54,434 bases of DNA from Candidatus Aenigmatarchaeota archaeon (GTDB lineage Archaea; Aenigmatarchaeota; Aenigmatarchaeia; QMZP01; JAFGSV01). Shown piece after piece: positions 1-54,434 of the stretch (positions are counted from its first letter, which is position 1; each line of letters opens with the position of its first letter). The position numbers and the translations under genes are program-made. A model generated the notes under the pieces. That model worked only from the letters and a program-made list of their open reading frames with translations. It was not told where the DNA came from and did no database searches. The stretch covers positions 1 to 54,434 of the forward strand of contig JAFGSV010000009.1 in assembly GCA_016934325.1 (NCBI GenBank), written 5' to 3'.

Positions 1-587
1 AGAACGTCCTGGCCGCGCAGGGGGTGTTCAGCGATGCCAAGAAGGGCGACCGGGTGCCCGACGAGAAGCTGGAGCACGTCTTCAAGACGACCGACGTTTT
101 AACGATAGCCGCGAGCATAATAAAGCACGGGGAGCTGCAGCTCACGACTGAGCAGAGGAGGCATTTCATTGAGGAGAAGAAGAAGCAGATCGCTGACATG
201 ATATCCAGGCAGGGGATGGATCCCAAGACCAAGATGCCCCACCCGCCGAACAGGATACTGAACGCCATGGAGCAGGCGAGGGTCAGGATCGACCCGTTTC
301 GGCCAGCGCGAGACCAGTTGCACGCGGTTCTCACCGAGATACAGCCGGTCATCCCCATATCGCTCGAGCTCATAGACATAGCGCTGAAGGTGCCCATGGA
401 GCTGGCGGGGAAGGCGAGTTCCGAGGTCAGGAAGATAGCCCCCGTCAAGAGCGAGGAGTGGAGGAGCGATTCATGGTTTGCAGTCATGCAGATACCGGCT
501 GGCATGCAGTCGGAGATCTACGAGACCCTGAACAGGCTTACTGCCGGCAGGGCGGAGGTTAAAATACTTAAGGAGCATAAACTATAA
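1..587 (+). CDS. sbds: Ribosome maturation protein SBDS/Sdo1, 5' truncated
   Basis: Archaeal orthologue of the Shwachman-Bodian-Diamond protein, which in eukaryotes releases the anti-association factor from the large ribosomal subunit. The open frame runs in from before the window (first full codon at base 3), so the N-terminus is missing. The visible part covers the end of the N-terminal FYSH domain (VFSDAKKGDRV), the helical middle domain with the family hallmark QLTTEQRR and the PHPPNRI segment, and the C-terminal ferredoxin-like domain. It is the first visible gene of a same-strand run with the exosome genes, a classic archaeal arrangement. The internal GTG at 24 is not the start, because family-type sequence continues upstream of it. 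The family call is firm. Confidence 0.95.
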   Translation, partial: NVLAAQGVFSDAKKGDRVPDEKLEHVFKTTDVLTIAASIIKHGELQLTTEQRRHFIEEKKKQIADMISRQGMDPKTKMPHPPNRILNAMEQARVRIDPFRPARDQLHAVLTEIQPVIPISLELIDIALKVPMELAGKASSEVRKIAPVKSEEWRSDSWFAVMQIPAGMQSEIYETLNRLTAGRAEVKILKEHKL

Positions 588-601
588 GGAATGGTGTTGA
601 T

Positions 602-1300
602 ATGAGTGAGGATAAGCTTTTGAAGAATACTAGAGACTTCGTTGCCCCCGGAGACAAGCTCGTCGAGAGCATGGAGTTCTTGCCCGGCAAGAACTGCTTC
701 AGGGAGGGCAACGGGGTGTTCGCCAAGAGGCTCGGGCTGGTCAGCGTCCAGGGAAGGGTGTTGTCAGTCATCCCCCTGAACGGAGTCTACATGCCGAACA
801 GGGACGACATGGTCATAGGGGAGGTGACCGATGTCCAGAGCAACGGGTGGGTGATCGACATACAGTGCCCATACCAGGCGTATCTCCCGCTTTCGGGCGT
901 GAGGGGGTACATAGACTCCAACAAGACGGACATATCCAAGATATACGGGGTAGGGGACGTCATCTACGGCAAGATAAAGATGGTCAACTCCATGATGTCC
1001 GTGCACATATCGATGTTCGACAGGATATGCAGGAAGTTCAGCGGGGGCAGGGTGATCAGGGTGAACCCCGCGAAGGTCCCGAGGATAATAGGCAAGAGCG
1101 GGTCCATGATCGACATGATAAAGAGCAGGACAGGATGCTATGTCGTCGTCGGGCAGAACGGGACGATATGGCTCGAGGGCGACAAGGAGAGCTTCGTGAT
1201 CGACGTGATCAGGTACATCGAGGAGAATTCCGCGAGCGAGGGCCTGACCAACAAGATCGAGGAGATACTTAAGAGAGGTGTTGTGCATGAAAAGAAGTGA
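602..1300 (+). CDS. rrp4: Exosome complex RNA-binding protein Rrp4
   Basis: Cap subunit of the archaeal RNA exosome, which binds substrate RNA and feeds it to the Rrp41-Rrp42 ring for 3'-5' phosphorolysis. The 232 residues show an N-terminal domain, an S1 domain (around residues 60-135) and a C-terminal KH domain with the motif RIIGKSGSMIDMIK near residue 155. Length is normal for the family. A GGTGT motif lies before the ATG, 14 nt after SBDS ends. The end overlaps the start of rrp41, so translation is probably coupled. Confidence 0.95.
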   Translation: MSEDKLLKNTRDFVAPGDKLVESMEFLPGKNCFREGNGVFAKRLGLVSVQGRVLSVIPLNGVYMPNRDDMVIGEVTDVQSNGWVIDIQCPYQAYLPLSGVRGYIDSNKTDISKIYGVGDVIYGKIKMVNSMMSVHISMFDRICRKFSGGRVIRVNPAKVPRIIGKSGSMIDMIKSRTGCYVVVGQNGTIWLEGDKESFVIDVIRYIEENSASEGLTNKIEEILKRGVVHEKK

Positions 1301-1967
1301 CGGAAGGAAGCCAGAGGAACTGAGGCCGCTTGAGATCACCGCCGGCGTCCTCGAGAACGCGACCGGATCGGCCAGGGTGAGGATGGGAAGGACGATAGCC
1401 GTCGCGGGCGTGTTCGGCCCGAGGGAGATGTTCCCCAGGAGGCTGCAGGATTTCAACAGGGCGACCGTCCAGTGCAGGTACAGCATGGCCCCCTTCTCGA
1501 CCGACGAGAGGGCGAGGCCGGGACCTTCCAGGAGGAGCAAGGAGATATCCTTGGTCGTCAGGAAGGCGCTCGAGCCCCTGATCTTCCTGGACGAGTTCCC
1601 AAAGGCCGCGATAGACATCTACATAGACATCATACAGGCTGACGCGGGCACGCGCACGGCTGCAATAAACGCCGCCAGCGTGGCGCTTGCGGACGCCGGG
1701 GTCCCCATGAGGGGCCTGGTGTCAGCGGTGGCAGCGGGAAAGATCGACGGCAAGTACGTCGTCGACCTGGCGGGCAAGGAGGAGGACGCGAGCGACTGCG
1801 ACCTCCCTGTCGCGTACATCCCCAGCCAGGGGAAGATATCGCTGCTGCAGATGGACGGGAACCTGGCAAAGGAAGACGTCAAGGCTTTGATCAAGATAGC
1901 GACGACCGCATGCGAGGATATAGAGAAGAAGCAGCGTGATGCTTTAAGGAAGAGGTGGATAAAATGA
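1287..1967 (+). CDS. rrp41: Exosome complex exonuclease Rrp41
   Basis: Catalytic RNase PH-type subunit of the archaeal exosome ring. It degrades or tails RNA using phosphate or nucleoside diphosphates together with Rrp42. The start is the ATG at 1287: it follows AGAGGTG by about six bases and gives MKRSDGRKPEELRP, matching the family N-terminus. A GTG at 1278 is possible but overlaps that ribosome-binding site. The RNase PH core includes the phosphate-binding and active-site region QADAGTRTAAINAAS, with the conserved T-R-T and acidic residues. The end overlaps the rrp42 start by four bases (ATGA). Confidence 0.95.
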   Translation: MKRSDGRKPEELRPLEITAGVLENATGSARVRMGRTIAVAGVFGPREMFPRRLQDFNRATVQCRYSMAPFSTDERARPGPSRRSKEISLVVRKALEPLIFLDEFPKAAIDIYIDIIQADAGTRTAAINAASVALADAGVPMRGLVSAVAAGKIDGKYVVDLAGKEEDASDCDLPVAYIPSQGKISLLQMDGNLAKEDVKALIKIATTACEDIEKKQRDALRKRWIK

Positions 1968-2740
1968 AGATACTGCAACAGAGCATAGTGAGCCTTGCGG
2001 CCAAGGGCATGAGGCTGGACGGCAGGAAGCTGGACCAGATCAGGGACATCGTGATCGAAGCGAGCCCGATCGAGAAGGCGGAAGGGTCAGCGATCGTCAA
2101 GCTCGGCCGGACCAAGGTCATCGCAGGCGTGAAGATCGGCGTCGGGCAGCCATTCTCGGACAGGCCCGGGTCGGGCGTGCTCATGACGGGAGCGGAGTTC
2201 TCCCCGATATCTTCACCCGATTTCGAGCCCGGCCCGCCCAGGGACAACAGCATAGAGCTGGCGAGGGTCGTCGACAGGGGCATAAGGGAATCCCAGGCGA
2301 TCGACCTGGACAAGCTTTGCATAGAGCCGGGGGAGAAGGTCTGGATGGTCTTCGTTGACATAAACATACTCGACAACTTCGGAAACCTGATAGACGCCGC
2401 CGCGCTGGCATCAGCGGTTGCGCTGAGCAGGGCGGTGTTCCCGAAGTACGAGGACGGGGCAGTCATCTTCACCGAGAAGACGAAGAAGAAGCTGCCGGTG
2501 GCATGCCTGCCTATCGCATGCACCTCCTTCAAGGTGGGCGAGCGCCTGCTGCTTGACGCGACCAGGGAAGAGGAGGAAGCCGCGGGAGCGAGGATAACGG
2601 TCACGACCAGGGACGACGGCAACGTGGCCGCCATTCAGAAGGGAGGCGAGGAAGGGATCACACCTGCTGAGATAGAGCATGCCCTTGACATGGCAGTCGA
2701 GAAGGGCAAGGAAATCAGGAAGCTCGTCAAGCAGGCCTGA
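1964..2740 (+). CDS. rrp42: Exosome complex component Rrp42
   Basis: Non-catalytic RNase PH-like subunit that alternates with Rrp41 in the hexameric exosome ring and shapes the RNA entry path. The ATG at 1964 overlaps the rrp41 stop and is preceded by AGAGGTGG. The protein begins MKILQQSIVSLAAKGMRLDGRK, typical of archaeal Rrp42, and is about 258 residues long. An RNase PH fold runs throughout, but the catalytic acidic signature of Rrp41 is not matched. Co-translation with rrp41 fits the strict 3:3 stoichiometry of the ring. Confidence 0.95.
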   Translation: MKILQQSIVSLAAKGMRLDGRKLDQIRDIVIEASPIEKAEGSAIVKLGRTKVIAGVKIGVGQPFSDRPGSGVLMTGAEFSPISSPDFEPGPPRDNSIELARVVDRGIRESQAIDLDKLCIEPGEKVWMVFVDINILDNFGNLIDAAALASAVALSRAVFPKYEDGAVIFTEKTKKKLPVACLPIACTSFKVGERLLLDATREEEEAAGARITVTTRDDGNVAAIQKGGEEGITPAEIEHALDMAVEKGKEIRKLVKQA

Positions 2741-2779
2741 TTCCAGGCAGATTCAGATTCGGCGAGGCGGGGCATTGGC

Positions 2780-2992
2780 ATGAAGACGAAGAAGAGAGGG
2801 GCATCCGGGAGGTTCGGATCCCGTTACGGCAAGAGTATCAGCACGAACTTCGCCAAGGTGGAGAAGCTCAAGTCGGAGAAATGGCGATGCCCGAGATGCC
2901 TGAAGCAGACGGTCAAGAGGGAATCGGCCGGCATATGGAGCTGCAGCAGCTGCGGCCACAGGTTCGCTGGCAAAGCTTTTAAGCCAAGCTAG
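2780..2992 (+). CDS. rpl37ae: Large ribosomal subunit protein eL43 (L37Ae)
   Basis: Small zinc-ribbon ribosomal protein found in archaea and eukaryotes. The 70 residues are rich in Arg, Lys and Ser at the N-terminus (GASGRFGSRYGKS) and contain CPRC and CSSC pairs that bind one zinc. The length fits the family, which is typically 70-90 residues. It sits in the exosome-RNA polymerase-prefoldin cluster where this gene is often found in Euryarchaeota. Confidence 0.93.
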   Translation: MKTKKRGASGRFGSRYGKSISTNFAKVEKLKSEKWRCPRCLKQTVKRESAGIWSCSSCGHRFAGKAFKPS

Positions 2993-3015
2993 CAATTATA
3001 TCTACTGGTGGTTCC

Positions 3016-3153
3016 ATGTACAAATGCGTCTGCTGCGGAAGGTCCTTGAGCATAGACGTGAAGACGGCAAAGAAGATCATATGCCCTTCCTGCGGCTACA
3101 GGATCCTCGAGAAGGAGAGGCCGAAGGTCGTGAAGAAGATCCCGGCGGAGTGA
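3016..3153 (+). CDS. rpoP: DNA-directed RNA polymerase subunit P (Rpo12)
   Basis: A 45-residue zinc-ribbon subunit of the archaeal RNA polymerase, equivalent to eukaryotic RPB12. It starts at the ATG after GGTGG and reads MYKCVCCGRSLSIDVKT, then CPSCGYRIL. The CxxC pairs and the GYRIL ending of the ribbon are family hallmarks. It lies between eL43 and prefoldin beta in the same operon, four bases before the prefoldin start. Confidence 0.92.
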   Translation: MYKCVCCGRSLSIDVKTAKKIICPSCGYRILEKERPKVVKKIPAE

Positions 3154-3157
3154 TGAT

Positions 3158-3487
3158 ATGTCAGACGAGAAGATGCAGCAGCTGTTTATCGAGGCGCAGT
3201 CATACCAGCAGAACCTGCAGGTCGTCGCGACCCAGAAGGAGGCGCTCAGCCTGCAGCTCATCGAGACCGGGAAGGCCCTGGAGGAGCTGACGAAGCCGAG
3301 CAAGGAGGACGTGTTCAAGATCGTGGGGCCCGTGCTCATCAAGGTGAAGAGGGCCGAGGCGAAGAAGGACCTCGAATCCAAGAGGGAACTCATAACCCTC
3401 AGGATGAAGGCGCTGGACAAGAGCGAGAGCAGGATAAAGGAGAAGATAGAGGACCTGAAGGAAAGGCTCGCCAAGGCTGGTGGCTGA
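3158..3487 (+). CDS. pfdB: Prefoldin subunit beta
   Basis: Beta subunit of the hexameric prefoldin chaperone, which captures unfolded proteins and passes them to the thermosome. The 109 residues form two long helices (about 1-45 and 65-105) joined by the beta hairpin typical of beta subunits. The segment EDVFKIVGPVLIKV is the conserved hairpin region. Four bases separate it from rpoP, and the downstream gene starts at its stop codon. The alpha subunit is not in this window. Confidence 0.93.
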   Translation: MSDEKMQQLFIEAQSYQQNLQVVATQKEALSLQLIETGKALEELTKPSKEDVFKIVGPVLIKVKRAEAKKDLESKRELITLRMKALDKSESRIKEKIEDLKERLAKAGG

Positions 3488-3488
3488 C

Positions 3489-3731
3489 ATGGGGAAGAAG
3501 GAAGCCGTGATTTCCCTCCTGGATGGCGTCATCAAGGACAGGGGGGTCCCCAAGAACGTCAAGAGCAGCGTCGAGGAGGCGCTGGATATTCTCAGGAACC
3601 CGAACGCGAACAACATAAAGATTGCCGAGACCGTCTCCATTCTCGACGAGGTGACGAATGATCCGAACCTCTCGGTATACACGCGGACCGTCCTTTGGGA
3701 CGCGGTTTCGAAGCTCGAGGCGCTGAAGTAG
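3489..3731 (+). CDS. UPF0147 family protein
   Basis: A short all-helical protein of about 80 residues belonging to the archaeal family UPF0147, whose function is not established. Recognisable features are the N-terminal helix, the segment GVPKNVKSSVEEALDIL and the ending NDPNLSVYTRTVLWDAVSKLE. The ATG at 3489 has GGTGG five bases upstream; a GTG at 3480 in the same frame is the alternative. It follows prefoldin beta directly, and this pairing is common in archaeal genomes. That suggests a role linked to translation or folding, which is inference only. Confidence 0.85.
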   Translation: MGKKEAVISLLDGVIKDRGVPKNVKSSVEEALDILRNPNANNIKIAETVSILDEVTNDPNLSVYTRTVLWDAVSKLEALK

Positions 3732-3780
3732 ATGTTCGATGATAATTAATTTTTTAAATCAGCGATACAAGGAGGTAACT

Positions 3781-4149
3781 ATGGTGTTGAAAAGATTCAA
3801 GAGGGGTATCAAGTCGGGAAGAACGTACCCGGCATCCGAAAAGGATGAATACATAGAGGTAGACGTGGGAGGCGCCTCGGGCTCGCCTTCGCTATCAGCT
3901 CATGGGAAGATCGGGATCAGGATAGAGAGCCTCGAGGAGTTCAGCGACTCGGAGAAGATCCTGCGATTCTTGAGGGAAGGAAGCATAGTGATGCTCAAGA
4001 TAAAGACTCTCAAGGAGAAGGACCTCAGCGAGCTCAAGCGGGCCGTGGACAGGCTCAAGAGGACGGTCCTTGCCCAGAACGGAGACCTGGTCGGAGTGGA
4101 GCAGGACTGGCTTCTTCTCGTGCCGGAGCACGCGGTAGTCCACAGGTGA
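3781..4149 (+). CDS. sepF: Cell division protein SepF
   Basis: Archaeal SepF anchors FtsZ to the membrane during division. The start is the ATG at 3781 with GGAGGT four bases upstream, not an in-frame start further up. The 122 residues begin with a basic, potentially amphipathic helix (MVLKRFKRGIKSG), the expected membrane-targeting segment. A compact alpha/beta domain follows, with RIESLEEFSDSEKILRFLREG and VEQDWLLLVP. An AT-rich element (TTTTTTAAATC) near 3750-3759 may give it its own promoter even though it follows the exosome operon. FtsZ is not in the window. Confidence 0.85.
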   Translation: MVLKRFKRGIKSGRTYPASEKDEYIEVDVGGASGSPSLSAHGKIGIRIESLEEFSDSEKILRFLREGSIVMLKIKTLKEKDLSELKRAVDRLKRTVLAQNGDLVGVEQDWLLLVPEHAVVHR

Positions 4150-4211
4150 ATCCTGAATACCCCGGGCAGATCAAGCATTATTAGGTTTATTTTCAGGATT
4201 CCTTGCCGTCG

Positions 4212-4382
4212 TCAGGCCGAATTGGACCAGCACATCGTCCAGTAATGGCATTTCGAGCCCTTGTTCTTGATGCAGCAGTCCTTGCAGAGATACGTGTTCG
4301 CCTTCTCGCACCAGACCGTCTTTATGCCGAGTCCCAGGTGCTCCTTGCTCCTCTTGCAGACCCCGCAAGGATTTTTCTTCAT
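4212..4382 (-). CDS. Small Cys-rich putative zinc-binding protein
   Basis: A 56-residue protein with eight cysteines: CGVC, a lone Cys in TVWCEKA, CKDCC, and Cys in SKCHYWTMCW. The spacing suggests one or two zinc sites. I do not recognise a named family. The start is supported by a TATA-like CATATAAG on the minus strand near 4404-4411, centred about 25 bases before the ATG, which implies a leaderless transcript. A longer in-frame version reaching 4475 would run past that promoter and is less likely. Possible roles include nucleic-acid or protein binding, with no further support. Confidence 0.6.
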   Translation of the reverse strand: MKKNPCGVCKRSKEHLGLGIKTVWCEKANTYLCKDCCIKNKGSKCHYWTMCWSNSA

Positions 4383-4494
4383 TCGTAGGATTGTCTTGAC
4401 TCCCTTATATGCTTTCGAGCAATAGACGTCCCGATCGCCCAGCCGTGGGAGATCGCCCCTTGGGCCCTGGCGCACGGCCGGCAGCCGCGCCCGG

Positions 4495-5694
4495 TCAATC
4501 CGCTGCCGGTTCCTTCTTCTTCAGGTATATCTTCCTGATAGTCTCGAGCCTGCCGAACTTCGCCACGGCATTGGCTATCTCATGGGGCCATGGCGGGTCT
4601 TCCATGGCCTTGGAGAGCAGGAAGGTGTCAAGGCTCGAGACGTCCTTCCACAGGTGGGCCTTGCGCAGGAAATCCTCGAGCTGATGCCTTCCCGGCTCGT
4701 CCTTCCTGGGGAACCTCAGCTTCTCAGCGCTCCAAAGCTTGGCGCTGTAGCCCGATCCCGAAACCAGGCTGACGCCATGCTCCTCGCCGAACCTGAACAG
4801 CGCTTCCCTGACCTGGTCGAGCTCGTCGTCAAGCTCCTTCTTCTTCTCGCTCAGCTCCGCGTACCTGTTGACGAGCTTCACTCCCGGCTCGCTCAGGAAC
4901 TTCTTGAGCGGCATCGACTCCGTCTTTGCCACGTGCCCCCATTCGGGGCAGACCTGCCTGAACTCGCACCAGTCGCAGAGCCTGGCGGCCCGCGTCGGGA
5001 AATACCTGGCCGACTCTATCTTCCTGATGGATTCTATGGTCTCGAGCCTCAGCTTCTCGAGCTGTTCGTCGGTCTTCTCCAATACGACGTCCTGGTTGAA
5101 AGAGAGGAAGTGCCAGACAAGCCTTATCCTATCCGCATTGGGATAGGTCCTCTTCACAGCGAGGGCGTAAAGCGCGAGCTGCCTGTCCTCCTCGAGGTAG
5201 TTCCTCAGGGGAAGCGAGGAGTTTGTCTTGTAGTCGTGTATCTCGTAAGTCGCCTTCTCGACGAAGGCCAGCCTGTCCATGTATCCCTGCAGCATGTACC
5301 TGCCGTTGTTGCCGAGGTCTATCATTATCCTCTGCTCGAGGCCGACGGTCTTGGCGCGGTCGAACGGATGATGCCTCTTGTAGTAATTCCGTATGTAGGC
5401 CTCCCCCATGCTCCTGTAGTTGTCAGGGGAATACTGCTTCCTCACGAGCAGTATCGCGGGGTTCCAGTTCTTCCCCCACTGGTCGTTGTAGAAGGCTAGG
5501 ATATCGTCGAGCCTGTTCAGCTTCTGGAAGCGCAGGTCGTTGTAAAGCTTCTCGAGGGCCGAGTGGACGAGCGAACCCATGAACGCCTCAATCGTCTGCT
5601 CTATCTCGGGCCTCACCTTGTCTATGTACTTCAGCTTGTACTTGTACGGGCAGTTCTCGAAGCAGGTGATCCTGGAATGGGAGTAGACGGCCAT
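4495..5694 (-). CDS. PD-(D/E)XK nuclease, RecB/Cas4-like, with probable Fe-S cluster
   Basis: About 399 residues of the RecB-family nuclease superfamily. Visible elements are FMGSLVHSALEKL (nuclease motif I with its His), GYMDRLAF and IHDYKTN (the D...DxK catalytic core), and a downstream QLALYALAV helix corresponding to the QxxxY motif. Cysteines at both ends (CFENC at the N-terminus, CDWCEFRQVC after the nuclease core) match the four-Cys 4Fe-4S arrangement of AddB- and Cas4-type nucleases. A C-terminal extension of about 120 residues includes a coiled-coil stretch. The ATG at 5694 is preferred because the RecB motif CFENCPYKYKL follows closely. No cas genes or repeats are nearby, so a repair role is more likely than CRISPR adaptation. 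Confidence 0.8.
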   Translation of the reverse strand: MAVYSHSRITCFENCPYKYKLKYIDKVRPEIEQTIEAFMGSLVHSALEKLYNDLRFQKLNRLDDILAFYNDQWGKNWNPAILLVRKQYSPDNYRSMGEAYIRNYYKRHHPFDRAKTVGLEQRIMIDLGNNGRYMLQGYMDRLAFVEKATYEIHDYKTNSSLPLRNYLEEDRQLALYALAVKRTYPNADRIRLVWHFLSFNQDVVLEKTDEQLEKLRLETIESIRKIESARYFPTRAARLCDWCEFRQVCPEWGHVAKTESMPLKKFLSEPGVKLVNRYAELSEKKKELDDELDQVREALFRFGEEHGVSLVSGSGYSAKLWSAEKLRFPRKDEPGRHQLEDFLRKAHLWKDVSSLDTFLLSKAMEDPPWPHEIANAVAKFGRLETIRKIYLKKKEPAAD

Positions 5695-5773
5695 AGTAAT
5701 TATCTGTCGGGAATAGATAAAAAAGTTATTTTTCAATCACATTCCATACTATAAGATTACCTCATAATGCGTA

Positions 5774-5795
5774 ATATACTTAAATATAAGTATAT
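5774..5795. promoter_or_regulatory. Perfect 9-bp inverted repeat, probable RbkR operator over a TATA box
   Basis: Arms ATATACTTA and TAAGTATAT are separated by AATA, forming a perfect palindrome apart from the four-base spacer. The element overlaps the AAATATAAG TATA-like sequence (5782-5790) before the riboflavin kinase gene that starts at 5855. RbkR-type proteins are known to be autoregulators of riboflavin genes in archaea, so this is the natural operator candidate. Binding here would block TBP/TFB. The site also lies in the divergent region shared with the nuclease gene on the minus strand. Confidence 0.65.
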
Positions 5796-5854
5796 CAATA
5801 TTATTGACCAAGTCATTGATCGGATAGTTGCCATATGAATAAGGGTTGCTGGCG

Positions 5855-6514
5855 ATGGAGACTCTGAGCTTGCTGATATACCTGGGGAAGAAGGGAGCCA
5901 CGAAGAGGTTCATAACGGTAACGACGCCGAAGATGGGCGGCGACCTCGGCATCTCTCAGCAGAGCGTGAGCAGGTGGCTCATATCGCTGGAGCGCGACGG
6001 CATGATCGCCAGGAAGGAAGGCATAAGGGGATACCTCATACAGATAACCCGGAAGGGCATGGATTACCTGTACGAGGTCAGGAGCGACCTGAACGAGATA
6101 ATACTCTCGAGCAAGAAGATCGAGATGCGCGGCCAGGTGACTTCCGGCATGCTCGACGCCAAGTACTACATGGGTCTGCGGGGTTACAGAGACAACATTA
6201 AATCCAAGCTCGGCTTCAAGCCCTTCCTTGGCACCCTCAACGTCAGGCTCCTGTCCGTCGACGACACCCAGAGGAAGGAGATGCTGTGCGGGATGGACGG
6301 GATAGACATACCCGGCTTCAGGCAGGGGAACAGGATATTCGGGGGCATAAAATGCTTCCCATGCGACATATCGGGAACCAGCGGAGCCGTGATAATCCCC
6401 GAAAGGAGCCATTACGGCTTCGACACGATCGAGGTGATATCTCCGCATAACCTGAGGAAGCGCTTGAAACTGCACGACGGCGACGGCGTCAACGTGCGGG
6501 TGACGGTGGATTGA
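5855..6514 (+). CDS. ribK: CTP-dependent riboflavin kinase with DNA-binding domain (RbkR type)
   Basis: Makes FMN from riboflavin using CTP as phosphate donor. Residues about 1-80 form a winged helix-turn-helix (GGDLGISQQSVSRWLISLERDG); residues about 95-219 form the DUF120 kinase domain (GLRGYRDNIKSKLGFKPFLGTLNV, then IPERSHYG and the C-terminal RKRLKLHDGDGV). This two-domain form is RbkR, a transcriptional regulator of riboflavin biosynthesis and uptake genes in archaea. The ATG at 5855 has AAGGG nine bases upstream; a TTG nine bases earlier is less likely. A palindrome sits over its promoter, and a complete ECF transporter follows in the same operon, so the protein probably senses flavin status and controls vitamin uptake. 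Confidence 0.9.
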   Translation: METLSLLIYLGKKGATKRFITVTTPKMGGDLGISQQSVSRWLISLERDGMIARKEGIRGYLIQITRKGMDYLYEVRSDLNEIILSSKKIEMRGQVTSGMLDAKYYMGLRGYRDNIKSKLGFKPFLGTLNVRLLSVDDTQRKEMLCGMDGIDIPGFRQGNRIFGGIKCFPCDISGTSGAVIIPERSHYGFDTIEVISPHNLRKRLKLHDGDGVNVRVTVD

Positions 6515-6516
6515 GG

Positions 6517-7113
6517 ATGTGCCTGAAGAAATATTTTAATGCCAGGGAAATCGGATTCGGCATGAGCAGCAACGAGATAACGGCGAGCGCCGCCCTTGCG
6601 GCGATATCGGCGGCGCTGCAGATGATGCACGTGGGATATCTGTCGCCGTGGGGGATGTGGATCGACCTGGTTGCAGTCTCATGGATATTGGGTTATTTCA
6701 TATACGGCGGCAGAACTGCTTTCGCGGTTTCGATCGTGGGGGCCCTGTTGATCACCCTGATCGCCCCGTCGACCTGGCTCGGAGCGATTATGAAGTGGAT
6801 AGCGACGGTCCCGATGTTCCTCGTCCCTGTCGCCTTGCAGAAAATGAGGGGTATAGGGATTGACAAGCTCGCCAAATTGAGGTTCCTGGTGCCTGTCATC
6901 CTGCTGGCAGTGGTCATCAGGGGGGCGATAGTGATACCGGTGAATTATTACATAGCGATCCCGATATGGATGGGCTGGACTCCCGCGCAGGCCATGGTTT
7001 ACGTGCCGTGGTGGGCGATATTCGGGATCAACGCGATACAGGGCGCGCTCGAGGTCTTGCTGGCATGGCTGCTCGTTTTCAGATTCAGACTTGACAGGTT
7101 CAGGACATGGTGA
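6517..7113 (+). CDS. ECF transporter substrate-binding S component, probably for riboflavin
   Basis: Integral membrane protein of about 198 residues with five to six hydrophobic segments. An Ala-rich first helix (ITASAALAAISAALQ) is typical of energy-coupling-factor S components, where an AxxxA motif contacts EcfT. It starts directly after the riboflavin kinase stop codon and overlaps the ATPase gene, so the S, A and T subunits are co-expressed. Substrate is inferred from the operon: with RbkR upstream, riboflavin is the best guess. An alternative start at 6562 would give a shorter cytoplasmic N-terminus. Confidence 0.75.
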   Translation: MCLKKYFNAREIGFGMSSNEITASAALAAISAALQMMHVGYLSPWGMWIDLVAVSWILGYFIYGGRTAFAVSIVGALLITLIAPSTWLGAIMKWIATVPMFLVPVALQKMRGIGIDKLAKLRFLVPVILLAVVIRGAIVIPVNYYIAIPIWMGWTPAQAMVYVPWWAIFGINAIQGALEVLLAWLLVFRFRLDRFRTW

Positions 7114-7844
7114 TAGAGGCAAAAGACCTGAGTTTCAGCTACCCGGGCAAGCATGTCCTGCGTGACATCTCCCTCACAGTCGAAAGAGCTGATTTCTTGG
7201 GGATAACGGGATCGACGGGTTCGGGAAAGACGACCCTAGCGATGTGCTTCAACGGCCTAATCCCGAAATCGGTGAAGGGCAAGTTCTCCGGAAGCGTGTC
7301 GGTCATGGGGGCAGACACGAGGAAGAGCAGGATATCGGACCTGGCGAAGAAGGTGGGGTTCGTGTTCCAGGACCCCGACTGGCAGCTTTTCAGCCTAACC
7401 GTAAGGGACGAGGTCTCCTTCGGGCTTCAGAACCTCGGGATGAAGGGCATAGACCGGAGGGTCAGGGAATCGCTTAGGATGGTCGGACTGTCCGGTTACG
7501 AGGGCACGGAGCCCCACAGGCTCTCGCAGGGGCAGAAGCAGAAGCTGTGCATAGCCTCGGTGCTTGCGATGGAGCCGGAGATCATAATACTCGACGAGCC
7601 TACCTCCCAGCTGGACTACCGGAGCAGCATGAACGTGTACGGGATCCTGAGGAAGCTTAACGAGTCCGGGAAGACCGTCATAGTAATAGAGCACAATACA
7701 GACCTGCTGGCCGAGTATGCCAACAAGGTGCTTTTGCTGGATGGCGGCAGGGCGGCCAGGCTCGGCCAGGCGATGCAAGTTCTCAGCGACAAGAGGCTGC
7801 TGGGCAGGCTGGGTGTGAAATTGCCGTGGGTGTGCATGAAATGA
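7107..7844 (+). CDS. ecfA: ECF transporter ATP-binding protein EcfA
   Basis: ABC ATPase of 245 residues that powers vitamin uptake. The Walker A motif is GSTGSGKTT (around residue 35), the Q-loop is FVFQDPDWQLF, the signature LSQGQKQKL, and Walker B IIILDEPTSQLDYRS, followed by the switch His in VIEHNTDL. The Q-loop form FQDP(D/E)xQ is typical of the CbiO/EcfA group. Only one ATPase gene is present, so the ATPase pair is probably a homodimer. It overlaps the genes on both sides. Confidence 0.93.
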   Translation: MVIEAKDLSFSYPGKHVLRDISLTVERADFLGITGSTGSGKTTLAMCFNGLIPKSVKGKFSGSVSVMGADTRKSRISDLAKKVGFVFQDPDWQLFSLTVRDEVSFGLQNLGMKGIDRRVRESLRMVGLSGYEGTEPHRLSQGQKQKLCIASVLAMEPEIIILDEPTSQLDYRSSMNVYGILRKLNESGKTVIVIEHNTDLLAEYANKVLLLDGGRAARLGQAMQVLSDKRLLGRLGVKLPWVCMK

Positions 7845-8413
7845 ACCCCAAGCTCAAGCTACTTCTTGTGTTCCTCACCACCAGCATACTCCTGGTCTTC
7901 CCCAACATGATCCTAATCTTTTCGATAACGGCCCTCTCTGTGGCCCTGCTCGTCGCCAAGGGATTGCATAACAATTATATAATATGGTCGAAGGCGATTG
8001 CGATCATAATGCTCGTCATCATCGCGCTCAACTCGTTCACATACTCAGCCGCTGGCTTCAGCACAGCCGGCTTCTATTTAGGATTGATGATCGCCATGAG
8101 GTTCCTTGCCTTCCTGTCACTGGTTACGATATTCGTGCACACCACGGCAACTAACGAGCTGAAGGACGCTTTCAGCTTCCTTCCGCGCACGATCTCGACC
8201 ATCTTCTTCCTGGCGCTTGTCCTTCTCCCGAAGATGGCCATGCTATTGGAGAACATAGTCAATGCGCAGAAGTCGAGGGGCCTCAACTTCAGGAGCCCCA
8301 ACATATTCAGGACGTATTTCCCCGTTCTCGTCCCCCTGTTCGGCAAGGCGCTGACACAGTCTGAGCGCATGGCCCTCGCCATGGAGGCCAGGGGATGGGC
8401 AGCGACCGGCTAA
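7841..8413 (+). CDS. ecfT: ECF transporter transmembrane protein EcfT
   Basis: Scaffold membrane subunit of about 190 residues that links the S component to the ATPases. It has about four hydrophobic helices followed by the two Arg-containing coupling motifs of the family (QKSRGLNFRS and AMEARGWAATG), which dock into the ATPase grooves. The ATG at 7841 overlaps the ecfA stop codon. It is the last gene of the ribK-ecfSAT operon. Confidence 0.88.
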   Translation: MNPKLKLLLVFLTTSILLVFPNMILIFSITALSVALLVAKGLHNNYIIWSKAIAIIMLVIIALNSFTYSAAGFSTAGFYLGLMIAMRFLAFLSLVTIFVHTTATNELKDAFSFLPRTISTIFFLALVLLPKMAMLLENIVNAQKSRGLNFRSPNIFRTYFPVLVPLFGKALTQSERMALAMEARGWAATG

Positions 8414-8442
8414 ATATATATCATGCGGAACAATAATCATCT

Positions 8443-9477
8443 ATGGAGCCGGATGATGCCCCTTCCTTCAGGCTCAGGCTGTCCTTCTGGATCATACTCG
8501 GGGCGTTCTCCGTCTTCTTCGCAGAAGTCGTATCCGGCTCGGACATGTTCCCCTATTTCCATCTGTGGGGGATAATTGGCATCTTCCCGCTTTACGTCCT
8601 GCATTCCTTGGTGCTATCATCGCTTGTCTTCAATTACGGGAAGCCAAGATTCTCACCTCTGTATCTGGCTGGCGTTATCTTCGGGCTGTACGAGGCATAC
8701 ATAACGAAGGTCCTGTGGAACCCATACTGGGGCGAGCCCTTCTTCATGTTCGGGGGCATAGCGGTCATAGAGACCATCATACTGCTGCTGGTATGGCATT
8801 CGATAATGGCATTCGTGATCCCCCTTTTCATATGCGAGAACCTGCTGACTGGATCAAGGCAGCTAGTAAACGGATTGCCTGAGCGGATCAGGAGGGTATT
8901 ATCAAGCGGCAAGAATATTAAGATACTCCTTATCGCAATGGCCATAGTCTTCGGGATGCTGCAGAGCAGCAATTCGACAGGCACCCTTGTTTCCATGTCG
9001 TCCGGCCTGTGCACGATCTCCGTCCTCGTCATCCTTGTCTATCTCTGGAGGAGCAGGACTGGGGGAAGAGCCTACAGCATGAAGTCGCTCCTGCCGAACA
9101 TCCGGGAGCTCAGGATATTGTTAGTGCTGCTCATCCTGCTGTACCTTTGGATGGGTTCGATGATACGGATGGAGGCCCTTCCCGGACTGCAGCCACAGGC
9201 AGCCGTGTGGCTTCTTTATGTCGTGTTCTTCTTCCTGCTATTCACCAGCCTGAGGAAGAGCGCAAAGCTTCCGCTGCAAGACAGGTACGAGGCACCAGTT
9301 GGGTTTTCATGGAAATGGACATTGCTGCTGGCTATCGTTTTCACCTTCACCTCGGCCATTATCAGCCCTAATCGAGTTGTTGCCGGCACCATTCTGCTGC
9401 TGACATGGTTCGGGATGGGATTCTTAGGCATCTTCCTGCCGGCCATCGCGATTAACGACACATTCAGGAAATCGTGA
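8443..9477 (+). CDS. Polytopic membrane protein, unknown
   Basis: A 344-residue protein with roughly nine to ten hydrophobic segments covering almost its whole length, and no recognised catalytic motif. An aromatic-rich early loop (LWNPYWGEPFF) is notable. A TATA-like TAAATATATA at 8411-8420 is centred about 27 bases before the ATG, so the gene has its own leaderless promoter even though it starts only 29 bases after ecfT. A function in transport or envelope biology is possible but not shown. Confidence 0.7.
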   Translation: MEPDDAPSFRLRLSFWIILGAFSVFFAEVVSGSDMFPYFHLWGIIGIFPLYVLHSLVLSSLVFNYGKPRFSPLYLAGVIFGLYEAYITKVLWNPYWGEPFFMFGGIAVIETIILLLVWHSIMAFVIPLFICENLLTGSRQLVNGLPERIRRVLSSGKNIKILLIAMAIVFGMLQSSNSTGTLVSMSSGLCTISVLVILVYLWRSRTGGRAYSMKSLLPNIRELRILLVLLILLYLWMGSMIRMEALPGLQPQAAVWLLYVVFFFLLFTSLRKSAKLPLQDRYEAPVGFSWKWTLLLAIVFTFTSAIISPNRVVAGTILLLTWFGMGFLGIFLPAIAINDTFRKS

Positions 9478-9531
9478 TGACCCGCTGATATCATTATCAG
9501 GCTCCGCTATCCTTAGCCTTTGCGTCCAAGA

Positions 9532-10713
9532 TCAAAAGCCGTACAACTTCTTGGCAGATTGATATATTCTCCCTTCAGCCTCTTTCAGATAAATTCGTGT
9601 TTGAATCTTCATCAGCTTGTTAATTACCGAATCCGGTTTTGCAGTGCTGCTTCTTTCTTTCAGTGCCGCCAAGGCTGCGCCTGCGATATCGAAAGGATTC
9701 ACCCCAGCCCCCTTGTCGAACCCCACCAAGTCGCATCCTATCCCTATGCAGTTATTGTACGCCGAGACAGCACGCTCAGCGTCTTCGTTCGATAAGCACC
9801 TTGCGGCATACACTCCTTCATAATTGGCAGCACCCGAGATCATGCCGATCCCAGAGCCGCAACCGACTATAGCCAGCGCAGGTGACGATGCTTTGCTGAG
9901 CATCCTACCGACCTCTGCTGAAATCAGGGGATAGTCGCATTCTTGCGAAGACGATTCATTATTGCAGTATCCGATATTTTCGTCGATCATCATTATTTCC
10001 AGGTCATTGTCCAACTCATGCAGCAATCCCTCCAGCTTCCTGAAGTCGTCTGCAGCCCTGTGATCCGAGCCAAGATAGATGATTATCTTGCCTTCGTATG
10101 ATGACATCGGGTAAGCTGCGGCTTCCGTATCGCGAATGCCGGCCTGTTCGTACGCCTCGGATTTTATGGCCAGCGTCTGCAAATACCTCCTCATGCGCTT
10201 CTTGTCGTCACTGTCTGATCCGGTATAGAATTCGGTTTCGAGCCATGTCAATATCAGCGGAATCTGGGACGTTCCCGCCGAACTGCCGACACCGAGGAAA
10301 TTGGGGTTGTTGTGCCTCCTGGTGGTTTCAGCATCGCTCACTGTAACGCATCTGGAACCTATCACGAACGGGCATTTCGATCCCAGCACGAGTACGTCGT
10401 TCCCTGTTTGACCAAAACCAATCCCTACGCTATGGTAAGGGTCCTTGGCGATGGCCGTACCGATTCTTTCGGAGACGGCTATAGAATTACCCGTCCCGAC
10501 ATCCACGACATCGTAATTCAATGATTTCAGGGCATGGATAGAAGATCCTAAAGGGTCTTTCTGATCATCCATTGAACCGACAAAGACCTTCTTGCCGGCA
10601 TGTGAGCCGCTCATCCCGCTCATTATGTCATGATCGACACTCTCGGAACTGATATCCTCCAATCGAATGCCATTGAGCCATCCCGTCACCACCCAGGGCC
10701 AAACTTCTTTCAT
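9532..10713 (-). CDS. Tandem RpiB/LacAB-family sugar-phosphate isomerase-like protein
   Basis: A 393-residue protein made of two RpiB-like domains. Domain 1 (about 42-162) has VVDVGTG, RRHNNPNFLGVG and WLETEF, which match RpiB. Its first catalytic motif is GSMDD instead of GSDHAG, and its central loop is GQTGN without Cys. Domain 2 (about 209-345) keeps GSDHRA (215-220), DYPLIS and GCGSGIGM with Cys285, but its His-Asn loop has become AYNNCIGIG without the His. RpiB isomerases build active sites at the dimer interface, so the fusion may form one composite site. A true substrate cannot be named; ribose-5-phosphate or another aldose phosphate is possible. Codon use looks more AT-rich than its neighbours. 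Confidence 0.72.
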   Translation of the reverse strand: MKEVWPWVVTGWLNGIRLEDISSESVDHDIMSGMSGSHAGKKVFVGSMDDQKDPLGSSIHALKSLNYDVVDVGTGNSIAVSERIGTAIAKDPYHSVGIGFGQTGNDVLVLGSKCPFVIGSRCVTVSDAETTRRHNNPNFLGVGSSAGTSQIPLILTWLETEFYTGSDSDDKKRMRRYLQTLAIKSEAYEQAGIRDTEAAAYPMSSYEGKIIIYLGSDHRAADDFRKLEGLLHELDNDLEIMMIDENIGYCNNESSSQECDYPLISAEVGRMLSKASSPALAIVGCGSGIGMISGAANYEGVYAARCLSNEDAERAVSAYNNCIGIGCDLVGFDKGAGVNPFDIAGAALAALKERSSTAKPDSVINKLMKIQTRIYLKEAEGRIYQSAKKLYGF

Positions 10714-10829
10714 ATTTTAGATATGGATGATAATTTCTTAAGCGTTGGATGAACGCAAAAACCAGTTTCTTTCGCTATCTTTACCCAGAACCATGGTAAT
10801 TTATTAAGTTCGATATCGCCACCATTCTA

Positions 10830-11273
10830 ATGAAGCTATGCTCCGCCTGCCTGGTAGGCATAAAATGCGCTTATGACGGGAAGGACAGGTTCGACGGCAA
10901 GGCAAAGGACCTTTTCGACAAGGGGCAGGTCATCCCTGTTTGCCCGGAGCAGCTCGGCGGATTGCCGACGCCAAGGGAAAAGAGGGAGGTACGAGGAGGC
11001 GACGGCAGGCGCGTCCTCGAAGGGAAGGCCGGGGTAATCGACATAAAGGGCAGGGACATGACAAAGGAGGCGATCAGGGGCGCCGAGGAGACCCTCAGGA
11101 TCGCCAGGCAGCTGGGCGTGAAGGGGTTCATCGGGAAGGCCCGGAGCCCGTCGTGCGGTTGCGGGAAGATATACGACGGCACGTTCTCAGGCAGGCTTGT
11201 GAAGGGGGACGGCGTCACCGTCGCCATGCTTAAGAAGAACGGGATGAAGGCGATCACGGAAGAGGACTTATAG
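10830..11273 (+). CDS. DUF523 family protein, TudS-like
   Basis: A 147-residue DUF523 protein. Members include TudS, a [4Fe-4S] thiouracil desulfidase, so a sulfur-removal reaction on a thiolated base or related compound is plausible. The conserved cysteines are present: CSACLVGIKC at the N-terminus (Cys4, 7 and 13), Cys38 in PVCPEQLGGLPTPR, and SPSCGCG near residue 108. A TATA-like AATTTATTAAG at 10796-10806 is placed for a leaderless start at the ATG. The gene stands alone with no sulfur-metabolism neighbour. Confidence 0.85.
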   Translation: MKLCSACLVGIKCAYDGKDRFDGKAKDLFDKGQVIPVCPEQLGGLPTPREKREVRGGDGRRVLEGKAGVIDIKGRDMTKEAIRGAEETLRIARQLGVKGFIGKARSPSCGCGKIYDGTFSGRLVKGDGVTVAMLKKNGMKAITEEDL

Positions 11274-11387
11274 GGGACCCTTCCTCATGAACATGGCTGA
11301 TCGATCATGGATGATTTATCATTTCTGATACCGTCGATCATGATGCAGTACGCGTTCGATTTATAAATTCTGCCGGGAATTAGTCTT

Positions 11388-11729
11388 ATGGCATATTCCT
11401 GGGTGAAGCCCACAAAGCTGAAGCTCATAGCCTTCGTGATAATCTCGCTGCTGCTCTTCTACTCTCCCATTATCCCTACTTTGACGACGCCCGTCGTGCT
11501 CGAGCCCGTGCCCATATGGAATATGAGGTCGCCCGCATATTCGATCCAGTCGGCGGATATAGTCGGGGTATCCAACCAGTACTTCGGGACCTTCACGGGA
11601 GCCGACGCTGCCCTGGTGAGCGTGGCATTCACCCTGCTGGTCGCATATCTCATCTCCTGCATCCTGGTATACGTTTTCAAGAAGCAGCCAAGGACCGCGC
11701 TGGAGAGGGAGCAGCAAATTCGCCGTTGA
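11388..11729 (+). CDS. Small membrane protein, unknown
   Basis: 113 residues with a hydrophobic segment near the N-terminus (about 12-30), an extracytoplasmic stretch of about 40 residues, a second hydrophobic segment (about 75-95) and a charged C-terminal tail (KKQPRTALEREQQIRR). No family is recognised. TTATAAATT at 11361-11369 sits about 24 bases before the ATG, which supports a real leaderless gene. The DUF424 gene follows after 24 bases and may be co-transcribed. Confidence 0.6.
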   Translation: MAYSWVKPTKLKLIAFVIISLLLFYSPIIPTLTTPVVLEPVPIWNMRSPAYSIQSADIVGVSNQYFGTFTGADAALVSVAFTLLVAYLISCILVYVFKKQPRTALEREQQIRR

Positions 11730-11753
11730 AACCTCTTTGTTTCCGGGATTGTC

Positions 11754-12065
11754 ATGAGCGGAAGGCAAGTCACATTCAGTTGCAGGACGCATGTAGCGGA
11801 CGGAAAGTCCATTCTGGCGGTTTGCGACGAGGTTCTCCTGGGCAAGACCGTGAGGTTCGGTGAAGTCGATTTCGATATATCAGAATCCTTCTACGGAGGA
11901 AACCGCTCCGACCAGAAGCAAATCCTGGAAAAGGTGAGGCAGGCCGACATGGTGAACGTGGTCGGCAGGGAGATTGTCGATCTGCTTGTGAGCGAGCAAG
12001 AGGTAGACAGGGAATGCGTCCTGTGGATGGGCGATGTCCCCCACGTCCAGATCATAAGGATATGA
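11754..12065 (+). CDS. DUF424 family protein
   Basis: A 103-residue member of the archaeal DUF424 family, recognised from ILAVCDEVLLGKTVRFGEVDFDI near the N-terminus and the GDVPHVQIIR ending. The function is unknown, although the family is widespread in archaea and often lies near translation genes. No catalytic residues can be assigned. Here its neighbours are a small membrane protein and, convergently, rad50. Confidence 0.82.
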   Translation: MSGRQVTFSCRTHVADGKSILAVCDEVLLGKTVRFGEVDFDISESFYGGNRSDQKQILEKVRQADMVNVVGREIVDLLVSEQEVDRECVLWMGDVPHVQIIRI

Positions 12066-12183
12066 TGCCCCGTCGGAGCCGGGGATGGTGGAATCCGTTC
12101 TTAGAAGGTTCGGTTTTTGGGGACGGGCTAACTGGGATGACGGATGTCCGATCCACGATTCCATGAAAGGAATAATCGGATGA

Positions 12184-14163
12184 TCACGGTTCAGCCGAAG
12201 ATACGCCCCTTTCCTTGCTGATGACGGTTATCTTGTCCGCCGCCTCCTCCATCGATGAGTCGTGCGTGACTATTATCAGCTGCGGCATGACGCTGAGCTT
12301 CTTGAGCACGTCTATGAGGTCCTGCCTGCGCTGGGTGTCCAGGAAAACGGTGGGCTCATCGAGGAACATGGACTCGGCCGAACCACCGACCAACGTCCTG
12401 GCAATCCCGAGCCTCATGGCTAGGGCAGCGGCTATCCTCTCTCCGCCGCTCATCATCCCGGTGGTGCTCTCGCCTGTCGGGCCATAGAGGGTAATGTCGT
12501 AGTTCTCGTCCAGCGACATGTCGGAATAATCGAAGTTGAACTCCCTGAAGAACTCGCGCATGTGCGACTCGATTATCGGCCCCGACTTCATCCTGAGATC
12601 CTTCTGCAGCCCCGACTTGTCGAACAGGCCCCGGATATCCCCCAGAAGCTTGACGAAGGATGAAAGCGCATCGTGCTCCTTCTTCTTGCCCTCTATGGAC
12701 TTTATCTCCTCCCTCAGCCTGCCCCTCGAGTTCTCAAGCTCCTGCCTCTTGCCGTGCTGCCTGCCGCTGGCCTCCCTGAGCGCGCTCAGTTCGGACCTCA
12801 GTTCCCGAACCCTTTCCCTCACCTTTTGATACATCTTTCTTTTGCCCTCGATTTCACCAAGCTGGCTTCCGAGACTTTCCGCCTTCTTCTCCAGCTCCTT
12901 CACGAACATGCCGCTCTTCTCCAACGCGGCATCAAGCTCGACTCGCCTCTTTACGATGCCTTTGAGCTCGCTCTCCTCCTTCTCGAGGGCCGCAAGCTCG
13001 GAGCGCCTGCCTTCTGCTGCTTCGATGCCGGCAGCAACCCTCGACAGCTCGGCCTCCAGTTCCGCTATATCGTGCCTGGCTGTTTCGATTTTCCCTCTTC
13101 GCTCTTTGACCAGGCCGTTCCTGTGCTCTCTGGTGAGTTCGGATCCGCAAAGCGGGCATCTGCTTCCCGCCCGCTCGAGGCTGGATTCAAGGTCTCTCAT
13201 CTCGTCCATCTTCCCCCTCAGCTTGCCGATGCCCTCGTTTATTTCGTCAGCCCTTTTCCTCTTCGCCAGCAGCTCCTTGCCAAGCCTCTGCTGCCGCCCC
13301 GTTCCTATCCTCTTGCCCAATGCCTGCAACTTGCGCTCCGCCTCCCTGATGCCTTCCCCCTGCCGCCTCAGCGATTGAAGCCCCTCACGCTCCCTTTCAA
13401 GCGATTCCTCCGCCGATCCCAGCGCGCTCGCCAGCTCCGCGTATTTCCTCTCCATCTCCTCAAGGCCGGACTCCTCTTCCTCAGCCACCTTAAGGGATTT
13501 CGATGCGTCGCTGATCTTCATGGCCGTCTTGGCCGCCCTCTTCTTGACATCGTCCAGCTCGCTATCTATTCCATCGAGCTGCTCCCGGATCCTGTCCTCG
13601 TCCAATATCTGGGCCTCCAGCCTGCTCTTCCTGTCCCTGTAGGCGTCGATGACGACCCTCATCCTCTCCCATACCCGCTCGAGCGAGTCTATCCCCAGGA
13701 GCCTGGTTATCAGCTGCTTCTTCTCCGCGGGCCTGGCCACCAGCAGCCTCGCTATCTCCCCCTGCCTGACATAGACGGCATTGATGAAGAGGTACTTGTC
13801 GATGCCCAGGATCCTGGCTATCTCCTTGTCGACCTCGCTGTCCCCCGACTGCAGCAGCTTCTCGCCATCCTCCAGCAGATACAGGTTCGAATCGCTCGAC
13901 GCCTTCTTCCTCATCCTGACGACCTTGTACGTCCTGCCGTGGCTCGTGAAGACGAGCTCGACAGCCATGCTGCCCTGACCCCTCATGACCAGATCGTCGA
14001 GGTTCCCCTCGTACTCCTTGAACAGCGCGAAGGATATCGCCTCGAGGACGCTGGTCTTCCCGGCGCCGTTCTCCCCCAGTATGACGTTTATCCCCGTGCC
14101 GAAGCCTATGGCCGTGTCATGATGGGACTTGAAGTTCCTGAGCCTGACGCTGTTCACTATCAT
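12184..14163 (-). CDS. rad50: DNA double-strand break repair ATPase Rad50
   Basis: SMC-like ATPase of 659 residues that works with Mre11 in tethering and processing DNA breaks. The N-terminal Walker A is ILGENGAGKTS; the C-terminal half has the signature MMSGGER and Walker B MFLDEPTVFLD with the D-loop and VTHD. Two coiled-coil arms flank the zinc hook CPLC (near residues 335-338), almost exactly in the middle. The arms are about 150-170 residues each, shorter than the roughly 880-residue proteins of Pyrococcus type. The start overlaps the mre11 stop by four bases. HerA and NurA are not adjacent, unlike in many archaea. Confidence 0.95.
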   Translation of the reverse strand: MIVNSVRLRNFKSHHDTAIGFGTGINVILGENGAGKTSVLEAISFALFKEYEGNLDDLVMRGQGSMAVELVFTSHGRTYKVVRMRKKASSDSNLYLLEDGEKLLQSGDSEVDKEIARILGIDKYLFINAVYVRQGEIARLLVARPAEKKQLITRLLGIDSLERVWERMRVVIDAYRDRKSRLEAQILDEDRIREQLDGIDSELDDVKKRAAKTAMKISDASKSLKVAEEEESGLEEMERKYAELASALGSAEESLEREREGLQSLRRQGEGIREAERKLQALGKRIGTGRQQRLGKELLAKRKRADEINEGIGKLRGKMDEMRDLESSLERAGSRCPLCGSELTREHRNGLVKERRGKIETARHDIAELEAELSRVAAGIEAAEGRRSELAALEKEESELKGIVKRRVELDAALEKSGMFVKELEKKAESLGSQLGEIEGKRKMYQKVRERVRELRSELSALREASGRQHGKRQELENSRGRLREEIKSIEGKKKEHDALSSFVKLLGDIRGLFDKSGLQKDLRMKSGPIIESHMREFFREFNFDYSDMSLDENYDITLYGPTGESTTGMMSGGERIAAALAMRLGIARTLVGGSAESMFLDEPTVFLDTQRRQDLIDVLKKLSVMPQLIIVTHDSSMEEAADKITVISKERGVSSAEP

Positions 14164-15281
14164 CTTGCACCTCCGTAGAAGTCCTCCGCTATCCTGAGGG
14201 CCTCATCATCCTCGCCGCTTGAAAGCGCCCGGAAGAGCTGGATAGCAAGATTAGCCTTTTTGCTGTCCTTCACCGATCGCCTTATCATCTCAGGTATGTC
14301 GAACGTCCTCGTCAGGACCCGCTCGGCTTCGAGATCGGCCTCCGCCTTGTATGATACCCGCAGGCTTAGGACCAGCTCAGACAATTGCTCCAGAAGCTTG
14401 TCATGCAGGGTCTTCCTGTCATAGCCTCCGCTGTCGACCTCCAGGAAAGCGAGGGGCTTGCTGCCCATGCCGGAGATCATGCTCCTCAATCTGGACAGGC
14501 TCTCGTCCAGGCTGTCCGCATGCAGCCTCTGCTTTATTATCTCCCTGCTGAGCTGGATGTCGACGGGCTGCACGTCCGGCTCGTCTCCGTCCAGGTCAAC
14601 CATGAAGAACCCCTTCCCGTTCTTCCTGTAGTCGTCGTATTCGTTCAGGCTCCATAACTCCGTCGAACCGGCGTATGCGAGCCTGCCCTTGCCGAAGGGG
14701 TGCTGGATCCTGCTGTGCACGTGCCCGAATGCGTAATAGTCGAAGTTCTTTGGGATGTCTTCGAGCCTGATCTCATGCATCTGGGGAAGGAAGCGGTCGA
14801 TCCCCTGGTGCATGACGAGGACGGACTTCTTATGCTTGGCCGCGCTCTTCGACAGGATGGACATCGTCTCAATCAGCCTGGGGGAGAAGTACTTGCTCGT
14901 GTAGGGGGTCCCCCCTATGAATACGCCGCGGTGGACGAAGAATGGCTCATCCTCGGTGATCATACGCATCCCGAGCTCGCCGAAGAGCACGTGAGGGGGC
15001 ATGGCGCCCCTCTGCATGATCATGTCGTGGTTGCCGGTGATGGCATAGACGGGTATCCCCTTCTCCTTGAGCTTCGAGAAGCACCTGCTTGCGACCCAAA
15101 GCGCCCTTGGCTGGGGCCTGGGGAAATCGAACAGGTCGCCCGAATGGATGACGAAGTCCGGCCTCTCCTCGACTATCCTCATCACGATCTGCTCGAAGGC
15201 GTGGTAGAAATCAAGCTCCCTCTCGTGCAGGCCGTACTGCCTGAAACCGAGATGCGTGTCGGCTAAGTGGGCGAATCTCAT
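14160..15281 (-). CDS. mre11: DNA double-strand break repair nuclease Mre11
   Basis: Metal-dependent exo/endonuclease partner of Rad50. The phosphodiesterase motifs are all visible: ADTHLGFRQYG, HSGDLFD, ITGNHD, MHQGID and FGHVHSR, supplying the His and Asp ligands for two metals. The C-terminal part carries the Rad50-binding helices. The ATG at 15281 follows GGTGAC by about five bases; a GTG at 15293 overlaps that site and is less likely. It forms a two-gene operon with rad50. Confidence 0.95.
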   Translation of the reverse strand: MRFAHLADTHLGFRQYGLHERELDFYHAFEQIVMRIVEERPDFVIHSGDLFDFPRPQPRALWVASRCFSKLKEKGIPVYAITGNHDMIMQRGAMPPHVLFGELGMRMITEDEPFFVHRGVFIGGTPYTSKYFSPRLIETMSILSKSAAKHKKSVLVMHQGIDRFLPQMHEIRLEDIPKNFDYYAFGHVHSRIQHPFGKGRLAYAGSTELWSLNEYDDYRKNGKGFFMVDLDGDEPDVQPVDIQLSREIIKQRLHADSLDESLSRLRSMISGMGSKPLAFLEVDSGGYDRKTLHDKLLEQLSELVLSLRVSYKAEADLEAERVLTRTFDIPEMIRRSVKDSKKANLAIQLFRALSSGEDDEALRIAEDFYGGAR

Positions 15282-15454
15282 AATAGTCACCAAAAGGCTG
15301 GGAATGCTCCAGCTTGAGCCACAGTTTGAATATGCAATGAAGGTTAATAAGAGTTATATGCGTTATTCGCTGTCATGTCACGTGCATGCATCTATGTACG
15401 TGTTCGGAGTATTTGGCTACGCATTTATAAAATTTTCATCCCACCTACTACTTG

Positions 15455-16879
15455 ATGCACGACATAGCCATAGTTAGCTCTTACCCATCCACTAACCCTG
15501 AATGCGGGATCGGGATATACACAAAGAACCTTTGGAGGGAGCTGAAGAGATTCCCGATGGTGGACGACCTCTACATATGCAGCTACGGCAATCACAGGCC
15601 AAAGGGCCTCAGAGAAAGGGTCCTGAAGAATCCCGATGACCCGGTTCAGCTATGGTTCAATCAGGACAGCACCAATGACGTTCAAAGAGTCACCAGGCAG
15701 ATATACAAGAGGGCGAAGGCATCCGGCAATCCGACCATGGTAATCCTTATGCTCGAGTACGGATTGACGGAGAATGCCGGGGACGGCTCGGACAACGCCG
15801 TGCATATGGCGAAGAACCTGAAAGGAAAGGACATCGTCACGATCGGCATCGCGCATACCATACGAAGGAACCCCAGCAAGGATCAGAGGGACATCCTTGT
15901 GGAGACGGCCCGAGAATGCGACGGCACCGTGGTCCATACCCATTCCTCGATCGACGTTCTCAGGTCACCCGTCTATGGCCTGAAGAGGGATGAATGCAAT
16001 CTCTATCAGGTGCACCACGGAACCAGGTACATAGAGAAGTCGGACAGGGACAGGAGGAAGCTTAAGAGGAAGCTGGGCGCTGAGGACAAGACGCTGATAA
16101 GCAGCGTAGGGCTGAGGGGACCGGGAAAAGGCACAGATCTTTTCATAAGGGCAGTAGACCTGTTCTTCGAATCCCTTCCGCGCAGCCAAAGGAAGAGGAT
16201 AAAGGCGATACGTGCGGGCGGTTATCACCCCAAATTCGTGGAAGCCGAAGGCGGGAAATATATGAATCAGCACATAGAACTGATAGATGAAACGCTTTCT
16301 GGCACGAAGCTGCAGGTATATAGGCCTCCTAATGACGACATCTACCACATCGACTGGGATGCCGGGGATTACATATCCATTGAGACCCCGCTGGACACCG
16401 TCAAGTACATGACAACCATCGGCGCCAGCAAGATCTGCGCGTTCACGTATCCGGATCCCGAGCAGGATACAAGCGGAACGCTGGCTGACGCAATGGGGTG
16501 GGGAAGGGCCATCGTAAGCACTGATTTCGCATTCGCCAAGGAGATGATAGGTTGCAGGCATCCCAAGAAGAAGGGGGTCATGAACATCGGCGATCCCGAT
16601 GCCAGGGGCTTGCTGACACACTGCGGAGAGCCCAGCGTGGAAGAGACGGCCCAGGCGCTGGATTATTTGCTGATCTCAAGAGAGGGCCAGCGTCTTCGTT
16701 CGCAGTATGAGCATAATGCCCACGTATTGGGCCATGAGACGGCCTGGCCCAACAGCGCATGGAAAATATGCCAGTATGGGGATTTCCTCCATACGGAGAA
16801 GAACATGGTGAGAGGCAGGATGAAGGCTTTCAGGAGGTCCAAGCCGAAACCCCATTTCGCCAGCAGCAATCCGAATTAA
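15455..16879 (+). CDS. GT-B (GT4-like) glycosyltransferase
   Basis: A 474-residue protein with a GT-B layout. The N-terminal half begins IAIVSSYPSTNPECGIGIYTKNL, the glycine-rich acceptor-binding start of GT4 enzymes. The C-terminal half includes LISSVGLRGPGKGTDLFIRAV (the start of the donor domain) and DTSGTLADAMGWGRAIVSTDFAFAKE, equivalent to the donor-binding E-x7-E region, although the first Glu is not clear. The donor and acceptor are unknown. GCATTTATAAAAT near 15421-15432 places a TATA box about 27 bases before the ATG. The gene stands alone. Confidence 0.75.
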   Translation: MHDIAIVSSYPSTNPECGIGIYTKNLWRELKRFPMVDDLYICSYGNHRPKGLRERVLKNPDDPVQLWFNQDSTNDVQRVTRQIYKRAKASGNPTMVILMLEYGLTENAGDGSDNAVHMAKNLKGKDIVTIGIAHTIRRNPSKDQRDILVETARECDGTVVHTHSSIDVLRSPVYGLKRDECNLYQVHHGTRYIEKSDRDRRKLKRKLGAEDKTLISSVGLRGPGKGTDLFIRAVDLFFESLPRSQRKRIKAIRAGGYHPKFVEAEGGKYMNQHIELIDETLSGTKLQVYRPPNDDIYHIDWDAGDYISIETPLDTVKYMTTIGASKICAFTYPDPEQDTSGTLADAMGWGRAIVSTDFAFAKEMIGCRHPKKKGVMNIGDPDARGLLTHCGEPSVEETAQALDYLLISREGQRLRSQYEHNAHVLGHETAWPNSAWKICQYGDFLHTEKNMVRGRMKAFRRSKPKPHFASSNPN

Positions 16880-16914
16880 GGTGTCGCTGGGTGTTATAAT
16901 ATCAGAGGCCAGGG

Positions 16915-17724
16915 TCACTTCTTCCTTATTACGCATTTCTCGCCGCTCTTGACGCCGAAGGTCTTGGAGAAGCTCCCCATGTTTATGGCGGCCTCCGTCC
17001 TGCCGTAGTCGTCCGGCATTATCAGAGGCTGCCCTATGCCAACGTCGCCGAAGGTGTCAACGAACGGCGCCTCTACCCTCCTCTTCCCGGCGAATTCCAG
17101 GACGAGCCTGTCGTTCTTCTTCACGCCGAACCTGCTCCACACCGGCTGCTGTATGTTCAGGATGAGGGTCCCGAACTTGTTGACCAGTATCACACGCGAT
17201 TGGATGGCGCCCTTTGCGACAGAGGCCTCCCCGTACGGGGCCTTGACGAGCTCTGAGAATCTGAGCTCCTCCCCGAACTCCTCGATCCTGACACCCATCG
17301 AAAGCAGCGCCGCGGCGGGCACGAAGACGTCCCTGCCGTGGAAGATCGGGGAGACCGGATGCCTCATGTATTTGGGATTCGTTATCTCGACCGCCTTCTC
17401 GCATCCCCCGAGGGTCTTTGCTGCGGAGATTAGGACGCCATTGTCCGGACCGACAAGGTAATCTCCCCTCTTCGTCCTGATTATAATGGCCCTTCTTTCG
17501 GTGCCTACCCCCGGGTCAACGACGCAGACGTGATAACCCACCGGAAGGAACTTCACCGTCTCCATGGTCCTGGACGCGGCGCTCAGGTCGAAGTCCGGCA
17601 GACCGTGCATGAGGTCGATGACGTTCGCGTCCGGGGAGATGTCGAGAGCCACGCCCTTCATGCAGCCTATGCCCTGGCTCTGGACGCCGAAATCGCTTGT
17701 CAGGCTTATCAAAGGCCTCTTCAT
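16915..17724 (-). CDS. S-adenosyl-L-methionine hydrolase (adenosine-forming), DUF62
   Basis: A 269-residue SAM hydroxide adenosyltransferase (DUF62), which cleaves SAM to adenosine and methionine and is related to the fluorinase and chlorinase fold. Diagnostic segments are LTSDFG at the N-terminus, VVDPGVGTERR with the catalytic Asp and Arg, YLVGPDNGVL, and FHGRDVFVPAA with the catalytic His. The C-terminal beta domain ends in the expected NKFGTLILNI and GSFSKTFGVKSG segments. AATTTATACT on the minus strand near 17746-17755 lies about 26 bases before the ATG, giving a leaderless start. Confidence 0.9.
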   Translation of the reverse strand: MKRPLISLTSDFGVQSQGIGCMKGVALDISPDANVIDLMHGLPDFDLSAASRTMETVKFLPVGYHVCVVDPGVGTERRAIIIRTKRGDYLVGPDNGVLISAAKTLGGCEKAVEITNPKYMRHPVSPIFHGRDVFVPAAALLSMGVRIEEFGEELRFSELVKAPYGEASVAKGAIQSRVILVNKFGTLILNIQQPVWSRFGVKKNDRLVLEFAGKRRVEAPFVDTFGDVGIGQPLIMPDDYGRTEAAINMGSFSKTFGVKSGEKCVIRKK

Positions 17725-17820
17725 AATTGATAAGTTGCCCTTGAAAAGTATAAATTGTTGAAGGCCTTCCTGCCCTGAAGCCGGCCTTCTCTCTGGCAGG
17801 GATGCGCCACCCGAAAATGC

Positions 17821-18021
17821 TCAGGGAACGAAAATGTCGTTCTTGTCGATGAGCTTCCTGGCGATGGGGGCGGATATGTCGCACTTGATGCCGCAGCACT
17901 GCGCCTCCGTGGCGACGATACTTATAAGCTGCTCCTTGCCGGCAAGCGAATGCTTTTCCCTGACTTCCTTTATGATTCCCCTGATCGCGTCTATTTCCCA
18001 GGGATTTGAGTAAACGGACAT
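17821..18021 (-). CDS. Small protein with CCGIKC motif, unknown
   Basis: A 66-residue protein that I do not recognise. It is predicted to be mostly helical (WEIDAIRGIIKEVREKH; EQLISIVATEAQCCGIKC; APIARKLIDKN). A TTTATAAATTT element on the minus strand (about 18040-18050) lies about 25 bases before the ATG, good evidence for a genuine leaderless gene. The three closely spaced cysteines could bind metal. It lies between the SAM hydrolase and the ZIP transporter without sharing an operon with either. Confidence 0.55.
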   Translation of the reverse strand: MSVYSNPWEIDAIRGIIKEVREKHSLAGKEQLISIVATEAQCCGIKCDISAPIARKLIDKNDIFVP

Positions 18022-18166
18022 AATTATATTATCACGATGTGAAATTTATAAACGTTCCCACCCGACCCACCTAAATAATCACACAGAAATTGAGATATGC
18101 TTCGATATTACAGGGTTTTCCGGCGGATATAGATAGATTTATTTACCTCCGAAACAAATTTACCGT

Positions 18167-18907
18167 ATGTTCACGCTGCTGCTCATCATCCTGGCCACCT
18201 TCATAAACGGCCTGATAGCCTTAGTCGGCGCCTTTTCGCTCTTCCTGAAGGAGAAGCAACTCAACAGGGTCATCATGGTTCTTGTGGCCTTTTCCGCCGG
18301 CGCTCTTCTTTCCGGGGGCATGATACACCTGCTTGCCGAATCCATAGAGATGATGGATATGGAATATGCGTTCATCGTCCTCCTGTCCGGCTTCTCCATG
18401 TTCTTCGTCCTCGAGAGGTTCCTGCACTGGCACCACTGCCACAAGGGGCACTGCGATGTCCATGCGTTCAGCTACCTGATACTCATAGGGGATGGCATCC
18501 ACAACTTCATCGACGGGCTCATAATAGCCGCGAGCTTCATTATCGGGATCCCTTTCGGCGTGATCACGACCATGCTCATCATAGGGCACGAGATACCGCA
18601 GGAGCTGGGGGATTTCGGCATCCTGGTGTACGGCGGGATCAAGAAGAACAAGGCGCTGCTGTACAATTTCGCTTCCCAGCTCACAAGCATGATCGGAGGC
18701 GTCATCGGCTTCTTCGTGGCGGGCATCGGCAATGCGACGCCGGTCCTGCTGTCTTTCGCGGCAGGGGGCTTCATATACATCGCTGCGTCAGACCTCATCC
18801 CGGAGCTGCACAAGGAGACCGACATGAAGAAGGTAGTCTCCTATTTCATCTTCTTCTTGGCAGGCATATCGTTCATGTATCTGACCAAGCTTTTAGCCGG
18901 GGGCTGA
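18167..18907 (+). CDS. ZIP family metal transporter
   Basis: A 246-residue, eight-helix member of the ZIP family that imports zinc or another divalent metal. The metal-site helices are visible: GDGIHNFIDGLIIAASF (helix IV) and GHEIPQELGDFGIL (helix V) with their paired His, Asn, Asp and Glu ligands. A His-rich loop (LHWHHCHKGHCD) lies between helices III and IV. A TATA-like ATTTATTTA about 29 bases before the ATG suggests a leaderless transcript. The metal cannot be settled from sequence. The uracil-DNA glycosylase gene follows after six bases. Confidence 0.88.
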   Translation: MFTLLLIILATFINGLIALVGAFSLFLKEKQLNRVIMVLVAFSAGALLSGGMIHLLAESIEMMDMEYAFIVLLSGFSMFFVLERFLHWHHCHKGHCDVHAFSYLILIGDGIHNFIDGLIIAASFIIGIPFGVITTMLIIGHEIPQELGDFGILVYGGIKKNKALLYNFASQLTSMIGGVIGFFVAGIGNATPVLLSFAAGGFIYIAASDLIPELHKETDMKKVVSYFIFFLAGISFMYLTKLLAGG

Positions 18908-18913
18908 TCCCTC

Positions 18914-19483
18914 ATGACCGAGTCGGACGAGATGAAAACGATAATGGATGAAGTTGCCGCTTGCAGGCGGTGCGTGCTGCACGGGGCCAGGAAGAGAACC
19001 GTTCCCGGCGAGGGCGGCGACCACGCAAGGATAATGCTGATAGGGGAAGCTCCCGGATACAACGAGGACGTTCAGGGAAGGCCTTTCGTGGGAAGGGCAG
19101 GCGCCTTCCTCGACGAGCTGCTCAGCTCCGTCGGGCTGAAGAGGAATGACGTATTCATCACCAACATCCTGAAGTGCAGGCCCCCCGGCAACAGGAACCC
19201 GAAGTCCGAGGAGATCAAATCATGCACCCCGTATCTGGACAGGCAGATAGCGTTGCTGGCTCCGGCGACGATCTGCCCCATGGGCAACTTCGCGGCAGGC
19301 TACATCCTGGAGAAGTTCGGCATAAAGCCGGCGCCTATAGGCAGCATCCACGGCAAGACATTCAGGATTAAGAGCCTTATTATGGACGCCAGGATAATCC
19401 CCCTGTATCATCCCGCTTCGGCGATATATAACCCGAACATGAGGAACACGCTGCTGGAGGATTTCAAGAACGTAGCCGAATGA
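18914..19483 (+). CDS. Uracil-DNA glycosylase, family 4 (Fe-S)
   Basis: Removes uracil from DNA, starting base-excision repair of deaminated cytosine. The 189 residues contain the four cluster cysteines (CRRC at the N-terminus, Cys in LKCRPPGNRNP and Cys in IKSCTPYL). Active-site motif A is LIGEAPGYNEDVQGRPFVGRAG, and motif B is LYHPASAIYN. Length is normal. It lies six bases after the ZIP gene and is probably in the same transcript. Confidence 0.93.
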   Translation: MTESDEMKTIMDEVAACRRCVLHGARKRTVPGEGGDHARIMLIGEAPGYNEDVQGRPFVGRAGAFLDELLSSVGLKRNDVFITNILKCRPPGNRNPKSEEIKSCTPYLDRQIALLAPATICPMGNFAAGYILEKFGIKPAPIGSIHGKTFRIKSLIMDARIIPLYHPASAIYNPNMRNTLLEDFKNVAE

Positions 19484-19574
19484 TGATTCGGTGGCATGAA
19501 TCTCGTCGATAAGCGCCGTCCGCGGACAAACATTTTAATAGGAGAGAACACAATTCAGCATATTGGAGGTGTGA

Positions 19575-19745
19575 ATGATGGTCAAAGTCGATGCCGGCAA
19601 GTGCATAGGGTGCGGGGCTTGCGCTGCGATATGCCCGGACGGTTTCGTCATGAAGGACGACGGCAAGTCCCATGTGAAGAACCCAAAGGCCGGGTGCTTG
19701 GATGATGCTATCGATTCGTGCCCCGTGGACGCGATTACCAGATAG
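19575..19745 (+). CDS. Single-cluster [4Fe-4S] ferredoxin
   Basis: A 56-residue ferredoxin starting ATG-ATG after GGAGGTG. The cluster motif is CIGCGACAAICP and a second Cys pair sits in CLDDAIDSCPVDAI. Overall it resembles the Pyrococcus and Thermotoga one-cluster ferredoxins (DGFVMKDDGKSHV matches the middle segment), where the two extra cysteines can form a disulfide. The second cluster position is Cys, not the Asp found in P. furiosus. It may be an electron donor or acceptor for the Mbh hydrogenase and the adjacent ferredoxin:thioredoxin reductase-like protein; this partner assignment is inference. Confidence 0.9.
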   Translation: MMVKVDAGKCIGCGACAAICPDGFVMKDDGKSHVKNPKAGCLDDAIDSCPVDAITR

Positions 19746-19841
19746 TTGCCCTTGACGTTCATCGATCCCGGAGGGGCTGTCCATGAACGCTGGACGATCG
19801 TAATTTTACGGCATATTAAACACAGTATATGGTGCTGTCGG

Positions 19842-20111
19842 ATGGATGGGAAAGTCGAGAAGATGGTGGAATGGTACAAAGGGTACGCGAAACGGAGCGG
19901 CTTCAGGCTCAACCCTGACATGAAAATCGTCGAGGCGATCTGCCTCGGGCTGCTGGCCAACGAGCAGAAGCATGGGGCGAGATACTGCCCGTGCAGGATG
20001 GTAACGGGTGACAAGGAAGAGGACAAGAAGATCGTATGCCCCTGCGTCTACCACAAGGACGAGATCAAGAAGATGGGCCATTGCCACTGCAGGCTATTCG
20101 TCAGGTCATAG
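19842..20111 (+). CDS. Ferredoxin:thioredoxin reductase catalytic subunit
   Basis: An 89-residue FTR beta-chain homologue that uses a [4Fe-4S] cluster next to a redox-active disulfide to reduce thioredoxin-like proteins one electron at a time. The hallmark triple motif is complete: CPC in ARYCPCRMV, CPC in IVCPCVYH, and CHC in GHCHCRLFV. GCATATTAAA near 19811-19820 places a TATA box about 26 bases before the ATG at 19842. The adjacent ferredoxin is the likely electron source. No variable subunit is visible, as is usual for archaeal members. Confidence 0.9.
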   Translation: MDGKVEKMVEWYKGYAKRSGFRLNPDMKIVEAICLGLLANEQKHGARYCPCRMVTGDKEEDKKIVCPCVYHKDEIKKMGHCHCRLFVRS

Positions 20112-20207
20112 ACGGGATGCGCACTACTTTATAATCGCATCATGATGACCTGCTTATCCAAGAATCGATCCAAATATATAATATATGAAAATGATATAAT
20201 AGTCTAT

Positions 20208-20726
20208 ATGACCGGTGCTGTCCTCGGGATCGTGTTCCTTTTCTCCATGGTCATCTACCTGGCTCTCTCCGCGGGGTCGGGTTCGATAATATTCTGGAGC
20301 ATCGGGGAGATCGCGTTCGGCATCTTGTTCGCCACCATCTCCGCGGTCATCGCATGCAGGATATTCCCGGCCCTTGGGCTGAAGCCGAGGGTGGCGCTGC
20401 TCAATCCCAAACGCTGGCTGCTGCTCCTGGCTTATTCCTTCGGACCCTTCCTCTTCCATCTCACCAAGGCGAACCTTGACGTCGCGTACCGGGTCATCAC
20501 GGGGAAGATAAGGCCCGGCATAGTCAGGATATCTCCGGGGCTGCGCACGAGCATCGGGATAACGATGCTGGCCAACTCGATAACGCTGACCCCCGGGACC
20601 CTTACTGTGGACATCGACGAGAATAAGGACCTTTACGTGCACTGGATCAACGTGGACGAGGAGAAGGACAGGATGAGGGAGATATGCCACAGCTTCCCCG
20701 AATGGATAAGGAGGGTGGCCGAATGA
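20208..20726 (+). CDS. mbhA: Membrane-bound hydrogenase subunit A (MrpE-like)
   Basis: First gene of the 14-gene Mbh operon. About 172 residues with an N-terminal group of membrane helices and a C-terminal soluble domain with TLTPGTLTVDIDEN and LYVHWINVDEE, typical of MnhE/MrpE antiporter subunits. The ATG at 20208 is chosen because the TATA-like AAATATATAATATATG (20170-20185) lies about 27-30 bases upstream. Longer starts from 20142 would lie upstream of that promoter. It belongs to the Mrp-like ion-translocating half of the complex. Confidence 0.9.
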   Translation: MTGAVLGIVFLFSMVIYLALSAGSGSIIFWSIGEIAFGILFATISAVIACRIFPALGLKPRVALLNPKRWLLLLAYSFGPFLFHLTKANLDVAYRVITGKIRPGIVRISPGLRTSIGITMLANSITLTPGTLTVDIDENKDLYVHWINVDEEKDRMREICHSFPEWIRRVAE

Positions 20727-20989
20727 CGCTCTTCGACCCGGGTCTCATGTTCCTTGCCGGCTCCCTCGTCGTGCTCATGCTGATATGCATAGCCCGGACG
20801 ATCCTCGGACCGACCAATCCCGACAGGGCGGTGGCCCTCGACACCATGAACACCCTCGTCGTGGCGGCAATGGTGCTGCTCGGGACGTCCTTCGGGGAGA
20901 TCGTGTACATAGACGTGGCGATCGTCTATGCGATACTCTCGTTCGTCACCACGCTGTACATATCCAAATACCTGGAGGACAATGCATGA
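20723..20989 (+). CDS. mbhB: Membrane-bound hydrogenase subunit B (MrpF-like)
   Basis: Small 88-residue protein with three hydrophobic helices and the MrpF hallmark ILGPTNPDRAVALDTMN after the first helix. The ATG at 20723 overlaps the mbhA stop codon (ATGA), with a purine-rich AAGGAGGGTGG ahead of it. It is part of the Mrp-like sodium/proton module of Mbh. Confidence 0.9.
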   Translation: MTLFDPGLMFLAGSLVVLMLICIARTILGPTNPDRAVALDTMNTLVVAAMVLLGTSFGEIVYIDVAIVYAILSFVTTLYISKYLEDNA

Positions 20990-21333
20990 GCTGGCTCATA
21001 TACCTGCTTTTCGGCGTAGGTATGGCATTCCAGGCTCTGGGGGCCATAGCTTTGCACAGGTTCCCCGACGTCTACACGAGGCTTCACGGCGCCACCAAAT
21101 GCACGACGTTCGGCTCCATGTTCATATACCTCGGTGTCATGGTCTATGGAATGACGATGGTCCTTTCTGGCGATGCGAGCTTCATGGCCTTGCCTTTCCA
21201 CGTGGCGATCATCATGCTTTTCATTCTGATCACAAACCCGACGGGAGCCCATGCGATAGCGAGGGCGGCGCACAGGATGGGAATAAAGCCCAAGCAGGCA
21301 GTGATAGATGAGCTCGGGGAGGCGGACAGATGA
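20986..21333 (+). CDS. mbhC: Membrane-bound hydrogenase subunit C (MrpG-like)
   Basis: A 115-residue protein with three hydrophobic segments and the MrpG signature HRFPDVYTRLHGATKCTTFG followed by a long helix and TNPTGAHAIARAAHRMG. The ATG overlaps the mbhB stop codon by four bases. It is a membrane subunit of the Mrp-like ion-translocating module. Confidence 0.92.
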   Translation: MSWLIYLLFGVGMAFQALGAIALHRFPDVYTRLHGATKCTTFGSMFIYLGVMVYGMTMVLSGDASFMALPFHVAIIMLFILITNPTGAHAIARAAHRMGIKPKQAVIDELGEADR

Positions 21334-21587
21334 TCCTGGATGCCATTCAGGCCATGCTTCTTTCGGGCATCGTGGCATCGGCTTTCCTGGCGATGCGGAA
21401 GAGGGACCTGATCAAGTCGGTGATTTACCTCGCGGTCATGAGCATGCTGCTTTCGCTGGAATTCTACATGCTGAGGGCCCCCGACGTGGCGATCGCGGAA
21501 GCGGCCATCGGGGCGGGCCTGGCTACAGCTGTTTACATCGTTGCGATCAACAGGACGGAGAGGTGGGAGGATGGAAGGAGCGGTTAG
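21330..21587 (+). CDS. mbhD: Membrane-bound hydrogenase subunit D
   Basis: 85 residues with three hydrophobic helices. The conserved stretch KRDLIKSVIYLAVMSMLLSL and RAPDVAIAEAAIGAG match the MbhD family (DUF4040), which is equivalent to a C-terminal part of MrpA. The acidic residues in APDVAIAE are the kind of charged intramembrane residues expected in ion paths. It overlaps mbhC by four bases and mbhE by 17. Confidence 0.9.
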   Translation: MILDAIQAMLLSGIVASAFLAMRKRDLIKSVIYLAVMSMLLSLEFYMLRAPDVAIAEAAIGAGLATAVYIVAINRTERWEDGRSG

Positions 21588-21840
21588 GTCGGCCGTCTTG
21601 GCGATCTTCATGGCTTTCATGGTTCTCGCCGTGCTGAGCATGAGGCCGTTCGGCGCGCCGCGGGATTCGAGGATGGACGATTATTTCATCACGGACAGCC
21701 AGTATGAGACAGGCAGCAACAACGTGGTCACGTCGGTGGTATTCGATTACAGGGCGCTCGACACGCTGGGCGAGACGACCGTGCTTTTCACGGCCGTGTG
21801 CGGCATATACGTGGTGTTCCTGGGGAGGAAGAGAAGATGA
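21571..21840 (+). CDS. mbhE: Membrane-bound hydrogenase subunit E
   Basis: 89 residues with an N-terminal helix, an outer loop with DYFITDSQYETGSNNVVTSV, and a second helix with DYRALDTLGETTVLF, the conserved MbhE/MrpA C-terminal motif. The ATG at 21571 follows GGTGGGAGG. It continues the chain of overlapping genes with mbhD and mbhF. Confidence 0.9.
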   Translation: MEGAVRSAVLAIFMAFMVLAVLSMRPFGAPRDSRMDDYFITDSQYETGSNNVVTSVVFDYRALDTLGETTVLFTAVCGIYVVFLGRKRR

Positions 21841-22361
21841 GGCGGGGGAAGGACGAGGGACTGTCCGAGATAGTCAGAACGCTTGCTTGCATAGTGTCGG
21901 TGCCGATAGCGGTGTTCGGATTCTACATCGCCCTGCATGGCCACCTCACCCCGGGTGGCGGTTTCGCCGGTGGCGCTGTCGTAGCTACTATAACCTCGTT
22001 GCTCATGGTGTCATTCGGGCAGGGCATCATCAGGAGGCTGCACATAACGCGCTTCTCTTTGCTTAGGACGATCAAGAACATAGGCATCACGATATTCGGC
22101 TTGCTCATGGTCATCGCCAGCTTCTCCGCGACCTTCCTCCACAGGCACCTGACCGATACCGGCTGGTTCTTCAAGGTCGAGATCCCCTTCGGGGCGAATC
22201 CGGGGGAGCTGGGGACCGGCGGGATAATACCCCTGATAAATCTCGCCGTGGGATTCGAGGTCGTGGTCGGCCTGTCGCTCGCCGTGGTCATGCTGTACGT
22301 CATAAGCGCGGAAGGATCGGACGTCTCTGCACGGAAGGCGGTGGAGGAGGGATTCGAATGA
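21837..22361 (+). CDS. mbhF: Membrane-bound hydrogenase subunit F (MrpB-like)
   Basis: 174 residues with four to five helices and the MrpB signature HGHLTPGGGFAGGAVVA. A later GTGGIIPLINLAVGFEV segment is also conserved. The ATG overlaps the mbhE stop codon (ATGA). It is part of the Mrp-like sodium/proton-translocating half. Confidence 0.92.
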   Translation: MRRGKDEGLSEIVRTLACIVSVPIAVFGFYIALHGHLTPGGGFAGGAVVATITSLLMVSFGQGIIRRLHITRFSLLRTIKNIGITIFGLLMVIASFSATFLHRHLTDTGWFFKVEIPFGANPGELGTGGIIPLINLAVGFEVVVGLSLAVVMLYVISAEGSDVSARKAVEEGFE

Positions 22362-22696
22362 TGAGCATGCACTACCTGGCGGTTGCCGCCATTCTCATGA
22401 TAGGCATGTCCGCCCTCGTATCCAGGAGGAACCTCATCAAGATAATAATGTCCCTGCACGTGATGGGGTCGGCGGTAAACCTGTTCCTCGTATCCCTCGG
22501 TTACAGGGAAGGGTCCATCGCCCCCATATTCACCAATGCCCCGTCCCTGCAGATGGTGATGCCCGCCCCCCAGGCGTTGACCCTGACAAGCATAGTCATA
22601 AACATAGCGGTAGTGGCCCTCATGCTTTCGTTCGCCATCCTGATATACCAGCACTACGGATCACTTGACCCGAGAAGAAGGAGGCTGAGCGGATGA
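22358..22696 (+). CDS. mbhG: Membrane-bound hydrogenase subunit G (MrpC/NuoK-like)
   Basis: 112 residues and three helices related to NuoK and MrpC. Conserved segments are SRRNLIKIIMSLHVMGSAVNLFLV in helix 2 and PAPQALTLTSIVINIAVVALML in helix 3. It overlaps both neighbours by four bases. It is predicted to contact the large MbhH antiporter subunit. Confidence 0.92.
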   Translation: MMSMHYLAVAAILMIGMSALVSRRNLIKIIMSLHVMGSAVNLFLVSLGYREGSIAPIFTNAPSLQMVMPAPQALTLTSIVINIAVVALMLSFAILIYQHYGSLDPRRRRLSG

Positions 22697-24237
22697 CCCT
22701 GTTGAGCGTGTTTCTCGAGGATACGACGGCGCTGCTGGTCGCCCTCCCGCTCCTGGGAGCGTTTTCCGCCCCGCTCGTCGGAAAGGTCAGCGCCAAGGCA
22801 AGGAACCTATGGGTCATCGCGATCATGGCATTAGCCGAATTGGCGGCGGTCTCGCTGCTGGTCGACGTGCTGGGAGGGAATCCACATTTCTATGCTGTCG
22901 GCGCATCCGACCCCGCACTGCCTTCCGCCGCGGGATTCCCTTTCAGGATAGTTCTGGTAGCAGATGCCATGTCGGCGCTTGTCGCCGCCCTGGCCATGAC
23001 GATGGCCCTGCTGTCTGTCATCTACTCGCTGAGGTACGAGTCGGGGAACGAAGGCCTTGAGAAGTACTATTCACTAGTTCTGCTGTTAGCCGGGGCGATG
23101 ATGGGATTGTGCCTGACGGGCGACTTCTTCACCCTTTTCGTTTTCCTCGAGATAGCATCGATATCCAGTGCGGGGCTGATAGCCTTCTTCAGTTCCGCCG
23201 AGTCATTCGAAGCGGCGTTCAAGTACATGGTAGTCTCGGCCTCCGGAGCCCTGTTCCTGTTGTTCGGCGTCGGCATGCTTTACGGGCAGTACGGCATGCT
23301 CAACATGGCGTCCATCGGGGATTCGATGGCCGCCCAGGCGACCTTCGTCGACCTTGCAGCGTTGTCGCTGCTGGTTTCCGCTCTGCTGCTGAAGAGCGGA
23401 TCGGTCCCCGTACACATGTGGAAGCCCGACGCATACCAGGAGGCCCCTCCCCAGGTAGTCGTGATGCTCGTCTCCTTCGCATTGCTATCGCTGTACCTCA
23501 TATTCAGGATATGCTTCTCCGTTTTCGGCGCCATGGTATTCCCCGCGATCGGTTGGACGGTGGCGATTCTGGGTGCCTTGTCAATCTTCGTTGGCGTCGT
23601 CATGGCCGTCCCGCAGCGGAACCTGAGGAGGCTGATCGGATACGCAGCCATAGCGGAGATAGGCTATGTGATGCTCGGGGTGGGAACTTCATTGCTGGCG
23701 ATGCATGACTCGACGGGCGTGGGCATGAGCTCCATGCACGGCGGGATATTCCACATGCTTAACGACGCCATTGACATGGGGCTGCTGTTGCTGGTCGTGG
23801 GAGCGGTGACGTATGCGACGAAGAGGCAGGAGCTGGACCAGGTCAGCGGGCTGGCCCACAGGTCTGGCGCCCTGGCGGCGCTTTTCCTGATCGGGGTACT
23901 TTCGATAGCGGGGCTGCCTCCCCTCAACGGCTTCGCCAGCAAGGTGATCATATACGAGTCGGTGTTCCGCATAAATCCGATGCTCTCCGTCATAGGCATA
24001 CTGGGTTCCATCATGATGCTGGCGGTCTTCGTGAAGATTTTCGCGTCAGTGTTCCTTGGCGCCCCCTACAAAGGCTGCTTCAGGAAAATACCGAGGAGCA
24101 TGCTTATACCGATGGTAGTCCTGGCGGTAATTATGATTTTCATAGGGTTGTTCCCTGGTTTGGTGCTTGAACGGCTGGTTTTCCCAGCTGCCGAGGCCCT
24201 CCTGAACCAGGAAATGTACTTTGGAGGCGTCCTATGA
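22693..24237 (+). CDS. mbhH: Membrane-bound hydrogenase subunit H (MrpD/NuoL-like antiporter)
   Basis: The largest membrane subunit, 514 residues and about 14 helices, related to MrpD and to NuoL, NuoM and NuoN of complex I. The canonical features are a Glu-containing helix (FFTLFVFLEIASIS), the helix-7 Lys in LLLKSGSVPVHMWKPDAYQEAPP, and a later GGIFHMLNDAIDMGLLLLVVGA helix. Only one such subunit is present, which fits Mbh; the related sulfur-reducing complexes often carry two. Confidence 0.94.
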   Translation: MTLLSVFLEDTTALLVALPLLGAFSAPLVGKVSAKARNLWVIAIMALAELAAVSLLVDVLGGNPHFYAVGASDPALPSAAGFPFRIVLVADAMSALVAALAMTMALLSVIYSLRYESGNEGLEKYYSLVLLLAGAMMGLCLTGDFFTLFVFLEIASISSAGLIAFFSSAESFEAAFKYMVVSASGALFLLFGVGMLYGQYGMLNMASIGDSMAAQATFVDLAALSLLVSALLLKSGSVPVHMWKPDAYQEAPPQVVVMLVSFALLSLYLIFRICFSVFGAMVFPAIGWTVAILGALSIFVGVVMAVPQRNLRRLIGYAAIAEIGYVMLGVGTSLLAMHDSTGVGMSSMHGGIFHMLNDAIDMGLLLLVVGAVTYATKRQELDQVSGLAHRSGALAALFLIGVLSIAGLPPLNGFASKVIIYESVFRINPMLSVIGILGSIMMLAVFVKIFASVFLGAPYKGCFRKIPRSMLIPMVVLAVIMIFIGLFPGLVLERLVFPAAEALLNQEMYFGGVL

Positions 24238-24572
24238 ATCACGTGCTTGTGACCAATGCGGGCTACTGGAGCCCCCTCGTCTGGGTTGCCGCGTTCGCCA
24301 TAGTCACGGCGATAGCGTTGCTGATAAGGTCGAGGGGCGAGAAGGGGTGCAGGCACGGGACCGAGCAGTCGCTGCCTTTCTTCTCCGGGAACGAGCCAAC
24401 GGCCGGCAACATACATGCGAGCAACCTCTACTGGGGATTCGTGCACGGGCTGGCCAGGCACTACAGGCTTTTAGCCAGAGCCCATTCGGGCGTCGTGAAC
24501 GATTACGCATTCTCGCTGGTCGTTTTGGCAGTCGTTTTGATGGCAGCATTGATCGTGGGAGGGATGGCATGA
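24234..24572 (+). CDS. mbhI: Membrane-bound hydrogenase subunit I
   Basis: 112 residues with one helix at each end and a soluble middle segment (SLPFFSGNEPTAGNIHASNLYWGF). This is the linker subunit between the Mrp-like and hydrogenase halves and matches the position of MbhI in Pyrococcus. It overlaps mbhH and mbhJ by four bases each. Confidence 0.85.
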   Translation: MNHVLVTNAGYWSPLVWVAAFAIVTAIALLIRSRGEKGCRHGTEQSLPFFSGNEPTAGNIHASNLYWGFVHGLARHYRLLARAHSGVVNDYAFSLVVLAVVLMAALIVGGMA

Positions 24573-24994
24573 AGTCCAGGGATTTTAGCAGGTCGCTTTG
24601 GGTCTTCCATCTCAACACGGGCTCCTGCAACGGGTGCGACATAGAGATACTGGCTGCGCTGACGCCCAGGTATGACGTGGAGAGGTTCGGCATGAAGCTC
24701 GTCGGCTCGCCCAGGCATGCGGACGTCCTCCTCGTGACCGGCCCCGTTACGAGGGACATGGAGGACAAGCTGAAGAGGGTGTACGCCCAGACCCCGGACC
24801 CCAAGGTGGTCATGGTGGTCGGGAACTGCGGAAACACTGGGGACGTATTCTACGAATCGTACAACCTGGCTGGGCCGGCCGACAGGCTGATTCCCGTGGA
24901 CGTGTACGTCCCTGGATGCCCGCCCAGGCCGGAGGCTGTAATATACGGCGTGGTGAAGGCATGGAAGCTCCTTGAGGAGGGGAAGAGAAGATGA
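24569..24994 (+). CDS. mbhJ: Membrane-bound hydrogenase small subunit J (NuoB-like)
   Basis: 141 residues holding the proximal [4Fe-4S] cluster next to the nickel site. The cysteines are in TGSCNGCDIE, VGNCGNTGDVF and PGCPPRPEAV, the group 4 hydrogenase and complex I NuoB pattern. The ATG at 24569 overlaps the mbhI stop; longer in-frame reading upstream belongs to another frame of mbhI. Electrons pass from MbhN through this cluster to the active site. Confidence 0.94.
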   Translation: MKSRDFSRSLWVFHLNTGSCNGCDIEILAALTPRYDVERFGMKLVGSPRHADVLLVTGPVTRDMEDKLKRVYAQTPDPKVVMVVGNCGNTGDVFYESYNLAGPADRLIPVDVYVPGCPPRPEAVIYGVVKAWKLLEEGKRR

Positions 24995-25518
24995 ACGCGA
25001 ACGACGTCAGGGATTCCTTCAAGCGGCGCTTCGCAGGCAGGATAATGGCAGCCCGGACAGAAATAATCAAGCACAAGCTGAAGCAGGTCAGGCATGCAAG
25101 CAGGGTCTGGATAACGGTCGACAGCGGGGAGCTCAAGAACGCGGTCAGGCACCTGTGCAAGATAACGGAGCATCCCCATTTCATTGTCATATCCGGGTAC
25201 GAGAAGGGGAAGTACCTTGAGCTTACTTACCATTTCTCTTTGAACTATGCGAGCGTGATGGAAGAGGTCGTCTTGAGCATCAAGGTGAGGGTGAGCAAGG
25301 AGAACCCCGTGCTTCCTACCATCACCGACCTGATTCCCGGGGCTCTCATATCGGAGAGGGAGATGCAGGAGATGCTGGGCGTCAGGATAAAGGGGATACC
25401 CGACTCGAGGAGGATATTCCTGCATCCCGGCTTCCCGCAGGGCGTGTACCCCTGGAGAAGGGACGAGACGGGCCCAGCCAGGCTGGTGAGGAATCTTCAT
25501 AAGGGAGGCGGCAGATGA
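24991..25518 (+). CDS. mbhK: Membrane-bound hydrogenase subunit K (NuoC-like)
   Basis: 175 residues related to the 30-kDa NuoC subunit. The conserved region is VSKENPVLPTITDLIPGAL, then EREMQEMLGVRIKGIPDSRR and the ending PWRRDETG. It packs on the catalytic subunit MbhL. It overlaps mbhJ and mbhL by four bases. Confidence 0.92.
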   Translation: MNANDVRDSFKRRFAGRIMAARTEIIKHKLKQVRHASRVWITVDSGELKNAVRHLCKITEHPHFIVISGYEKGKYLELTYHFSLNYASVMEEVVLSIKVRVSKENPVLPTITDLIPGALISEREMQEMLGVRIKGIPDSRRIFLHPGFPQGVYPWRRDETGPARLVRNLHKGGGR

Positions 25519-26774
25519 GGAAGGCTGGCGATATAATCGGGCAGGAATCCCGGGATACCTATTCCATATGCGTGGGTCCGGTCCATCCGGCCCTGAAGGA
25601 GCCGGTCAGGCTGAACTTGAGGGTAAGGGGCGAGAGGATAGAGCATGTCGATTTCGAGCTCAGCCAGGTGCACAGGGGCATCGAATGGATGGGCACAAGG
25701 AGGAACCCCATACAGATCTTATATCTATCCGAGAGGATATGCGGGATATGCAACATTTGCCATACCTTTGCGTTCTGCAGGGCGGTCGAGTCCATAGCCG
25801 GCATAGAGGTCCCGCCGAGGGCCCGTTACATAAGGACCATAGTCGCGGAGCTTGAAAGGATACACTCGCACATACTGTGGGCGGGCGTCGCCGCCCATGA
25901 GCTGGGATTCGATTCCGCCATGCATTACGCGTTCAGGGCAAGGGAGAAAGTCCTTGACGTCATAGAGAACCTCACGGGCAACAGGATCATGAAGGCCATC
26001 ATGATGATAGGCGGGGTAAGAAGGGACATGGATAAGGGCCAGGCCAGGCTGGTGATGGAGGCTGCCGATTTCTACAGCAGATGCAGCCGAAAGCTGGAGA
26101 AGATATTCCTGGGGGATCCGGTTATAAAGTCCAGGACGAGGGACACGGGCATCCTCACCAGGCATGACTGCCTTGCCCTGTGTTCGGTCGGGCCCACCGC
26201 GAGGGCTTCCGGGGTGAGGAAGGATGTCAGGCAGGACGAGCCGTACGGGGCATATCCTGATGTTGGGGTCAAGGCAATGACGCCCGATGAAATAACCGGG
26301 GAGACGAGGGGAGACGTCTATGACAGGATCGCGGTCAGGCTCAGGGAGATAAAGCAGTCCGCGGACATAATCGGCAGGTGCGTCAAGGATATGCCCGAAG
26401 GCAAGATAGCCCATGAAGACAAAGCGAACGTGCTCCTGGGGGAGCTCAGGGGCGTACAAGGAGAGGGCATAGGAAGGCACGAGGCGCCGCGCGGCGAGGT
26501 GTTCCACTACGTTAAGCTTGTGGGCGAGGAGGCGCCATATTCGTGGAAGGTCAGGGCCCCGACCTACAACAACCTGTTGTCATGGATACCCATGATGCTG
26601 GGGGCCCAGATCGCGGACATACCGGTGATAGCAGCATCCATAGACCCCTGCATGTCTTGCACGAACAGGGCCGTCGTGACGGGACCGGGCAGGAGGCAGG
26701 TCCTGGGCCAGGACATGCTGCATGATCTTTCGGTCAAGAGGACCAGGGAACTCAGAAGGGGGCTGAGACCGTGA
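25515..26774 (+). CDS. mbhL: Membrane-bound [NiFe] hydrogenase large subunit L (NuoD-like)
   Basis: Catalytic subunit, 419 residues. All four nickel ligands are present: RICGICNICH (Cys76, Cys79) and DPCMSC (Cys379, Cys382). This supports a hydrogen-evolving enzyme over the related sulfane reductase, in which the nickel site is lost. About 37 residues follow the last Cys, so the usual C-terminal processing by a maturation protease is expected; candidate proteases lie at 30784 and 37690. It overlaps its neighbours by four bases. Confidence 0.95.
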   Translation: MRKAGDIIGQESRDTYSICVGPVHPALKEPVRLNLRVRGERIEHVDFELSQVHRGIEWMGTRRNPIQILYLSERICGICNICHTFAFCRAVESIAGIEVPPRARYIRTIVAELERIHSHILWAGVAAHELGFDSAMHYAFRAREKVLDVIENLTGNRIMKAIMMIGGVRRDMDKGQARLVMEAADFYSRCSRKLEKIFLGDPVIKSRTRDTGILTRHDCLALCSVGPTARASGVRKDVRQDEPYGAYPDVGVKAMTPDEITGETRGDVYDRIAVRLREIKQSADIIGRCVKDMPEGKIAHEDKANVLLGELRGVQGEGIGRHEAPRGEVFHYVKLVGEEAPYSWKVRAPTYNNLLSWIPMMLGAQIADIPVIAASIDPCMSCTNRAVVTGPGRRQVLGQDMLHDLSVKRTRELRRGLRP

Positions 26775-27775
26775 TCGAGGGCCTGCTATTAAGGACGGCG
26801 CTCGTCCCGATCATAGCGTGCGCCGGCATCTTGCTGGGCTTGCTCTACAGGGGGCTGGACAGGGTCCTTGTTGCAAGGATGCAGTCAAGGGTAGGCCCCC
26901 CGGTGACGCAGCCATTCAGGGACGTAAAGAAGCTGCTGCTTAAGGAGAATATAGTGCCCAGGGATGCCGTCGGTTGGATATTCAATTCCGTCCCCGTGAT
27001 AGCACTTTCGGTCACGGTATTGATACTACTTTATCTGCCCTTCATCGGGATGGAGCCAGTGCTTGAGGGTCATGGCGACCTCATCCTGGTGATCTACTTG
27101 CTCCTGATCCCGTCCCTTGCTCTGGTGCTGGGGGGATTCTCCAGCGGATCCACCTATGCGACGGTGGGGGCCCAGCGGGAGATGGTGACCATGATGAGCT
27201 ATGAGTTCCCTTTGGCTGTAGCATCGGTCAGCATAGCATGGATAATCTCTGCCGCGAACCCCGGCATCGCGGCTTTCTCCCTGGGAGCCATAGCCATGAA
27301 TCCCGCCTGGGCCGCGGTCGGACCGCTGGGCCTGCTCGGGCTCGCCCTCCTGCTGCTAACAATGCTTGCCGTCATGCCGGGGGAGCTGGGAGTGGCCCCG
27401 TTCGATGTGGCCGAGGCCGAGACGGAGATAGCCGGCGGCGTGCTGGTTGAATATTCCGGGAGAAACCTGGCGATGTTCTATCTGGCGGACGCGGTCAAGG
27501 CCGTCGTGCTGGGCACAATCGTCATCGCATTGTTCCTGCCTTGGGGGATAGCGGGCTCATTGGGAATCACAGGAATGGCGGCCGTCGCGGCTGACGCGAT
27601 CTTCTATCTTGTCAAGCTTTTCATCGTCATATTCGTCGGATCGATATTCATAAGGGCGGCTATCGCGCGTTTCAGGATAACCCAGGTCGTCAAGGCTTAC
27701 TGGGGGTACGCGACTTTCGTCTCTTTGCTGGGATTGCTGCTGATAAGCCTTGATATGTTGTCGAGGTTGTTGTGA
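26771..27775 (+). CDS. mbhM: Membrane-bound hydrogenase subunit M (NuoH-like)
   Basis: A 334-residue, eight-helix homologue of NuoH that anchors the hydrogenase module in the membrane and couples electron transfer to ion movement. Conserved segments are ARMQSRVGPPVTQPFRDVKK, GAQREMVTMMSYEFPL and PFDVAEAETEIAGGVLVEYSG with their essential acidic residues. It starts with GTG at 26771, overlapping the mbhL stop codon. Confidence 0.94.
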   Translation: MIEGLLLRTALVPIIACAGILLGLLYRGLDRVLVARMQSRVGPPVTQPFRDVKKLLLKENIVPRDAVGWIFNSVPVIALSVTVLILLYLPFIGMEPVLEGHGDLILVIYLLLIPSLALVLGGFSSGSTYATVGAQREMVTMMSYEFPLAVASVSIAWIISAANPGIAAFSLGAIAMNPAWAAVGPLGLLGLALLLLTMLAVMPGELGVAPFDVAEAETEIAGGVLVEYSGRNLAMFYLADAVKAVVLGTIVIALFLPWGIAGSLGITGMAAVAADAIFYLVKLFIVIFVGSIFIRAAIARFRITQVVKAYWGYATFVSLLGLLLISLDMLSRLL

Positions 27776-27792
27776 GGTGCAGAGGTACAGGT

Positions 27793-28170
27793 ATGCTGAA
27801 CATGCAGATAGAATTGGTGAAGCAGCTCTTCAGGAGGACCTTCACCAACAGGTTCCCTTCGAAGCGCATCCCAAAATCGGTGTCGGGATTCTTACGGAGC
27901 GTGGAAAGGGGGGAGAGGAAGATGAATCCCCCGGTTCCCGTGCCTCCCGGGTTCAGGGGCAGGATCAATTATGACAAGAAGAAATGCATAGGATGCCGGC
28001 TGTGCGTGAAGGTATGCCCTGCCGATGCGGTCGTCTTCCTGGAGAAGGAGAAGAAGATCAGGTACCACCTGTTCAGGTGCACATTCTGCGGGCAGTGCGT
28101 CGATGTGTGCCCGACGAAGGCCCTGCAGACCACGAACGAGTTCCTTCTTGCCGATTACGAGAAGGATTAG
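27793..28170 (+). CDS. mbhN: Membrane-bound hydrogenase ferredoxin-like subunit N (NuoI-like)
   Basis: 125 residues with two [4Fe-4S] motifs, CIGCRLCVKVCP and CTFCGQCVDVCP. It is the entry point for electrons from reduced ferredoxin. The ATG at 27793 follows AGAGGT by six bases; a GTG at 27772 is an alternative. It is the last gene of the operon, so mbhABCDEFGHIJKLMN is complete in Pyrococcus order. Confidence 0.93.
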   Translation: MLNMQIELVKQLFRRTFTNRFPSKRIPKSVSGFLRSVERGERKMNPPVPVPPGFRGRINYDKKKCIGCRLCVKVCPADAVVFLEKEKKIRYHLFRCTFCGQCVDVCPTKALQTTNEFLLADYEKD

Positions 28171-28200
28171 CTTGATGACAAAGTGAGTCCGACGAACTGA

Positions 28201-29346
28201 TCATTCCGGCAAGGCTCCCGTGCATCGCCAGTTGATCTCCGCCTCTCTCTTCACTATGTCCACCACGCATGCCGGATTGCAGCCCGCCTTCTCCAGGTCT
28301 ATATCCAGCCACCAGGTGCCCGTGTAGAAATTGCACATGTAGTATTCGGTTAGCTGCGCCCCGTCGACGCACTCGCTGCCAAGGGCGATCTGCTTCGCAT
28401 CTTCCAGGCTCATGATCACACCGTCCGGCGACGAGCAATAGTTGAGCTCGTCGACGAAGGTCTGGCCTTCGGGCGTCCTGCACTGCAGAGGATAGCTCTC
28501 CAAGATTCCATTGCCCGCTTCCGCGCACGTCAGGAAGTCGATGACGTTGACCCTGCATTCATTGCCGTCGAAGCATTTACCTTCGCCGCAATCGCACGTC
28601 TTCACCTCATGGCTGTTCCCTGGCGCGCAACCGCATGCCCCGATGAGGCAAGAGCTGGGGAAATCGCCGGCCGAAAGGCAGCACATGGCAGAAGATACGA
28701 CGCCCCCCGACTCCGTGCACGCCTTCTCCTTAGGCAGGCAGCAGACGTTGGGCGATATGAAATCGGACACCCCGCCAACGGCCGTCTCGTTATCATGGCA
28801 GCCGTCACCCCCGACGATGTTAAGCACACTTCCTCCCATCGCCTGGCATTCTTCGGCCGTGAATATCTCGCTTGGGCATTCCTCATCCCATTCCCTGAGG
28901 CATTTCCTCTTGGACTCGCACCATAAGTATCCAGCGGCGATGAGGCATCCGTGCTCGTCCTTGTCCCCTCCGATAACGGTCTCGTTAAGGCAATAGCAGT
29001 TGCATTCACCGGCCTCGGAGCAGCCAGAATCAGCAACCAAGCAATCCAAGCAACCGGCCTTTTCCACGTAAAGATCACCGGCTTCGGATGTCATACCGCA
29101 CATGCCCGAAAGATAACCGAGTCCCGCGCAGTATTCAACGCAGCCATCACAATCTAAATTCAAGCAGTCCTGCTCCCACGTCCTCAGGCATTTCTGCCTG
29201 GCTTCGCACCATGAATACCCTTCGTTCAGTATGCACCCGTGCTCGTCTGTGTCCGGTATAATGGGCTGTTCCTGCACGCAGCCTGAAGCAAGAATGACAG
29301 CAATCAGAGCCAGAAACGTCAAATGCTTGAATGAAACAGGCATCAT
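28201..29346 (-). CDS. Cys-rich secreted lipoprotein with duplicated module
   Basis: A 381-residue protein with a signal sequence ending in a lipobox (LASGC), so it is probably anchored on the cell surface. About 30 further cysteines suggest many disulfides. A module with the pattern DEHGC...GY.WCE...KCLR.W...C occurs twice (about residues 34-60 and 130-156). The family is not one I can name with a function. On the minus strand a TATA run near 29366-29380 is about 27 bases before the ATG. It converges on the Mbh operon and is otherwise unlinked. Confidence 0.7.
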   Translation of the reverse strand: MMPVSFKHLTFLALIAVILASGCVQEQPIIPDTDEHGCILNEGYSWCEARQKCLRTWEQDCLNLDCDGCVEYCAGLGYLSGMCGMTSEAGDLYVEKAGCLDCLVADSGCSEAGECNCYCLNETVIGGDKDEHGCLIAAGYLWCESKRKCLREWDEECPSEIFTAEECQAMGGSVLNIVGGDGCHDNETAVGGVSDFISPNVCCLPKEKACTESGGVVSSAMCCLSAGDFPSSCLIGACGCAPGNSHEVKTCDCGEGKCFDGNECRVNVIDFLTCAEAGNGILESYPLQCRTPEGQTFVDELNYCSSPDGVIMSLEDAKQIALGSECVDGAQLTEYYMCNFYTGTWWLDIDLEKAGCNPACVVDIVKREAEINWRCTGALPE

Positions 29347-29365
29347 ATTTTAACTTGCTGCATCG

Positions 29366-29380
29366 AATATATATATAGTT
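29366..29380. promoter_or_regulatory. Bidirectional TATA-rich promoter
   Basis: An alternating AT tract (CGAATATATATATAG) lies about 27 bases before the lipoprotein start on the minus strand and about 27 bases before an ATG at 29401 on the plus strand. It can serve TBP in both directions. The plus-strand transcript would have a leader of about 120 bases before the DEAD-box helicase, opening with a 12-codon reading frame (29401-29439). Confidence 0.5.
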
Positions 29381-29523
29381 ATCAAGGTTAGTAGGTTCTT
29401 ATGAGGGTCAAGAAGAAAGCAGGGGTGAAAGCGGATTAATTTGGGCAGTCGTAGCCGGACTTCTAGATTTAGGTCTGGGGCATACTGTGGCATATTCTGG
29501 AAATCGAGAGGAGAATGAGATTC

Positions 29524-30762
29524 ATGAGATTCAGCGAGCTGAACATCAACCCCCGGCTGATGCAGAAGGCGAGGGAGCAGGGATTCGAGGAGTTGACACT
29601 GATCCAGAGAAGGTCTATTCCCGAGATACTCGTGGGGAAGGACGTCGTCGGCCAGGCAGAGACGGGCTCGGGCAAGACCATCGCATTCGGGCTGCCGATA
29701 CTCGAGAAGATAGTGCCCCGGGGCGGGCTCCAGACCCTTATCCTTACGCCAACCAGGGAGCTATGCGTCCAGGTGACCGACGTCCTCAGGGATTTCGGCA
29801 GGCAGATCGGCGTATCGACCACGAGCGTTTACGGCGGGGTCGGCATAGAGCCGCAGATAAAGAGCTTGCGCACGGCGGACATAGCCGTGGGAACGCCCGG
29901 CAGGATACTGGATCACATCGGGAGAAGGACGATCGATCTGAGCAAGGTCAGGTTCCTGGTGCTGGACGAGACCGACAGGATGCTTGACATGGGATTCATC
30001 GACGATGTCGAGGAGATCATACGCCACGTCCCCAGGGAAAGGCAGACGCTGATGTTCAGCGCGACGATATACGAGGACATAAACATGATCATGAGGAGGC
30101 ACCTCAGGAACCCCGTCATCATAAGGACACAGTCCCAGGTGGACAGCAGCAAGCTGAGGCAGGTTTTCTACGACATCCACTACCAGAGCGACAAGTTCTC
30201 ACTGCTTCTCCACCTGCTGAAGAACAGCACCCCCGGGCTTGCCCTTGTCTTCTGCGGCACGAGGACGGAGTCTGACATCGTGGAGAAGAACCTGAGGCGC
30301 CAGGGCATAAACGCGATGGCCATCCACGGCGGGATGAGCCAGCAGAAGAGGGAGGAATCCCTCGGCGCCCTCAAGTCGGAGACGACGGACGTCCTCGTGG
30401 CTACCGATGTCGCCGCCAGGGGGCTGGACATAAAGAACATTACCCACGTCTACAACTACGACGTGCCCAAAACGGCCAAGGAGTATATCCACCGGATCGG
30501 CAGGACTGCCCGGGCCGGCGAGAACGGGGACGCCGTCACGCTGCTGACGAGCAGGGATCACGACAACTTCAGGAGAATCGGGCGCGACATGGAGGCCCAG
30601 ATCGAGATAGAAAGGGCGGAGATGCCCCATTTCAAGAGGGTCCCCTTCGACAGGATGCATGATGAAAGTAGGAGGTCCTTCGGGGGGCGACGCTTCGACG
30701 ACAGGGGACGGGGACGCGGGGGAAGCCGGGGACCGGGCCGATGGCATCGGGGCCGCAGGTGA
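29524..30762 (+). CDS. DEAD-box RNA helicase
   Basis: ATP-dependent RNA helicase of about 412 residues. The motifs in order are the Q motif (GFEELTLIQ), I (AETGSGKT), Ia (PTREL), Ib (TPGR), II (DETD, a variant of DEAD), III (SAT), IV (LVFCGTR), V (VATDVAARGLDI) and VI (HRIGRTAR). A short Gly-Arg-rich tail (RGRGRGGSRGPGR) probably binds RNA. GAGAGGAG ends ten bases before the ATG at 29524; an ATG at 29515 is almost on top of that site and less likely. Such helicases usually act in RNA unwinding, ribosome assembly or RNA decay. Confidence 0.92.
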   Translation: MRFSELNINPRLMQKAREQGFEELTLIQRRSIPEILVGKDVVGQAETGSGKTIAFGLPILEKIVPRGGLQTLILTPTRELCVQVTDVLRDFGRQIGVSTTSVYGGVGIEPQIKSLRTADIAVGTPGRILDHIGRRTIDLSKVRFLVLDETDRMLDMGFIDDVEEIIRHVPRERQTLMFSATIYEDINMIMRRHLRNPVIIRTQSQVDSSKLRQVFYDIHYQSDKFSLLLHLLKNSTPGLALVFCGTRTESDIVEKNLRRQGINAMAIHGGMSQQKREESLGALKSETTDVLVATDVAARGLDIKNITHVYNYDVPKTAKEYIHRIGRTARAGENGDAVTLLTSRDHDNFRRIGRDMEAQIEIERAEMPHFKRVPFDRMHDESRRSFGGRRFDDRGRGRGGSRGPGRWHRGRR

Positions 30763-30783
30763 AATGCGATATGGAAGAGAATC

Positions 30784-31224
30784 TCACAGCCTCTCGATCG
30801 ATCCCCAGTCATTATCCTTGAGAATCCCGATGAGCCTATTCTTTGACGATTCGAGCTGGGGGGAGATGCCGCTTCCGAGTTCCGTGTCATGAGGCTGTAT
30901 GCCTATGAAGACGACCTCTCCCGCGAATCCGCGGAGATGCGACACGAGGTTTGACAGGGGGATTCCGTGGGTGCCGAATCCGGCCGAGCCCAGCTTGCCA
31001 TGAGGGATTATCCTCAGCTCGCCGGGGGCGATCCCCATGTCGGCTGCGTCGACGATGACGAGCGTCTCTGGCCTCTCCCTCTCCACGATAGATGTGAAGT
31101 TCTCTGGAACGGTCTCGCACGCGATCGAATGCCAGCCCCTCTGCGAGAACTCCTTCGCCAGCACGTTGCCTATGCCGTCATCACCATTCAATTCGTTGCC
31201 TATGCCCATGAGAACACGTCTCAT
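30784..31224 (-). CDS. hycI: Hydrogenase maturation protease, HycI type (M52)
   Basis: A 146-residue endopeptidase that removes the C-terminal tail of a nickel-loaded hydrogenase large subunit. The nickel-sensing residues are visible: GNELNGDDGIG (Asp15/16), IVDAADMG (Asp59 and Asp62) and THGIPLS (His86). HycI-type enzymes usually serve group 4 membrane hydrogenases, so MbhL is the likely substrate. It is divergent from a small membrane protein and lies 2.6 kb after the Mbh operon. Confidence 0.88.
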   Translation of the reverse strand: MRRVLMGIGNELNGDDGIGNVLAKEFSQRGWHSIACETVPENFTSIVERERPETLVIVDAADMGIAPGELRIIPHGKLGSAGFGTHGIPLSNLVSHLRGFAGEVVFIGIQPHDTELGSGISPQLESSKNRLIGILKDNDWGSIERL

Positions 31225-31240
31225 GACATATGATTGAATT

Positions 31241-31290
31241 TTGGATTTTTATTTGGGATGATATGAGATTGAATGCAGATGAAAATCCAA
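31241..31290. repeat. Long imperfect inverted repeat between divergent genes
   Basis: Perfect 9-bp arms TTGGATTTT (31241-31249) and AAAATCCAA (31282-31290) extend inward to a 15-bp stem with two G-T pairs, enclosing a 20-base loop. It lies between the HycI-type protease gene on the minus strand and the small membrane protein on the plus strand, upstream of the plus-strand TATA element AAATATAAG (31301-31309). It may be an operator shared by both promoters or an RNA hairpin; sequence alone cannot decide. Confidence 0.5.
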
Positions 31291-31344
31291 TATCATGGCA
31301 AATATAAGGAACCGGGGGGATATTTGTTACAGGGAGGAAATCTT

Positions 31345-31650
31345 ATGGTATGCTACATAGTTCCCCTGGTCGCAACGGTCATCGGCTCTGCGCACCGGAA
31401 GGCATCGGGCAGCCATGACGCCAAAGGCATGTGGCTGAACATAATGCTGCTCGGGGGGGCCCTCTTCGGCCTCATCGACCACGCATGGAACGCCGAGCTT
31501 TTCCTCATAAGCGCCAACTGGATGCTGGACCTCGCGCTCGGAGCGACTATAACGACCGGCATATTCGTCAGCTGGGGCGTGATAGCCTTCAGGGAACGCC
31601 TTCTCGTGACGCCAAGGTTCATGAGCAGGAGGACCGGGGCGCTCAACTGA
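31345..31650 (+). CDS. Small membrane protein near hydrogenase maturation genes, unknown
   Basis: About 101 residues starting at the ATG at 31345, which has GGGAGG eight bases upstream. It has three hydrophobic segments (CYIVPLVATVIGSA; LNIMLLGGALFGLI; LDLALGATITTGIFVSW) and a basic C-terminus. No family is recognised. It sits between a maturation protease and HypA, and its end overlaps hypA convergently by eight bases. A link to hydrogenase assembly or to the membrane complex is inferred from position only. Confidence 0.6.
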   Translation: MVCYIVPLVATVIGSAHRKASGSHDAKGMWLNIMLLGGALFGLIDHAWNAELFLISANWMLDLALGATITTGIFVSWGVIAFRERLLVTPRFMSRRTGALN

Positions 31651-32020
31651 ACGACAGCTTGCTCAGCCGGCACTCGTTCCCGTTCTTCACAGAGGTTTCA
31701 GCAGAGCCGCATTCAGGGCATCTGACCTCGAGCAAGACGTGATGCGCTAGATCGGGGTCCGTCCCGGAATCTTCGGGAACCCCCTCGAATCCGCATGCGC
31801 ATTTGATGACGGGATCTATGATGCTTATCCCGGTTTTGATTTCAAGGCCATTCCCCAGTTCCTTCTTGAGGATTTCGTCTATCCAGAACCTGACCTGCTC
31901 CGGGTCGTGGAACCTCAGCTTGCCCAGCTCCAGTTCTATATCCAATCTTCTCGGAACCTTTCCCCTGAGGCTCTTCATGATCGCATCCGCGACCGCCTGC
32001 GCAACGGATATATCGTGCAT
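31643..32020 (-). CDS. hypA: Hydrogenase nickel insertion protein HypA
   Basis: A 125-residue nickel chaperone. Residues MHDISVAQ form the N-terminal nickel site (His2; the usual third residue Glu is Asp here). The zinc site is formed by CACG and CPECGS about 30 residues apart. GGTG lies eight bases before the ATG. HypB, D, E and F are not in the window and must lie elsewhere. Confidence 0.9.
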   Translation of the reverse strand: MHDISVAQAVADAIMKSLRGKVPRRLDIELELGKLRFHDPEQVRFWIDEILKKELGNGLEIKTGISIIDPVIKCACGFEGVPEDSGTDPDLAHHVLLEVRCPECGSAETSVKNGNECRLSKLSFS

Positions 32021-32079
32021 GCCGTAAACACCATCAAATTATGTTCATTCGATATTAATACGCAGGATACACGTAAATA

Positions 32080-32343
32080 TCAAGCTTTAATAAGGCTCTT
32101 CACGTATCTCAAGGCCCCATTCTTCAGGAACTCGCCATCGACGCTGGGCTTCTTCCTGTGCTTGTCAAACTCAACTATTTTCGTCTGGTTCCTGAATCCT
32201 GGCGGAATATCTGCGCTGTCAGGGAAAAGCAATTCTATGGAATATTTCCCTTTGCCGTCTCCGGAAAAATAAAAATCTCCTGCGATGCCAATCACAATTC
32301 TAGATTGTGGTCCTGATATAAAAATAATTACGTATGAACTCAT
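32080..32343 (-). CDS. Small uncharacterised protein, paralogue of the upstream gene
   Basis: 87 residues with a hydrophobic N-terminal third (YVIIFISG; IVIGIAGDFYFSG) and a C-terminal domain KPSVDGEFLKNGALRYVKSLI. That ending resembles the upstream neighbour's KPYVSGEMVDGRAGRYLERFF, so the two look like tandem paralogues. The ATG overlaps the upstream stop by four bases. The function is unknown; position among hydrogenase genes is the only clue. Base composition is more AT-rich than most neighbours. Confidence 0.55.
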   Translation of the reverse strand: MSSYVIIFISGPQSRIVIGIAGDFYFSGDGKGKYSIELLFPDSADIPPGFRNQTKIVEFDKHRKKPSVDGEFLKNGALRYVKSLIKA

Positions 32344-32561
32344 TTGCGGAAAAACCGCTCCAGGTATCTCCCGGCCCTTCCATCGACCATTTCACCTGAT
32401 ACATACGGCTTGCCCCTTCCGTCATATTGGACCTCAAGGCTCGTGAGACCTAAAAATTCATCGAAATCGTGGTTTTCAGGCAATGCGATTGTAAAGGGCA
32501 GCGATAGATATTTTGACCTTTGCTTTTGCCGCTTTATCTTCGGAGTCCACCCCATTACCAT
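32340..32561 (-). CDS. Small uncharacterised protein, paralogue of the downstream gene
   Basis: 73 residues, basic at the N-terminus (KIKRQKQRSKY) and ending in the shared segment KPYVSGEMVDGRAGRYLERFFRK. An AT-rich TTTAAATATTTTC element on the minus strand (32571-32583) is better spaced for the ATG at 32555 than for the one at 32561, so the true protein may be two residues shorter. It is the first gene of a two-gene unit that is divergent from the sulfhydrogenase operon. I do not recognise a family. Confidence 0.55.
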   Translation of the reverse strand: MVMGWTPKIKRQKQRSKYLSLPFTIALPENHDFDEFLGLTSLEVQYDGRGKPYVSGEMVDGRAGRYLERFFRK

Positions 32562-32619
32562 ACTTATTTTAGAAAATATTTAAAGAACAAATATAACACA
32601 CCCCGGACAACTTATAATA

Positions 32620-33648
32620 TTGGGTGGTCCCATCAGCAGCAAGTACTATCTGATCAGCAAGAAAGACCTGCAGAGGTTGCTGGATTCGCTGTCGAAGAAG
32701 ATGCCCCTGTTCGCCCCCGTCAAGCATGGCAAGGACTTCAACTTCAAGAGGCTGGAATCCGGAGACAAGCTGGACATCGCTGGCTATACCAATACAGAAT
32801 ACCCCCCAAGGGGCATGTTCCTGCCCGAGGGGGAGGCCGTCCTTGAGTACAATAAGGGGAAGTTTTCCGAGAACTTCTTCAAAGGCAAGGCGGCGGTATT
32901 CGGCATCAGGCCCTGCGACGTCCACGCCCTGCTGGTCCTGGACAGGGTCATGCTGGGGCACGACCACTTCGAGAGCCACTACAAGCGCAGGAGGGAGAAC
33001 ACCCTCGTTTTCCCGCTCGTGTGCGGCACCCCCGGCGAGAACTGCTTCTGCGACTCCATGCTCACCAGGAACCTGGTGGAATCGTTCGACCTCCTGTTCA
33101 CCGACATAGGGCACCATTACCATGTAGAGCCAGGAAGCAAGGCGGGCTTGGAAATCATAGCGGCCAACAAGGGATTGTTCCAGGAATCCGTCCACAAGGC
33201 CGCCATTGTCGAAGTCCCCTGCAAGAAGAAACTGGACACCGCGAACCTCCCCGGGATATTGGCCAAGGCGAGGGCAAGCGGTGTCTGGGACGAAGTGGCG
33301 AAGCAGTGCGTCTCTTGCGCAAGCTGCACTTTCTCCTGCCCGACCTGCTACTGCTTCAGCCTCGTGCATGACTCCGGCATAGCCGACCCGGAGCACGTGA
33401 AGGTCATAAGGGAGCTGGACTATTGCATGCTGCTCAGGTACAGCAGGGTGGCCGGTGGGTTGGTCTTCAGGGAACCGAGGAAGGAAAGGGTGCAGCAGTT
33501 CTTCTATCACAAGCTCGCATACGGCCCCGAGAACGAGGGGAGGTTCCATTGCGTCGGCTGCGGCAGATGCATAACGGAATGCATGGCCCACATAGACATC
33601 ACGGACGTCATAGGAAGGATAAGGGATGAGCATGATAAACGGAAATGA
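32620..33648 (+). CDS. hydB: Sulfhydrogenase beta subunit (iron-sulfur, AsrA-like)
   Basis: First gene of the hydBGDA operon encoding a soluble group 3b [NiFe] hydrogenase. The beta subunit, 342 residues, passes electrons between the flavin subunit and the hydrogenase dimer. Cluster motifs are CVSCASCTFSCPTC and CVGCGRCITEC, with FGIRPCDVHAL typical of AsrA-like proteins. The start is uncertain: no ATG is available, and TTG at 32620 is supported by CAAATATAAC about 26 bases upstream (leaderless). A second TATA-like ATAATATT directly before it complicates the choice. Confidence 0.88.
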   Translation: MGGPISSKYYLISKKDLQRLLDSLSKKMPLFAPVKHGKDFNFKRLESGDKLDIAGYTNTEYPPRGMFLPEGEAVLEYNKGKFSENFFKGKAAVFGIRPCDVHALLVLDRVMLGHDHFESHYKRRRENTLVFPLVCGTPGENCFCDSMLTRNLVESFDLLFTDIGHHYHVEPGSKAGLEIIAANKGLFQESVHKAAIVEVPCKKKLDTANLPGILAKARASGVWDEVAKQCVSCASCTFSCPTCYCFSLVHDSGIADPEHVKVIRELDYCMLLRYSRVAGGLVFREPRKERVQQFFYHKLAYGPENEGRFHCVGCGRCITECMAHIDITDVIGRIRDEHDKRK

Positions 33649-34474
33649 AGAATCATACAGGCCCGCCTTGGCGGCGGTGACCTCCGTGTTACAGGAGAAC
33701 GCCCGGATAAGGACTCTGGGAATAACATTCAGGCTTGATGCTGAAAGGAAGAGTTTCAGCTTCAATCCCGGCCAGTTCGTGATGATTACCTTGCCGGGAA
33801 TCGGAGAGGCGCCCTTCTCCATGTGCTCATCCCCGAAAGAGAAGGGGCATTTCGAGCTCAGCATAAGGAACTTGGGCAACGTCACGGACGGCATGTTCCG
33901 TCTCAGGAAGGGGGACGTCGTTGGGGTCAGGGGGCCATACGGGCACGGGTATCCTGTGCAAGAGATGAAAGGCAGGGACATAGTGCTCGTTGCCGGTGGC
34001 ATAGGATTCCCACCGCTCGCTTCAGTTGTCGAGCATGTTATAGCCAACAGGGCCGATTACGGGAAGGTGTGGGTCCTTTATGGAGTCAAGGACTACGATG
34101 ACGTCATCTACAGGCAGAGGATGAAGAGGTGGTCGAAGGCCAAAGACCTGGAAGTCCGCATGGCGCTGGAAACGCCATGCTCCAAGTGGAAAGGATGCGT
34201 TGGCGTGGTGACGAAGCTCTTCAACAAGCTAAAGATAGACGCAGGCAACACGGTAGGGCTTTCCTGCGGCCCTCCGATAATGCTGAAGTTCGTGACGCTC
34301 GGCTTCGAGAAGCTCGGCATCAGGGACGGGGATATATTCATATCCCTCGAGAGGCTCATGCAGTGCGGAATAGGCAAATGCGGGCATTGCAATATAGGCA
34401 ATAAGTACGTCTGCACCGACGGGCCGGTCTTCAGATACACCGACATTAAGAACATGGCGGAGGAGGTTTGGTAG
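33626..34474 (+). CDS. hydG: Sulfhydrogenase gamma subunit (FAD/NAD(P)-binding)
   Basis: A 282-residue flavoprotein of the ferredoxin-NADP reductase type. The FAD site is in FNPGQFVMITLPG and PFSMCSSP; the NAD(P) site begins VLVAGGIGFPPLASV and ends SCGPPIML. The C-terminal [2Fe-2S] cysteines are CGIGKCGHCNIGNKYVC. It exchanges electrons with NAD(P)H. It overlaps the end of hydB by 23 bases. Confidence 0.93.
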   Translation: MSMINGNEESYRPALAAVTSVLQENARIRTLGITFRLDAERKSFSFNPGQFVMITLPGIGEAPFSMCSSPKEKGHFELSIRNLGNVTDGMFRLRKGDVVGVRGPYGHGYPVQEMKGRDIVLVAGGIGFPPLASVVEHVIANRADYGKVWVLYGVKDYDDVIYRQRMKRWSKAKDLEVRMALETPCSKWKGCVGVVTKLFNKLKIDAGNTVGLSCGPPIMLKFVTLGFEKLGIRDGDIFISLERLMQCGIGKCGHCNIGNKYVCTDGPVFRYTDIKNMAEEVW

Positions 34475-34476
34475 GT

Positions 34477-35244
34477 GTGGTGGCTGTGGAGAAGAAATCG
34501 AAGCCCAGGGTGGGCTTCTTCGGGATGACCTCGTGCAAGGGCTGCTACTTCCAGTTCCTGCTCCTCGGAAAGAAGCTTATCGACATCTTCGATAGCCTTG
34601 AGATAGAGCATTTCTGGATGCTGAAGGAGGATAACGAGCTCGGAGAATTCGACATAGCGATAATGGATGGTGCCGTATCGAACAAGGATAACGCGGAGTT
34701 CGTAAGGAAGGTCAGGGAGAAATCGAGATATCTTATAGCCTATGGAACGTGCGCCTGCTTCGGGGGAATCCCCGCCCTGAGGAACGACGTGAGCGGGTTT
34801 CACGAGAAGGTATACGGCAAGCCCATAAAGCTGAAGCCGCTTCAGAATGTTGACCCGCTTGACATGCATGTGAAGGTCGATTATCACATGGTCGGATGCC
34901 CCGTAAACGAGCAGGAGTTACTGAACGTGTTAAGGGACCTGCTGCTTGGCAAGAGGCCGGGGGAACCCGACTATCCGGTCTGCGTCGACTGCAAGAAGGC
35001 TGGCATAAGATGCCTGTTCAAGGACGGGATCCCGTGCATGGGGCCGGTAACGATAGGAGGATGCGGGGCACCGTGCCCTGCAAGCAGGAGCCCCTGCGAC
35101 GGTTGCAGGGGAAAGCTCCCCGACGCTAACTGGGGATCTGAATACGACCTCATGCTGGAGCACGGATTGACGAAGGATCATATCATTCAGAAGTTCGCCA
35201 AGTACGCGCGCATCGCAAAGCCGGGGAGGGTGAAAGGCAAATGA
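34477..35244 (+). CDS. hydD: Sulfhydrogenase delta subunit (small hydrogenase subunit)
   Basis: About 255 residues carrying three Fe-S clusters that wire the nickel site to the beta subunit. The proximal cluster cysteines are in TSCKGC, GTCACFGG and VGCPVNE; two further sets are CVDCKKAGIRC with PCMGP and GCGAPCPASRSPCDGC. The start is probably the GTG at 34477, with GGAGGT nine bases upstream; TTG at 34468 touches that site. It is two bases from hydG and overlaps hydA. Confidence 0.93.
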   Translation: MVAVEKKSKPRVGFFGMTSCKGCYFQFLLLGKKLIDIFDSLEIEHFWMLKEDNELGEFDIAIMDGAVSNKDNAEFVRKVREKSRYLIAYGTCACFGGIPALRNDVSGFHEKVYGKPIKLKPLQNVDPLDMHVKVDYHMVGCPVNEQELLNVLRDLLLGKRPGEPDYPVCVDCKKAGIRCLFKDGIPCMGPVTIGGCGAPCPASRSPCDGCRGKLPDANWGSEYDLMLEHGLTKDHIIQKFAKYARIAKPGRVKGK

Positions 35245-36542
35245 GCCGCAAGACCTACTCTCTGGACGAGCTTACGAAGGTGGAGGGGCATGCGAAGCTG
35301 CACGTGGAGCTTGACGGCAAGACGGTCAAGAGGGCTGAGCTCTCCGTCTTCGAGCCGTCAAGATACTTCGAGGCATTGGTCATAGGCAAGAGTTACCAGG
35401 AGGTTCCAAGCATTTCGCAGAGGATCTGCGGGATATGCTCCGTCGTTCATACCGTGACCAGCATCAAGGCCATAGAGAATGCGATGGGAGTCAAGATTTC
35501 GAAACAGACGGCCGACCTGAGAAGGCTCCTGCTGTGCTCGAGCACGATCCACAGCCACACAGCCCACCTTTTCTTCTTCGCGGCTCCAGACTACCTCGGC
35601 TTTGACGACGTCATCGAGCTTGCGAGGAAGAAGAGGGAGTACCTGGACCTTGCTATAGAGCTTCAGAGGCTCTCCAGCGGCATAGTGAAGACTATCGGGG
35701 GCAGGTCATTGCACCCGGTCACCCCCTGCGTTGGCGGTTTCCACTCGGTCCCCAAAAAGGCAGATATAAGCAATATGATAAGGGATTTCGAGAGGATCAA
35801 GGACCTTTCCGTCAAGGCCGCCAAGATGTTCATGTCTTTCAGGCCCCCGAAGCTCGAGAACAGGACGGAATATCTGGGGCTTGCTGGAAAGGGGGAGTAC
35901 CCGCTGTATGACGGGGAGATATCCGCGCTGGCATCGGACGGATTCAGGCCTGAGGATTACATGAAGAACATAGAGGAAGAGGTTATTTTCAGATCGAGCG
36001 CGAAATACACCAAGTTCAGGGGAAAGCCGTACATGGTTGGAGCGCTAAGCAGGCTGAACAATAATCATGAATACATGTCGTCGACCGCCAAGGGGCTGTT
36101 GAAGCGGTCCGGGCTGCATGTCCCGTGCTATTCGCCGTTCATGAACAACTTCGCCCAGTCGCTGGAGCTTGTGCATTTCTCCGATGTTGCGTTGGACCTG
36201 CTAAGGAGATACGAGGAGAACGGGATGAAGGAGGAGAGGATAGACATAAAGCCCAGGAAGGGCGAGGGGTTCGCCGCTTGCGAGGCGCCTAGGGGAATCC
36301 TGATACACCACTACAGGTTTGATTCGAATGGGAAAGCCGCCTTCGCGAACATAATAACGCCGACCTGCCAGAACGTAAGGAACATGGAGTATGATATGCA
36401 GAAACTGATACCCGCCATTGTCAACAAGCCTGACAGTAAGGTAAAGAGGATCCTTGAGATGCTCATCAGGGCATATGATCCGTGCTTCTCGTGCTCGACG
36501 CATTTCCTGGATCTTGATATTCGAAAATTGAAAAAACATTAA
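35241..36542 (+). CDS. hydA: Sulfhydrogenase alpha subunit ([NiFe] large subunit)
   Basis: Catalytic subunit, 433 residues. Nickel ligands are in RICGICSVVH (Cys63, Cys66, with His70) and DPCFSCSTH (Cys415, Cys418). Thirteen to fourteen residues follow the last His-containing motif (FLDLDIRKLKKH), the tail normally removed by a maturation protease; the M52-like protein at 37690 is the likely enzyme. The beta-gamma-delta-alpha order is that of Pyrococcus sulfhydrogenases, which oxidise or make H2 with NAD(P)H and can reduce sulfur. Confidence 0.95.
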   Translation: MSRKTYSLDELTKVEGHAKLHVELDGKTVKRAELSVFEPSRYFEALVIGKSYQEVPSISQRICGICSVVHTVTSIKAIENAMGVKISKQTADLRRLLLCSSTIHSHTAHLFFFAAPDYLGFDDVIELARKKREYLDLAIELQRLSSGIVKTIGGRSLHPVTPCVGGFHSVPKKADISNMIRDFERIKDLSVKAAKMFMSFRPPKLENRTEYLGLAGKGEYPLYDGEISALASDGFRPEDYMKNIEEEVIFRSSAKYTKFRGKPYMVGALSRLNNNHEYMSSTAKGLLKRSGLHVPCYSPFMNNFAQSLELVHFSDVALDLLRRYEENGMKEERIDIKPRKGEGFAACEAPRGILIHHYRFDSNGKAAFANIITPTCQNVRNMEYDMQKLIPAIVNKPDSKVKRILEMLIRAYDPCFSCSTHFLDLDIRKLKKH

Positions 36543-36672
36543 TATCATGAAACATCGCTATCGATATCAATTTCAGATTTCTAATAGAACATATCGGTTT
36601 TATAAAAATTTGGGCATTGATATATCATTGTCAATGGGAAGCGTCTAATGGCGGAACAAAGATTGTGATGAC

Positions 36673-37680
36673 ATGTCAAACATCTTGAGAAAAATGAATA
36701 GAATGAGTGGAAAAAGAATGCCAGGAGCACAAGACGTAACCAGCGATCGAATGGGGAAGTTGTGGAGCTCTGTGAAGATCCATAGAAGGGCATTCATTGC
36801 CGGAGTGCCGGCACTAGTCGGGGAAATAATCTTGGAGCCTTATGGTTATGGCGTCTTCACGGGAGGATACGGTATCATAGATTACGTTTCAAGAAGGGCG
36901 ACACACAGGCCCATTGAATATGTAGCGGAAGTTATCAAGGCGGAGACGGGATTGGATTTTTTCATCGCGCCCAAGAACAACGGGGGGAACAGGAACCTCG
37001 TCATAATGCAGGAGATACATCGCAGCACCAACTATGAGCAATTGGGATTCTTTCGTCGATTGGACGAGAAGGTTCGCTTCGATTCCTTCTTCTTCGACGG
37101 CATTACTTCGGATCCGCAAGATTTGGAGAAATCCCTCGATGAGATTGGCCGCATTTATGACATAAATGCGGAATTGGCGGATTCGGCTGTGATGAAGATA
37201 CATGAGTACGGGGAAATGGGGGATGTCTATGGGATGGAGACAGTCGGAATATTTCTTGACCTGGAGAGGATCCGGAGGATAAGGGGCCTCATCGGGGAGA
37301 TGGATAGCAATCCTGGCAATCCCGCCAACAAATACAGGAGGCAGGAGATCGCCAGGCATGTCAGGGACATGAAATACATGAGAACAGGCGTATCCCCTGA
37401 AGGGATAAAGGAGAATCGCGAAGATTTCGAGATTGGTGTGATCTCCTTCCAGAACGAGCACAGGACCCCCTCCATGGCGGATAACATAGACAGGCGCTTG
37501 AAAAGCTACACGACGGCGGGCGCATGCATAGGGTTCATGCACATCAGGCCGGATGATTTCATCCCCGACTCAGGATACGAATCCATTTTGCCTTATCTGG
37601 ATAGTAAAGGCATATCATACCTTGTGATGGATGCGGAGCATGTTGCCCCACGCTTTCGTTCATTTGATTTGATTCGATGA
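36673..37680 (+). CDS. Uncharacterised protein, possible TraB/ChaN-like fold with Tat-like signal
   Basis: 335 residues. A basic N-terminus leads to HRRAFIAGVPALVGEIIL, which resembles a twin-arginine signal sequence. The rest has a pattern seen in TraB/ChaN-type proteins: an early VIMQEIH, then FDSFFFDGI, a distal NEHRTPSMADNIDRRL and a closing IGFMHIRPDDFIPDSGYESILPYLDSKGISYLV. I judge the similarity from motifs only, so it is tentative. TTTTATAAAAATT (36598-36610) gives a promoter with a leader of about 40-50 bases. Codon use is more AT-rich than the hydrogenase genes, perhaps a later arrival. Confidence 0.45.
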   Translation: MSNILRKMNRMSGKRMPGAQDVTSDRMGKLWSSVKIHRRAFIAGVPALVGEIILEPYGYGVFTGGYGIIDYVSRRATHRPIEYVAEVIKAETGLDFFIAPKNNGGNRNLVIMQEIHRSTNYEQLGFFRRLDEKVRFDSFFFDGITSDPQDLEKSLDEIGRIYDINAELADSAVMKIHEYGEMGDVYGMETVGIFLDLERIRRIRGLIGEMDSNPGNPANKYRRQEIARHVRDMKYMRTGVSPEGIKENREDFEIGVISFQNEHRTPSMADNIDRRLKSYTTAGACIGFMHIRPDDFIPDSGYESILPYLDSKGISYLVMDAEHVAPRFRSFDLIR

Positions 37681-37689
37681 AGGAAAAAG

Positions 37690-38100
37690 CTACGGTCTTG
37701 GACTGCCCGACAGAGACAGAAGGCGGCTCACTTCCTTTGCCGCTTCCGATGCGTTGGAGCCCATCGGTATCCCTATTATCCTGACATCCGGCAGCATCTT
37801 CATCTCTATCAGAACCTTAAGCATCATACCAAGGTCCTGGTCATGCGCCGTGACGCTCCTGTTCCTTCTGAACACATCGACGCTCTCGAAAAACGATACG
37901 CTATTCAGGCCCTTCACGGCGTCCAGTATGTAGATGTCTTTGCTGTCCCTTCCGGCATAGCCGAGGATGTCCATAGGAGTGTCGCACATCACGAACTGCA
38001 CATCATCCGAATGGCCGACAAGCTCACGGCATACGTCGAAGGCCGCGTCGTCACCTTCTATGCCCCCGCTGCCGAAACAGAGTACCGTTTTCACAGGCAA
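37690..38100 (-). CDS. Hydrogenase maturation protease-like (M52) protein
   Basis: 136 residues with the M52 layout. Candidate nickel-contacting residues match the HybD positions: Glu15 in GSGGIEGDDAAFDVC, Asp60 in YILDAVKGL and His86 in TAHDQDLGMML. It lies just after the sulfhydrogenase operon and divergent from hypC, so HydA is its likely substrate while the HycI-type enzyme serves MbhL. The first motif is GSG where most members have GN, so activity is probable but not certain. Confidence 0.75.
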   Translation of the reverse strand: MPVKTVLCFGSGGIEGDDAAFDVCRELVGHSDDVQFVMCDTPMDILGYAGRDSKDIYILDAVKGLNSVSFFESVDVFRRNRSVTAHDQDLGMMLKVLIEMKMLPDVRIIGIPMGSNASEAAKEVSRLLSLSGSPRP

Positions 38101-38202
38101 GCAATCACCAGGAACCCAAGCCCACTTTTATATTCAAGATGCATATTAATATTTGACTGCAAGAAAATGAATGCAGGAAAAGGTCTTTTTCGGGTGTTTA
38201 CC

Positions 38203-38367
38203 ATGTGCTTGGCTCTCACGGGAAAGGTATTGGATGTGCGCGGAAAGAAAGCGACCGTAGACATGTACGGAAAGAGGAGAAAGGTGAACGCGGAGTTCCT
38301 GAAGCCAAGCGTCGGTGACAAAGTTATGGTTTTCAACGACTTCATAATAGAGGTAATAGAGGACTGA
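38203..38367 (+). CDS. hypC: Hydrogenase assembly chaperone HypC
   Basis: A 54-residue HypC. It begins MCLALTGKVLDV with the essential Cys2, which carries the Fe(CN)2CO precursor with HypD, and has the VGDKVMVFNDFIIEVI ending of the barrel. It is shorter than typical HypC proteins (about 70-80 residues), lacking the C-terminal helix. A longer in-frame reading upstream to 37843 is antisense to the protease gene and rejected. A second gene with a HypC-like domain follows after 12 bases. Confidence 0.88.
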   Translation: MCLALTGKVLDVRGKKATVDMYGKRRKVNAEFLKPSVGDKVMVFNDFIIEVIED

Positions 38368-38379
38368 GGGGAGAATGAT

Positions 38380-38895
38380 ATGGAATTCAGGACGCTGCCC
38401 ATCAAGGACAAGGAGCTTTTCCTGCGATACGCCGTACCGTGCGGAGAGGTTCTGGTAAGAAGGGGCGAGCTCAAGCGAGAGCTGCTGCATGAGCTGAAGC
38501 AATCCGTCGAGCACGGGCAGGAGATCGACGCCGACGTCGGGCAAATCTTCAAGGTAGCGGGCAGGATGTGCACTATACTGGCGAAGAGGATGGGGAAGTC
38601 CGAGATAGACGGCGAGGTGATACGCAGGTACTTCATGCTTGAGCACGAGAAGGCGATAAGGTGGAGGAAGCTGGTGAGGCCTGACATAGACGTTAAGCAG
38701 TGCATGGTATATCCGGGGAAGGTCCTGAGGATAGATTTCGAAAAGGCGCTAGTACAGACCCCCCTCGGGGAGGCGATGCTGCGTAACGATTTCAATCCTG
38801 ACCTGCGCAGGGGAGACGTCGTGAGCACCCATTACGACTTCGTCTCCGAGAAGATAAAGAGAAGCCACGCCAGGAAGATGCTGGAAGACAGGTAG
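38380..38895 (+). CDS. Helical protein with C-terminal HypC-like domain
   Basis: 171 residues. About the first 105 are predicted helical (LKRELLHELKQSVEHGQEID; GRMCTILAKRM; FMLEHEKAIRWRKLV). From Cys108 the sequence QCMVYPGKVLRIDFEKALVQ and RRGDVVSTHYDFVSEKI follows the HypC pattern C-x-x-x-P-G-K-V with the late GD-V motif. In normal HypC the Cys must be near the N-terminus, so this may be a scaffold or a client-specific partner of HypC. GAGGGGAG lies just upstream of the ATG. It is co-transcribed with hypC. Confidence 0.6.
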   Translation: MEFRTLPIKDKELFLRYAVPCGEVLVRRGELKRELLHELKQSVEHGQEIDADVGQIFKVAGRMCTILAKRMGKSEIDGEVIRRYFMLEHEKAIRWRKLVRPDIDVKQCMVYPGKVLRIDFEKALVQTPLGEAMLRNDFNPDLRRGDVVSTHYDFVSEKIKRSHARKMLEDR

Positions 38896-38922
38896 AATCC
38901 GAATGGCGTTTCTTGACCCAGC

Positions 38923-39285
38923 TCATACGTCCACGGTGCAGACCGATCCTGTGTCGCAGGGGGGATATAGCCAGAACTGTACGAGCAGGGCCAGGAGATA
39001 GATCGAGATGACCGTCGATATTATCATTATGGCGCTGAGGGTGTAGTTGAAGTTCCTCCTGTCGTGCAGGAACCTCCCTATCCTGACCATGCCTTTCCTG
39101 GTCAGCCATGCGCTGAAGGCTATCCTCATCCTGTTGTCGAAAGATACGGAGCATCGCTTCCCCCTTATCTTGTCCATGAAGCAAAGCCAGCCCTCCTTCA
39201 GATATACCCTGTACTTGGGGAAGAAAATGCTCGCTATAGCGAAGTATGCCACCAGAGCCAGGCACGGGATGCAAAACAATACCAT
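38923..39285 (-). CDS. Small membrane protein, unknown
   Basis: 120 residues with a hydrophobic N-terminal helix (LVAYFAIASIFF), a cytoplasmic Arg/Lys-rich middle (KIRGKRCSVSFDNRMRIAFSAWLTRKG) and a second long hydrophobic helix near the C-terminus. A Cys pair (PPCDTGSVC) closes the outer tail. AAGGAGA is well spaced before the ATG. I have an impression of similar small archaeal membrane proteins with the basic loop, but no function is known to me. It is the last gene of the iron-sulfur island. Confidence 0.6.
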   Translation of the reverse strand: MVLFCIPCLALVAYFAIASIFFPKYRVYLKEGWLCFMDKIRGKRCSVSFDNRMRIAFSAWLTRKGMVRIGRFLHDRRNFNYTLSAIMIISTVISIYLLALLVQFWLYPPCDTGSVCTVDV

Positions 39286-39328
39286 TTTATCTCCTTGCCC
39301 ATACTCCTTTAAATTTTTTCTCAGTTCC

Positions 39329-39793
39329 TCACTGCCTCAGCTCCACCTGGGTGGTTTTGCTGATGTTCATGTCCCCGTGGATGACTTCGCAGCTGACGTC
39401 GTAGGTGCCCGCCGGTATGCCGCCGCACACGTTGCATGAAGGAAGCTTGTATGTGAAATAAAATGTGTTTATGCCTTGGCTGAGATTGACCGTATCGGCC
39501 ATGTTCAGCTTGTTCCTGATGCCCCTTGCCTTAAGAAGCACCCCCTCAAGTTCGGACGTGCTTTCTATCGTTATGCTAAGATTCATTACCTCCGCGGAAT
39601 GGTAAAGCCCCTTGTCAGTTGACAGCCCCCTGACGTATATTATGGCCCCTTCGCCGGCTGATGGGCCAGACCTGTCCTCTGAGCCCCCTGCCAGGACGGT
39701 CTGATTCACTCCCATCTGAGCATAGCTGAGGCAGCCGGACGATAACAGCAGCGCTAAGATGATCAATGACAGAGCGGCAACTTCGATTCTCAT
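39329..39793 (-). CDS. Secreted lipoprotein with beta-rich domain
   Basis: 154 residues. The signal sequence ends in the lipobox LLSSGC. The mature part looks like one immunoglobulin-like beta sandwich (AIIYVRGLSTDKGLYHSAEVMNLS pattern typical of surface adhesion-type domains), with a CNVC pair in the middle. The start overlaps the stop of the upstream DUF1858 gene by four bases, an odd pairing of a surface protein with a cytosolic one. The function is unknown. Confidence 0.65.
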   Translation of the reverse strand: MRIEVAALSLIILALLLSSGCLSYAQMGVNQTVLAGGSEDRSGPSAGEGAIIYVRGLSTDKGLYHSAEVMNLSITIESTSELEGVLLKARGIRNKLNMADTVNLSQGINTFYFTYKLPSCNVCGGIPAGTYDVSCEVIHGDMNISKTTQVELRQ

Positions 39794-40020
39794 CGTTTCG
39801 CCTTATTCTTATCGTTCAGGTCATGCAGGAGCTTTTCTGCATCGATTCCGTACGCTTTCGCTATCTCGCCGATCGTCAGGGTGCCCATCTCGTAAGCCGC
39901 CATGGGGCAGTGAAGGCACGGCGTCTTGTGCTTCTCCAGAACCTCAGCCGAGCCCCTGATGCTCAGCACCTCGGACAGTGTCGTATCCTTATGTATCCTC
40001 GCCTTGGCCTTTGCCATCAT
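39790..40020 (-). CDS. DUF1858 domain protein
   Basis: 76 residues matching DUF1858, a helical domain also found at the N-terminus of ScdA-type iron-sulfur repair proteins. Key features are TTLSEVLSIRGSAEVLEKHKTP with CLHCPMA and then TLTIGEIAKAYGIDAEKLL. The CxxC may bind metal or carry out redox chemistry. GAGGTGAG precedes two adjacent ATG codons, so the start is 40020 or 40017. The iscS-iscU genes upstream on the same strand support a role in Fe-S chemistry. Confidence 0.82.
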   Translation of the reverse strand: MMAKAKARIHKDTTLSEVLSIRGSAEVLEKHKTPCLHCPMAAYEMGTLTIGEIAKAYGIDAEKLLHDLNDKNKAKR

Positions 40021-40095
40021 TTCTCACCTCATCATTATCTTAAGATTTTGATTCTTGCGATTGTAATCCTTTGTTCTCTGACTTAATAGTATTGC

Positions 40096-40500
40096 TCATT
40101 TTCTTCGCTTCTTTCCCTTTCGAACTTTCTTGGATATGTAGTCCTGGATGGCGGCATGCAAGGCGTCCGCCGCCAGGTTGGAGCAGTGCATCTTTATGGG
40201 CGGCAATCCCTTCAGGGCCCCCGCGACGTCGCTGTTGCTGATCTCTAGCGCCTCCTCCAGGGTCTTCCCCTTTGCCAGTTCGGTGGTCATCGATGAAGTC
40301 GCGATCGCCGCGACGCAGCCGAACGTCTGGAAACGTATGTCCTTTATCCTTTCCTCGCCGCCCGAATCATCCACTTTGATGAAGACCCACATCACGTCGC
40401 CGCAGATGGGATTGCCTACCTTGCCCACCCCATCCGGGTCCTTCATCTCACCCATGTTCCTTGGGTTCTTGAAATGATCCATGACTTTCTCGCTGTACAT
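40096..40500 (-). CDS. iscU: Iron-sulfur cluster scaffold IscU/NifU-like
   Basis: A 134-residue scaffold on which [2Fe-2S] or [4Fe-4S] clusters form. The three cluster cysteines are in NPICGD, TFGCVAA and MHCSNLAADAL; the Asp of CGD that permits cluster release is present. The ATG at 40500 follows GGTGA by about five bases; a GTG three codons earlier overlaps that site. The C-terminus is strongly basic (KKVRKGKKRRK). It lies 29 bases after iscS. Confidence 0.94.
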   Translation of the reverse strand: MYSEKVMDHFKNPRNMGEMKDPDGVGKVGNPICGDVMWVFIKVDDSGGEERIKDIRFQTFGCVAAIATSSMTTELAKGKTLEEALEISNSDVAGALKGLPPIKMHCSNLAADALHAAIQDYISKKVRKGKKRRK

Positions 40501-40529
40501 TCTTTTCACCTAACCTATGAATAAACGTC

Positions 40530-41681
40530 CTATTTCTTGAAGGGGCTTATCTTCCTCAACGTCTCCACGGCCTCCGTGAGGTTCTCAAGCAAATATTCAA
40601 CCTCTTCCTTCGTGTTCTCCTTCCCGAGGCTTATCCTCATGGAGCCGTGGGCCTCCTCCGGCTTCAGGCCTATCGCCATGAGGACGTGGCTGGGCTCGAG
40701 CGATTTCGACGAGCAGGCGGAGCCGGTCGAAGTGGCTATTCCCTTGAGGTCTAGATGTATGATCAGGGATTCCCCCTCTATCCGCCGGAAGGAGAAATGC
40801 GCGTTGTTGCAGAGCCTCTCCTTGGCAGGGCCGTTGAGCCACGAATCCTCGATCTCAAGCGCCTCCTTTATAATCATGTCCCTCAGGTCGGTCATGTGCC
40901 TAATATGCTTGTCGTTCATGATTTCTGTTGCCTTGGCGAATCCTACAATGCCCGCGACGTTCTCCGTGCCGCTCCTCAGGCCGTACTCATGGCCTCCTCC
41001 GTGCATGGTCGGCTCGATTCTAACTCCCTGCCTGACGAACAGACCGCCGACGCCCTTGGGGCCGTGTATCTTGTGAGAGTTAACAGTGAGCAGGTCTATG
41101 TTGTCCTTCTTCAGGTTGATTGGCACTTTTGTGAAGCTCTGGCAAGCGTCGGTATGGAAGCAGACGCCGTGCTCCCGGCATATCTTACCCAGCTCCCTGA
41201 TGGGCTCTATCGTCCCTATCTCGTTGTTGGCGTGTATGATAGATGCGATGATCGTGTCCTTCCTGATCGCGTTCTCAAGATCATCCGGTCTCACGAACCC
41301 ATGCCTGTCGACAGGCAGGTACGTGACCTCGAATCCCTGCTTCTGCAGCCATTTGCTCGCGTTAAGGACGCAGTCGTGCTCTATCCTGCTCGTTATTATG
41401 TGCTTTCCCCTCTCCCTGTTGGCGAAAGCCACGCCCTTCAGGGCGAGGTTGTTCGATTCCGTTCCCCCGCTGGTGAAAATCAGTCGGTGTTCCTTGGCGT
41501 CCACCTTCTTGGATATCGCCCTCTTGGCATCCGATATGGCCCTCTCGGCCTCCCTGCCGAACCAGTGGAGGCTGGACGCGTTGCCGAACCTCTCCCCGAA
41601 GTATGGCGTCATCGCCCGAATCACCTCGGGATCCACCGGGGTAGTCGCGGCGTGATCAAGATAGATTCTTCTCAGGCTCAT
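40530..41681 (-). CDS. iscS: Cysteine desulfurase IscS/NifS
   Basis: PLP enzyme of 383 residues that takes sulfur from cysteine for Fe-S cluster assembly. It begins RRIYLDHAATTPVDPEV. The cofactor Lys is in NSHKIHGPKG, a conserved His is in IEHDCVL, and the catalytic Cys is in TGSACSSKS near residue 330. The length is typical of IscS. The ATG overlaps the stop of the arsR-like gene, giving the order arsR-iscS-iscU. Confidence 0.94.
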   Translation of the reverse strand: MSLRRIYLDHAATTPVDPEVIRAMTPYFGERFGNASSLHWFGREAERAISDAKRAISKKVDAKEHRLIFTSGGTESNNLALKGVAFANRERGKHIITSRIEHDCVLNASKWLQKQGFEVTYLPVDRHGFVRPDDLENAIRKDTIIASIIHANNEIGTIEPIRELGKICREHGVCFHTDACQSFTKVPINLKKDNIDLLTVNSHKIHGPKGVGGLFVRQGVRIEPTMHGGGHEYGLRSGTENVAGIVGFAKATEIMNDKHIRHMTDLRDMIIKEALEIEDSWLNGPAKERLCNNAHFSFRRIEGESLIIHLDLKGIATSTGSACSSKSLEPSHVLMAIGLKPEEAHGSMRISLGKENTKEEVEYLLENLTEAVETLRKISPFKK

Positions 41682-41974
41682 TTGCAGCACCTATTCATGC
41701 AGTACTTCCTGACATGCTTCTCGACGGTCTCCAGTATCGGCACAACGGTATCCAGGTTCAGCGAGTATATCCTCTGCTTCCCGACCTGCCTGACATCGAG
41801 CACATGGCACCCACTCAGCTTCTTCAGGTTGTGTGACACCGCGCTCTGCTCCCCTCCTACCCTCCTGGTTATCTCGGAGACGCTCAGGGGACCTTCCCTT
41901 AGCGACATTATTATGTCGAACTTCGATCCGCTGGCGAAGTTCATGAAAAAATTATTATATGATTTATTTTTCAT
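41678..41974 (-). CDS. ArsR-family transcription regulator
   Basis: A 98-residue winged-helix regulator. The recognition helix region is PLSVSEITRRVGGEQSAVSHNLKKLSGC, followed by the wing VRQVGKQRIYSL. Cysteines occur at 56 and in the C-terminal CMNRCC, which could sense metal, an Fe-S cluster or redox state. It is co-translated with iscS (4-base overlap), so it probably regulates Fe-S assembly, a role filled by IscR in bacteria. A TATA element on the minus strand (CATTTATATACT, 41995-42006) sits about 27 bases before the ATG, flanked by palindromes. Confidence 0.85.
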   Translation of the reverse strand: MKNKSYNNFFMNFASGSKFDIIMSLREGPLSVSEITRRVGGEQSAVSHNLKKLSGCHVLDVRQVGKQRIYSLNLDTVVPILETVEKHVRKYCMNRCCK

Positions 41975-42029
41975 ATGAACAATTATTCATAAGTAGTATA
42001 TAAATGTTTCGGTTATTCATATGACCGAA
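41970..42029 (-). promoter_or_regulatory. Operator cluster around the arsR-iscSU promoter
   Basis: Three related elements surround the TATA box at 41995-42006: the perfect palindrome TTCATATGAA at 41970-41979 covering the start codon; ATGAACAATTATTCAT at 41975-41990, palindromic but for one pair; and a 6-bp inverted repeat TTCGGT (42008-42013) and ACCGAA (42024-42029). TTATTCATA occurs twice, 30 bases apart (41983 and 42013), about three helical turns. This suits binding by the ArsR-type dimer encoded just downstream. Confidence 0.5.
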
Positions 42030-42079
42030 TCGCATTTGAGTAGGAAGCGTGCCCTTCTCCATTTGAATCGAAATTGTGT

Positions 42080-43990
42080 TTAAATCCCGAGAAAGACAAA
42101 AAACCTGAAGGCGATTCCGCCCACCAGGATAGCGAACAATATCTCGAAGACCGTTATGAATGTCGCCTTCTTCACGCCGATCTCCTTTATCAGCGTAGAA
42201 ATGGTTGCCGCGCAGGGGATGTAGAGCATGGTTACCAGGGCGAAGACGAGCATCTGCACGGGCGTCAGCGCCAGTGCGAAGTTCGTCGTCCCCATGTAGC
42301 TCGCCAGCATAACAAGTGTCAGCTCCTTCTTGAGGATACCGAATATCAGCAAAACGCCGGTTATGACGGGGAGACCGAGCCACTCAACGGTCACGGGGGA
42401 CATTGCGCTTGTGAGCACTTCGAGGGCTCCGGCTATCTCAAGAACCTTGATTGCCACGGTGCTCGCGACTATAACGGGGAAAGCTATCTTCACGAAACCG
42501 CTGATCTTGAACCAGGTCTGCCTCAATATCGTCATGTAATGTGGGACCTTGTACGAAGGCATCTCCATGATGAGGCCCGTGGGCTCACCCGGCAGCACCT
42601 TGAACGCGATTCTCCCAAGCGCAAGGACGATCGCGGCGTCGATCATGTAAAGGAGCAGGGCCCATCCTATGCCGACGAACCTGCCGACAAGGCCAAGGAT
42701 CACGGTCGTGACGGCGGCGCATGGGATCAGCGTAACCACGAAAATAGCGATCAGCCTCTCCCTGTGGGTTTCCATGACCTTGCAACCAAGGCAGGCCGGC
42801 ACGTTGCAACCGAACCCCATCATGAGCGGTATGAAAGCCTTTCCATGCAATCCTATCCTGTGCATCAGGCCGTCCATCATGAAGGCTATCCTTGCCATGT
42901 ACCCGCTGCTCTCGAGGATGCCCAGCGCGATGTAGAAGGGGAGTATGTACGGTATCACGACCGTCAGCGTGGACAGGAGCCCCTCCACGGCCGCCAGCAT
43001 TATGCTTCCGGGTATTCCTGGCAGCAATCCCTCAAGGACGGGGTTTATGTAAGACAATGACCCTTCGATCATGGACGCGATTCCGTTGCCAAAGACGAAT
43101 ATGCCGAAGAATATCCCGAGTATTACGGCTGCCATTATGGGGTAGCCCCATACCCTGTGGGTGCTTATGTCATCGAGTCTTTCCCCAAACATTCGCTTCT
43201 TGCTTGTCCTGCGCTGGACCTTGTTGGCTATCGAGGCGGCAAGGCCATAGATCTCGCTCACTATCGCGGTACGGCACGGATGCTTGTGGAATCGCTCTAT
43301 CCCGCTTGACGCCTTTTTAGACTCGGCAATGATTTCCTTGTCTATTGGCATCCTCAGCAAGATCCTGTCGTTCTGCAGCAACTTGATGGCGAACCATCTC
43401 TTGGGATAGCTCATGTCCTTGTTTTCCAGCAGCCTGACGATGCCTGATACGGCTTTCTCGATCTCGTTCCCGTATCTTGGTGGTTCAGGGGACCTTTTCG
43501 AAGAGGCTTTTATAGCCTCGTCAAGGAGGCTGGTAAGCCCCATGGACTTGACCGCTATAGTCGGCACGACGGGTACGCCGAGCAGCTTCGACAACTTCCT
43601 GTGGTCTATTTCTAGCCCTTCTTTCTTGGCTGTATCGACCTGATTGAGCGCTATGACCATGGGCCGGCCGAGCTCCAGCAGCTGCAGCGTGAAGTAGAGG
43701 TTCCTTTCAAGAACGGAAGCATTGATGACATTGATGACCACGTCAGGCTTTTCATTCAATATGTACTCCCTCGAGATCTCCTCTTCGAGGGAGTACGTCG
43801 ACAGAGAATATATGCCAGGCAAGTCTATGACGTCAATGTCTCTCCCCTTGAAATGCAGGGTCCCCTCGGCCTTCTCTACCGTCTTGCCGGGCCAGTTTCC
43901 GATGTGCTGATGCAGTCCCGTCAGCTCGTTGAAGATGACGGACTTGCCGACGTTTGCGTTGCCCGCCAATGCTATCCTGAGCCTTTCCAT
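42080..43990 (-). CDS. feoB: Ferrous iron transporter FeoB
   Basis: 636 residues. The N-terminal G domain has GNANVGKS (residues 10-17), [18 protein letters not shown] and NQVD; a helical GDI-like linker follows; the membrane part (from about 285) has the two Gate motifs, including [21 protein letters not shown]. The ATG at 43990 follows GGTGGGTGA; a TTG at 43996 is less likely. It is co-transcribed with the DtxR-type regulator upstream, which supplies a FeoA-like domain. No separate feoA gene is visible. Confidence 0.95.
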
Positions 43991-43992
43991 CG

Positions 43993-44625
43993 TCAATCAC
44001 CCACCAAGACGAAGATCCTGCTGGCCATGCCCCTGCCGATCACGAGGCACGAATCGCGCACGCATATCTCCACCGGGCCGGAGAAGGGAGCGGACTTCTT
44101 CACGGTGATTCTGGTACCGGGCGTGAGCCCCATGTCTTCCAGCCTCCTGACCGAGGAGCGTCCCCCTTCTATTGACAGAATGCTGCAAGATTCCCCGTTC
44201 CTGATGTCGATGAGGCTAAGGACGCCCTTGCCTTCCTTGGGCGGCTCAAGCTTATGCTTCATTATGCCCTCGAGCTCATCGGAAACGTAATGCTCGAGCT
44301 TGCATGCCTCCTTGTGTATCTTTGACCGTGAGAATCCCATCCCGAGCAGGAACCTCTCGAGGACTCTGTGCTTCCTGAGGGTCTTGCCTCCCACCCTTTC
44401 GCCCTTCCGGGTCAGTGTTATCTGCCTGTATGGCTTGTGCAGGATGTATCCTTCCCGGGAAAGCCTCCGGAGCATCTCGCTTACGCTAGACGGGGAGATC
44501 CCGAGATCCTTCGATATGTTGGTTGTCGTGAGGTCCTTCTTCTTCTCCTTGAGCCTTGAAAGCGTCTCGAGGTATTCCTCAACGCTCTCCGTCGTATCCT
44601 TCTTACCGGGCATCGCATGCACCAT
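43993..44625 (-). CDS. DtxR-family iron regulator with C-terminal FeoA domain
   Basis: About 210 residues. A winged-helix domain (LGISPSSVSEMLRRLSREGYI), the DtxR metal-binding dimer domain (LRKHRVLERFLLGMGF; HKEACKLEHYVSDELEGIM) and a C-terminal FeoA/SH3-like domain (VRRLEDMGLTPGTRITVKK; RDSCLVIGRGMASRIFV) follow in order. It most likely represses feoB when iron is plentiful. The start could be 44631, 44625 or 44613; the TATA position favours 44625 or 44631 as a leaderless start. A palindrome of the type bound by DtxR/MDR1 proteins lies over its promoter. Confidence 0.92.
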   Translation of the reverse strand: MVHAMPGKKDTTESVEEYLETLSRLKEKKKDLTTTNISKDLGISPSSVSEMLRRLSREGYILHKPYRQITLTRKGERVGGKTLRKHRVLERFLLGMGFSRSKIHKEACKLEHYVSDELEGIMKHKLEPPKEGKGVLSLIDIRNGESCSILSIEGGRSSVRRLEDMGLTPGTRITVKKSAPFSGPVEICVRDSCLVIGRGMASRIFVLVGD

Positions 44626-44633
44626 AAGCATAT

Positions 44634-44651
44634 ATTTAGGTTTACCTAAAT
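44634..44651. promoter_or_regulatory. DtxR/MDR1-type iron box at the feo operon promoter
   Basis: 8-bp perfect arms ATTTAGGT and ACCTAAAT separated by TT. The TTAGG...CCTAA half-sites are those of DtxR-type regulators. It abuts the minus-strand TATA element TTTATAAAT (44650-44658) and covers the predicted transcription start, so binding by the regulator encoded immediately downstream would block initiation. Confidence 0.75.
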
Positions 44652-44739
44652 TTATAAACAGCGGATACCCTTCCGTGAATTCGCCTTAATGAGAATCCGA
44701 ATGATTATAACAGATTCTATATCCTAAAGAATAGAAAAC

Positions 44740-44800
44740 CTTATATACTGTGTGGGCATATATTGTATTTAGATAATAATAAAAACACAATATATTGTGG
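44740..44800 (+). promoter_or_regulatory. nrdR promoter with two NrdR-box-like sites
   Basis: A TATA-like CTTATATAC (44740-44748) is followed by two boxes: a weaker one at 44753-44768 (core ATATATTGT) and a strong one at 44785-44800 holding the perfect 14-bp palindrome CACAATATATTGTG (44786-44799). They share the core ATATATTGT and are offset by 32 bp, three helical turns, as in bacterial NrdR box pairs (consensus ACACwATATATwGTGT). They lie over the predicted transcription start of the nrdR-nrdD operon. Confidence 0.7.
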
Positions 44801-44871
44801 TTTACTACCCAAATGGCGTGAAACGCTTCCATATTACCGGTTATGGTCAGGTTTACAGGAAATGAAATCGT

Positions 44872-45342
44872 ATGAAATGCCCATACTGCCTCGAACAGAA
44901 GACCAAGGTTATAGACAAGAGGGACATCCCGGAGCTGAACGACATACGAAGGAGAAGGGAATGCCTTGAGTGCGGGAAGAGGTTCACGACCTACGAGAGG
45001 GTCGAATCCGTCAAGCTGACAGTCGTCAAGAAGGATGACAGGAGGGAGAGCTTCGACAGGGACAAGCTGCTCAAGGGCGTGCTGAAGGCATGCGAGAAGA
45101 GGCCTATCCCCAGGGAGAAGATAGAGAAGGTCGTGGGGGAGATAGAGGCCGAGTTGAGGAACCGCGAGGAGATGGAGATACCGAGCACGGCCATAGGCAA
45201 GCTCGTGATGAAGAGGCTGAAGGAGCTGGACAAGGTCGCTTACATAAGGTTCGCGTCGGTGTACAGGGAGTTCACGGACCTGGGCTCATTCGAGAGGGAG
45301 CTGAAGAAGCTGAGGAAGAGCATAGAGACGAAGAACAAGTGA
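44872..45342 (+). CDS. nrdR: Transcriptional repressor NrdR
   Basis: 156-residue repressor of ribonucleotide reductase genes that senses ATP/dATP. It has a zinc ribbon (CPYC at 3-6, CLEC at 31-34, with RRRECLECGKRFTTYERV) and an ATP-cone (about 49-139; VVKKDDRRESFDRDKLLKGVLKACEKRPI in part). The length fits the bacterial NrdR family, which is uncommon in archaea. Paired NrdR-box-like sites lie upstream, and nrdD follows after 17 bases. The leader before the ATG is about 100 bases. Confidence 0.94.
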   Translation: MKCPYCLEQKTKVIDKRDIPELNDIRRRRECLECGKRFTTYERVESVKLTVVKKDDRRESFDRDKLLKGVLKACEKRPIPREKIEKVVGEIEAELRNREEMEIPSTAIGKLVMKRLKELDKVAYIRFASVYREFTDLGSFERELKKLRKSIETKNK

Positions 45343-45359
45343 TGAAAGGGGGTTTGAGC

Positions 45360-47387
45360 ATGAAGACGAGGCTGCAGAAGATAAGGAAGAGGGACGGAAG
45401 GATAGTCCCTTTCGACAAGGAGAAGATCATTAAGGCCATATGGGCGGCTGCCCAGGCGGTCGGGGGAAAGGACAGGAAGCTTGCCGAGAGCCTGGCTAAC
45501 GACGTCGTGAGGGCCCTCGAGAGGAAGTACGAGCCCGAAAGCGTGCCTGCTGTCGAGCATGTGCAGGACATCGTGGAGAAGGTCCTCATAGAGAAGGGGC
45601 ATGCGAAGACCGCGAAGGCTTATATCCTCTACAGGGAGCAGCACAAGAACATCCGGGAGCTGACGAAGCTGCTCAGGGACATTACGATCGTGGATGATTA
45701 CCTGCAGGAGGTGGACTGGAGGGTAAGGGAGAACAGCAATATGACGTTCTCCCTGCAGGGCCTCAACGTCCACATAACGCACAAGGTCATCAGCAACTAC
45801 TGGCTGAACAGCATTTACCCCAGGGAGATAAGGGACGCCCATATAAACGGCGAGTTCCACATACACGATCTCGGTACCCTGGGGCCGTACTGCGTCGGCT
45901 GGGACCTGGAGGATTTGCTGCTCGTCGGCTTCAGGGGGGTGAGGGGGAAGATCGAGAGCAACCCGCCGAACCACTTCGACGTCGCCCTGATGCAGATTGT
46001 GAACTTCATGTACACCCTGCAGGGCGAGGCCGCAGGGGCCCAGGCCCTGTCGAGCTTCGATACGCTTCTGGCGCCGTTCATTTATTATGACAAGCTCGAA
46101 TACAAGCAGGTAAAGCAGTCCATGCAGAAGTTCCTGTTCAACATGAATGTGCCCACCCGGGTAGGATTCCAAACGCCATTCACGAACATAACCCTTGACC
46201 TTTCCGTGCCTGAGCACATGCGGAACAAGCCGGCGGTCGTGGGAGGGAAGATGATGGATAAGACCTACGGAGAGTTCGGGCGAGAGATGGACATGATCAA
46301 CAGGGCGTTCGCTGAGACCATGCTTGTGGGCGACGCTACCGGCAGGCCATTCACGTTCCCGATACCCACGTACAACGTCACAAAGGATTTCCCGTGGGAC
46401 AAGAAGGAACTGGAGCCCATCTGGGAGATGACGGCCAAGTACGGGATACCATATTTCGCTAACTTCATAAACTCGGACATGAAGCCGGACGACGTCATGA
46501 GCATGTGCTGCCGATTGCGCCTTGATAAAAGGCAGCTGCAGAAGAGGGGCGGCGGCCTGTTCGGGTCCAACCCCCTCACAGGTTCCGTCGGCGTCGTGAC
46601 GCTGAACCTACCAAGGATTGCCTATGAATCGGAGGACGAGGAGGACTTCTTCGACCTGCTGGAGAGGAGGATGGAGCTGGCCAAGGAGAGCCTGATCATA
46701 AAGAGGGAGATCCTGGAGAGGTTCACCGAGAGCGGGCTATACCCATACAGCAGGTTCTACCTGAGGAGCGTGAAGCAGGCTTACGGGAAGTTCTGGAAGA
46801 ACCATTTCTCAACAATAGGAATAATCGGGATGAACGACGCCCTGCTGAACTTCTCAGGGCATGACATATCCAAGCCCGAAGGGGTCGAGTTCGCGAAGAA
46901 GGTGATGGACTTCATGAGGAAGAAGCTGCTGGAGTTCCAGGAGCAGACGGGCGACATATTCAACCTCGAGGCGACACCCGCGGAGGGCACGTCCTACAGG
47001 CTCGCCAGGATCGACAAGAAGAACTTCCCAGACATCAAGGTTTTCAACCAGGTACGCTACGGTGGCAAGGACGCGAAGCCTTACTACACGAACAGCACGG
47101 CCCTGCCGGTGGGCTTCACGGATGACATATTCGAGGCGCTCAAGCTTCAGGAGCCGCTACAGACTAGATACAGTGGGGGGACCGTCCTTCACGGCTTCAT
47201 AGGGGAGAGGATGCCCAGTGTCGAGTCGACGAGGGCGCTAGTCAGGAAGATAGCGGAGAACTTCAGGCTGCCATACTTCACGCTTACGCCGACGTTCAGC
47301 ATATGCCCGAAGCACGGGTACCTGCAGGGAGAGCATGAGTACTGCCCGCGATGCGACGAAGAGATGGGGCTCATTGCTAAAGAATGA
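45360..47387 (+). CDS. nrdD: Anaerobic ribonucleoside-triphosphate reductase NrdD lacking the glycyl-radical tail
   Basis: Class III reductase main chain, 675 residues, that makes deoxyribonucleotides without oxygen. An N-terminal ATP-cone (about 1-95: KRDGRIVPFDKEKIIKAIW) precedes the barrel, with GEFHIHDLGTLGPYCVGWD and TNITLDLSVPEHM as conserved landmarks. The C-terminus reaches the zinc site (CPKHGYLQGEHEYCPRC) and stops ten residues later, before the glycyl-radical segment that normally follows. That segment is encoded in the next gene. The ATG at 45360 has GGGGGT six bases upstream; an in-frame ATG at 45342 overlaps the nrdR stop. Confidence 0.92.
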   Translation: MKTRLQKIRKRDGRIVPFDKEKIIKAIWAAAQAVGGKDRKLAESLANDVVRALERKYEPESVPAVEHVQDIVEKVLIEKGHAKTAKAYILYREQHKNIRELTKLLRDITIVDDYLQEVDWRVRENSNMTFSLQGLNVHITHKVISNYWLNSIYPREIRDAHINGEFHIHDLGTLGPYCVGWDLEDLLLVGFRGVRGKIESNPPNHFDVALMQIVNFMYTLQGEAAGAQALSSFDTLLAPFIYYDKLEYKQVKQSMQKFLFNMNVPTRVGFQTPFTNITLDLSVPEHMRNKPAVVGGKMMDKTYGEFGREMDMINRAFAETMLVGDATGRPFTFPIPTYNVTKDFPWDKKELEPIWEMTAKYGIPYFANFINSDMKPDDVMSMCCRLRLDKRQLQKRGGGLFGSNPLTGSVGVVTLNLPRIAYESEDEEDFFDLLERRMELAKESLIIKREILERFTESGLYPYSRFYLRSVKQAYGKFWKNHFSTIGIIGMNDALLNFSGHDISKPEGVEFAKKVMDFMRKKLLEFQEQTGDIFNLEATPAEGTSYRLARIDKKNFPDIKVFNQVRYGGKDAKPYYTNSTALPVGFTDDIFEALKLQEPLQTRYSGGTVLHGFIGERMPSVESTRALVRKIAENFRLPYFTLTPTFSICPKHGYLQGEHEYCPRCDEEMGLIAKE

Positions 47388-47401
47388 TGGAGGGATGAAA
47401 G

Positions 47402-47548
47402 ATGCCAAGGACGAAATGCGAGGTGTGGTCGAGGTCCGTAGGATACCTCAGGCCCGTTGAGCAATGGAACGAGGGCAAGCAGCAAGAGTTCAAGGACAGG
47501 AAGACCTTCGACAAGCAGCTCAGCAGCCAGACGATGCCCAAGAAATAG
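47402..47548 (+). CDS. Stand-alone glycyl-radical domain of NrdD
   Basis: A 48-residue protein reading CEVWSRSVGYLRPVEQWNEG and then KQQEFKDRKTF. This is the C-terminal glycyl-radical segment of class III reductases, with the radical glycine at position 14 in RSVGY. It starts 15 bases after the nrdD stop, in another frame, behind GGAGGG (47389-47394) spaced seven bases from its ATG. It probably docks into NrdD and is activated by NrdG, in the way that YfiD/GrcA supplies a radical domain to damaged pyruvate formate-lyase. Residues after about 36 are poorly conserved. Confidence 0.85.
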   Translation: MPRTKCEVWSRSVGYLRPVEQWNEGKQQEFKDRKTFDKQLSSQTMPKK

Positions 47549-47625
47549 AAGATATCGGACTGAATTTTATCGACTCAATAGATGTCAAGAGGAAGATATT
47601 TAACTTTCTTAATCTTATATTGCAT

Positions 47626-48126
47626 ATGTCCAAAAGGCCCGAGAAGACCGAATACTACCTGAACATAGCCAGGGAGGTCAGCCTGAGGTCCACGTGCCTG
47701 CGCAGGCGCTTCGGGGCCGTCATACTCAAGGACGACCAGATAATCTCAACGGGCTACGTCGGGGCACCGAGGGGCGCCCCCAACTGCCTGGACATAGGCA
47801 AGTGCCCGAGGGAGGAGGCTAAGATCCCGGCGGGTGAACGTTACGAGCTGTGCAGGTCGGTCCATGCCGAGGCAAATGCCATTATCAACGCTGCCAGGGC
47901 CGGGGTCAGTGTGCTTGGAGGAACGCTGTACCTCTACGGCGAGAACGTCAAGGACGGCAGCATCGCTGAAGCGAGGCCGTGCAAGATGTGCAAGAGGATG
48001 ATCATCAATGCGGGAATAAGGCAGGTGGTCGTCAAGACGCCCGAAGGGAAGAAATCATACAGCATCGAGGAATGGGTCGTCAACGACAAGGGCCTCTTCG
48101 GGCAGGAGGACCTGCAAGGCTACTGA
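47626..48126 (+). CDS. dCMP/cytidylate deaminase family protein
   Basis: A 166-residue zinc deaminase, probably converting dCMP to dUMP for thymidylate synthesis. The zinc site is VHAEANAI (His, Glu) and PCKMCKRMIINAG (two Cys). A substrate-side loop with CLDIGKCPREEAKIPAGERYELC is typical of dCMP deaminases. GATATTTAAC (47595-47604) lies about 26 bases before the ATG at 47626, so a leaderless transcript is likely. Longer in-frame reading upstream overlaps the radical-domain gene and is rejected. Context in the nucleotide cluster supports the role. Confidence 0.88.
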   Translation: MSKRPEKTEYYLNIAREVSLRSTCLRRRFGAVILKDDQIISTGYVGAPRGAPNCLDIGKCPREEAKIPAGERYELCRSVHAEANAIINAARAGVSVLGGTLYLYGENVKDGSIAEARPCKMCKRMIINAGIRQVVVKTPEGKKSYSIEEWVVNDKGLFGQEDLQGY

Positions 48127-48167
48127 GCCTCGCTTTTGGATTTTGTTGCCAAGGTTGGGTGTCGTTC

Positions 48168-48875
48168 ATGATATTCAGGGGTTGGCAGAAGACGTCTCTC
48201 ATCGAGTACCCGGGCAGGATATCGACAGTCCTGTTCGTTGGATCCTGCAATTTCAGATGCCCCTTCTGCTACAACAGGGACCTGGTGCTTTCCCCGGAAA
48301 AGATGCGGGCCATCGACGAGCGTGAAGTCCTCGGCTACATGCGAGAGAACAAGCGACTCTATCAGGCGGTAATCGTTACGGGCGGGGAGCCGACGATCGA
48401 CAAGGAGCTACCTTCTTTCCTGCTGAAGGTGAAGAGGCTCGGGCTGCTTGCCGGCATAGAGACCAACGGGACGAATCCTGCCATGCTTGAGAGGCTGATC
48501 AAGGACAAGGTCGTGGATTTCGTCGGCATGGACATAAAGGCCCCCCTGTCGTGGGATGAGTATAGGAAGGCGGCCGGCATATCGGAGAAGGCATTGCTCG
48601 AAAGCGTGAAGAAGAGCGTCAGTCTGTTGCTCGGATCGGGAATCGATTACGAGTTCAGAACCACGTACGTGAGAGGCATCCACGACGAGGGAAGCATCAA
48701 GCGTATAGCGGAGCAGCTGAGGGGGGCGAGGAGGTACGTTCTCCAGAAGTTCTTACCGAAGAACACGATCGACGGATCCCTGTCCCTTACGCCGAACTAC
48801 GGAAGCGGGCAGCTGCTTCGTTTGAGGAAGAGCATAAAGGGGAACTTCGTCGAGTGCGAGGTCAGGAACGTTTGA
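48168..48875 (+). CDS. nrdG: Anaerobic ribonucleotide reductase activase NrdG
   Basis: A 235-residue radical-SAM enzyme that abstracts the glycine hydrogen to start NrdD. The cluster motif is CNFRCPFC, followed by the GGEPT motif (VIVTGGEPTI) that binds the SAM methionine. The N-terminus WQKTSLIEYPGRISTVLFVG is typical of archaeal NrdG. It follows the dCMP deaminase by 41 bases. Its target glycine here is on the separate small protein at 47402, unless that protein is bound to NrdD first. Confidence 0.9.
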   Translation: MIFRGWQKTSLIEYPGRISTVLFVGSCNFRCPFCYNRDLVLSPEKMRAIDEREVLGYMRENKRLYQAVIVTGGEPTIDKELPSFLLKVKRLGLLAGIETNGTNPAMLERLIKDKVVDFVGMDIKAPLSWDEYRKAAGISEKALLESVKKSVSLLLGSGIDYEFRTTYVRGIHDEGSIKRIAEQLRGARRYVLQKFLPKNTIDGSLSLTPNYGSGQLLRLRKSIKGNFVECEVRNV

Positions 48876-48882
48876 CCGTCGT

Positions 48883-49647
48883 TCAGCACTGGGCCGAGAA
48901 CGGATAGGTATCCCCGCCGTACCTGATCTCATACGAATTGATGCTCCCGGCCTCGACGTCCGTGATCTCGAACTGGCCGATATTCAACGGGTAAAGCATC
49001 CCGATTCGCTGGAAACCGGTGAAATCCTTCCATTCGACCGGCAACTCTTCACCGGAAGCATTCCCAATGACCGCGACCTCCTCGCTGAGGTTTATGTCAT
49101 CGATCCCCTCGTTCCTGACATAGACCACGATTTTCTGGCCTCCGACGCAGAAAGATTCGCTCACCTTCAATGCCTTTCCGAATCCAGGCGGCACGGCTTC
49201 ATAATATCTCAATGCCCCGGCGAGATATGAGAGCCCCTCCCCCGAGCACGAGCCGGCAGAAGCATTGATGCCTTCCATGCTCAGTATCATGGGTTCAGAG
49301 ACTGTGCATGTTATCGGTGAACCGCTCAGGTTGTAGAGCTGCAATATGACACCAGCTGGCGTCTCCGTCAGGTTGCCCGTCATCTCGATATCTTCGAATG
49401 TCATCTTCACCAGGCAGAGATCGCCTTCCATGCCAAGCACCGAACCGGACATCGTGTACCTGGCATTCATGGAACCGAAAGCGTAATCCTTGGGGAGGGT
49501 GTTGACAGTTGCGGCCTTGCATGAAGACTGGGCGTTCGCGAAGCAGGACTCGTCGGATTCGCAGTCAAGGGGACCGCTGCTTATGCATCCGCTCGTCAGT
49601 GCGAGCGATACCAATGCAACCGCCAGGAGAAAGCTTTTCTCCCTCAT
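48883..49647 (-). CDS. Secreted lipoprotein, unknown
   Basis: About 254 residues. The start at 49647 gives a clear signal peptide with the lipobox LTSGC, and a minus-strand TTTATTTAAG element (49668-49679) lies about 26 bases upstream; a longer start at 49695 would bury the signal. The mature part has about ten cysteines and two beta-rich regions (CLVKMTFEDIEMTGNLTETP and IVVYVRNEGIDDINLSEEV). The second looks like a CARDB-type surface repeat. No function can be assigned. Confidence 0.65.
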   Translation of the reverse strand: MREKSFLLAVALVSLALTSGCISSGPLDCESDESCFANAQSSCKAATVNTLPKDYAFGSMNARYTMSGSVLGMEGDLCLVKMTFEDIEMTGNLTETPAGVILQLYNLSGSPITCTVSEPMILSMEGINASAGSCSGEGLSYLAGALRYYEAVPPGFGKALKVSESFCVGGQKIVVYVRNEGIDDINLSEEVAVIGNASGEELPVEWKDFTGFQRIGMLYPLNIGQFEITDVEAGSINSYEIRYGGDTYPFSAQC

Positions 49648-49802
49648 AGCCCATAATTGTCCTAGCTTTCTTAAATAAATATTTAGAAACGCCATTCATC
49701 TGTAAATTTCTTATGCCTTCGTTCTTCACCCGCCTGTTCTTCGAAATCAGCCATGTGGTTTGCATGGAATTGATTTATATAGACATTGAGATATTCTTCA
49801 AG

Positions 49803-50456
49803 ATGGCGGTAATTCTTGGAGGCGGGGCGAAAGATGACCAAAATACTGAAGAAGCCTGGGACATCGGGAACATCCTCATCGAACTGGAAGAGGCGCTGGC
49901 TGGATTCGAAGCCCGGTTCAGGGTTGGTGATTACGACGAGGAGGATAGCGACGAGGAGGATCCTGACGACGAGGAAGAGGAATATGACAGGCTCAGTTTG
50001 TCGGAGAAGGTCAGGAAATATCAGCGCGAGTTCAGCAGATACGTAGATGCCATAAGGAAGGATCTCGATGAAATTGGTTACGGAGTTCGGACCGCCAAGG
50101 AAACGCTGAAGCGTCCCGATTATGCTGGTCAGCAAAGACCCGACGTGAGTTTGGACCCGGATTCGGAGAAGAGCCCATCTGAAAGGGGCCACAAATGGGG
50201 ATGCGGGTGCCCGGGATGCACCAAGTTCAGGGAGAATTTCATGTCAAAGGAGACGGTCGACTTCTCGATCCCTGACGGCAGGACCGCTCTCTTTAGGGCC
50301 AAGGATGACGGCGTCTACAGCAGCGAGCACAAGGACGATGCGTCAGAATATCCTTGCGGAGGGAAGCTCAGGGGGATGTTCAGGCACGGCTTCCTGAAGT
50401 ACTCGCTGGCCGGGGTCGAGAAGCGCCCGGGCCTGATGAGATACATGGCCGTTTGA
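49803..50456 (+). CDS. Acidic protein with Cys motif, unknown
   Basis: 217 residues from the ATG at 49803, about 27 bases after TTTATATAG (49773-49781), so probably leaderless. A very acidic stretch (about 43-61: DYDEEDSDEEDPDDEEEEY) is followed by a helix-rich region (LSEKVRKYQREFSRYVDAIRK). A CGCPGC motif near residue 135 may bind metal. The C-terminal part has no recognised fold. I do not recognise the family; the N-terminal half may be disordered. Confidence 0.55.
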   Translation: MAVILGGGAKDDQNTEEAWDIGNILIELEEALAGFEARFRVGDYDEEDSDEEDPDDEEEEYDRLSLSEKVRKYQREFSRYVDAIRKDLDEIGYGVRTAKETLKRPDYAGQQRPDVSLDPDSEKSPSERGHKWGCGCPGCTKFRENFMSKETVDFSIPDGRTALFRAKDDGVYSSEHKDDASEYPCGGKLRGMFRHGFLKYSLAGVEKRPGLMRYMAV

Positions 50457-50496
50457 GAATCCCGCGTGCAGGCCGGCCTAGCTAAGGATTTTAAGC

Positions 50497-51096
50497 ATGA
50501 AAACAAATTCTTATTCGATGACCAGCCAATTCCTGGCAGCATTCATGGTCTTGGCAGCCTTGGCAGTGTCATCGGTAGCTGGATGCGTTTCGGTTCTTGA
50601 CCCGTGCAATGAGGTGGAATGCAGGGACTGGTGCTCGGCCGACACCAGGATGCACGGCGGTGCCTGCTATGGCGGGGAATGCAGCTACTTCGGCGAGCTG
50701 TGCGAATACGGATGCTCGGACGGGGTTTGCAACCAGCAGCCGCCTCATCTGATCGTATCGGAGGATTACCTCGAGAAGGGCGGCTTCAGGCTCTCCGTAC
50801 CGAATGCGGAGGTCAAGACGGGAGAGAGCGACGAGTATGTGCTTGATATCCTGGCGGAAAACGTGGGAGACGATGGCGGCATATTCAGCATCAGGGGCGC
50901 TTCCGTGGTGGCGGAGACCGGTATCATGCACGATTCCGTTGGATTCAGCTGGAGCGATTTCATCGGCAGGGGTGAGAGCAGGGTCACTCAGCTGAGGATA
51001 CCGGACGTGCCCCAGAGCCTGAGGGCGCAGAACACGACCCTCGTGATAAGGACCAACGAGGGGCACTTCTACTTCAGGGCGCGCTTCGCGAACTAG
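50497..51096 (+). CDS. Secreted Cys-rich lipoprotein with beta domain
   Basis: 199 residues. The signal sequence ends at the lipobox SVAGC. A Cys-rich linker (CNEVECRDWC, then CYGGECSYFGELCEYGCSDG) is followed by a beta-sandwich-like domain (LDILAENVGDDGGIFSIRGA), the pattern of archaeal surface repeats. The ending TTLVIRTNEGHFYFRARF closes the domain. Its Cys-rich module resembles those of the lipoprotein at 28201 only in general character. No function is known. Confidence 0.65.
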   Translation: MKTNSYSMTSQFLAAFMVLAALAVSSVAGCVSVLDPCNEVECRDWCSADTRMHGGACYGGECSYFGELCEYGCSDGVCNQQPPHLIVSEDYLEKGGFRLSVPNAEVKTGESDEYVLDILAENVGDDGGIFSIRGASVVAETGIMHDSVGFSWSDFIGRGESRVTQLRIPDVPQSLRAQNTTLVIRTNEGHFYFRARFAN

Positions 51097-51129
51097 CATC
51101 GGTACCGTGCGAGAATTAAGGGTAAAATC

Positions 51130-51387
51130 TCAGCCTTCCCTCTTCTTGTCCCTCTTGATCTCGTCCTTCAGCCTGCGTATCTTAATGAGAAACCCGCATT
51201 TAGAGCACTTGACGCTGAAGGGCCTTATCCATTCAGGCTCGACATGCTCGCTGAATCCGCATTCCGGGCAGACGTAATCGGTCTCCGCAATGTCCGACCC
51301 TTCCTTCACCAGGACCTTGATCCTGCCCTTGTCTTCGCCGGCCTTGCTGGTAACCGTCCTGTTCGTGACGTACCTGAATTTACCCAT
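51130..51387 (-). CDS. Archaeal zinc-ribbon protein, unknown
   Basis: 85 residues with YVCPECGFSEHVEPEWIRPF and VKCSKCGFLIKIRRL, a CxxC...CxxC ribbon of the TFIIS/transcription-factor type. The N-terminal part is beta-rich and basic (KFRYVTNRTVTSKAGEDKGRIKVLV), and the C-terminus is strongly basic. A nucleic-acid-binding role is likely but inferred. It lies between a surface lipoprotein and the lipid prenyltransferase. Confidence 0.65.
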   Translation of the reverse strand: MGKFRYVTNRTVTSKAGEDKGRIKVLVKEGSDIAETDYVCPECGFSEHVEPEWIRPFSVKCSKCGFLIKIRRLKDEIKRDKKREG

Positions 51388-51474
51388 AAGGTTTAATGCC
51401 TTTCCTGCCTTAAAAATGAATCACGGGCAAGAAAGCAACAAGGCTGCAGGCAAGGGCTTCCGCAGCTGCGGGCA

Positions 51475-52347
51475 TCAAACGAGAACGCCGGCTATGAAGG
51501 CTATCATCCCGAGCGCCATGCCGAGCTTTATCAGCTTGCTGACCCTGCCGTATACCCTCCTCCTGATGAGCAGGAATGACGCTATCAAGAAAACCGCGTC
51601 CGTCGGAACCACGATGACCAGGTAGCTCAATCCGAGGATGCTCCACATGTATGGCAGTGAGGAAATTATAACCGCCATCCAAAGGCTGAACGTGGCTATC
51701 AGGACAGCGTATACCGTCTTGTACCTGAGCTTGATGCCTCCCGTGCTAACCCTGAACCTGTCCCCGAAGGATTCCCTCATCTTCATGGTCATCTTCTTGA
51801 TGAACGAGCGCCTGTCACCCTCCAGGTCCTCAAGGTCCTTCACGATCTCCCTCGACAGCGTCGCAAGGCCGGCAAGAACCGAAAGGATGATGGGGAGCAT
51901 CAGGTTGTTCACCGCCGCCCCGCCGAAGATGAACGTGGACGCGGCCAGGTACGACACGGCGATGTTGCCCACGAGCATCTTGCTCTGGAAATTGAACGAG
52001 TACAGGACGAGCATGAAGGAGTTGAACATGGCGATGAAGAAGGTCAGCCAGTTGACCATCGAAGAAAGCAGCATCCCGAACCCGAACATGGCCAGCGTTA
52101 TGGCCATCGCCAGACCCCTGGATATCCTTCCGGACGGGATGGGCCTTTTGGGCCTGTTTATCTTGTCCGGCTCGACATCGAAGAAGTCGTTGATGGAATT
52201 CCCGGCCCCCGTTATGACGAAAGCGGCGGCCGCGGCAATCAGGAGAGGCAAAGTGATGGTCTTGGCGACGAGGAAGCCTCCCGCGAGGACACCCAGGGAA
52301 GCCAGAGCGCAGTTGAAGGGCCTTATCAGCTCCAGAATCGGCCACAT
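51475..52347 (-). CDS. Digeranylgeranylglyceryl phosphate synthase (UbiA family)
   Basis: A 290-residue membrane prenyltransferase that adds the second geranylgeranyl chain in archaeal lipid synthesis. The first Asp-rich motif is NSINDFFDVEPDKINRPKRP (from residue 50) and the second REIVKDLEDLEGDRRS. About eight to nine helices cover the protein. TGAGGA lies shortly before the ATG. Another UbiA substrate cannot be excluded, but these motifs and the length fit DGGGP synthase. It lies nine bases after the eL40 gene on the same strand. Confidence 0.88.
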   Translation of the reverse strand: MWPILELIRPFNCALASLGVLAGGFLVAKTITLPLLIAAAAAFVITGAGNSINDFFDVEPDKINRPKRPIPSGRISRGLAMAITLAMFGFGMLLSSMVNWLTFFIAMFNSFMLVLYSFNFQSKMLVGNIAVSYLAASTFIFGGAAVNNLMLPIILSVLAGLATLSREIVKDLEDLEGDRRSFIKKMTMKMRESFGDRFRVSTGGIKLRYKTVYAVLIATFSLWMAVIISSLPYMWSILGLSYLVIVVPTDAVFLIASFLLIRRRVYGRVSKLIKLGMALGMIAFIAGVLV

Positions 52348-52356
52348 TTCAATTCC

Positions 52357-52533
52357 TCAAGCCTTATGCTCTTTATGGATGGGTCGAAGCTGCTTGGACC
52401 TGCAGTGCCTGCATTTGACCTTCTTCGACCTCACCTTGATCAGATCCGAACGCAGCTTCGCGCCGCACTTCATGCAAACGAAAATCCTGTGGAACAGCCT
52501 GTTCTCCGCCTCGGGGAATCTCTGCTTCGCCAT
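52357..52533 (-). CDS. rpl40e: Large ribosomal subunit protein eL40
   Basis: A 58-residue zinc-binding ribosomal protein reading RIFVCMKCGAKLRSD and KVKCRHCRSKQLRPIHKEHK, with the CxxC...CxxC zinc site. The ATG at 52533 is chosen; a GTG at 52542 is in frame. A CATTTAAAAG element on the minus strand (52566-52575) is the likely TATA box. It leads a two-gene unit with the prenyltransferase. Confidence 0.92.
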   Translation of the reverse strand: MAKQRFPEAENRLFHRIFVCMKCGAKLRSDLIKVRSKKVKCRHCRSKQLRPIHKEHKA

Positions 52534-52580
52534 TTTGACCACGTCTTAATTTCTTTGGTATCTAGCTTTTAAATGTGATG

Positions 52581-53366
52581 CTAAAGCTGGTAGGCGATCA
52601 GGGCGTGGAAGGACTTCAGCGAAGCCGGGGTCTCCCCGGCTATCTTGTCGGAATCGGCCGTCGTTATAAGTATGTTCGAGTGCTCAATCCCCGTGGAGCC
52701 GAGGTTCATCTTCATCCTGACCAGCATGAAGATGTTGTTCTCTATTATGGTCCCGAATAGCCCCGGCTTGGCGATTATCCCCTTCTTGTCCATGATTATC
52801 TCTACGCCCGGCTTCTTGTTGTCTTCCGGGTCCATCCTGCCGGCTTCTGTCGTGAAATTGTGCACCTTCATCTCAAGGAACATGTCCATGAGGGCCTTCC
52901 TTATCTTCCCGGGTTTTTCAGTGAAGATGATGAAGCCGCCGGGATAGGCCAGCTTTATGCCGAACTGGAAATTCAGGCCGATCTCCCTGAGCATGGTCGC
53001 GGTTGAGACTACCCTCAGATTGGCCTGGACGAAGTCGAGGGGGTTTTCCCGCATGTATTTGTCCCATTTGTCGCAGAAATGGGCCCTGCATCCAGGAGGC
53101 CTGTAATCATACACCAGGCATTCGTTGACGAACAGGCCCCTGAAGAATGAGCGCTTGAGCAGATTCCCATTATCATCGATCATCCGCCTATCGTACAGCC
53201 GGTTTGCCATCCGGTCGTCCTGCCATATCCCCCTGTTTACAAGGCCAAGGTCGGCGAAGCACTCGTCCTTGCCCTTGGCGCAGCAGTAATCCCTCTTGCG
53301 GTCGAATATGGTATAGCACCGCTTGCACGTCTTTCGCATGTGCTTCTCGAAGCTTTCCACCAGCAT
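52581..53366 (-). CDS. Cys-rich protein, YkgJ-like cluster, unknown
   Basis: 261 residues. The N-terminal 110 residues hold about eight cysteines: TCKRC, DYCCAKGKDEC and ECLVYDYRPPGCRAHFC. The last resembles the YkgJ pattern C...Y..RP..C, thought to bind zinc or iron. The C-terminal 150 residues are alpha/beta without recognised motifs. A minus-strand ATTTAATTT (53388-53396) is about 26 bases before the ATG, supporting a leaderless start. It is divergent from truB with only 29 bases between starts, so the promoters overlap. Confidence 0.6.
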   Translation of the reverse strand: MLVESFEKHMRKTCKRCYTIFDRKRDYCCAKGKDECFADLGLVNRGIWQDDRMANRLYDRRMIDDNGNLLKRSFFRGLFVNECLVYDYRPPGCRAHFCDKWDKYMRENPLDFVQANLRVVSTATMLREIGLNFQFGIKLAYPGGFIIFTEKPGKIRKALMDMFLEMKVHNFTTEAGRMDPEDNKKPGVEIIMDKKGIIAKPGLFGTIIENNIFMLVRMKMNLGSTGIEHSNILITTADSDKIAGETPASLKSFHALIAYQL

Positions 53367-53395
53367 ATAATAAACTTGGGCGCCGAAAATTAAAT

Positions 53396-54220
53396 ATGCC
53401 GGATGAAAATCTGCTATCCAGGTCGCTCATACTCATAGACAAGCACGCAGGGCCAACCTCCTTCGGCATCGTGGAAGCCGTCTCGATTGCTCTCGGCGTC
53501 CGCAAGGCCGGCCACAGCGGCACTCTCGATCCCAACGCCACGGGGCTGCTCGTCATCGCGCTCGGGGAGGCGCGCAAGGCGATGCCTGTACTGACCGGCC
53601 TGGACAAGGAGTACGTCGGCCTGATCTTGCTGCACCGCGATGTTGACAGGGAGAGGCTGAAGGAAGCCATGGCCGGATTCGAGGGGGAGATAACGCAGAC
53701 GCCACCGGTTAGGTCGGCGGTCGCGAGGAAGCCGAGGAAGAGAAAGGTCAACTGGTTCAAGCTGCTCGCGATGGACGGGAGGAATGTCAGATTCCGGGTC
53801 ATTTGCCAGGCAGGGACTTACATCAGGAAGATCGCCCACGACCTCGGGGAGACGCTGGGCTGCGGCGCACACCTTGCTGAGCTTAGAAGGACGATGGTCG
53901 GCCCTTTCAGGGTAGGAGAAGCCGTCGCGCTTGACGATCTGAAGGGCATGACTGCGGGAAAGGTGAGGAAGATATTGATACCCCTGGAGAGAGGCCTGGA
54001 CGTGATAGGCCTACCGAAAATAACGGTCAAGAACGGTTTCGAACGGGCAATTAGGAACGGATCCCCCGTAAGGCGAGAATTCTTGAAAGTCTCGCCTCCG
54101 GATGGGAAAGAAGGCGGATATGCTGGGGTATACGGAGAGGATGGGAAGATCATATGCCTGGCCAGATTCCTCGGCGGGGAAGGGCCCGTAGCCATGCCAG
54201 TCAGGGTGTTCCTGCCCTGA
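53396..54220 (+). CDS. truB: tRNA/rRNA pseudouridine synthase TruB/Cbf5
   Basis: About 274 residues. The catalytic loop is HSGTLDPNATGLL (Asp of GTLDP), preceded by ILIDKHAGPTS, and followed by TPPVRSAVARKPR and GTYIRKIAHDLGETLG. A C-terminal PUA domain (about 195-270) binds the RNA. In archaea this protein is the H/ACA guide RNP enzyme and also modifies tRNA position 55. It lacks the N-terminal extension of longer Cbf5 proteins. CATATAATAAAC (53364-53375) lies about 27 bases before the ATG at 53396, so the transcript is leaderless. Confidence 0.93.
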   Translation: MPDENLLSRSLILIDKHAGPTSFGIVEAVSIALGVRKAGHSGTLDPNATGLLVIALGEARKAMPVLTGLDKEYVGLILLHRDVDRERLKEAMAGFEGEITQTPPVRSAVARKPRKRKVNWFKLLAMDGRNVRFRVICQAGTYIRKIAHDLGETLGCGAHLAELRRTMVGPFRVGEAVALDDLKGMTAGKVRKILIPLERGLDVIGLPKITVKNGFERAIRNGSPVRREFLKVSPPDGKEGGYAGVYGEDGKIICLARFLGGEGPVAMPVRVFLP

Positions 54221-54326
54221 CTCCTTTGCCGCGTTCAAAATATTTTACCATACTTTTCACATATTTCCAATGAGGGGGATGAAGTCAACCTTTTAAAAGC
54301 ATATGCGAAAATAAATTACGTAATCT

Positions 54327-54434
54327 GCCGGGGTGGCGGAACCTGGCCAACGCGCCAGACTTGAGACAGGATATTATGACGGGGCTTCCTAGAAGTCGCG
54401 GATGATTTAATGGCTTGACTCCGATCAAACCTTC
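54327..54434 (+). tRNA. tRNA-Ser(UGA) first exon and intron, cut by window end
   Basis: GCCGGGG (acceptor) with TG, a D arm with GCG/CGC stem and long loop (AACCTGGCCAA), then the anticodon stem CCAGA and loop CTTGAGA give anticodon TGA (serine). A class II tRNA is expected. The bases after the loop (ACAGGATATTATGACG) cannot pair with CCAGA, so an intron probably begins after position 37 (about 54366) and continues past 54434; the 3' exon is not visible. An alternative reading of the loop would give GAG (leucine). A TATA-like CTTTTAAAAGC (54291-54301) is correctly placed upstream. Confidence 0.65.

Follow-up and report, generated by a model that had tools for sequence, protein, structure and literature searches.

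An ordinary RpiB active site combines the Asp-His/Tyr/Cys-loop half of one subunit with the His-Asn/Arg half of the other, and the dimer carries two such sites. A reading frame in the window, which is the whole stretch of 54,434 nucleotides analysed from a Candidatus Aenigmatarchaeota archaeon (contig JAFGSV010000009.1), was predicted to encode two fused RpiB domains that retain complementary catalytic motifs. This raises the question of whether the two domains of one chain share a single working site, as separate subunits do in the LacA/LacB pair, or are the remnants of a duplicated gene in decay.

One reading frame with two RpiB-family domains

The frame at 9532-10713 runs from ATG to TGA through 393 codons with no internal stop, and Pfam matched PF02502 (LacAB_rpiB) twice in its product, which established the fused double RpiB of the original prediction. 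Excised and searched alone, domain 1 (D1) scored 39.7 bits and domain 2 (D2) 47.6 bits against a cut-off of 24.7, and across the whole genome PF02502 matched these two domains only. Translation may instead start at M32 or M35, which makes the first 31-40 residues doubtful; residues 1-37 had a pLDDT below 50 in the full-chain model. The positions of the domains and motifs are given in Table 1.

Table 1. Features of the fused gene, with positions in the window
Feature	Position	Strand	Basis or remark
ORF of fused double-RpiB protein	9532..10713	-	393 aa + stop, PF02502 twice
Domain 1 (residues 41-200), degenerate RpiB, LacA-like His-Asn donor	10114..10593	-	Pfam, AF2, PDB matches
Domain 2 (residues 204-393), degenerate RpiB, LacB-like Asp-His/Tyr/Cys-loop donor	9535..10104	-	Pfam, full-chain model
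D1 SMDDQ (47-51) at SDHAG site: catalytic Asp-His lost (M48-D49)	10561..10575	-	
D1 GFGQTGND (99-106) at ICGTGIGM site: G101 in place of the catalytic Cys, D106 in place of the last loop Gly	10396..10419	-	
D1 RRHNNPN (132-138): ring-opening His134 and Asn135 kept	10300..10320	-	Role per PMC3755991, PMC3212906
D1 WLETEF (157-162), conserved helix	10228..10245	-	
D1 KKRMRRYLQT (171-180): basic stretch at phosphate-binding RHxxR site	10174..10203	-	Register uncertain
D2 GSDHRA (215-220): Asp217-His218 kept	10054..10071	-	
D2 CDYP (259-262): Tyr261 kept	9928..9939	-	
D2 GCGSGIGM (284-291): catalytic Cys285 and anion-hole loop kept	9841..9864	-	
D2 SAYNNC (317-322) at RxHNNxN site: ring-opening His lost	9748..9765	-	
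D2 VINKLMKI (363-370), about at RHxxRxxKI site: phosphate-binding Args lost	9604..9627	-	Register uncertain

The protein scored below the cut-off of every NCBIfam model for RpiB, LacA and LacB. The highest-scoring model was nevertheless RpiB, and the RpiB models (PRK05571, 79.7 bits, cut-off 135; TIGR01120, 39.6 bits, cut-off 138.65) outscored the equivalog models for LacB (38.1 bits, cut-off 234) and LacA (20.5 bits, cut-off 164). The architecture likewise corresponds to neither class, as an RpiB has the full residue set in a single domain and LacAB is encoded by distinct genes of a lacABCD cluster, whereas here one gene encodes two domains with half the set each.

The full chain was modelled with relatives aligned to D2, and D1 was modelled on its own from a 28-sequence alignment, because MAFFT placed every full-length single-domain relative on one of the two domains. 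The separate D1 model (AF2) had a pLDDT of 87 and a pTM of 0.76. When it was compared with the PDB using Foldseek, all 45 matches with E ≤ 0.001 were RpiB-family structures, the full-length ones with TM scores up to about 0.8, and the LacA chain 4lfk_A aligned with a TM score of 0.81 on target length. The full-chain model had a pTM of 0.47 and a poorly modelled D1. In its D2 core most 10-residue blocks exceeded a pLDDT of 90, the top PDB matches were RpiB, and the LacB chain 4lfk_B superposed with an rmsd of 2.4; D2 also carries a long C-terminal helix (361-391) in the model. Predicted domain by domain, both D1 and D2 are modelled with the RpiB alpha/beta fold, an outcome favoured by the RpiB alignments taken as input.

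Division of the active-site residues

The two domains were then placed in an alignment with 45 RpiBs from archaea, bacteria and viral contigs, four LacA, four LacB and P0002, a related archaeal protein described below. The N-terminal losses of D1 were read from alignment A5, because hmmalign left the first strand of D1 unaligned. An upstream SHAG in D1 (residues 37-40) was considered as a kept catalytic motif and rejected, because P0002 has an SHEG upstream in addition to the true ADHRG; the D1 model was started at residue 41 to avoid this false register with SDHAG.

The motif losses anticipated for the two halves were all recovered in the alignment. D1 keeps RRHNN (132-136) and WLETEF and has lost SDHAG and the catalytic Cys, while D2 keeps GSDHRA and GCGSGIGM and has lost the His-Asn loop, with SAYNN in place of (R)xHNN. 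The Cys-Gly loop of D1 is replaced by G101-Q102, its DYP loop is absent through a 6-residue deletion, and its version of the RHxxR motif is only rich in Lys and Arg (KKRMRR, 171-176, register uncertain). D2 has an intact C285-G286-S287-x-x-G290 loop and no C-terminal RHxxR motif. In the LGxR motif, D1 has Ser and D2 has Asp in place of the third phosphate-binding Arg; this replacement, together with the altered RHxxR of D1, indicates that substrate binding differs from that of a standard RpiB. In RpiB, each site receives its Asn from the partner protomer, and ring opening is the task of a conserved His (PMC3212906). Where the alignment is secure, the first half of D2 and the second half of D1 make up a complete site, and the reciprocal site is incomplete.

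To count these losses, we took columns kept in at least 87% of the 45 RpiBs, of which 21 lie on the N-terminal and 8 on the C-terminal side. D1 retained 6/21 N-side and 5/8 C-side columns and D2 retained 15/21 and 1/8, a difference with p = 0.027 in a Fisher test on the retained counts; the nine unambiguous site residues alone gave p = 0.067. Statistical support for a complementary split is thus modest, and the case, as read from the sequences, rests more on the identity of the kept residues and on their match to the LacA/LacB division.

Taken together, these results suggest that the gene probably encodes a covalent RpiB 'dimer' with one complete composite site and one dead site; its packing, activity and substrate are what we infer. 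D2 would supply D217, H218, Y261, C285, G286, S287 and G290, and D1 would supply H134, N135 and basic residues near 171-176, which together would form one complete site, while the reciprocal site, with nearly all its residues lost, would be dead. The reaction is likely to be an aldose-ketose isomerisation of a sugar phosphate, in which His134 may aid ring opening and Cys285 may act as the base that shuttles a proton between C1 and C2. The fold, the PF02502 family and the catalytic residues of the reconstructed site are shared with RpiB, which differs in being a homodimer with two equal sites, compared with two unequal domains and one predicted complete site here, and in its unaltered phosphate-binding positions.

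Comparison with LacAB and origin of the fusion

Galactose-6-phosphate isomerase, LacAB (PDB 4lfk-4lfn), has a single working site built across its two subunits. Its pocket is lined by Met92, His96, Asn97, Arg130, His131 and Arg134 of LacA and by Asp8, His9, Ile10, Arg39, Tyr42, Cys65, Thr67, Ile69 and Thr73 of LacB, and the LacB mutants C65A, D8N and H9A are inactive (PMC3755991). The suggested similarity in idea to this pair extended to the residues themselves, both in the sequences and in the published site: D1, like the four LacA in our residue table, retains His-Asn and lacks the Tyr, the Cys and the histidine of Asp-His, and D2 has the reverse pattern, like the four LacB. Both systems consist of two RpiB-fold partners, with one live and one dead site known for LacAB and predicted for the fusion, LacA giving His-Asn and Arg and LacB giving Asp-His, Tyr and the Cys loop, and LacB has a C-terminal extension, as does D2. 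LacA and LacB, however, are products of separate genes in Gram-positive bacteria and act on a hexose phosphate, whereas the domains described here lie in one archaeal chain and are closer to an archaeal RpiB-like protein than to LacA or LacB.

This archaeal protein is P0002, a 177-aa single-domain RpiB-like protein from Ca. Aenigmatarchaeota BS750m-G81 (contig JADHYO010000023.1), whose genome belongs to the same order as that of the window. It carries both site halves, Asp-His/Cys loop and His-Asn, in its one domain and can therefore form an ordinary homodimer. Among 100 relatives P0002 was the best phmmer match of D1 (54.6 bits, next 35.5) and also of D2 (55.8 bits, next 30.2), with identities of 40% and 39% over the best-matching stretches and about 30% overall for D2. 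D1 and P0002 have GSHxG, AETxRxHNNxNxLGxG and RYLQT in common, and D2 and P0002 have CDYPxxSxExGR and NYxGVYxAxCL; RYLQT and NYxGVYxAxCL are unusual motifs. The GC3 of P0002 is also low (0.44), and no gene order common to its neighbourhood and the window was found. A few kb upstream of P0002, a bAvd-like protein is encoded beside a reverse transcriptase (L054:1124-2507), as in a diversity-generating retroelement.

The similarity to P0002 sits mostly in opposite halves of the two domains, 40.4 bits in the C-half of D1 and 40.5 bits in the N-half of D2, and neither the N-half of D1 nor the C-half of D2 had a good phmmer match among the 100 relatives. The conserved halves are moreover contiguous (about residues 113-305), so one can picture a site formed between two chains (D2 with D1'), or a middle that makes up one circularly permuted RpiB between vestigial ends. 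We regard this as improbable: the whole of D1 was modelled as a complete RpiB fold and the expected strands and helices were modelled in the C-half of D2, both results that the RpiB alignment input favours, and the N-half of D1, although almost without detectable similarity on its own, aligns with P0002 almost gap-free up to the DYP loop.

In three trees, one with 59 sequences and two reduced, D2 and P0002 were joined weakly (support 88/57). D1 sat on a very long end branch (4.6 changes per column) with no clear position, and the D2 branch was 2.85 changes per column. AU tests rejected neither a trio of D1, D2 and P0002 nor the pairings of D1 with LacA and D2 with LacB (p of 0.39 and 0.31 for the latter two). 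A fusion of LacA- and LacB-descended genes would account for the identical order and residue division, and both domains have weak matches to the corresponding LacA and LacB models. We nevertheless consider it very improbable, as both halves are far closer to P0002 than to any LacA or LacB and the RpiB models score above the LacA/LacB models; the sequence comparisons do not favour LacA and LacB as the ancestors. Because both domains match P0002 best, we favour tandem duplication with complementary decay, apart from LacA/LacB. The most likely origin, judged by these comparisons, is tandem duplication of a P0002-like gene followed by complementary loss, in an order that we infer. The one-site RpiB architecture may have arisen here a second time and independently, through an archaeal gene that was duplicated in tandem and fused and whose interface site was split by complementary loss, so that the halves would work only as a pair; we hold the case for and against this scenario to be about evenly balanced.

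We searched for further copies of the fusion. With P0002 as the query and two matches in one frame as the signature, no second fused copy was found among 156 genomes of the phylum. The comparison of P0001 with 61 relatives returned only the window's own fused copy, as did scans of genome, viral and plasmid contigs with short peptide patterns, which are insensitive; one such scan of genome contigs matched just G035. Two other Aenigmatarchaeota genomes encode fusions of RpiB to ribulose-phosphate 3-epimerase, or RPE (PF02502 + PF00834; L034:793-1905 and L036:838-1902, both on the minus strand), which unite two successive enzymes of the pentose-phosphate pathway in a single chain. They resemble the present gene in having an RpiB domain inside a fused Aenigmatarchaeota gene and differ in that the partner is the epimerase, not a second RpiB, and that the RpiB domain is complete. 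No fused RpiB-RpiB protein was found in the open-access literature, whose coverage is incomplete, in keeping with the original remark that no described fused version with this division was known. The split-site principle is already known from LacAB; what appears new is the single-chain LacAB-like division, in an archaeon and probably of independent origin.

A degenerating pseudo-enzyme, in which both copies decay after duplication and the complementarity is due to chance, has to be set against this. The GC3 of the fused frame is 0.58, compared with roughly 0.7-0.84 in most neighbouring genes, and is among the lowest of the window's likely genes; it is compatible with decay, low expression, relaxed selection or foreign origin, and decay of the gene is entertained for this reason. 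The very long branches of D1 and D2 and the occurrence of the fusion in no other of the 156 genomes searched point the same way, and if two out of four half-sites failed at random a complementary pattern would arise 1 time in 3. However, the 393-codon frame is intact, D2 has kept all tabulated residues of its catalytic half despite its low overall identity to P0002, D1 has kept RRHNNxN, and the gene is the sole RpiB-family gene of a genome in which RpiA was not found. On balance we think decay unlikely and prefer the covalent dimer with one composite site.

Substrate, genomic context and implications

No match to RpiA, and none to RPE, transketolase or HxlA, was found in the genome, which is 79% complete. 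A PRPP-synthetase-family match is present. Across the phylum, RpiA is rare (7/156 genomes) and an RpiB-family match occurs in 28/156. No candidate for a ribose-5-phosphate isomerase other than the fused gene was found in its genome, and since RpiA was undetected there and is rare in the phylum, and PRPP synthetase appears to be present, isomerisation of ribose-5-phosphate is the likeliest role that the gene content suggests.

Another sugar phosphate is a possible substrate, given the altered phosphate-binding positions. A composite-site isomerase of the same architecture could act on a hexose- or tetrose-phosphate and not on ribose-5-phosphate, since the LGxR and RHxxR motifs are altered in P0002 as well as in both domains. 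LacAB applies the RpiB fold and the same split site to hexose phosphates (PMC3755991), and a different substrate has been suggested for a Coccidioides RpiB with changed phosphate residues (PMC3212906). The missing transketolase, RPE and HxlA matches also fit such an enzyme. We consider this reading doubtful, though a serious contender: the genome offers no other candidate for ribose-5-phosphate isomerisation and has the PRPP-synthetase-family match, and the best NCBIfam model, though below its cut-off, is RpiB.

The genome also contains a RuBisCO large-subunit gene, and an e2b2/ribose-1,5-bisphosphate-isomerase-like gene, which scored below cut-off, lies roughly 1 kb from the RuBisCO gene (G000:C27:93398-96030; L146, L147). 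In a genome where matches to transketolase, RPE and RpiA were not detected, this pair suggests a pentose bisphosphate route of the AMP type. The neighbours of the fused gene, which include genes for a CTP-dependent riboflavin kinase, ABC ATPase and CbiQ transporter components and a 2-thiouracil desulfurase family protein, point to no direct link with it. At 5846-8413, the riboflavin kinase, a membrane protein with no Pfam match, the ABC ATPase and a CbiQ-like T component form a cluster that looks like a riboflavin-uptake ECF transporter; a 344-aa membrane-like protein, also with no Pfam match, adjoins these genes at 8443-9477.

Why natural homodimers with interface sites sometimes turn into one-site heterodimers is an open evolutionary question, for which LacAB is the example in the RpiB family. 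The fused archaeal protein, if it arose independently, would indicate that such a division can evolve more than once, with gene fusion as one of the ways to reach it. Because P0002 is a living stand-in for the undivided ancestor, the steps of the split can be tested in the laboratory. The fusion also carries a warning for annotation, which, proceeding domain by domain, would label each half a dead enzyme.
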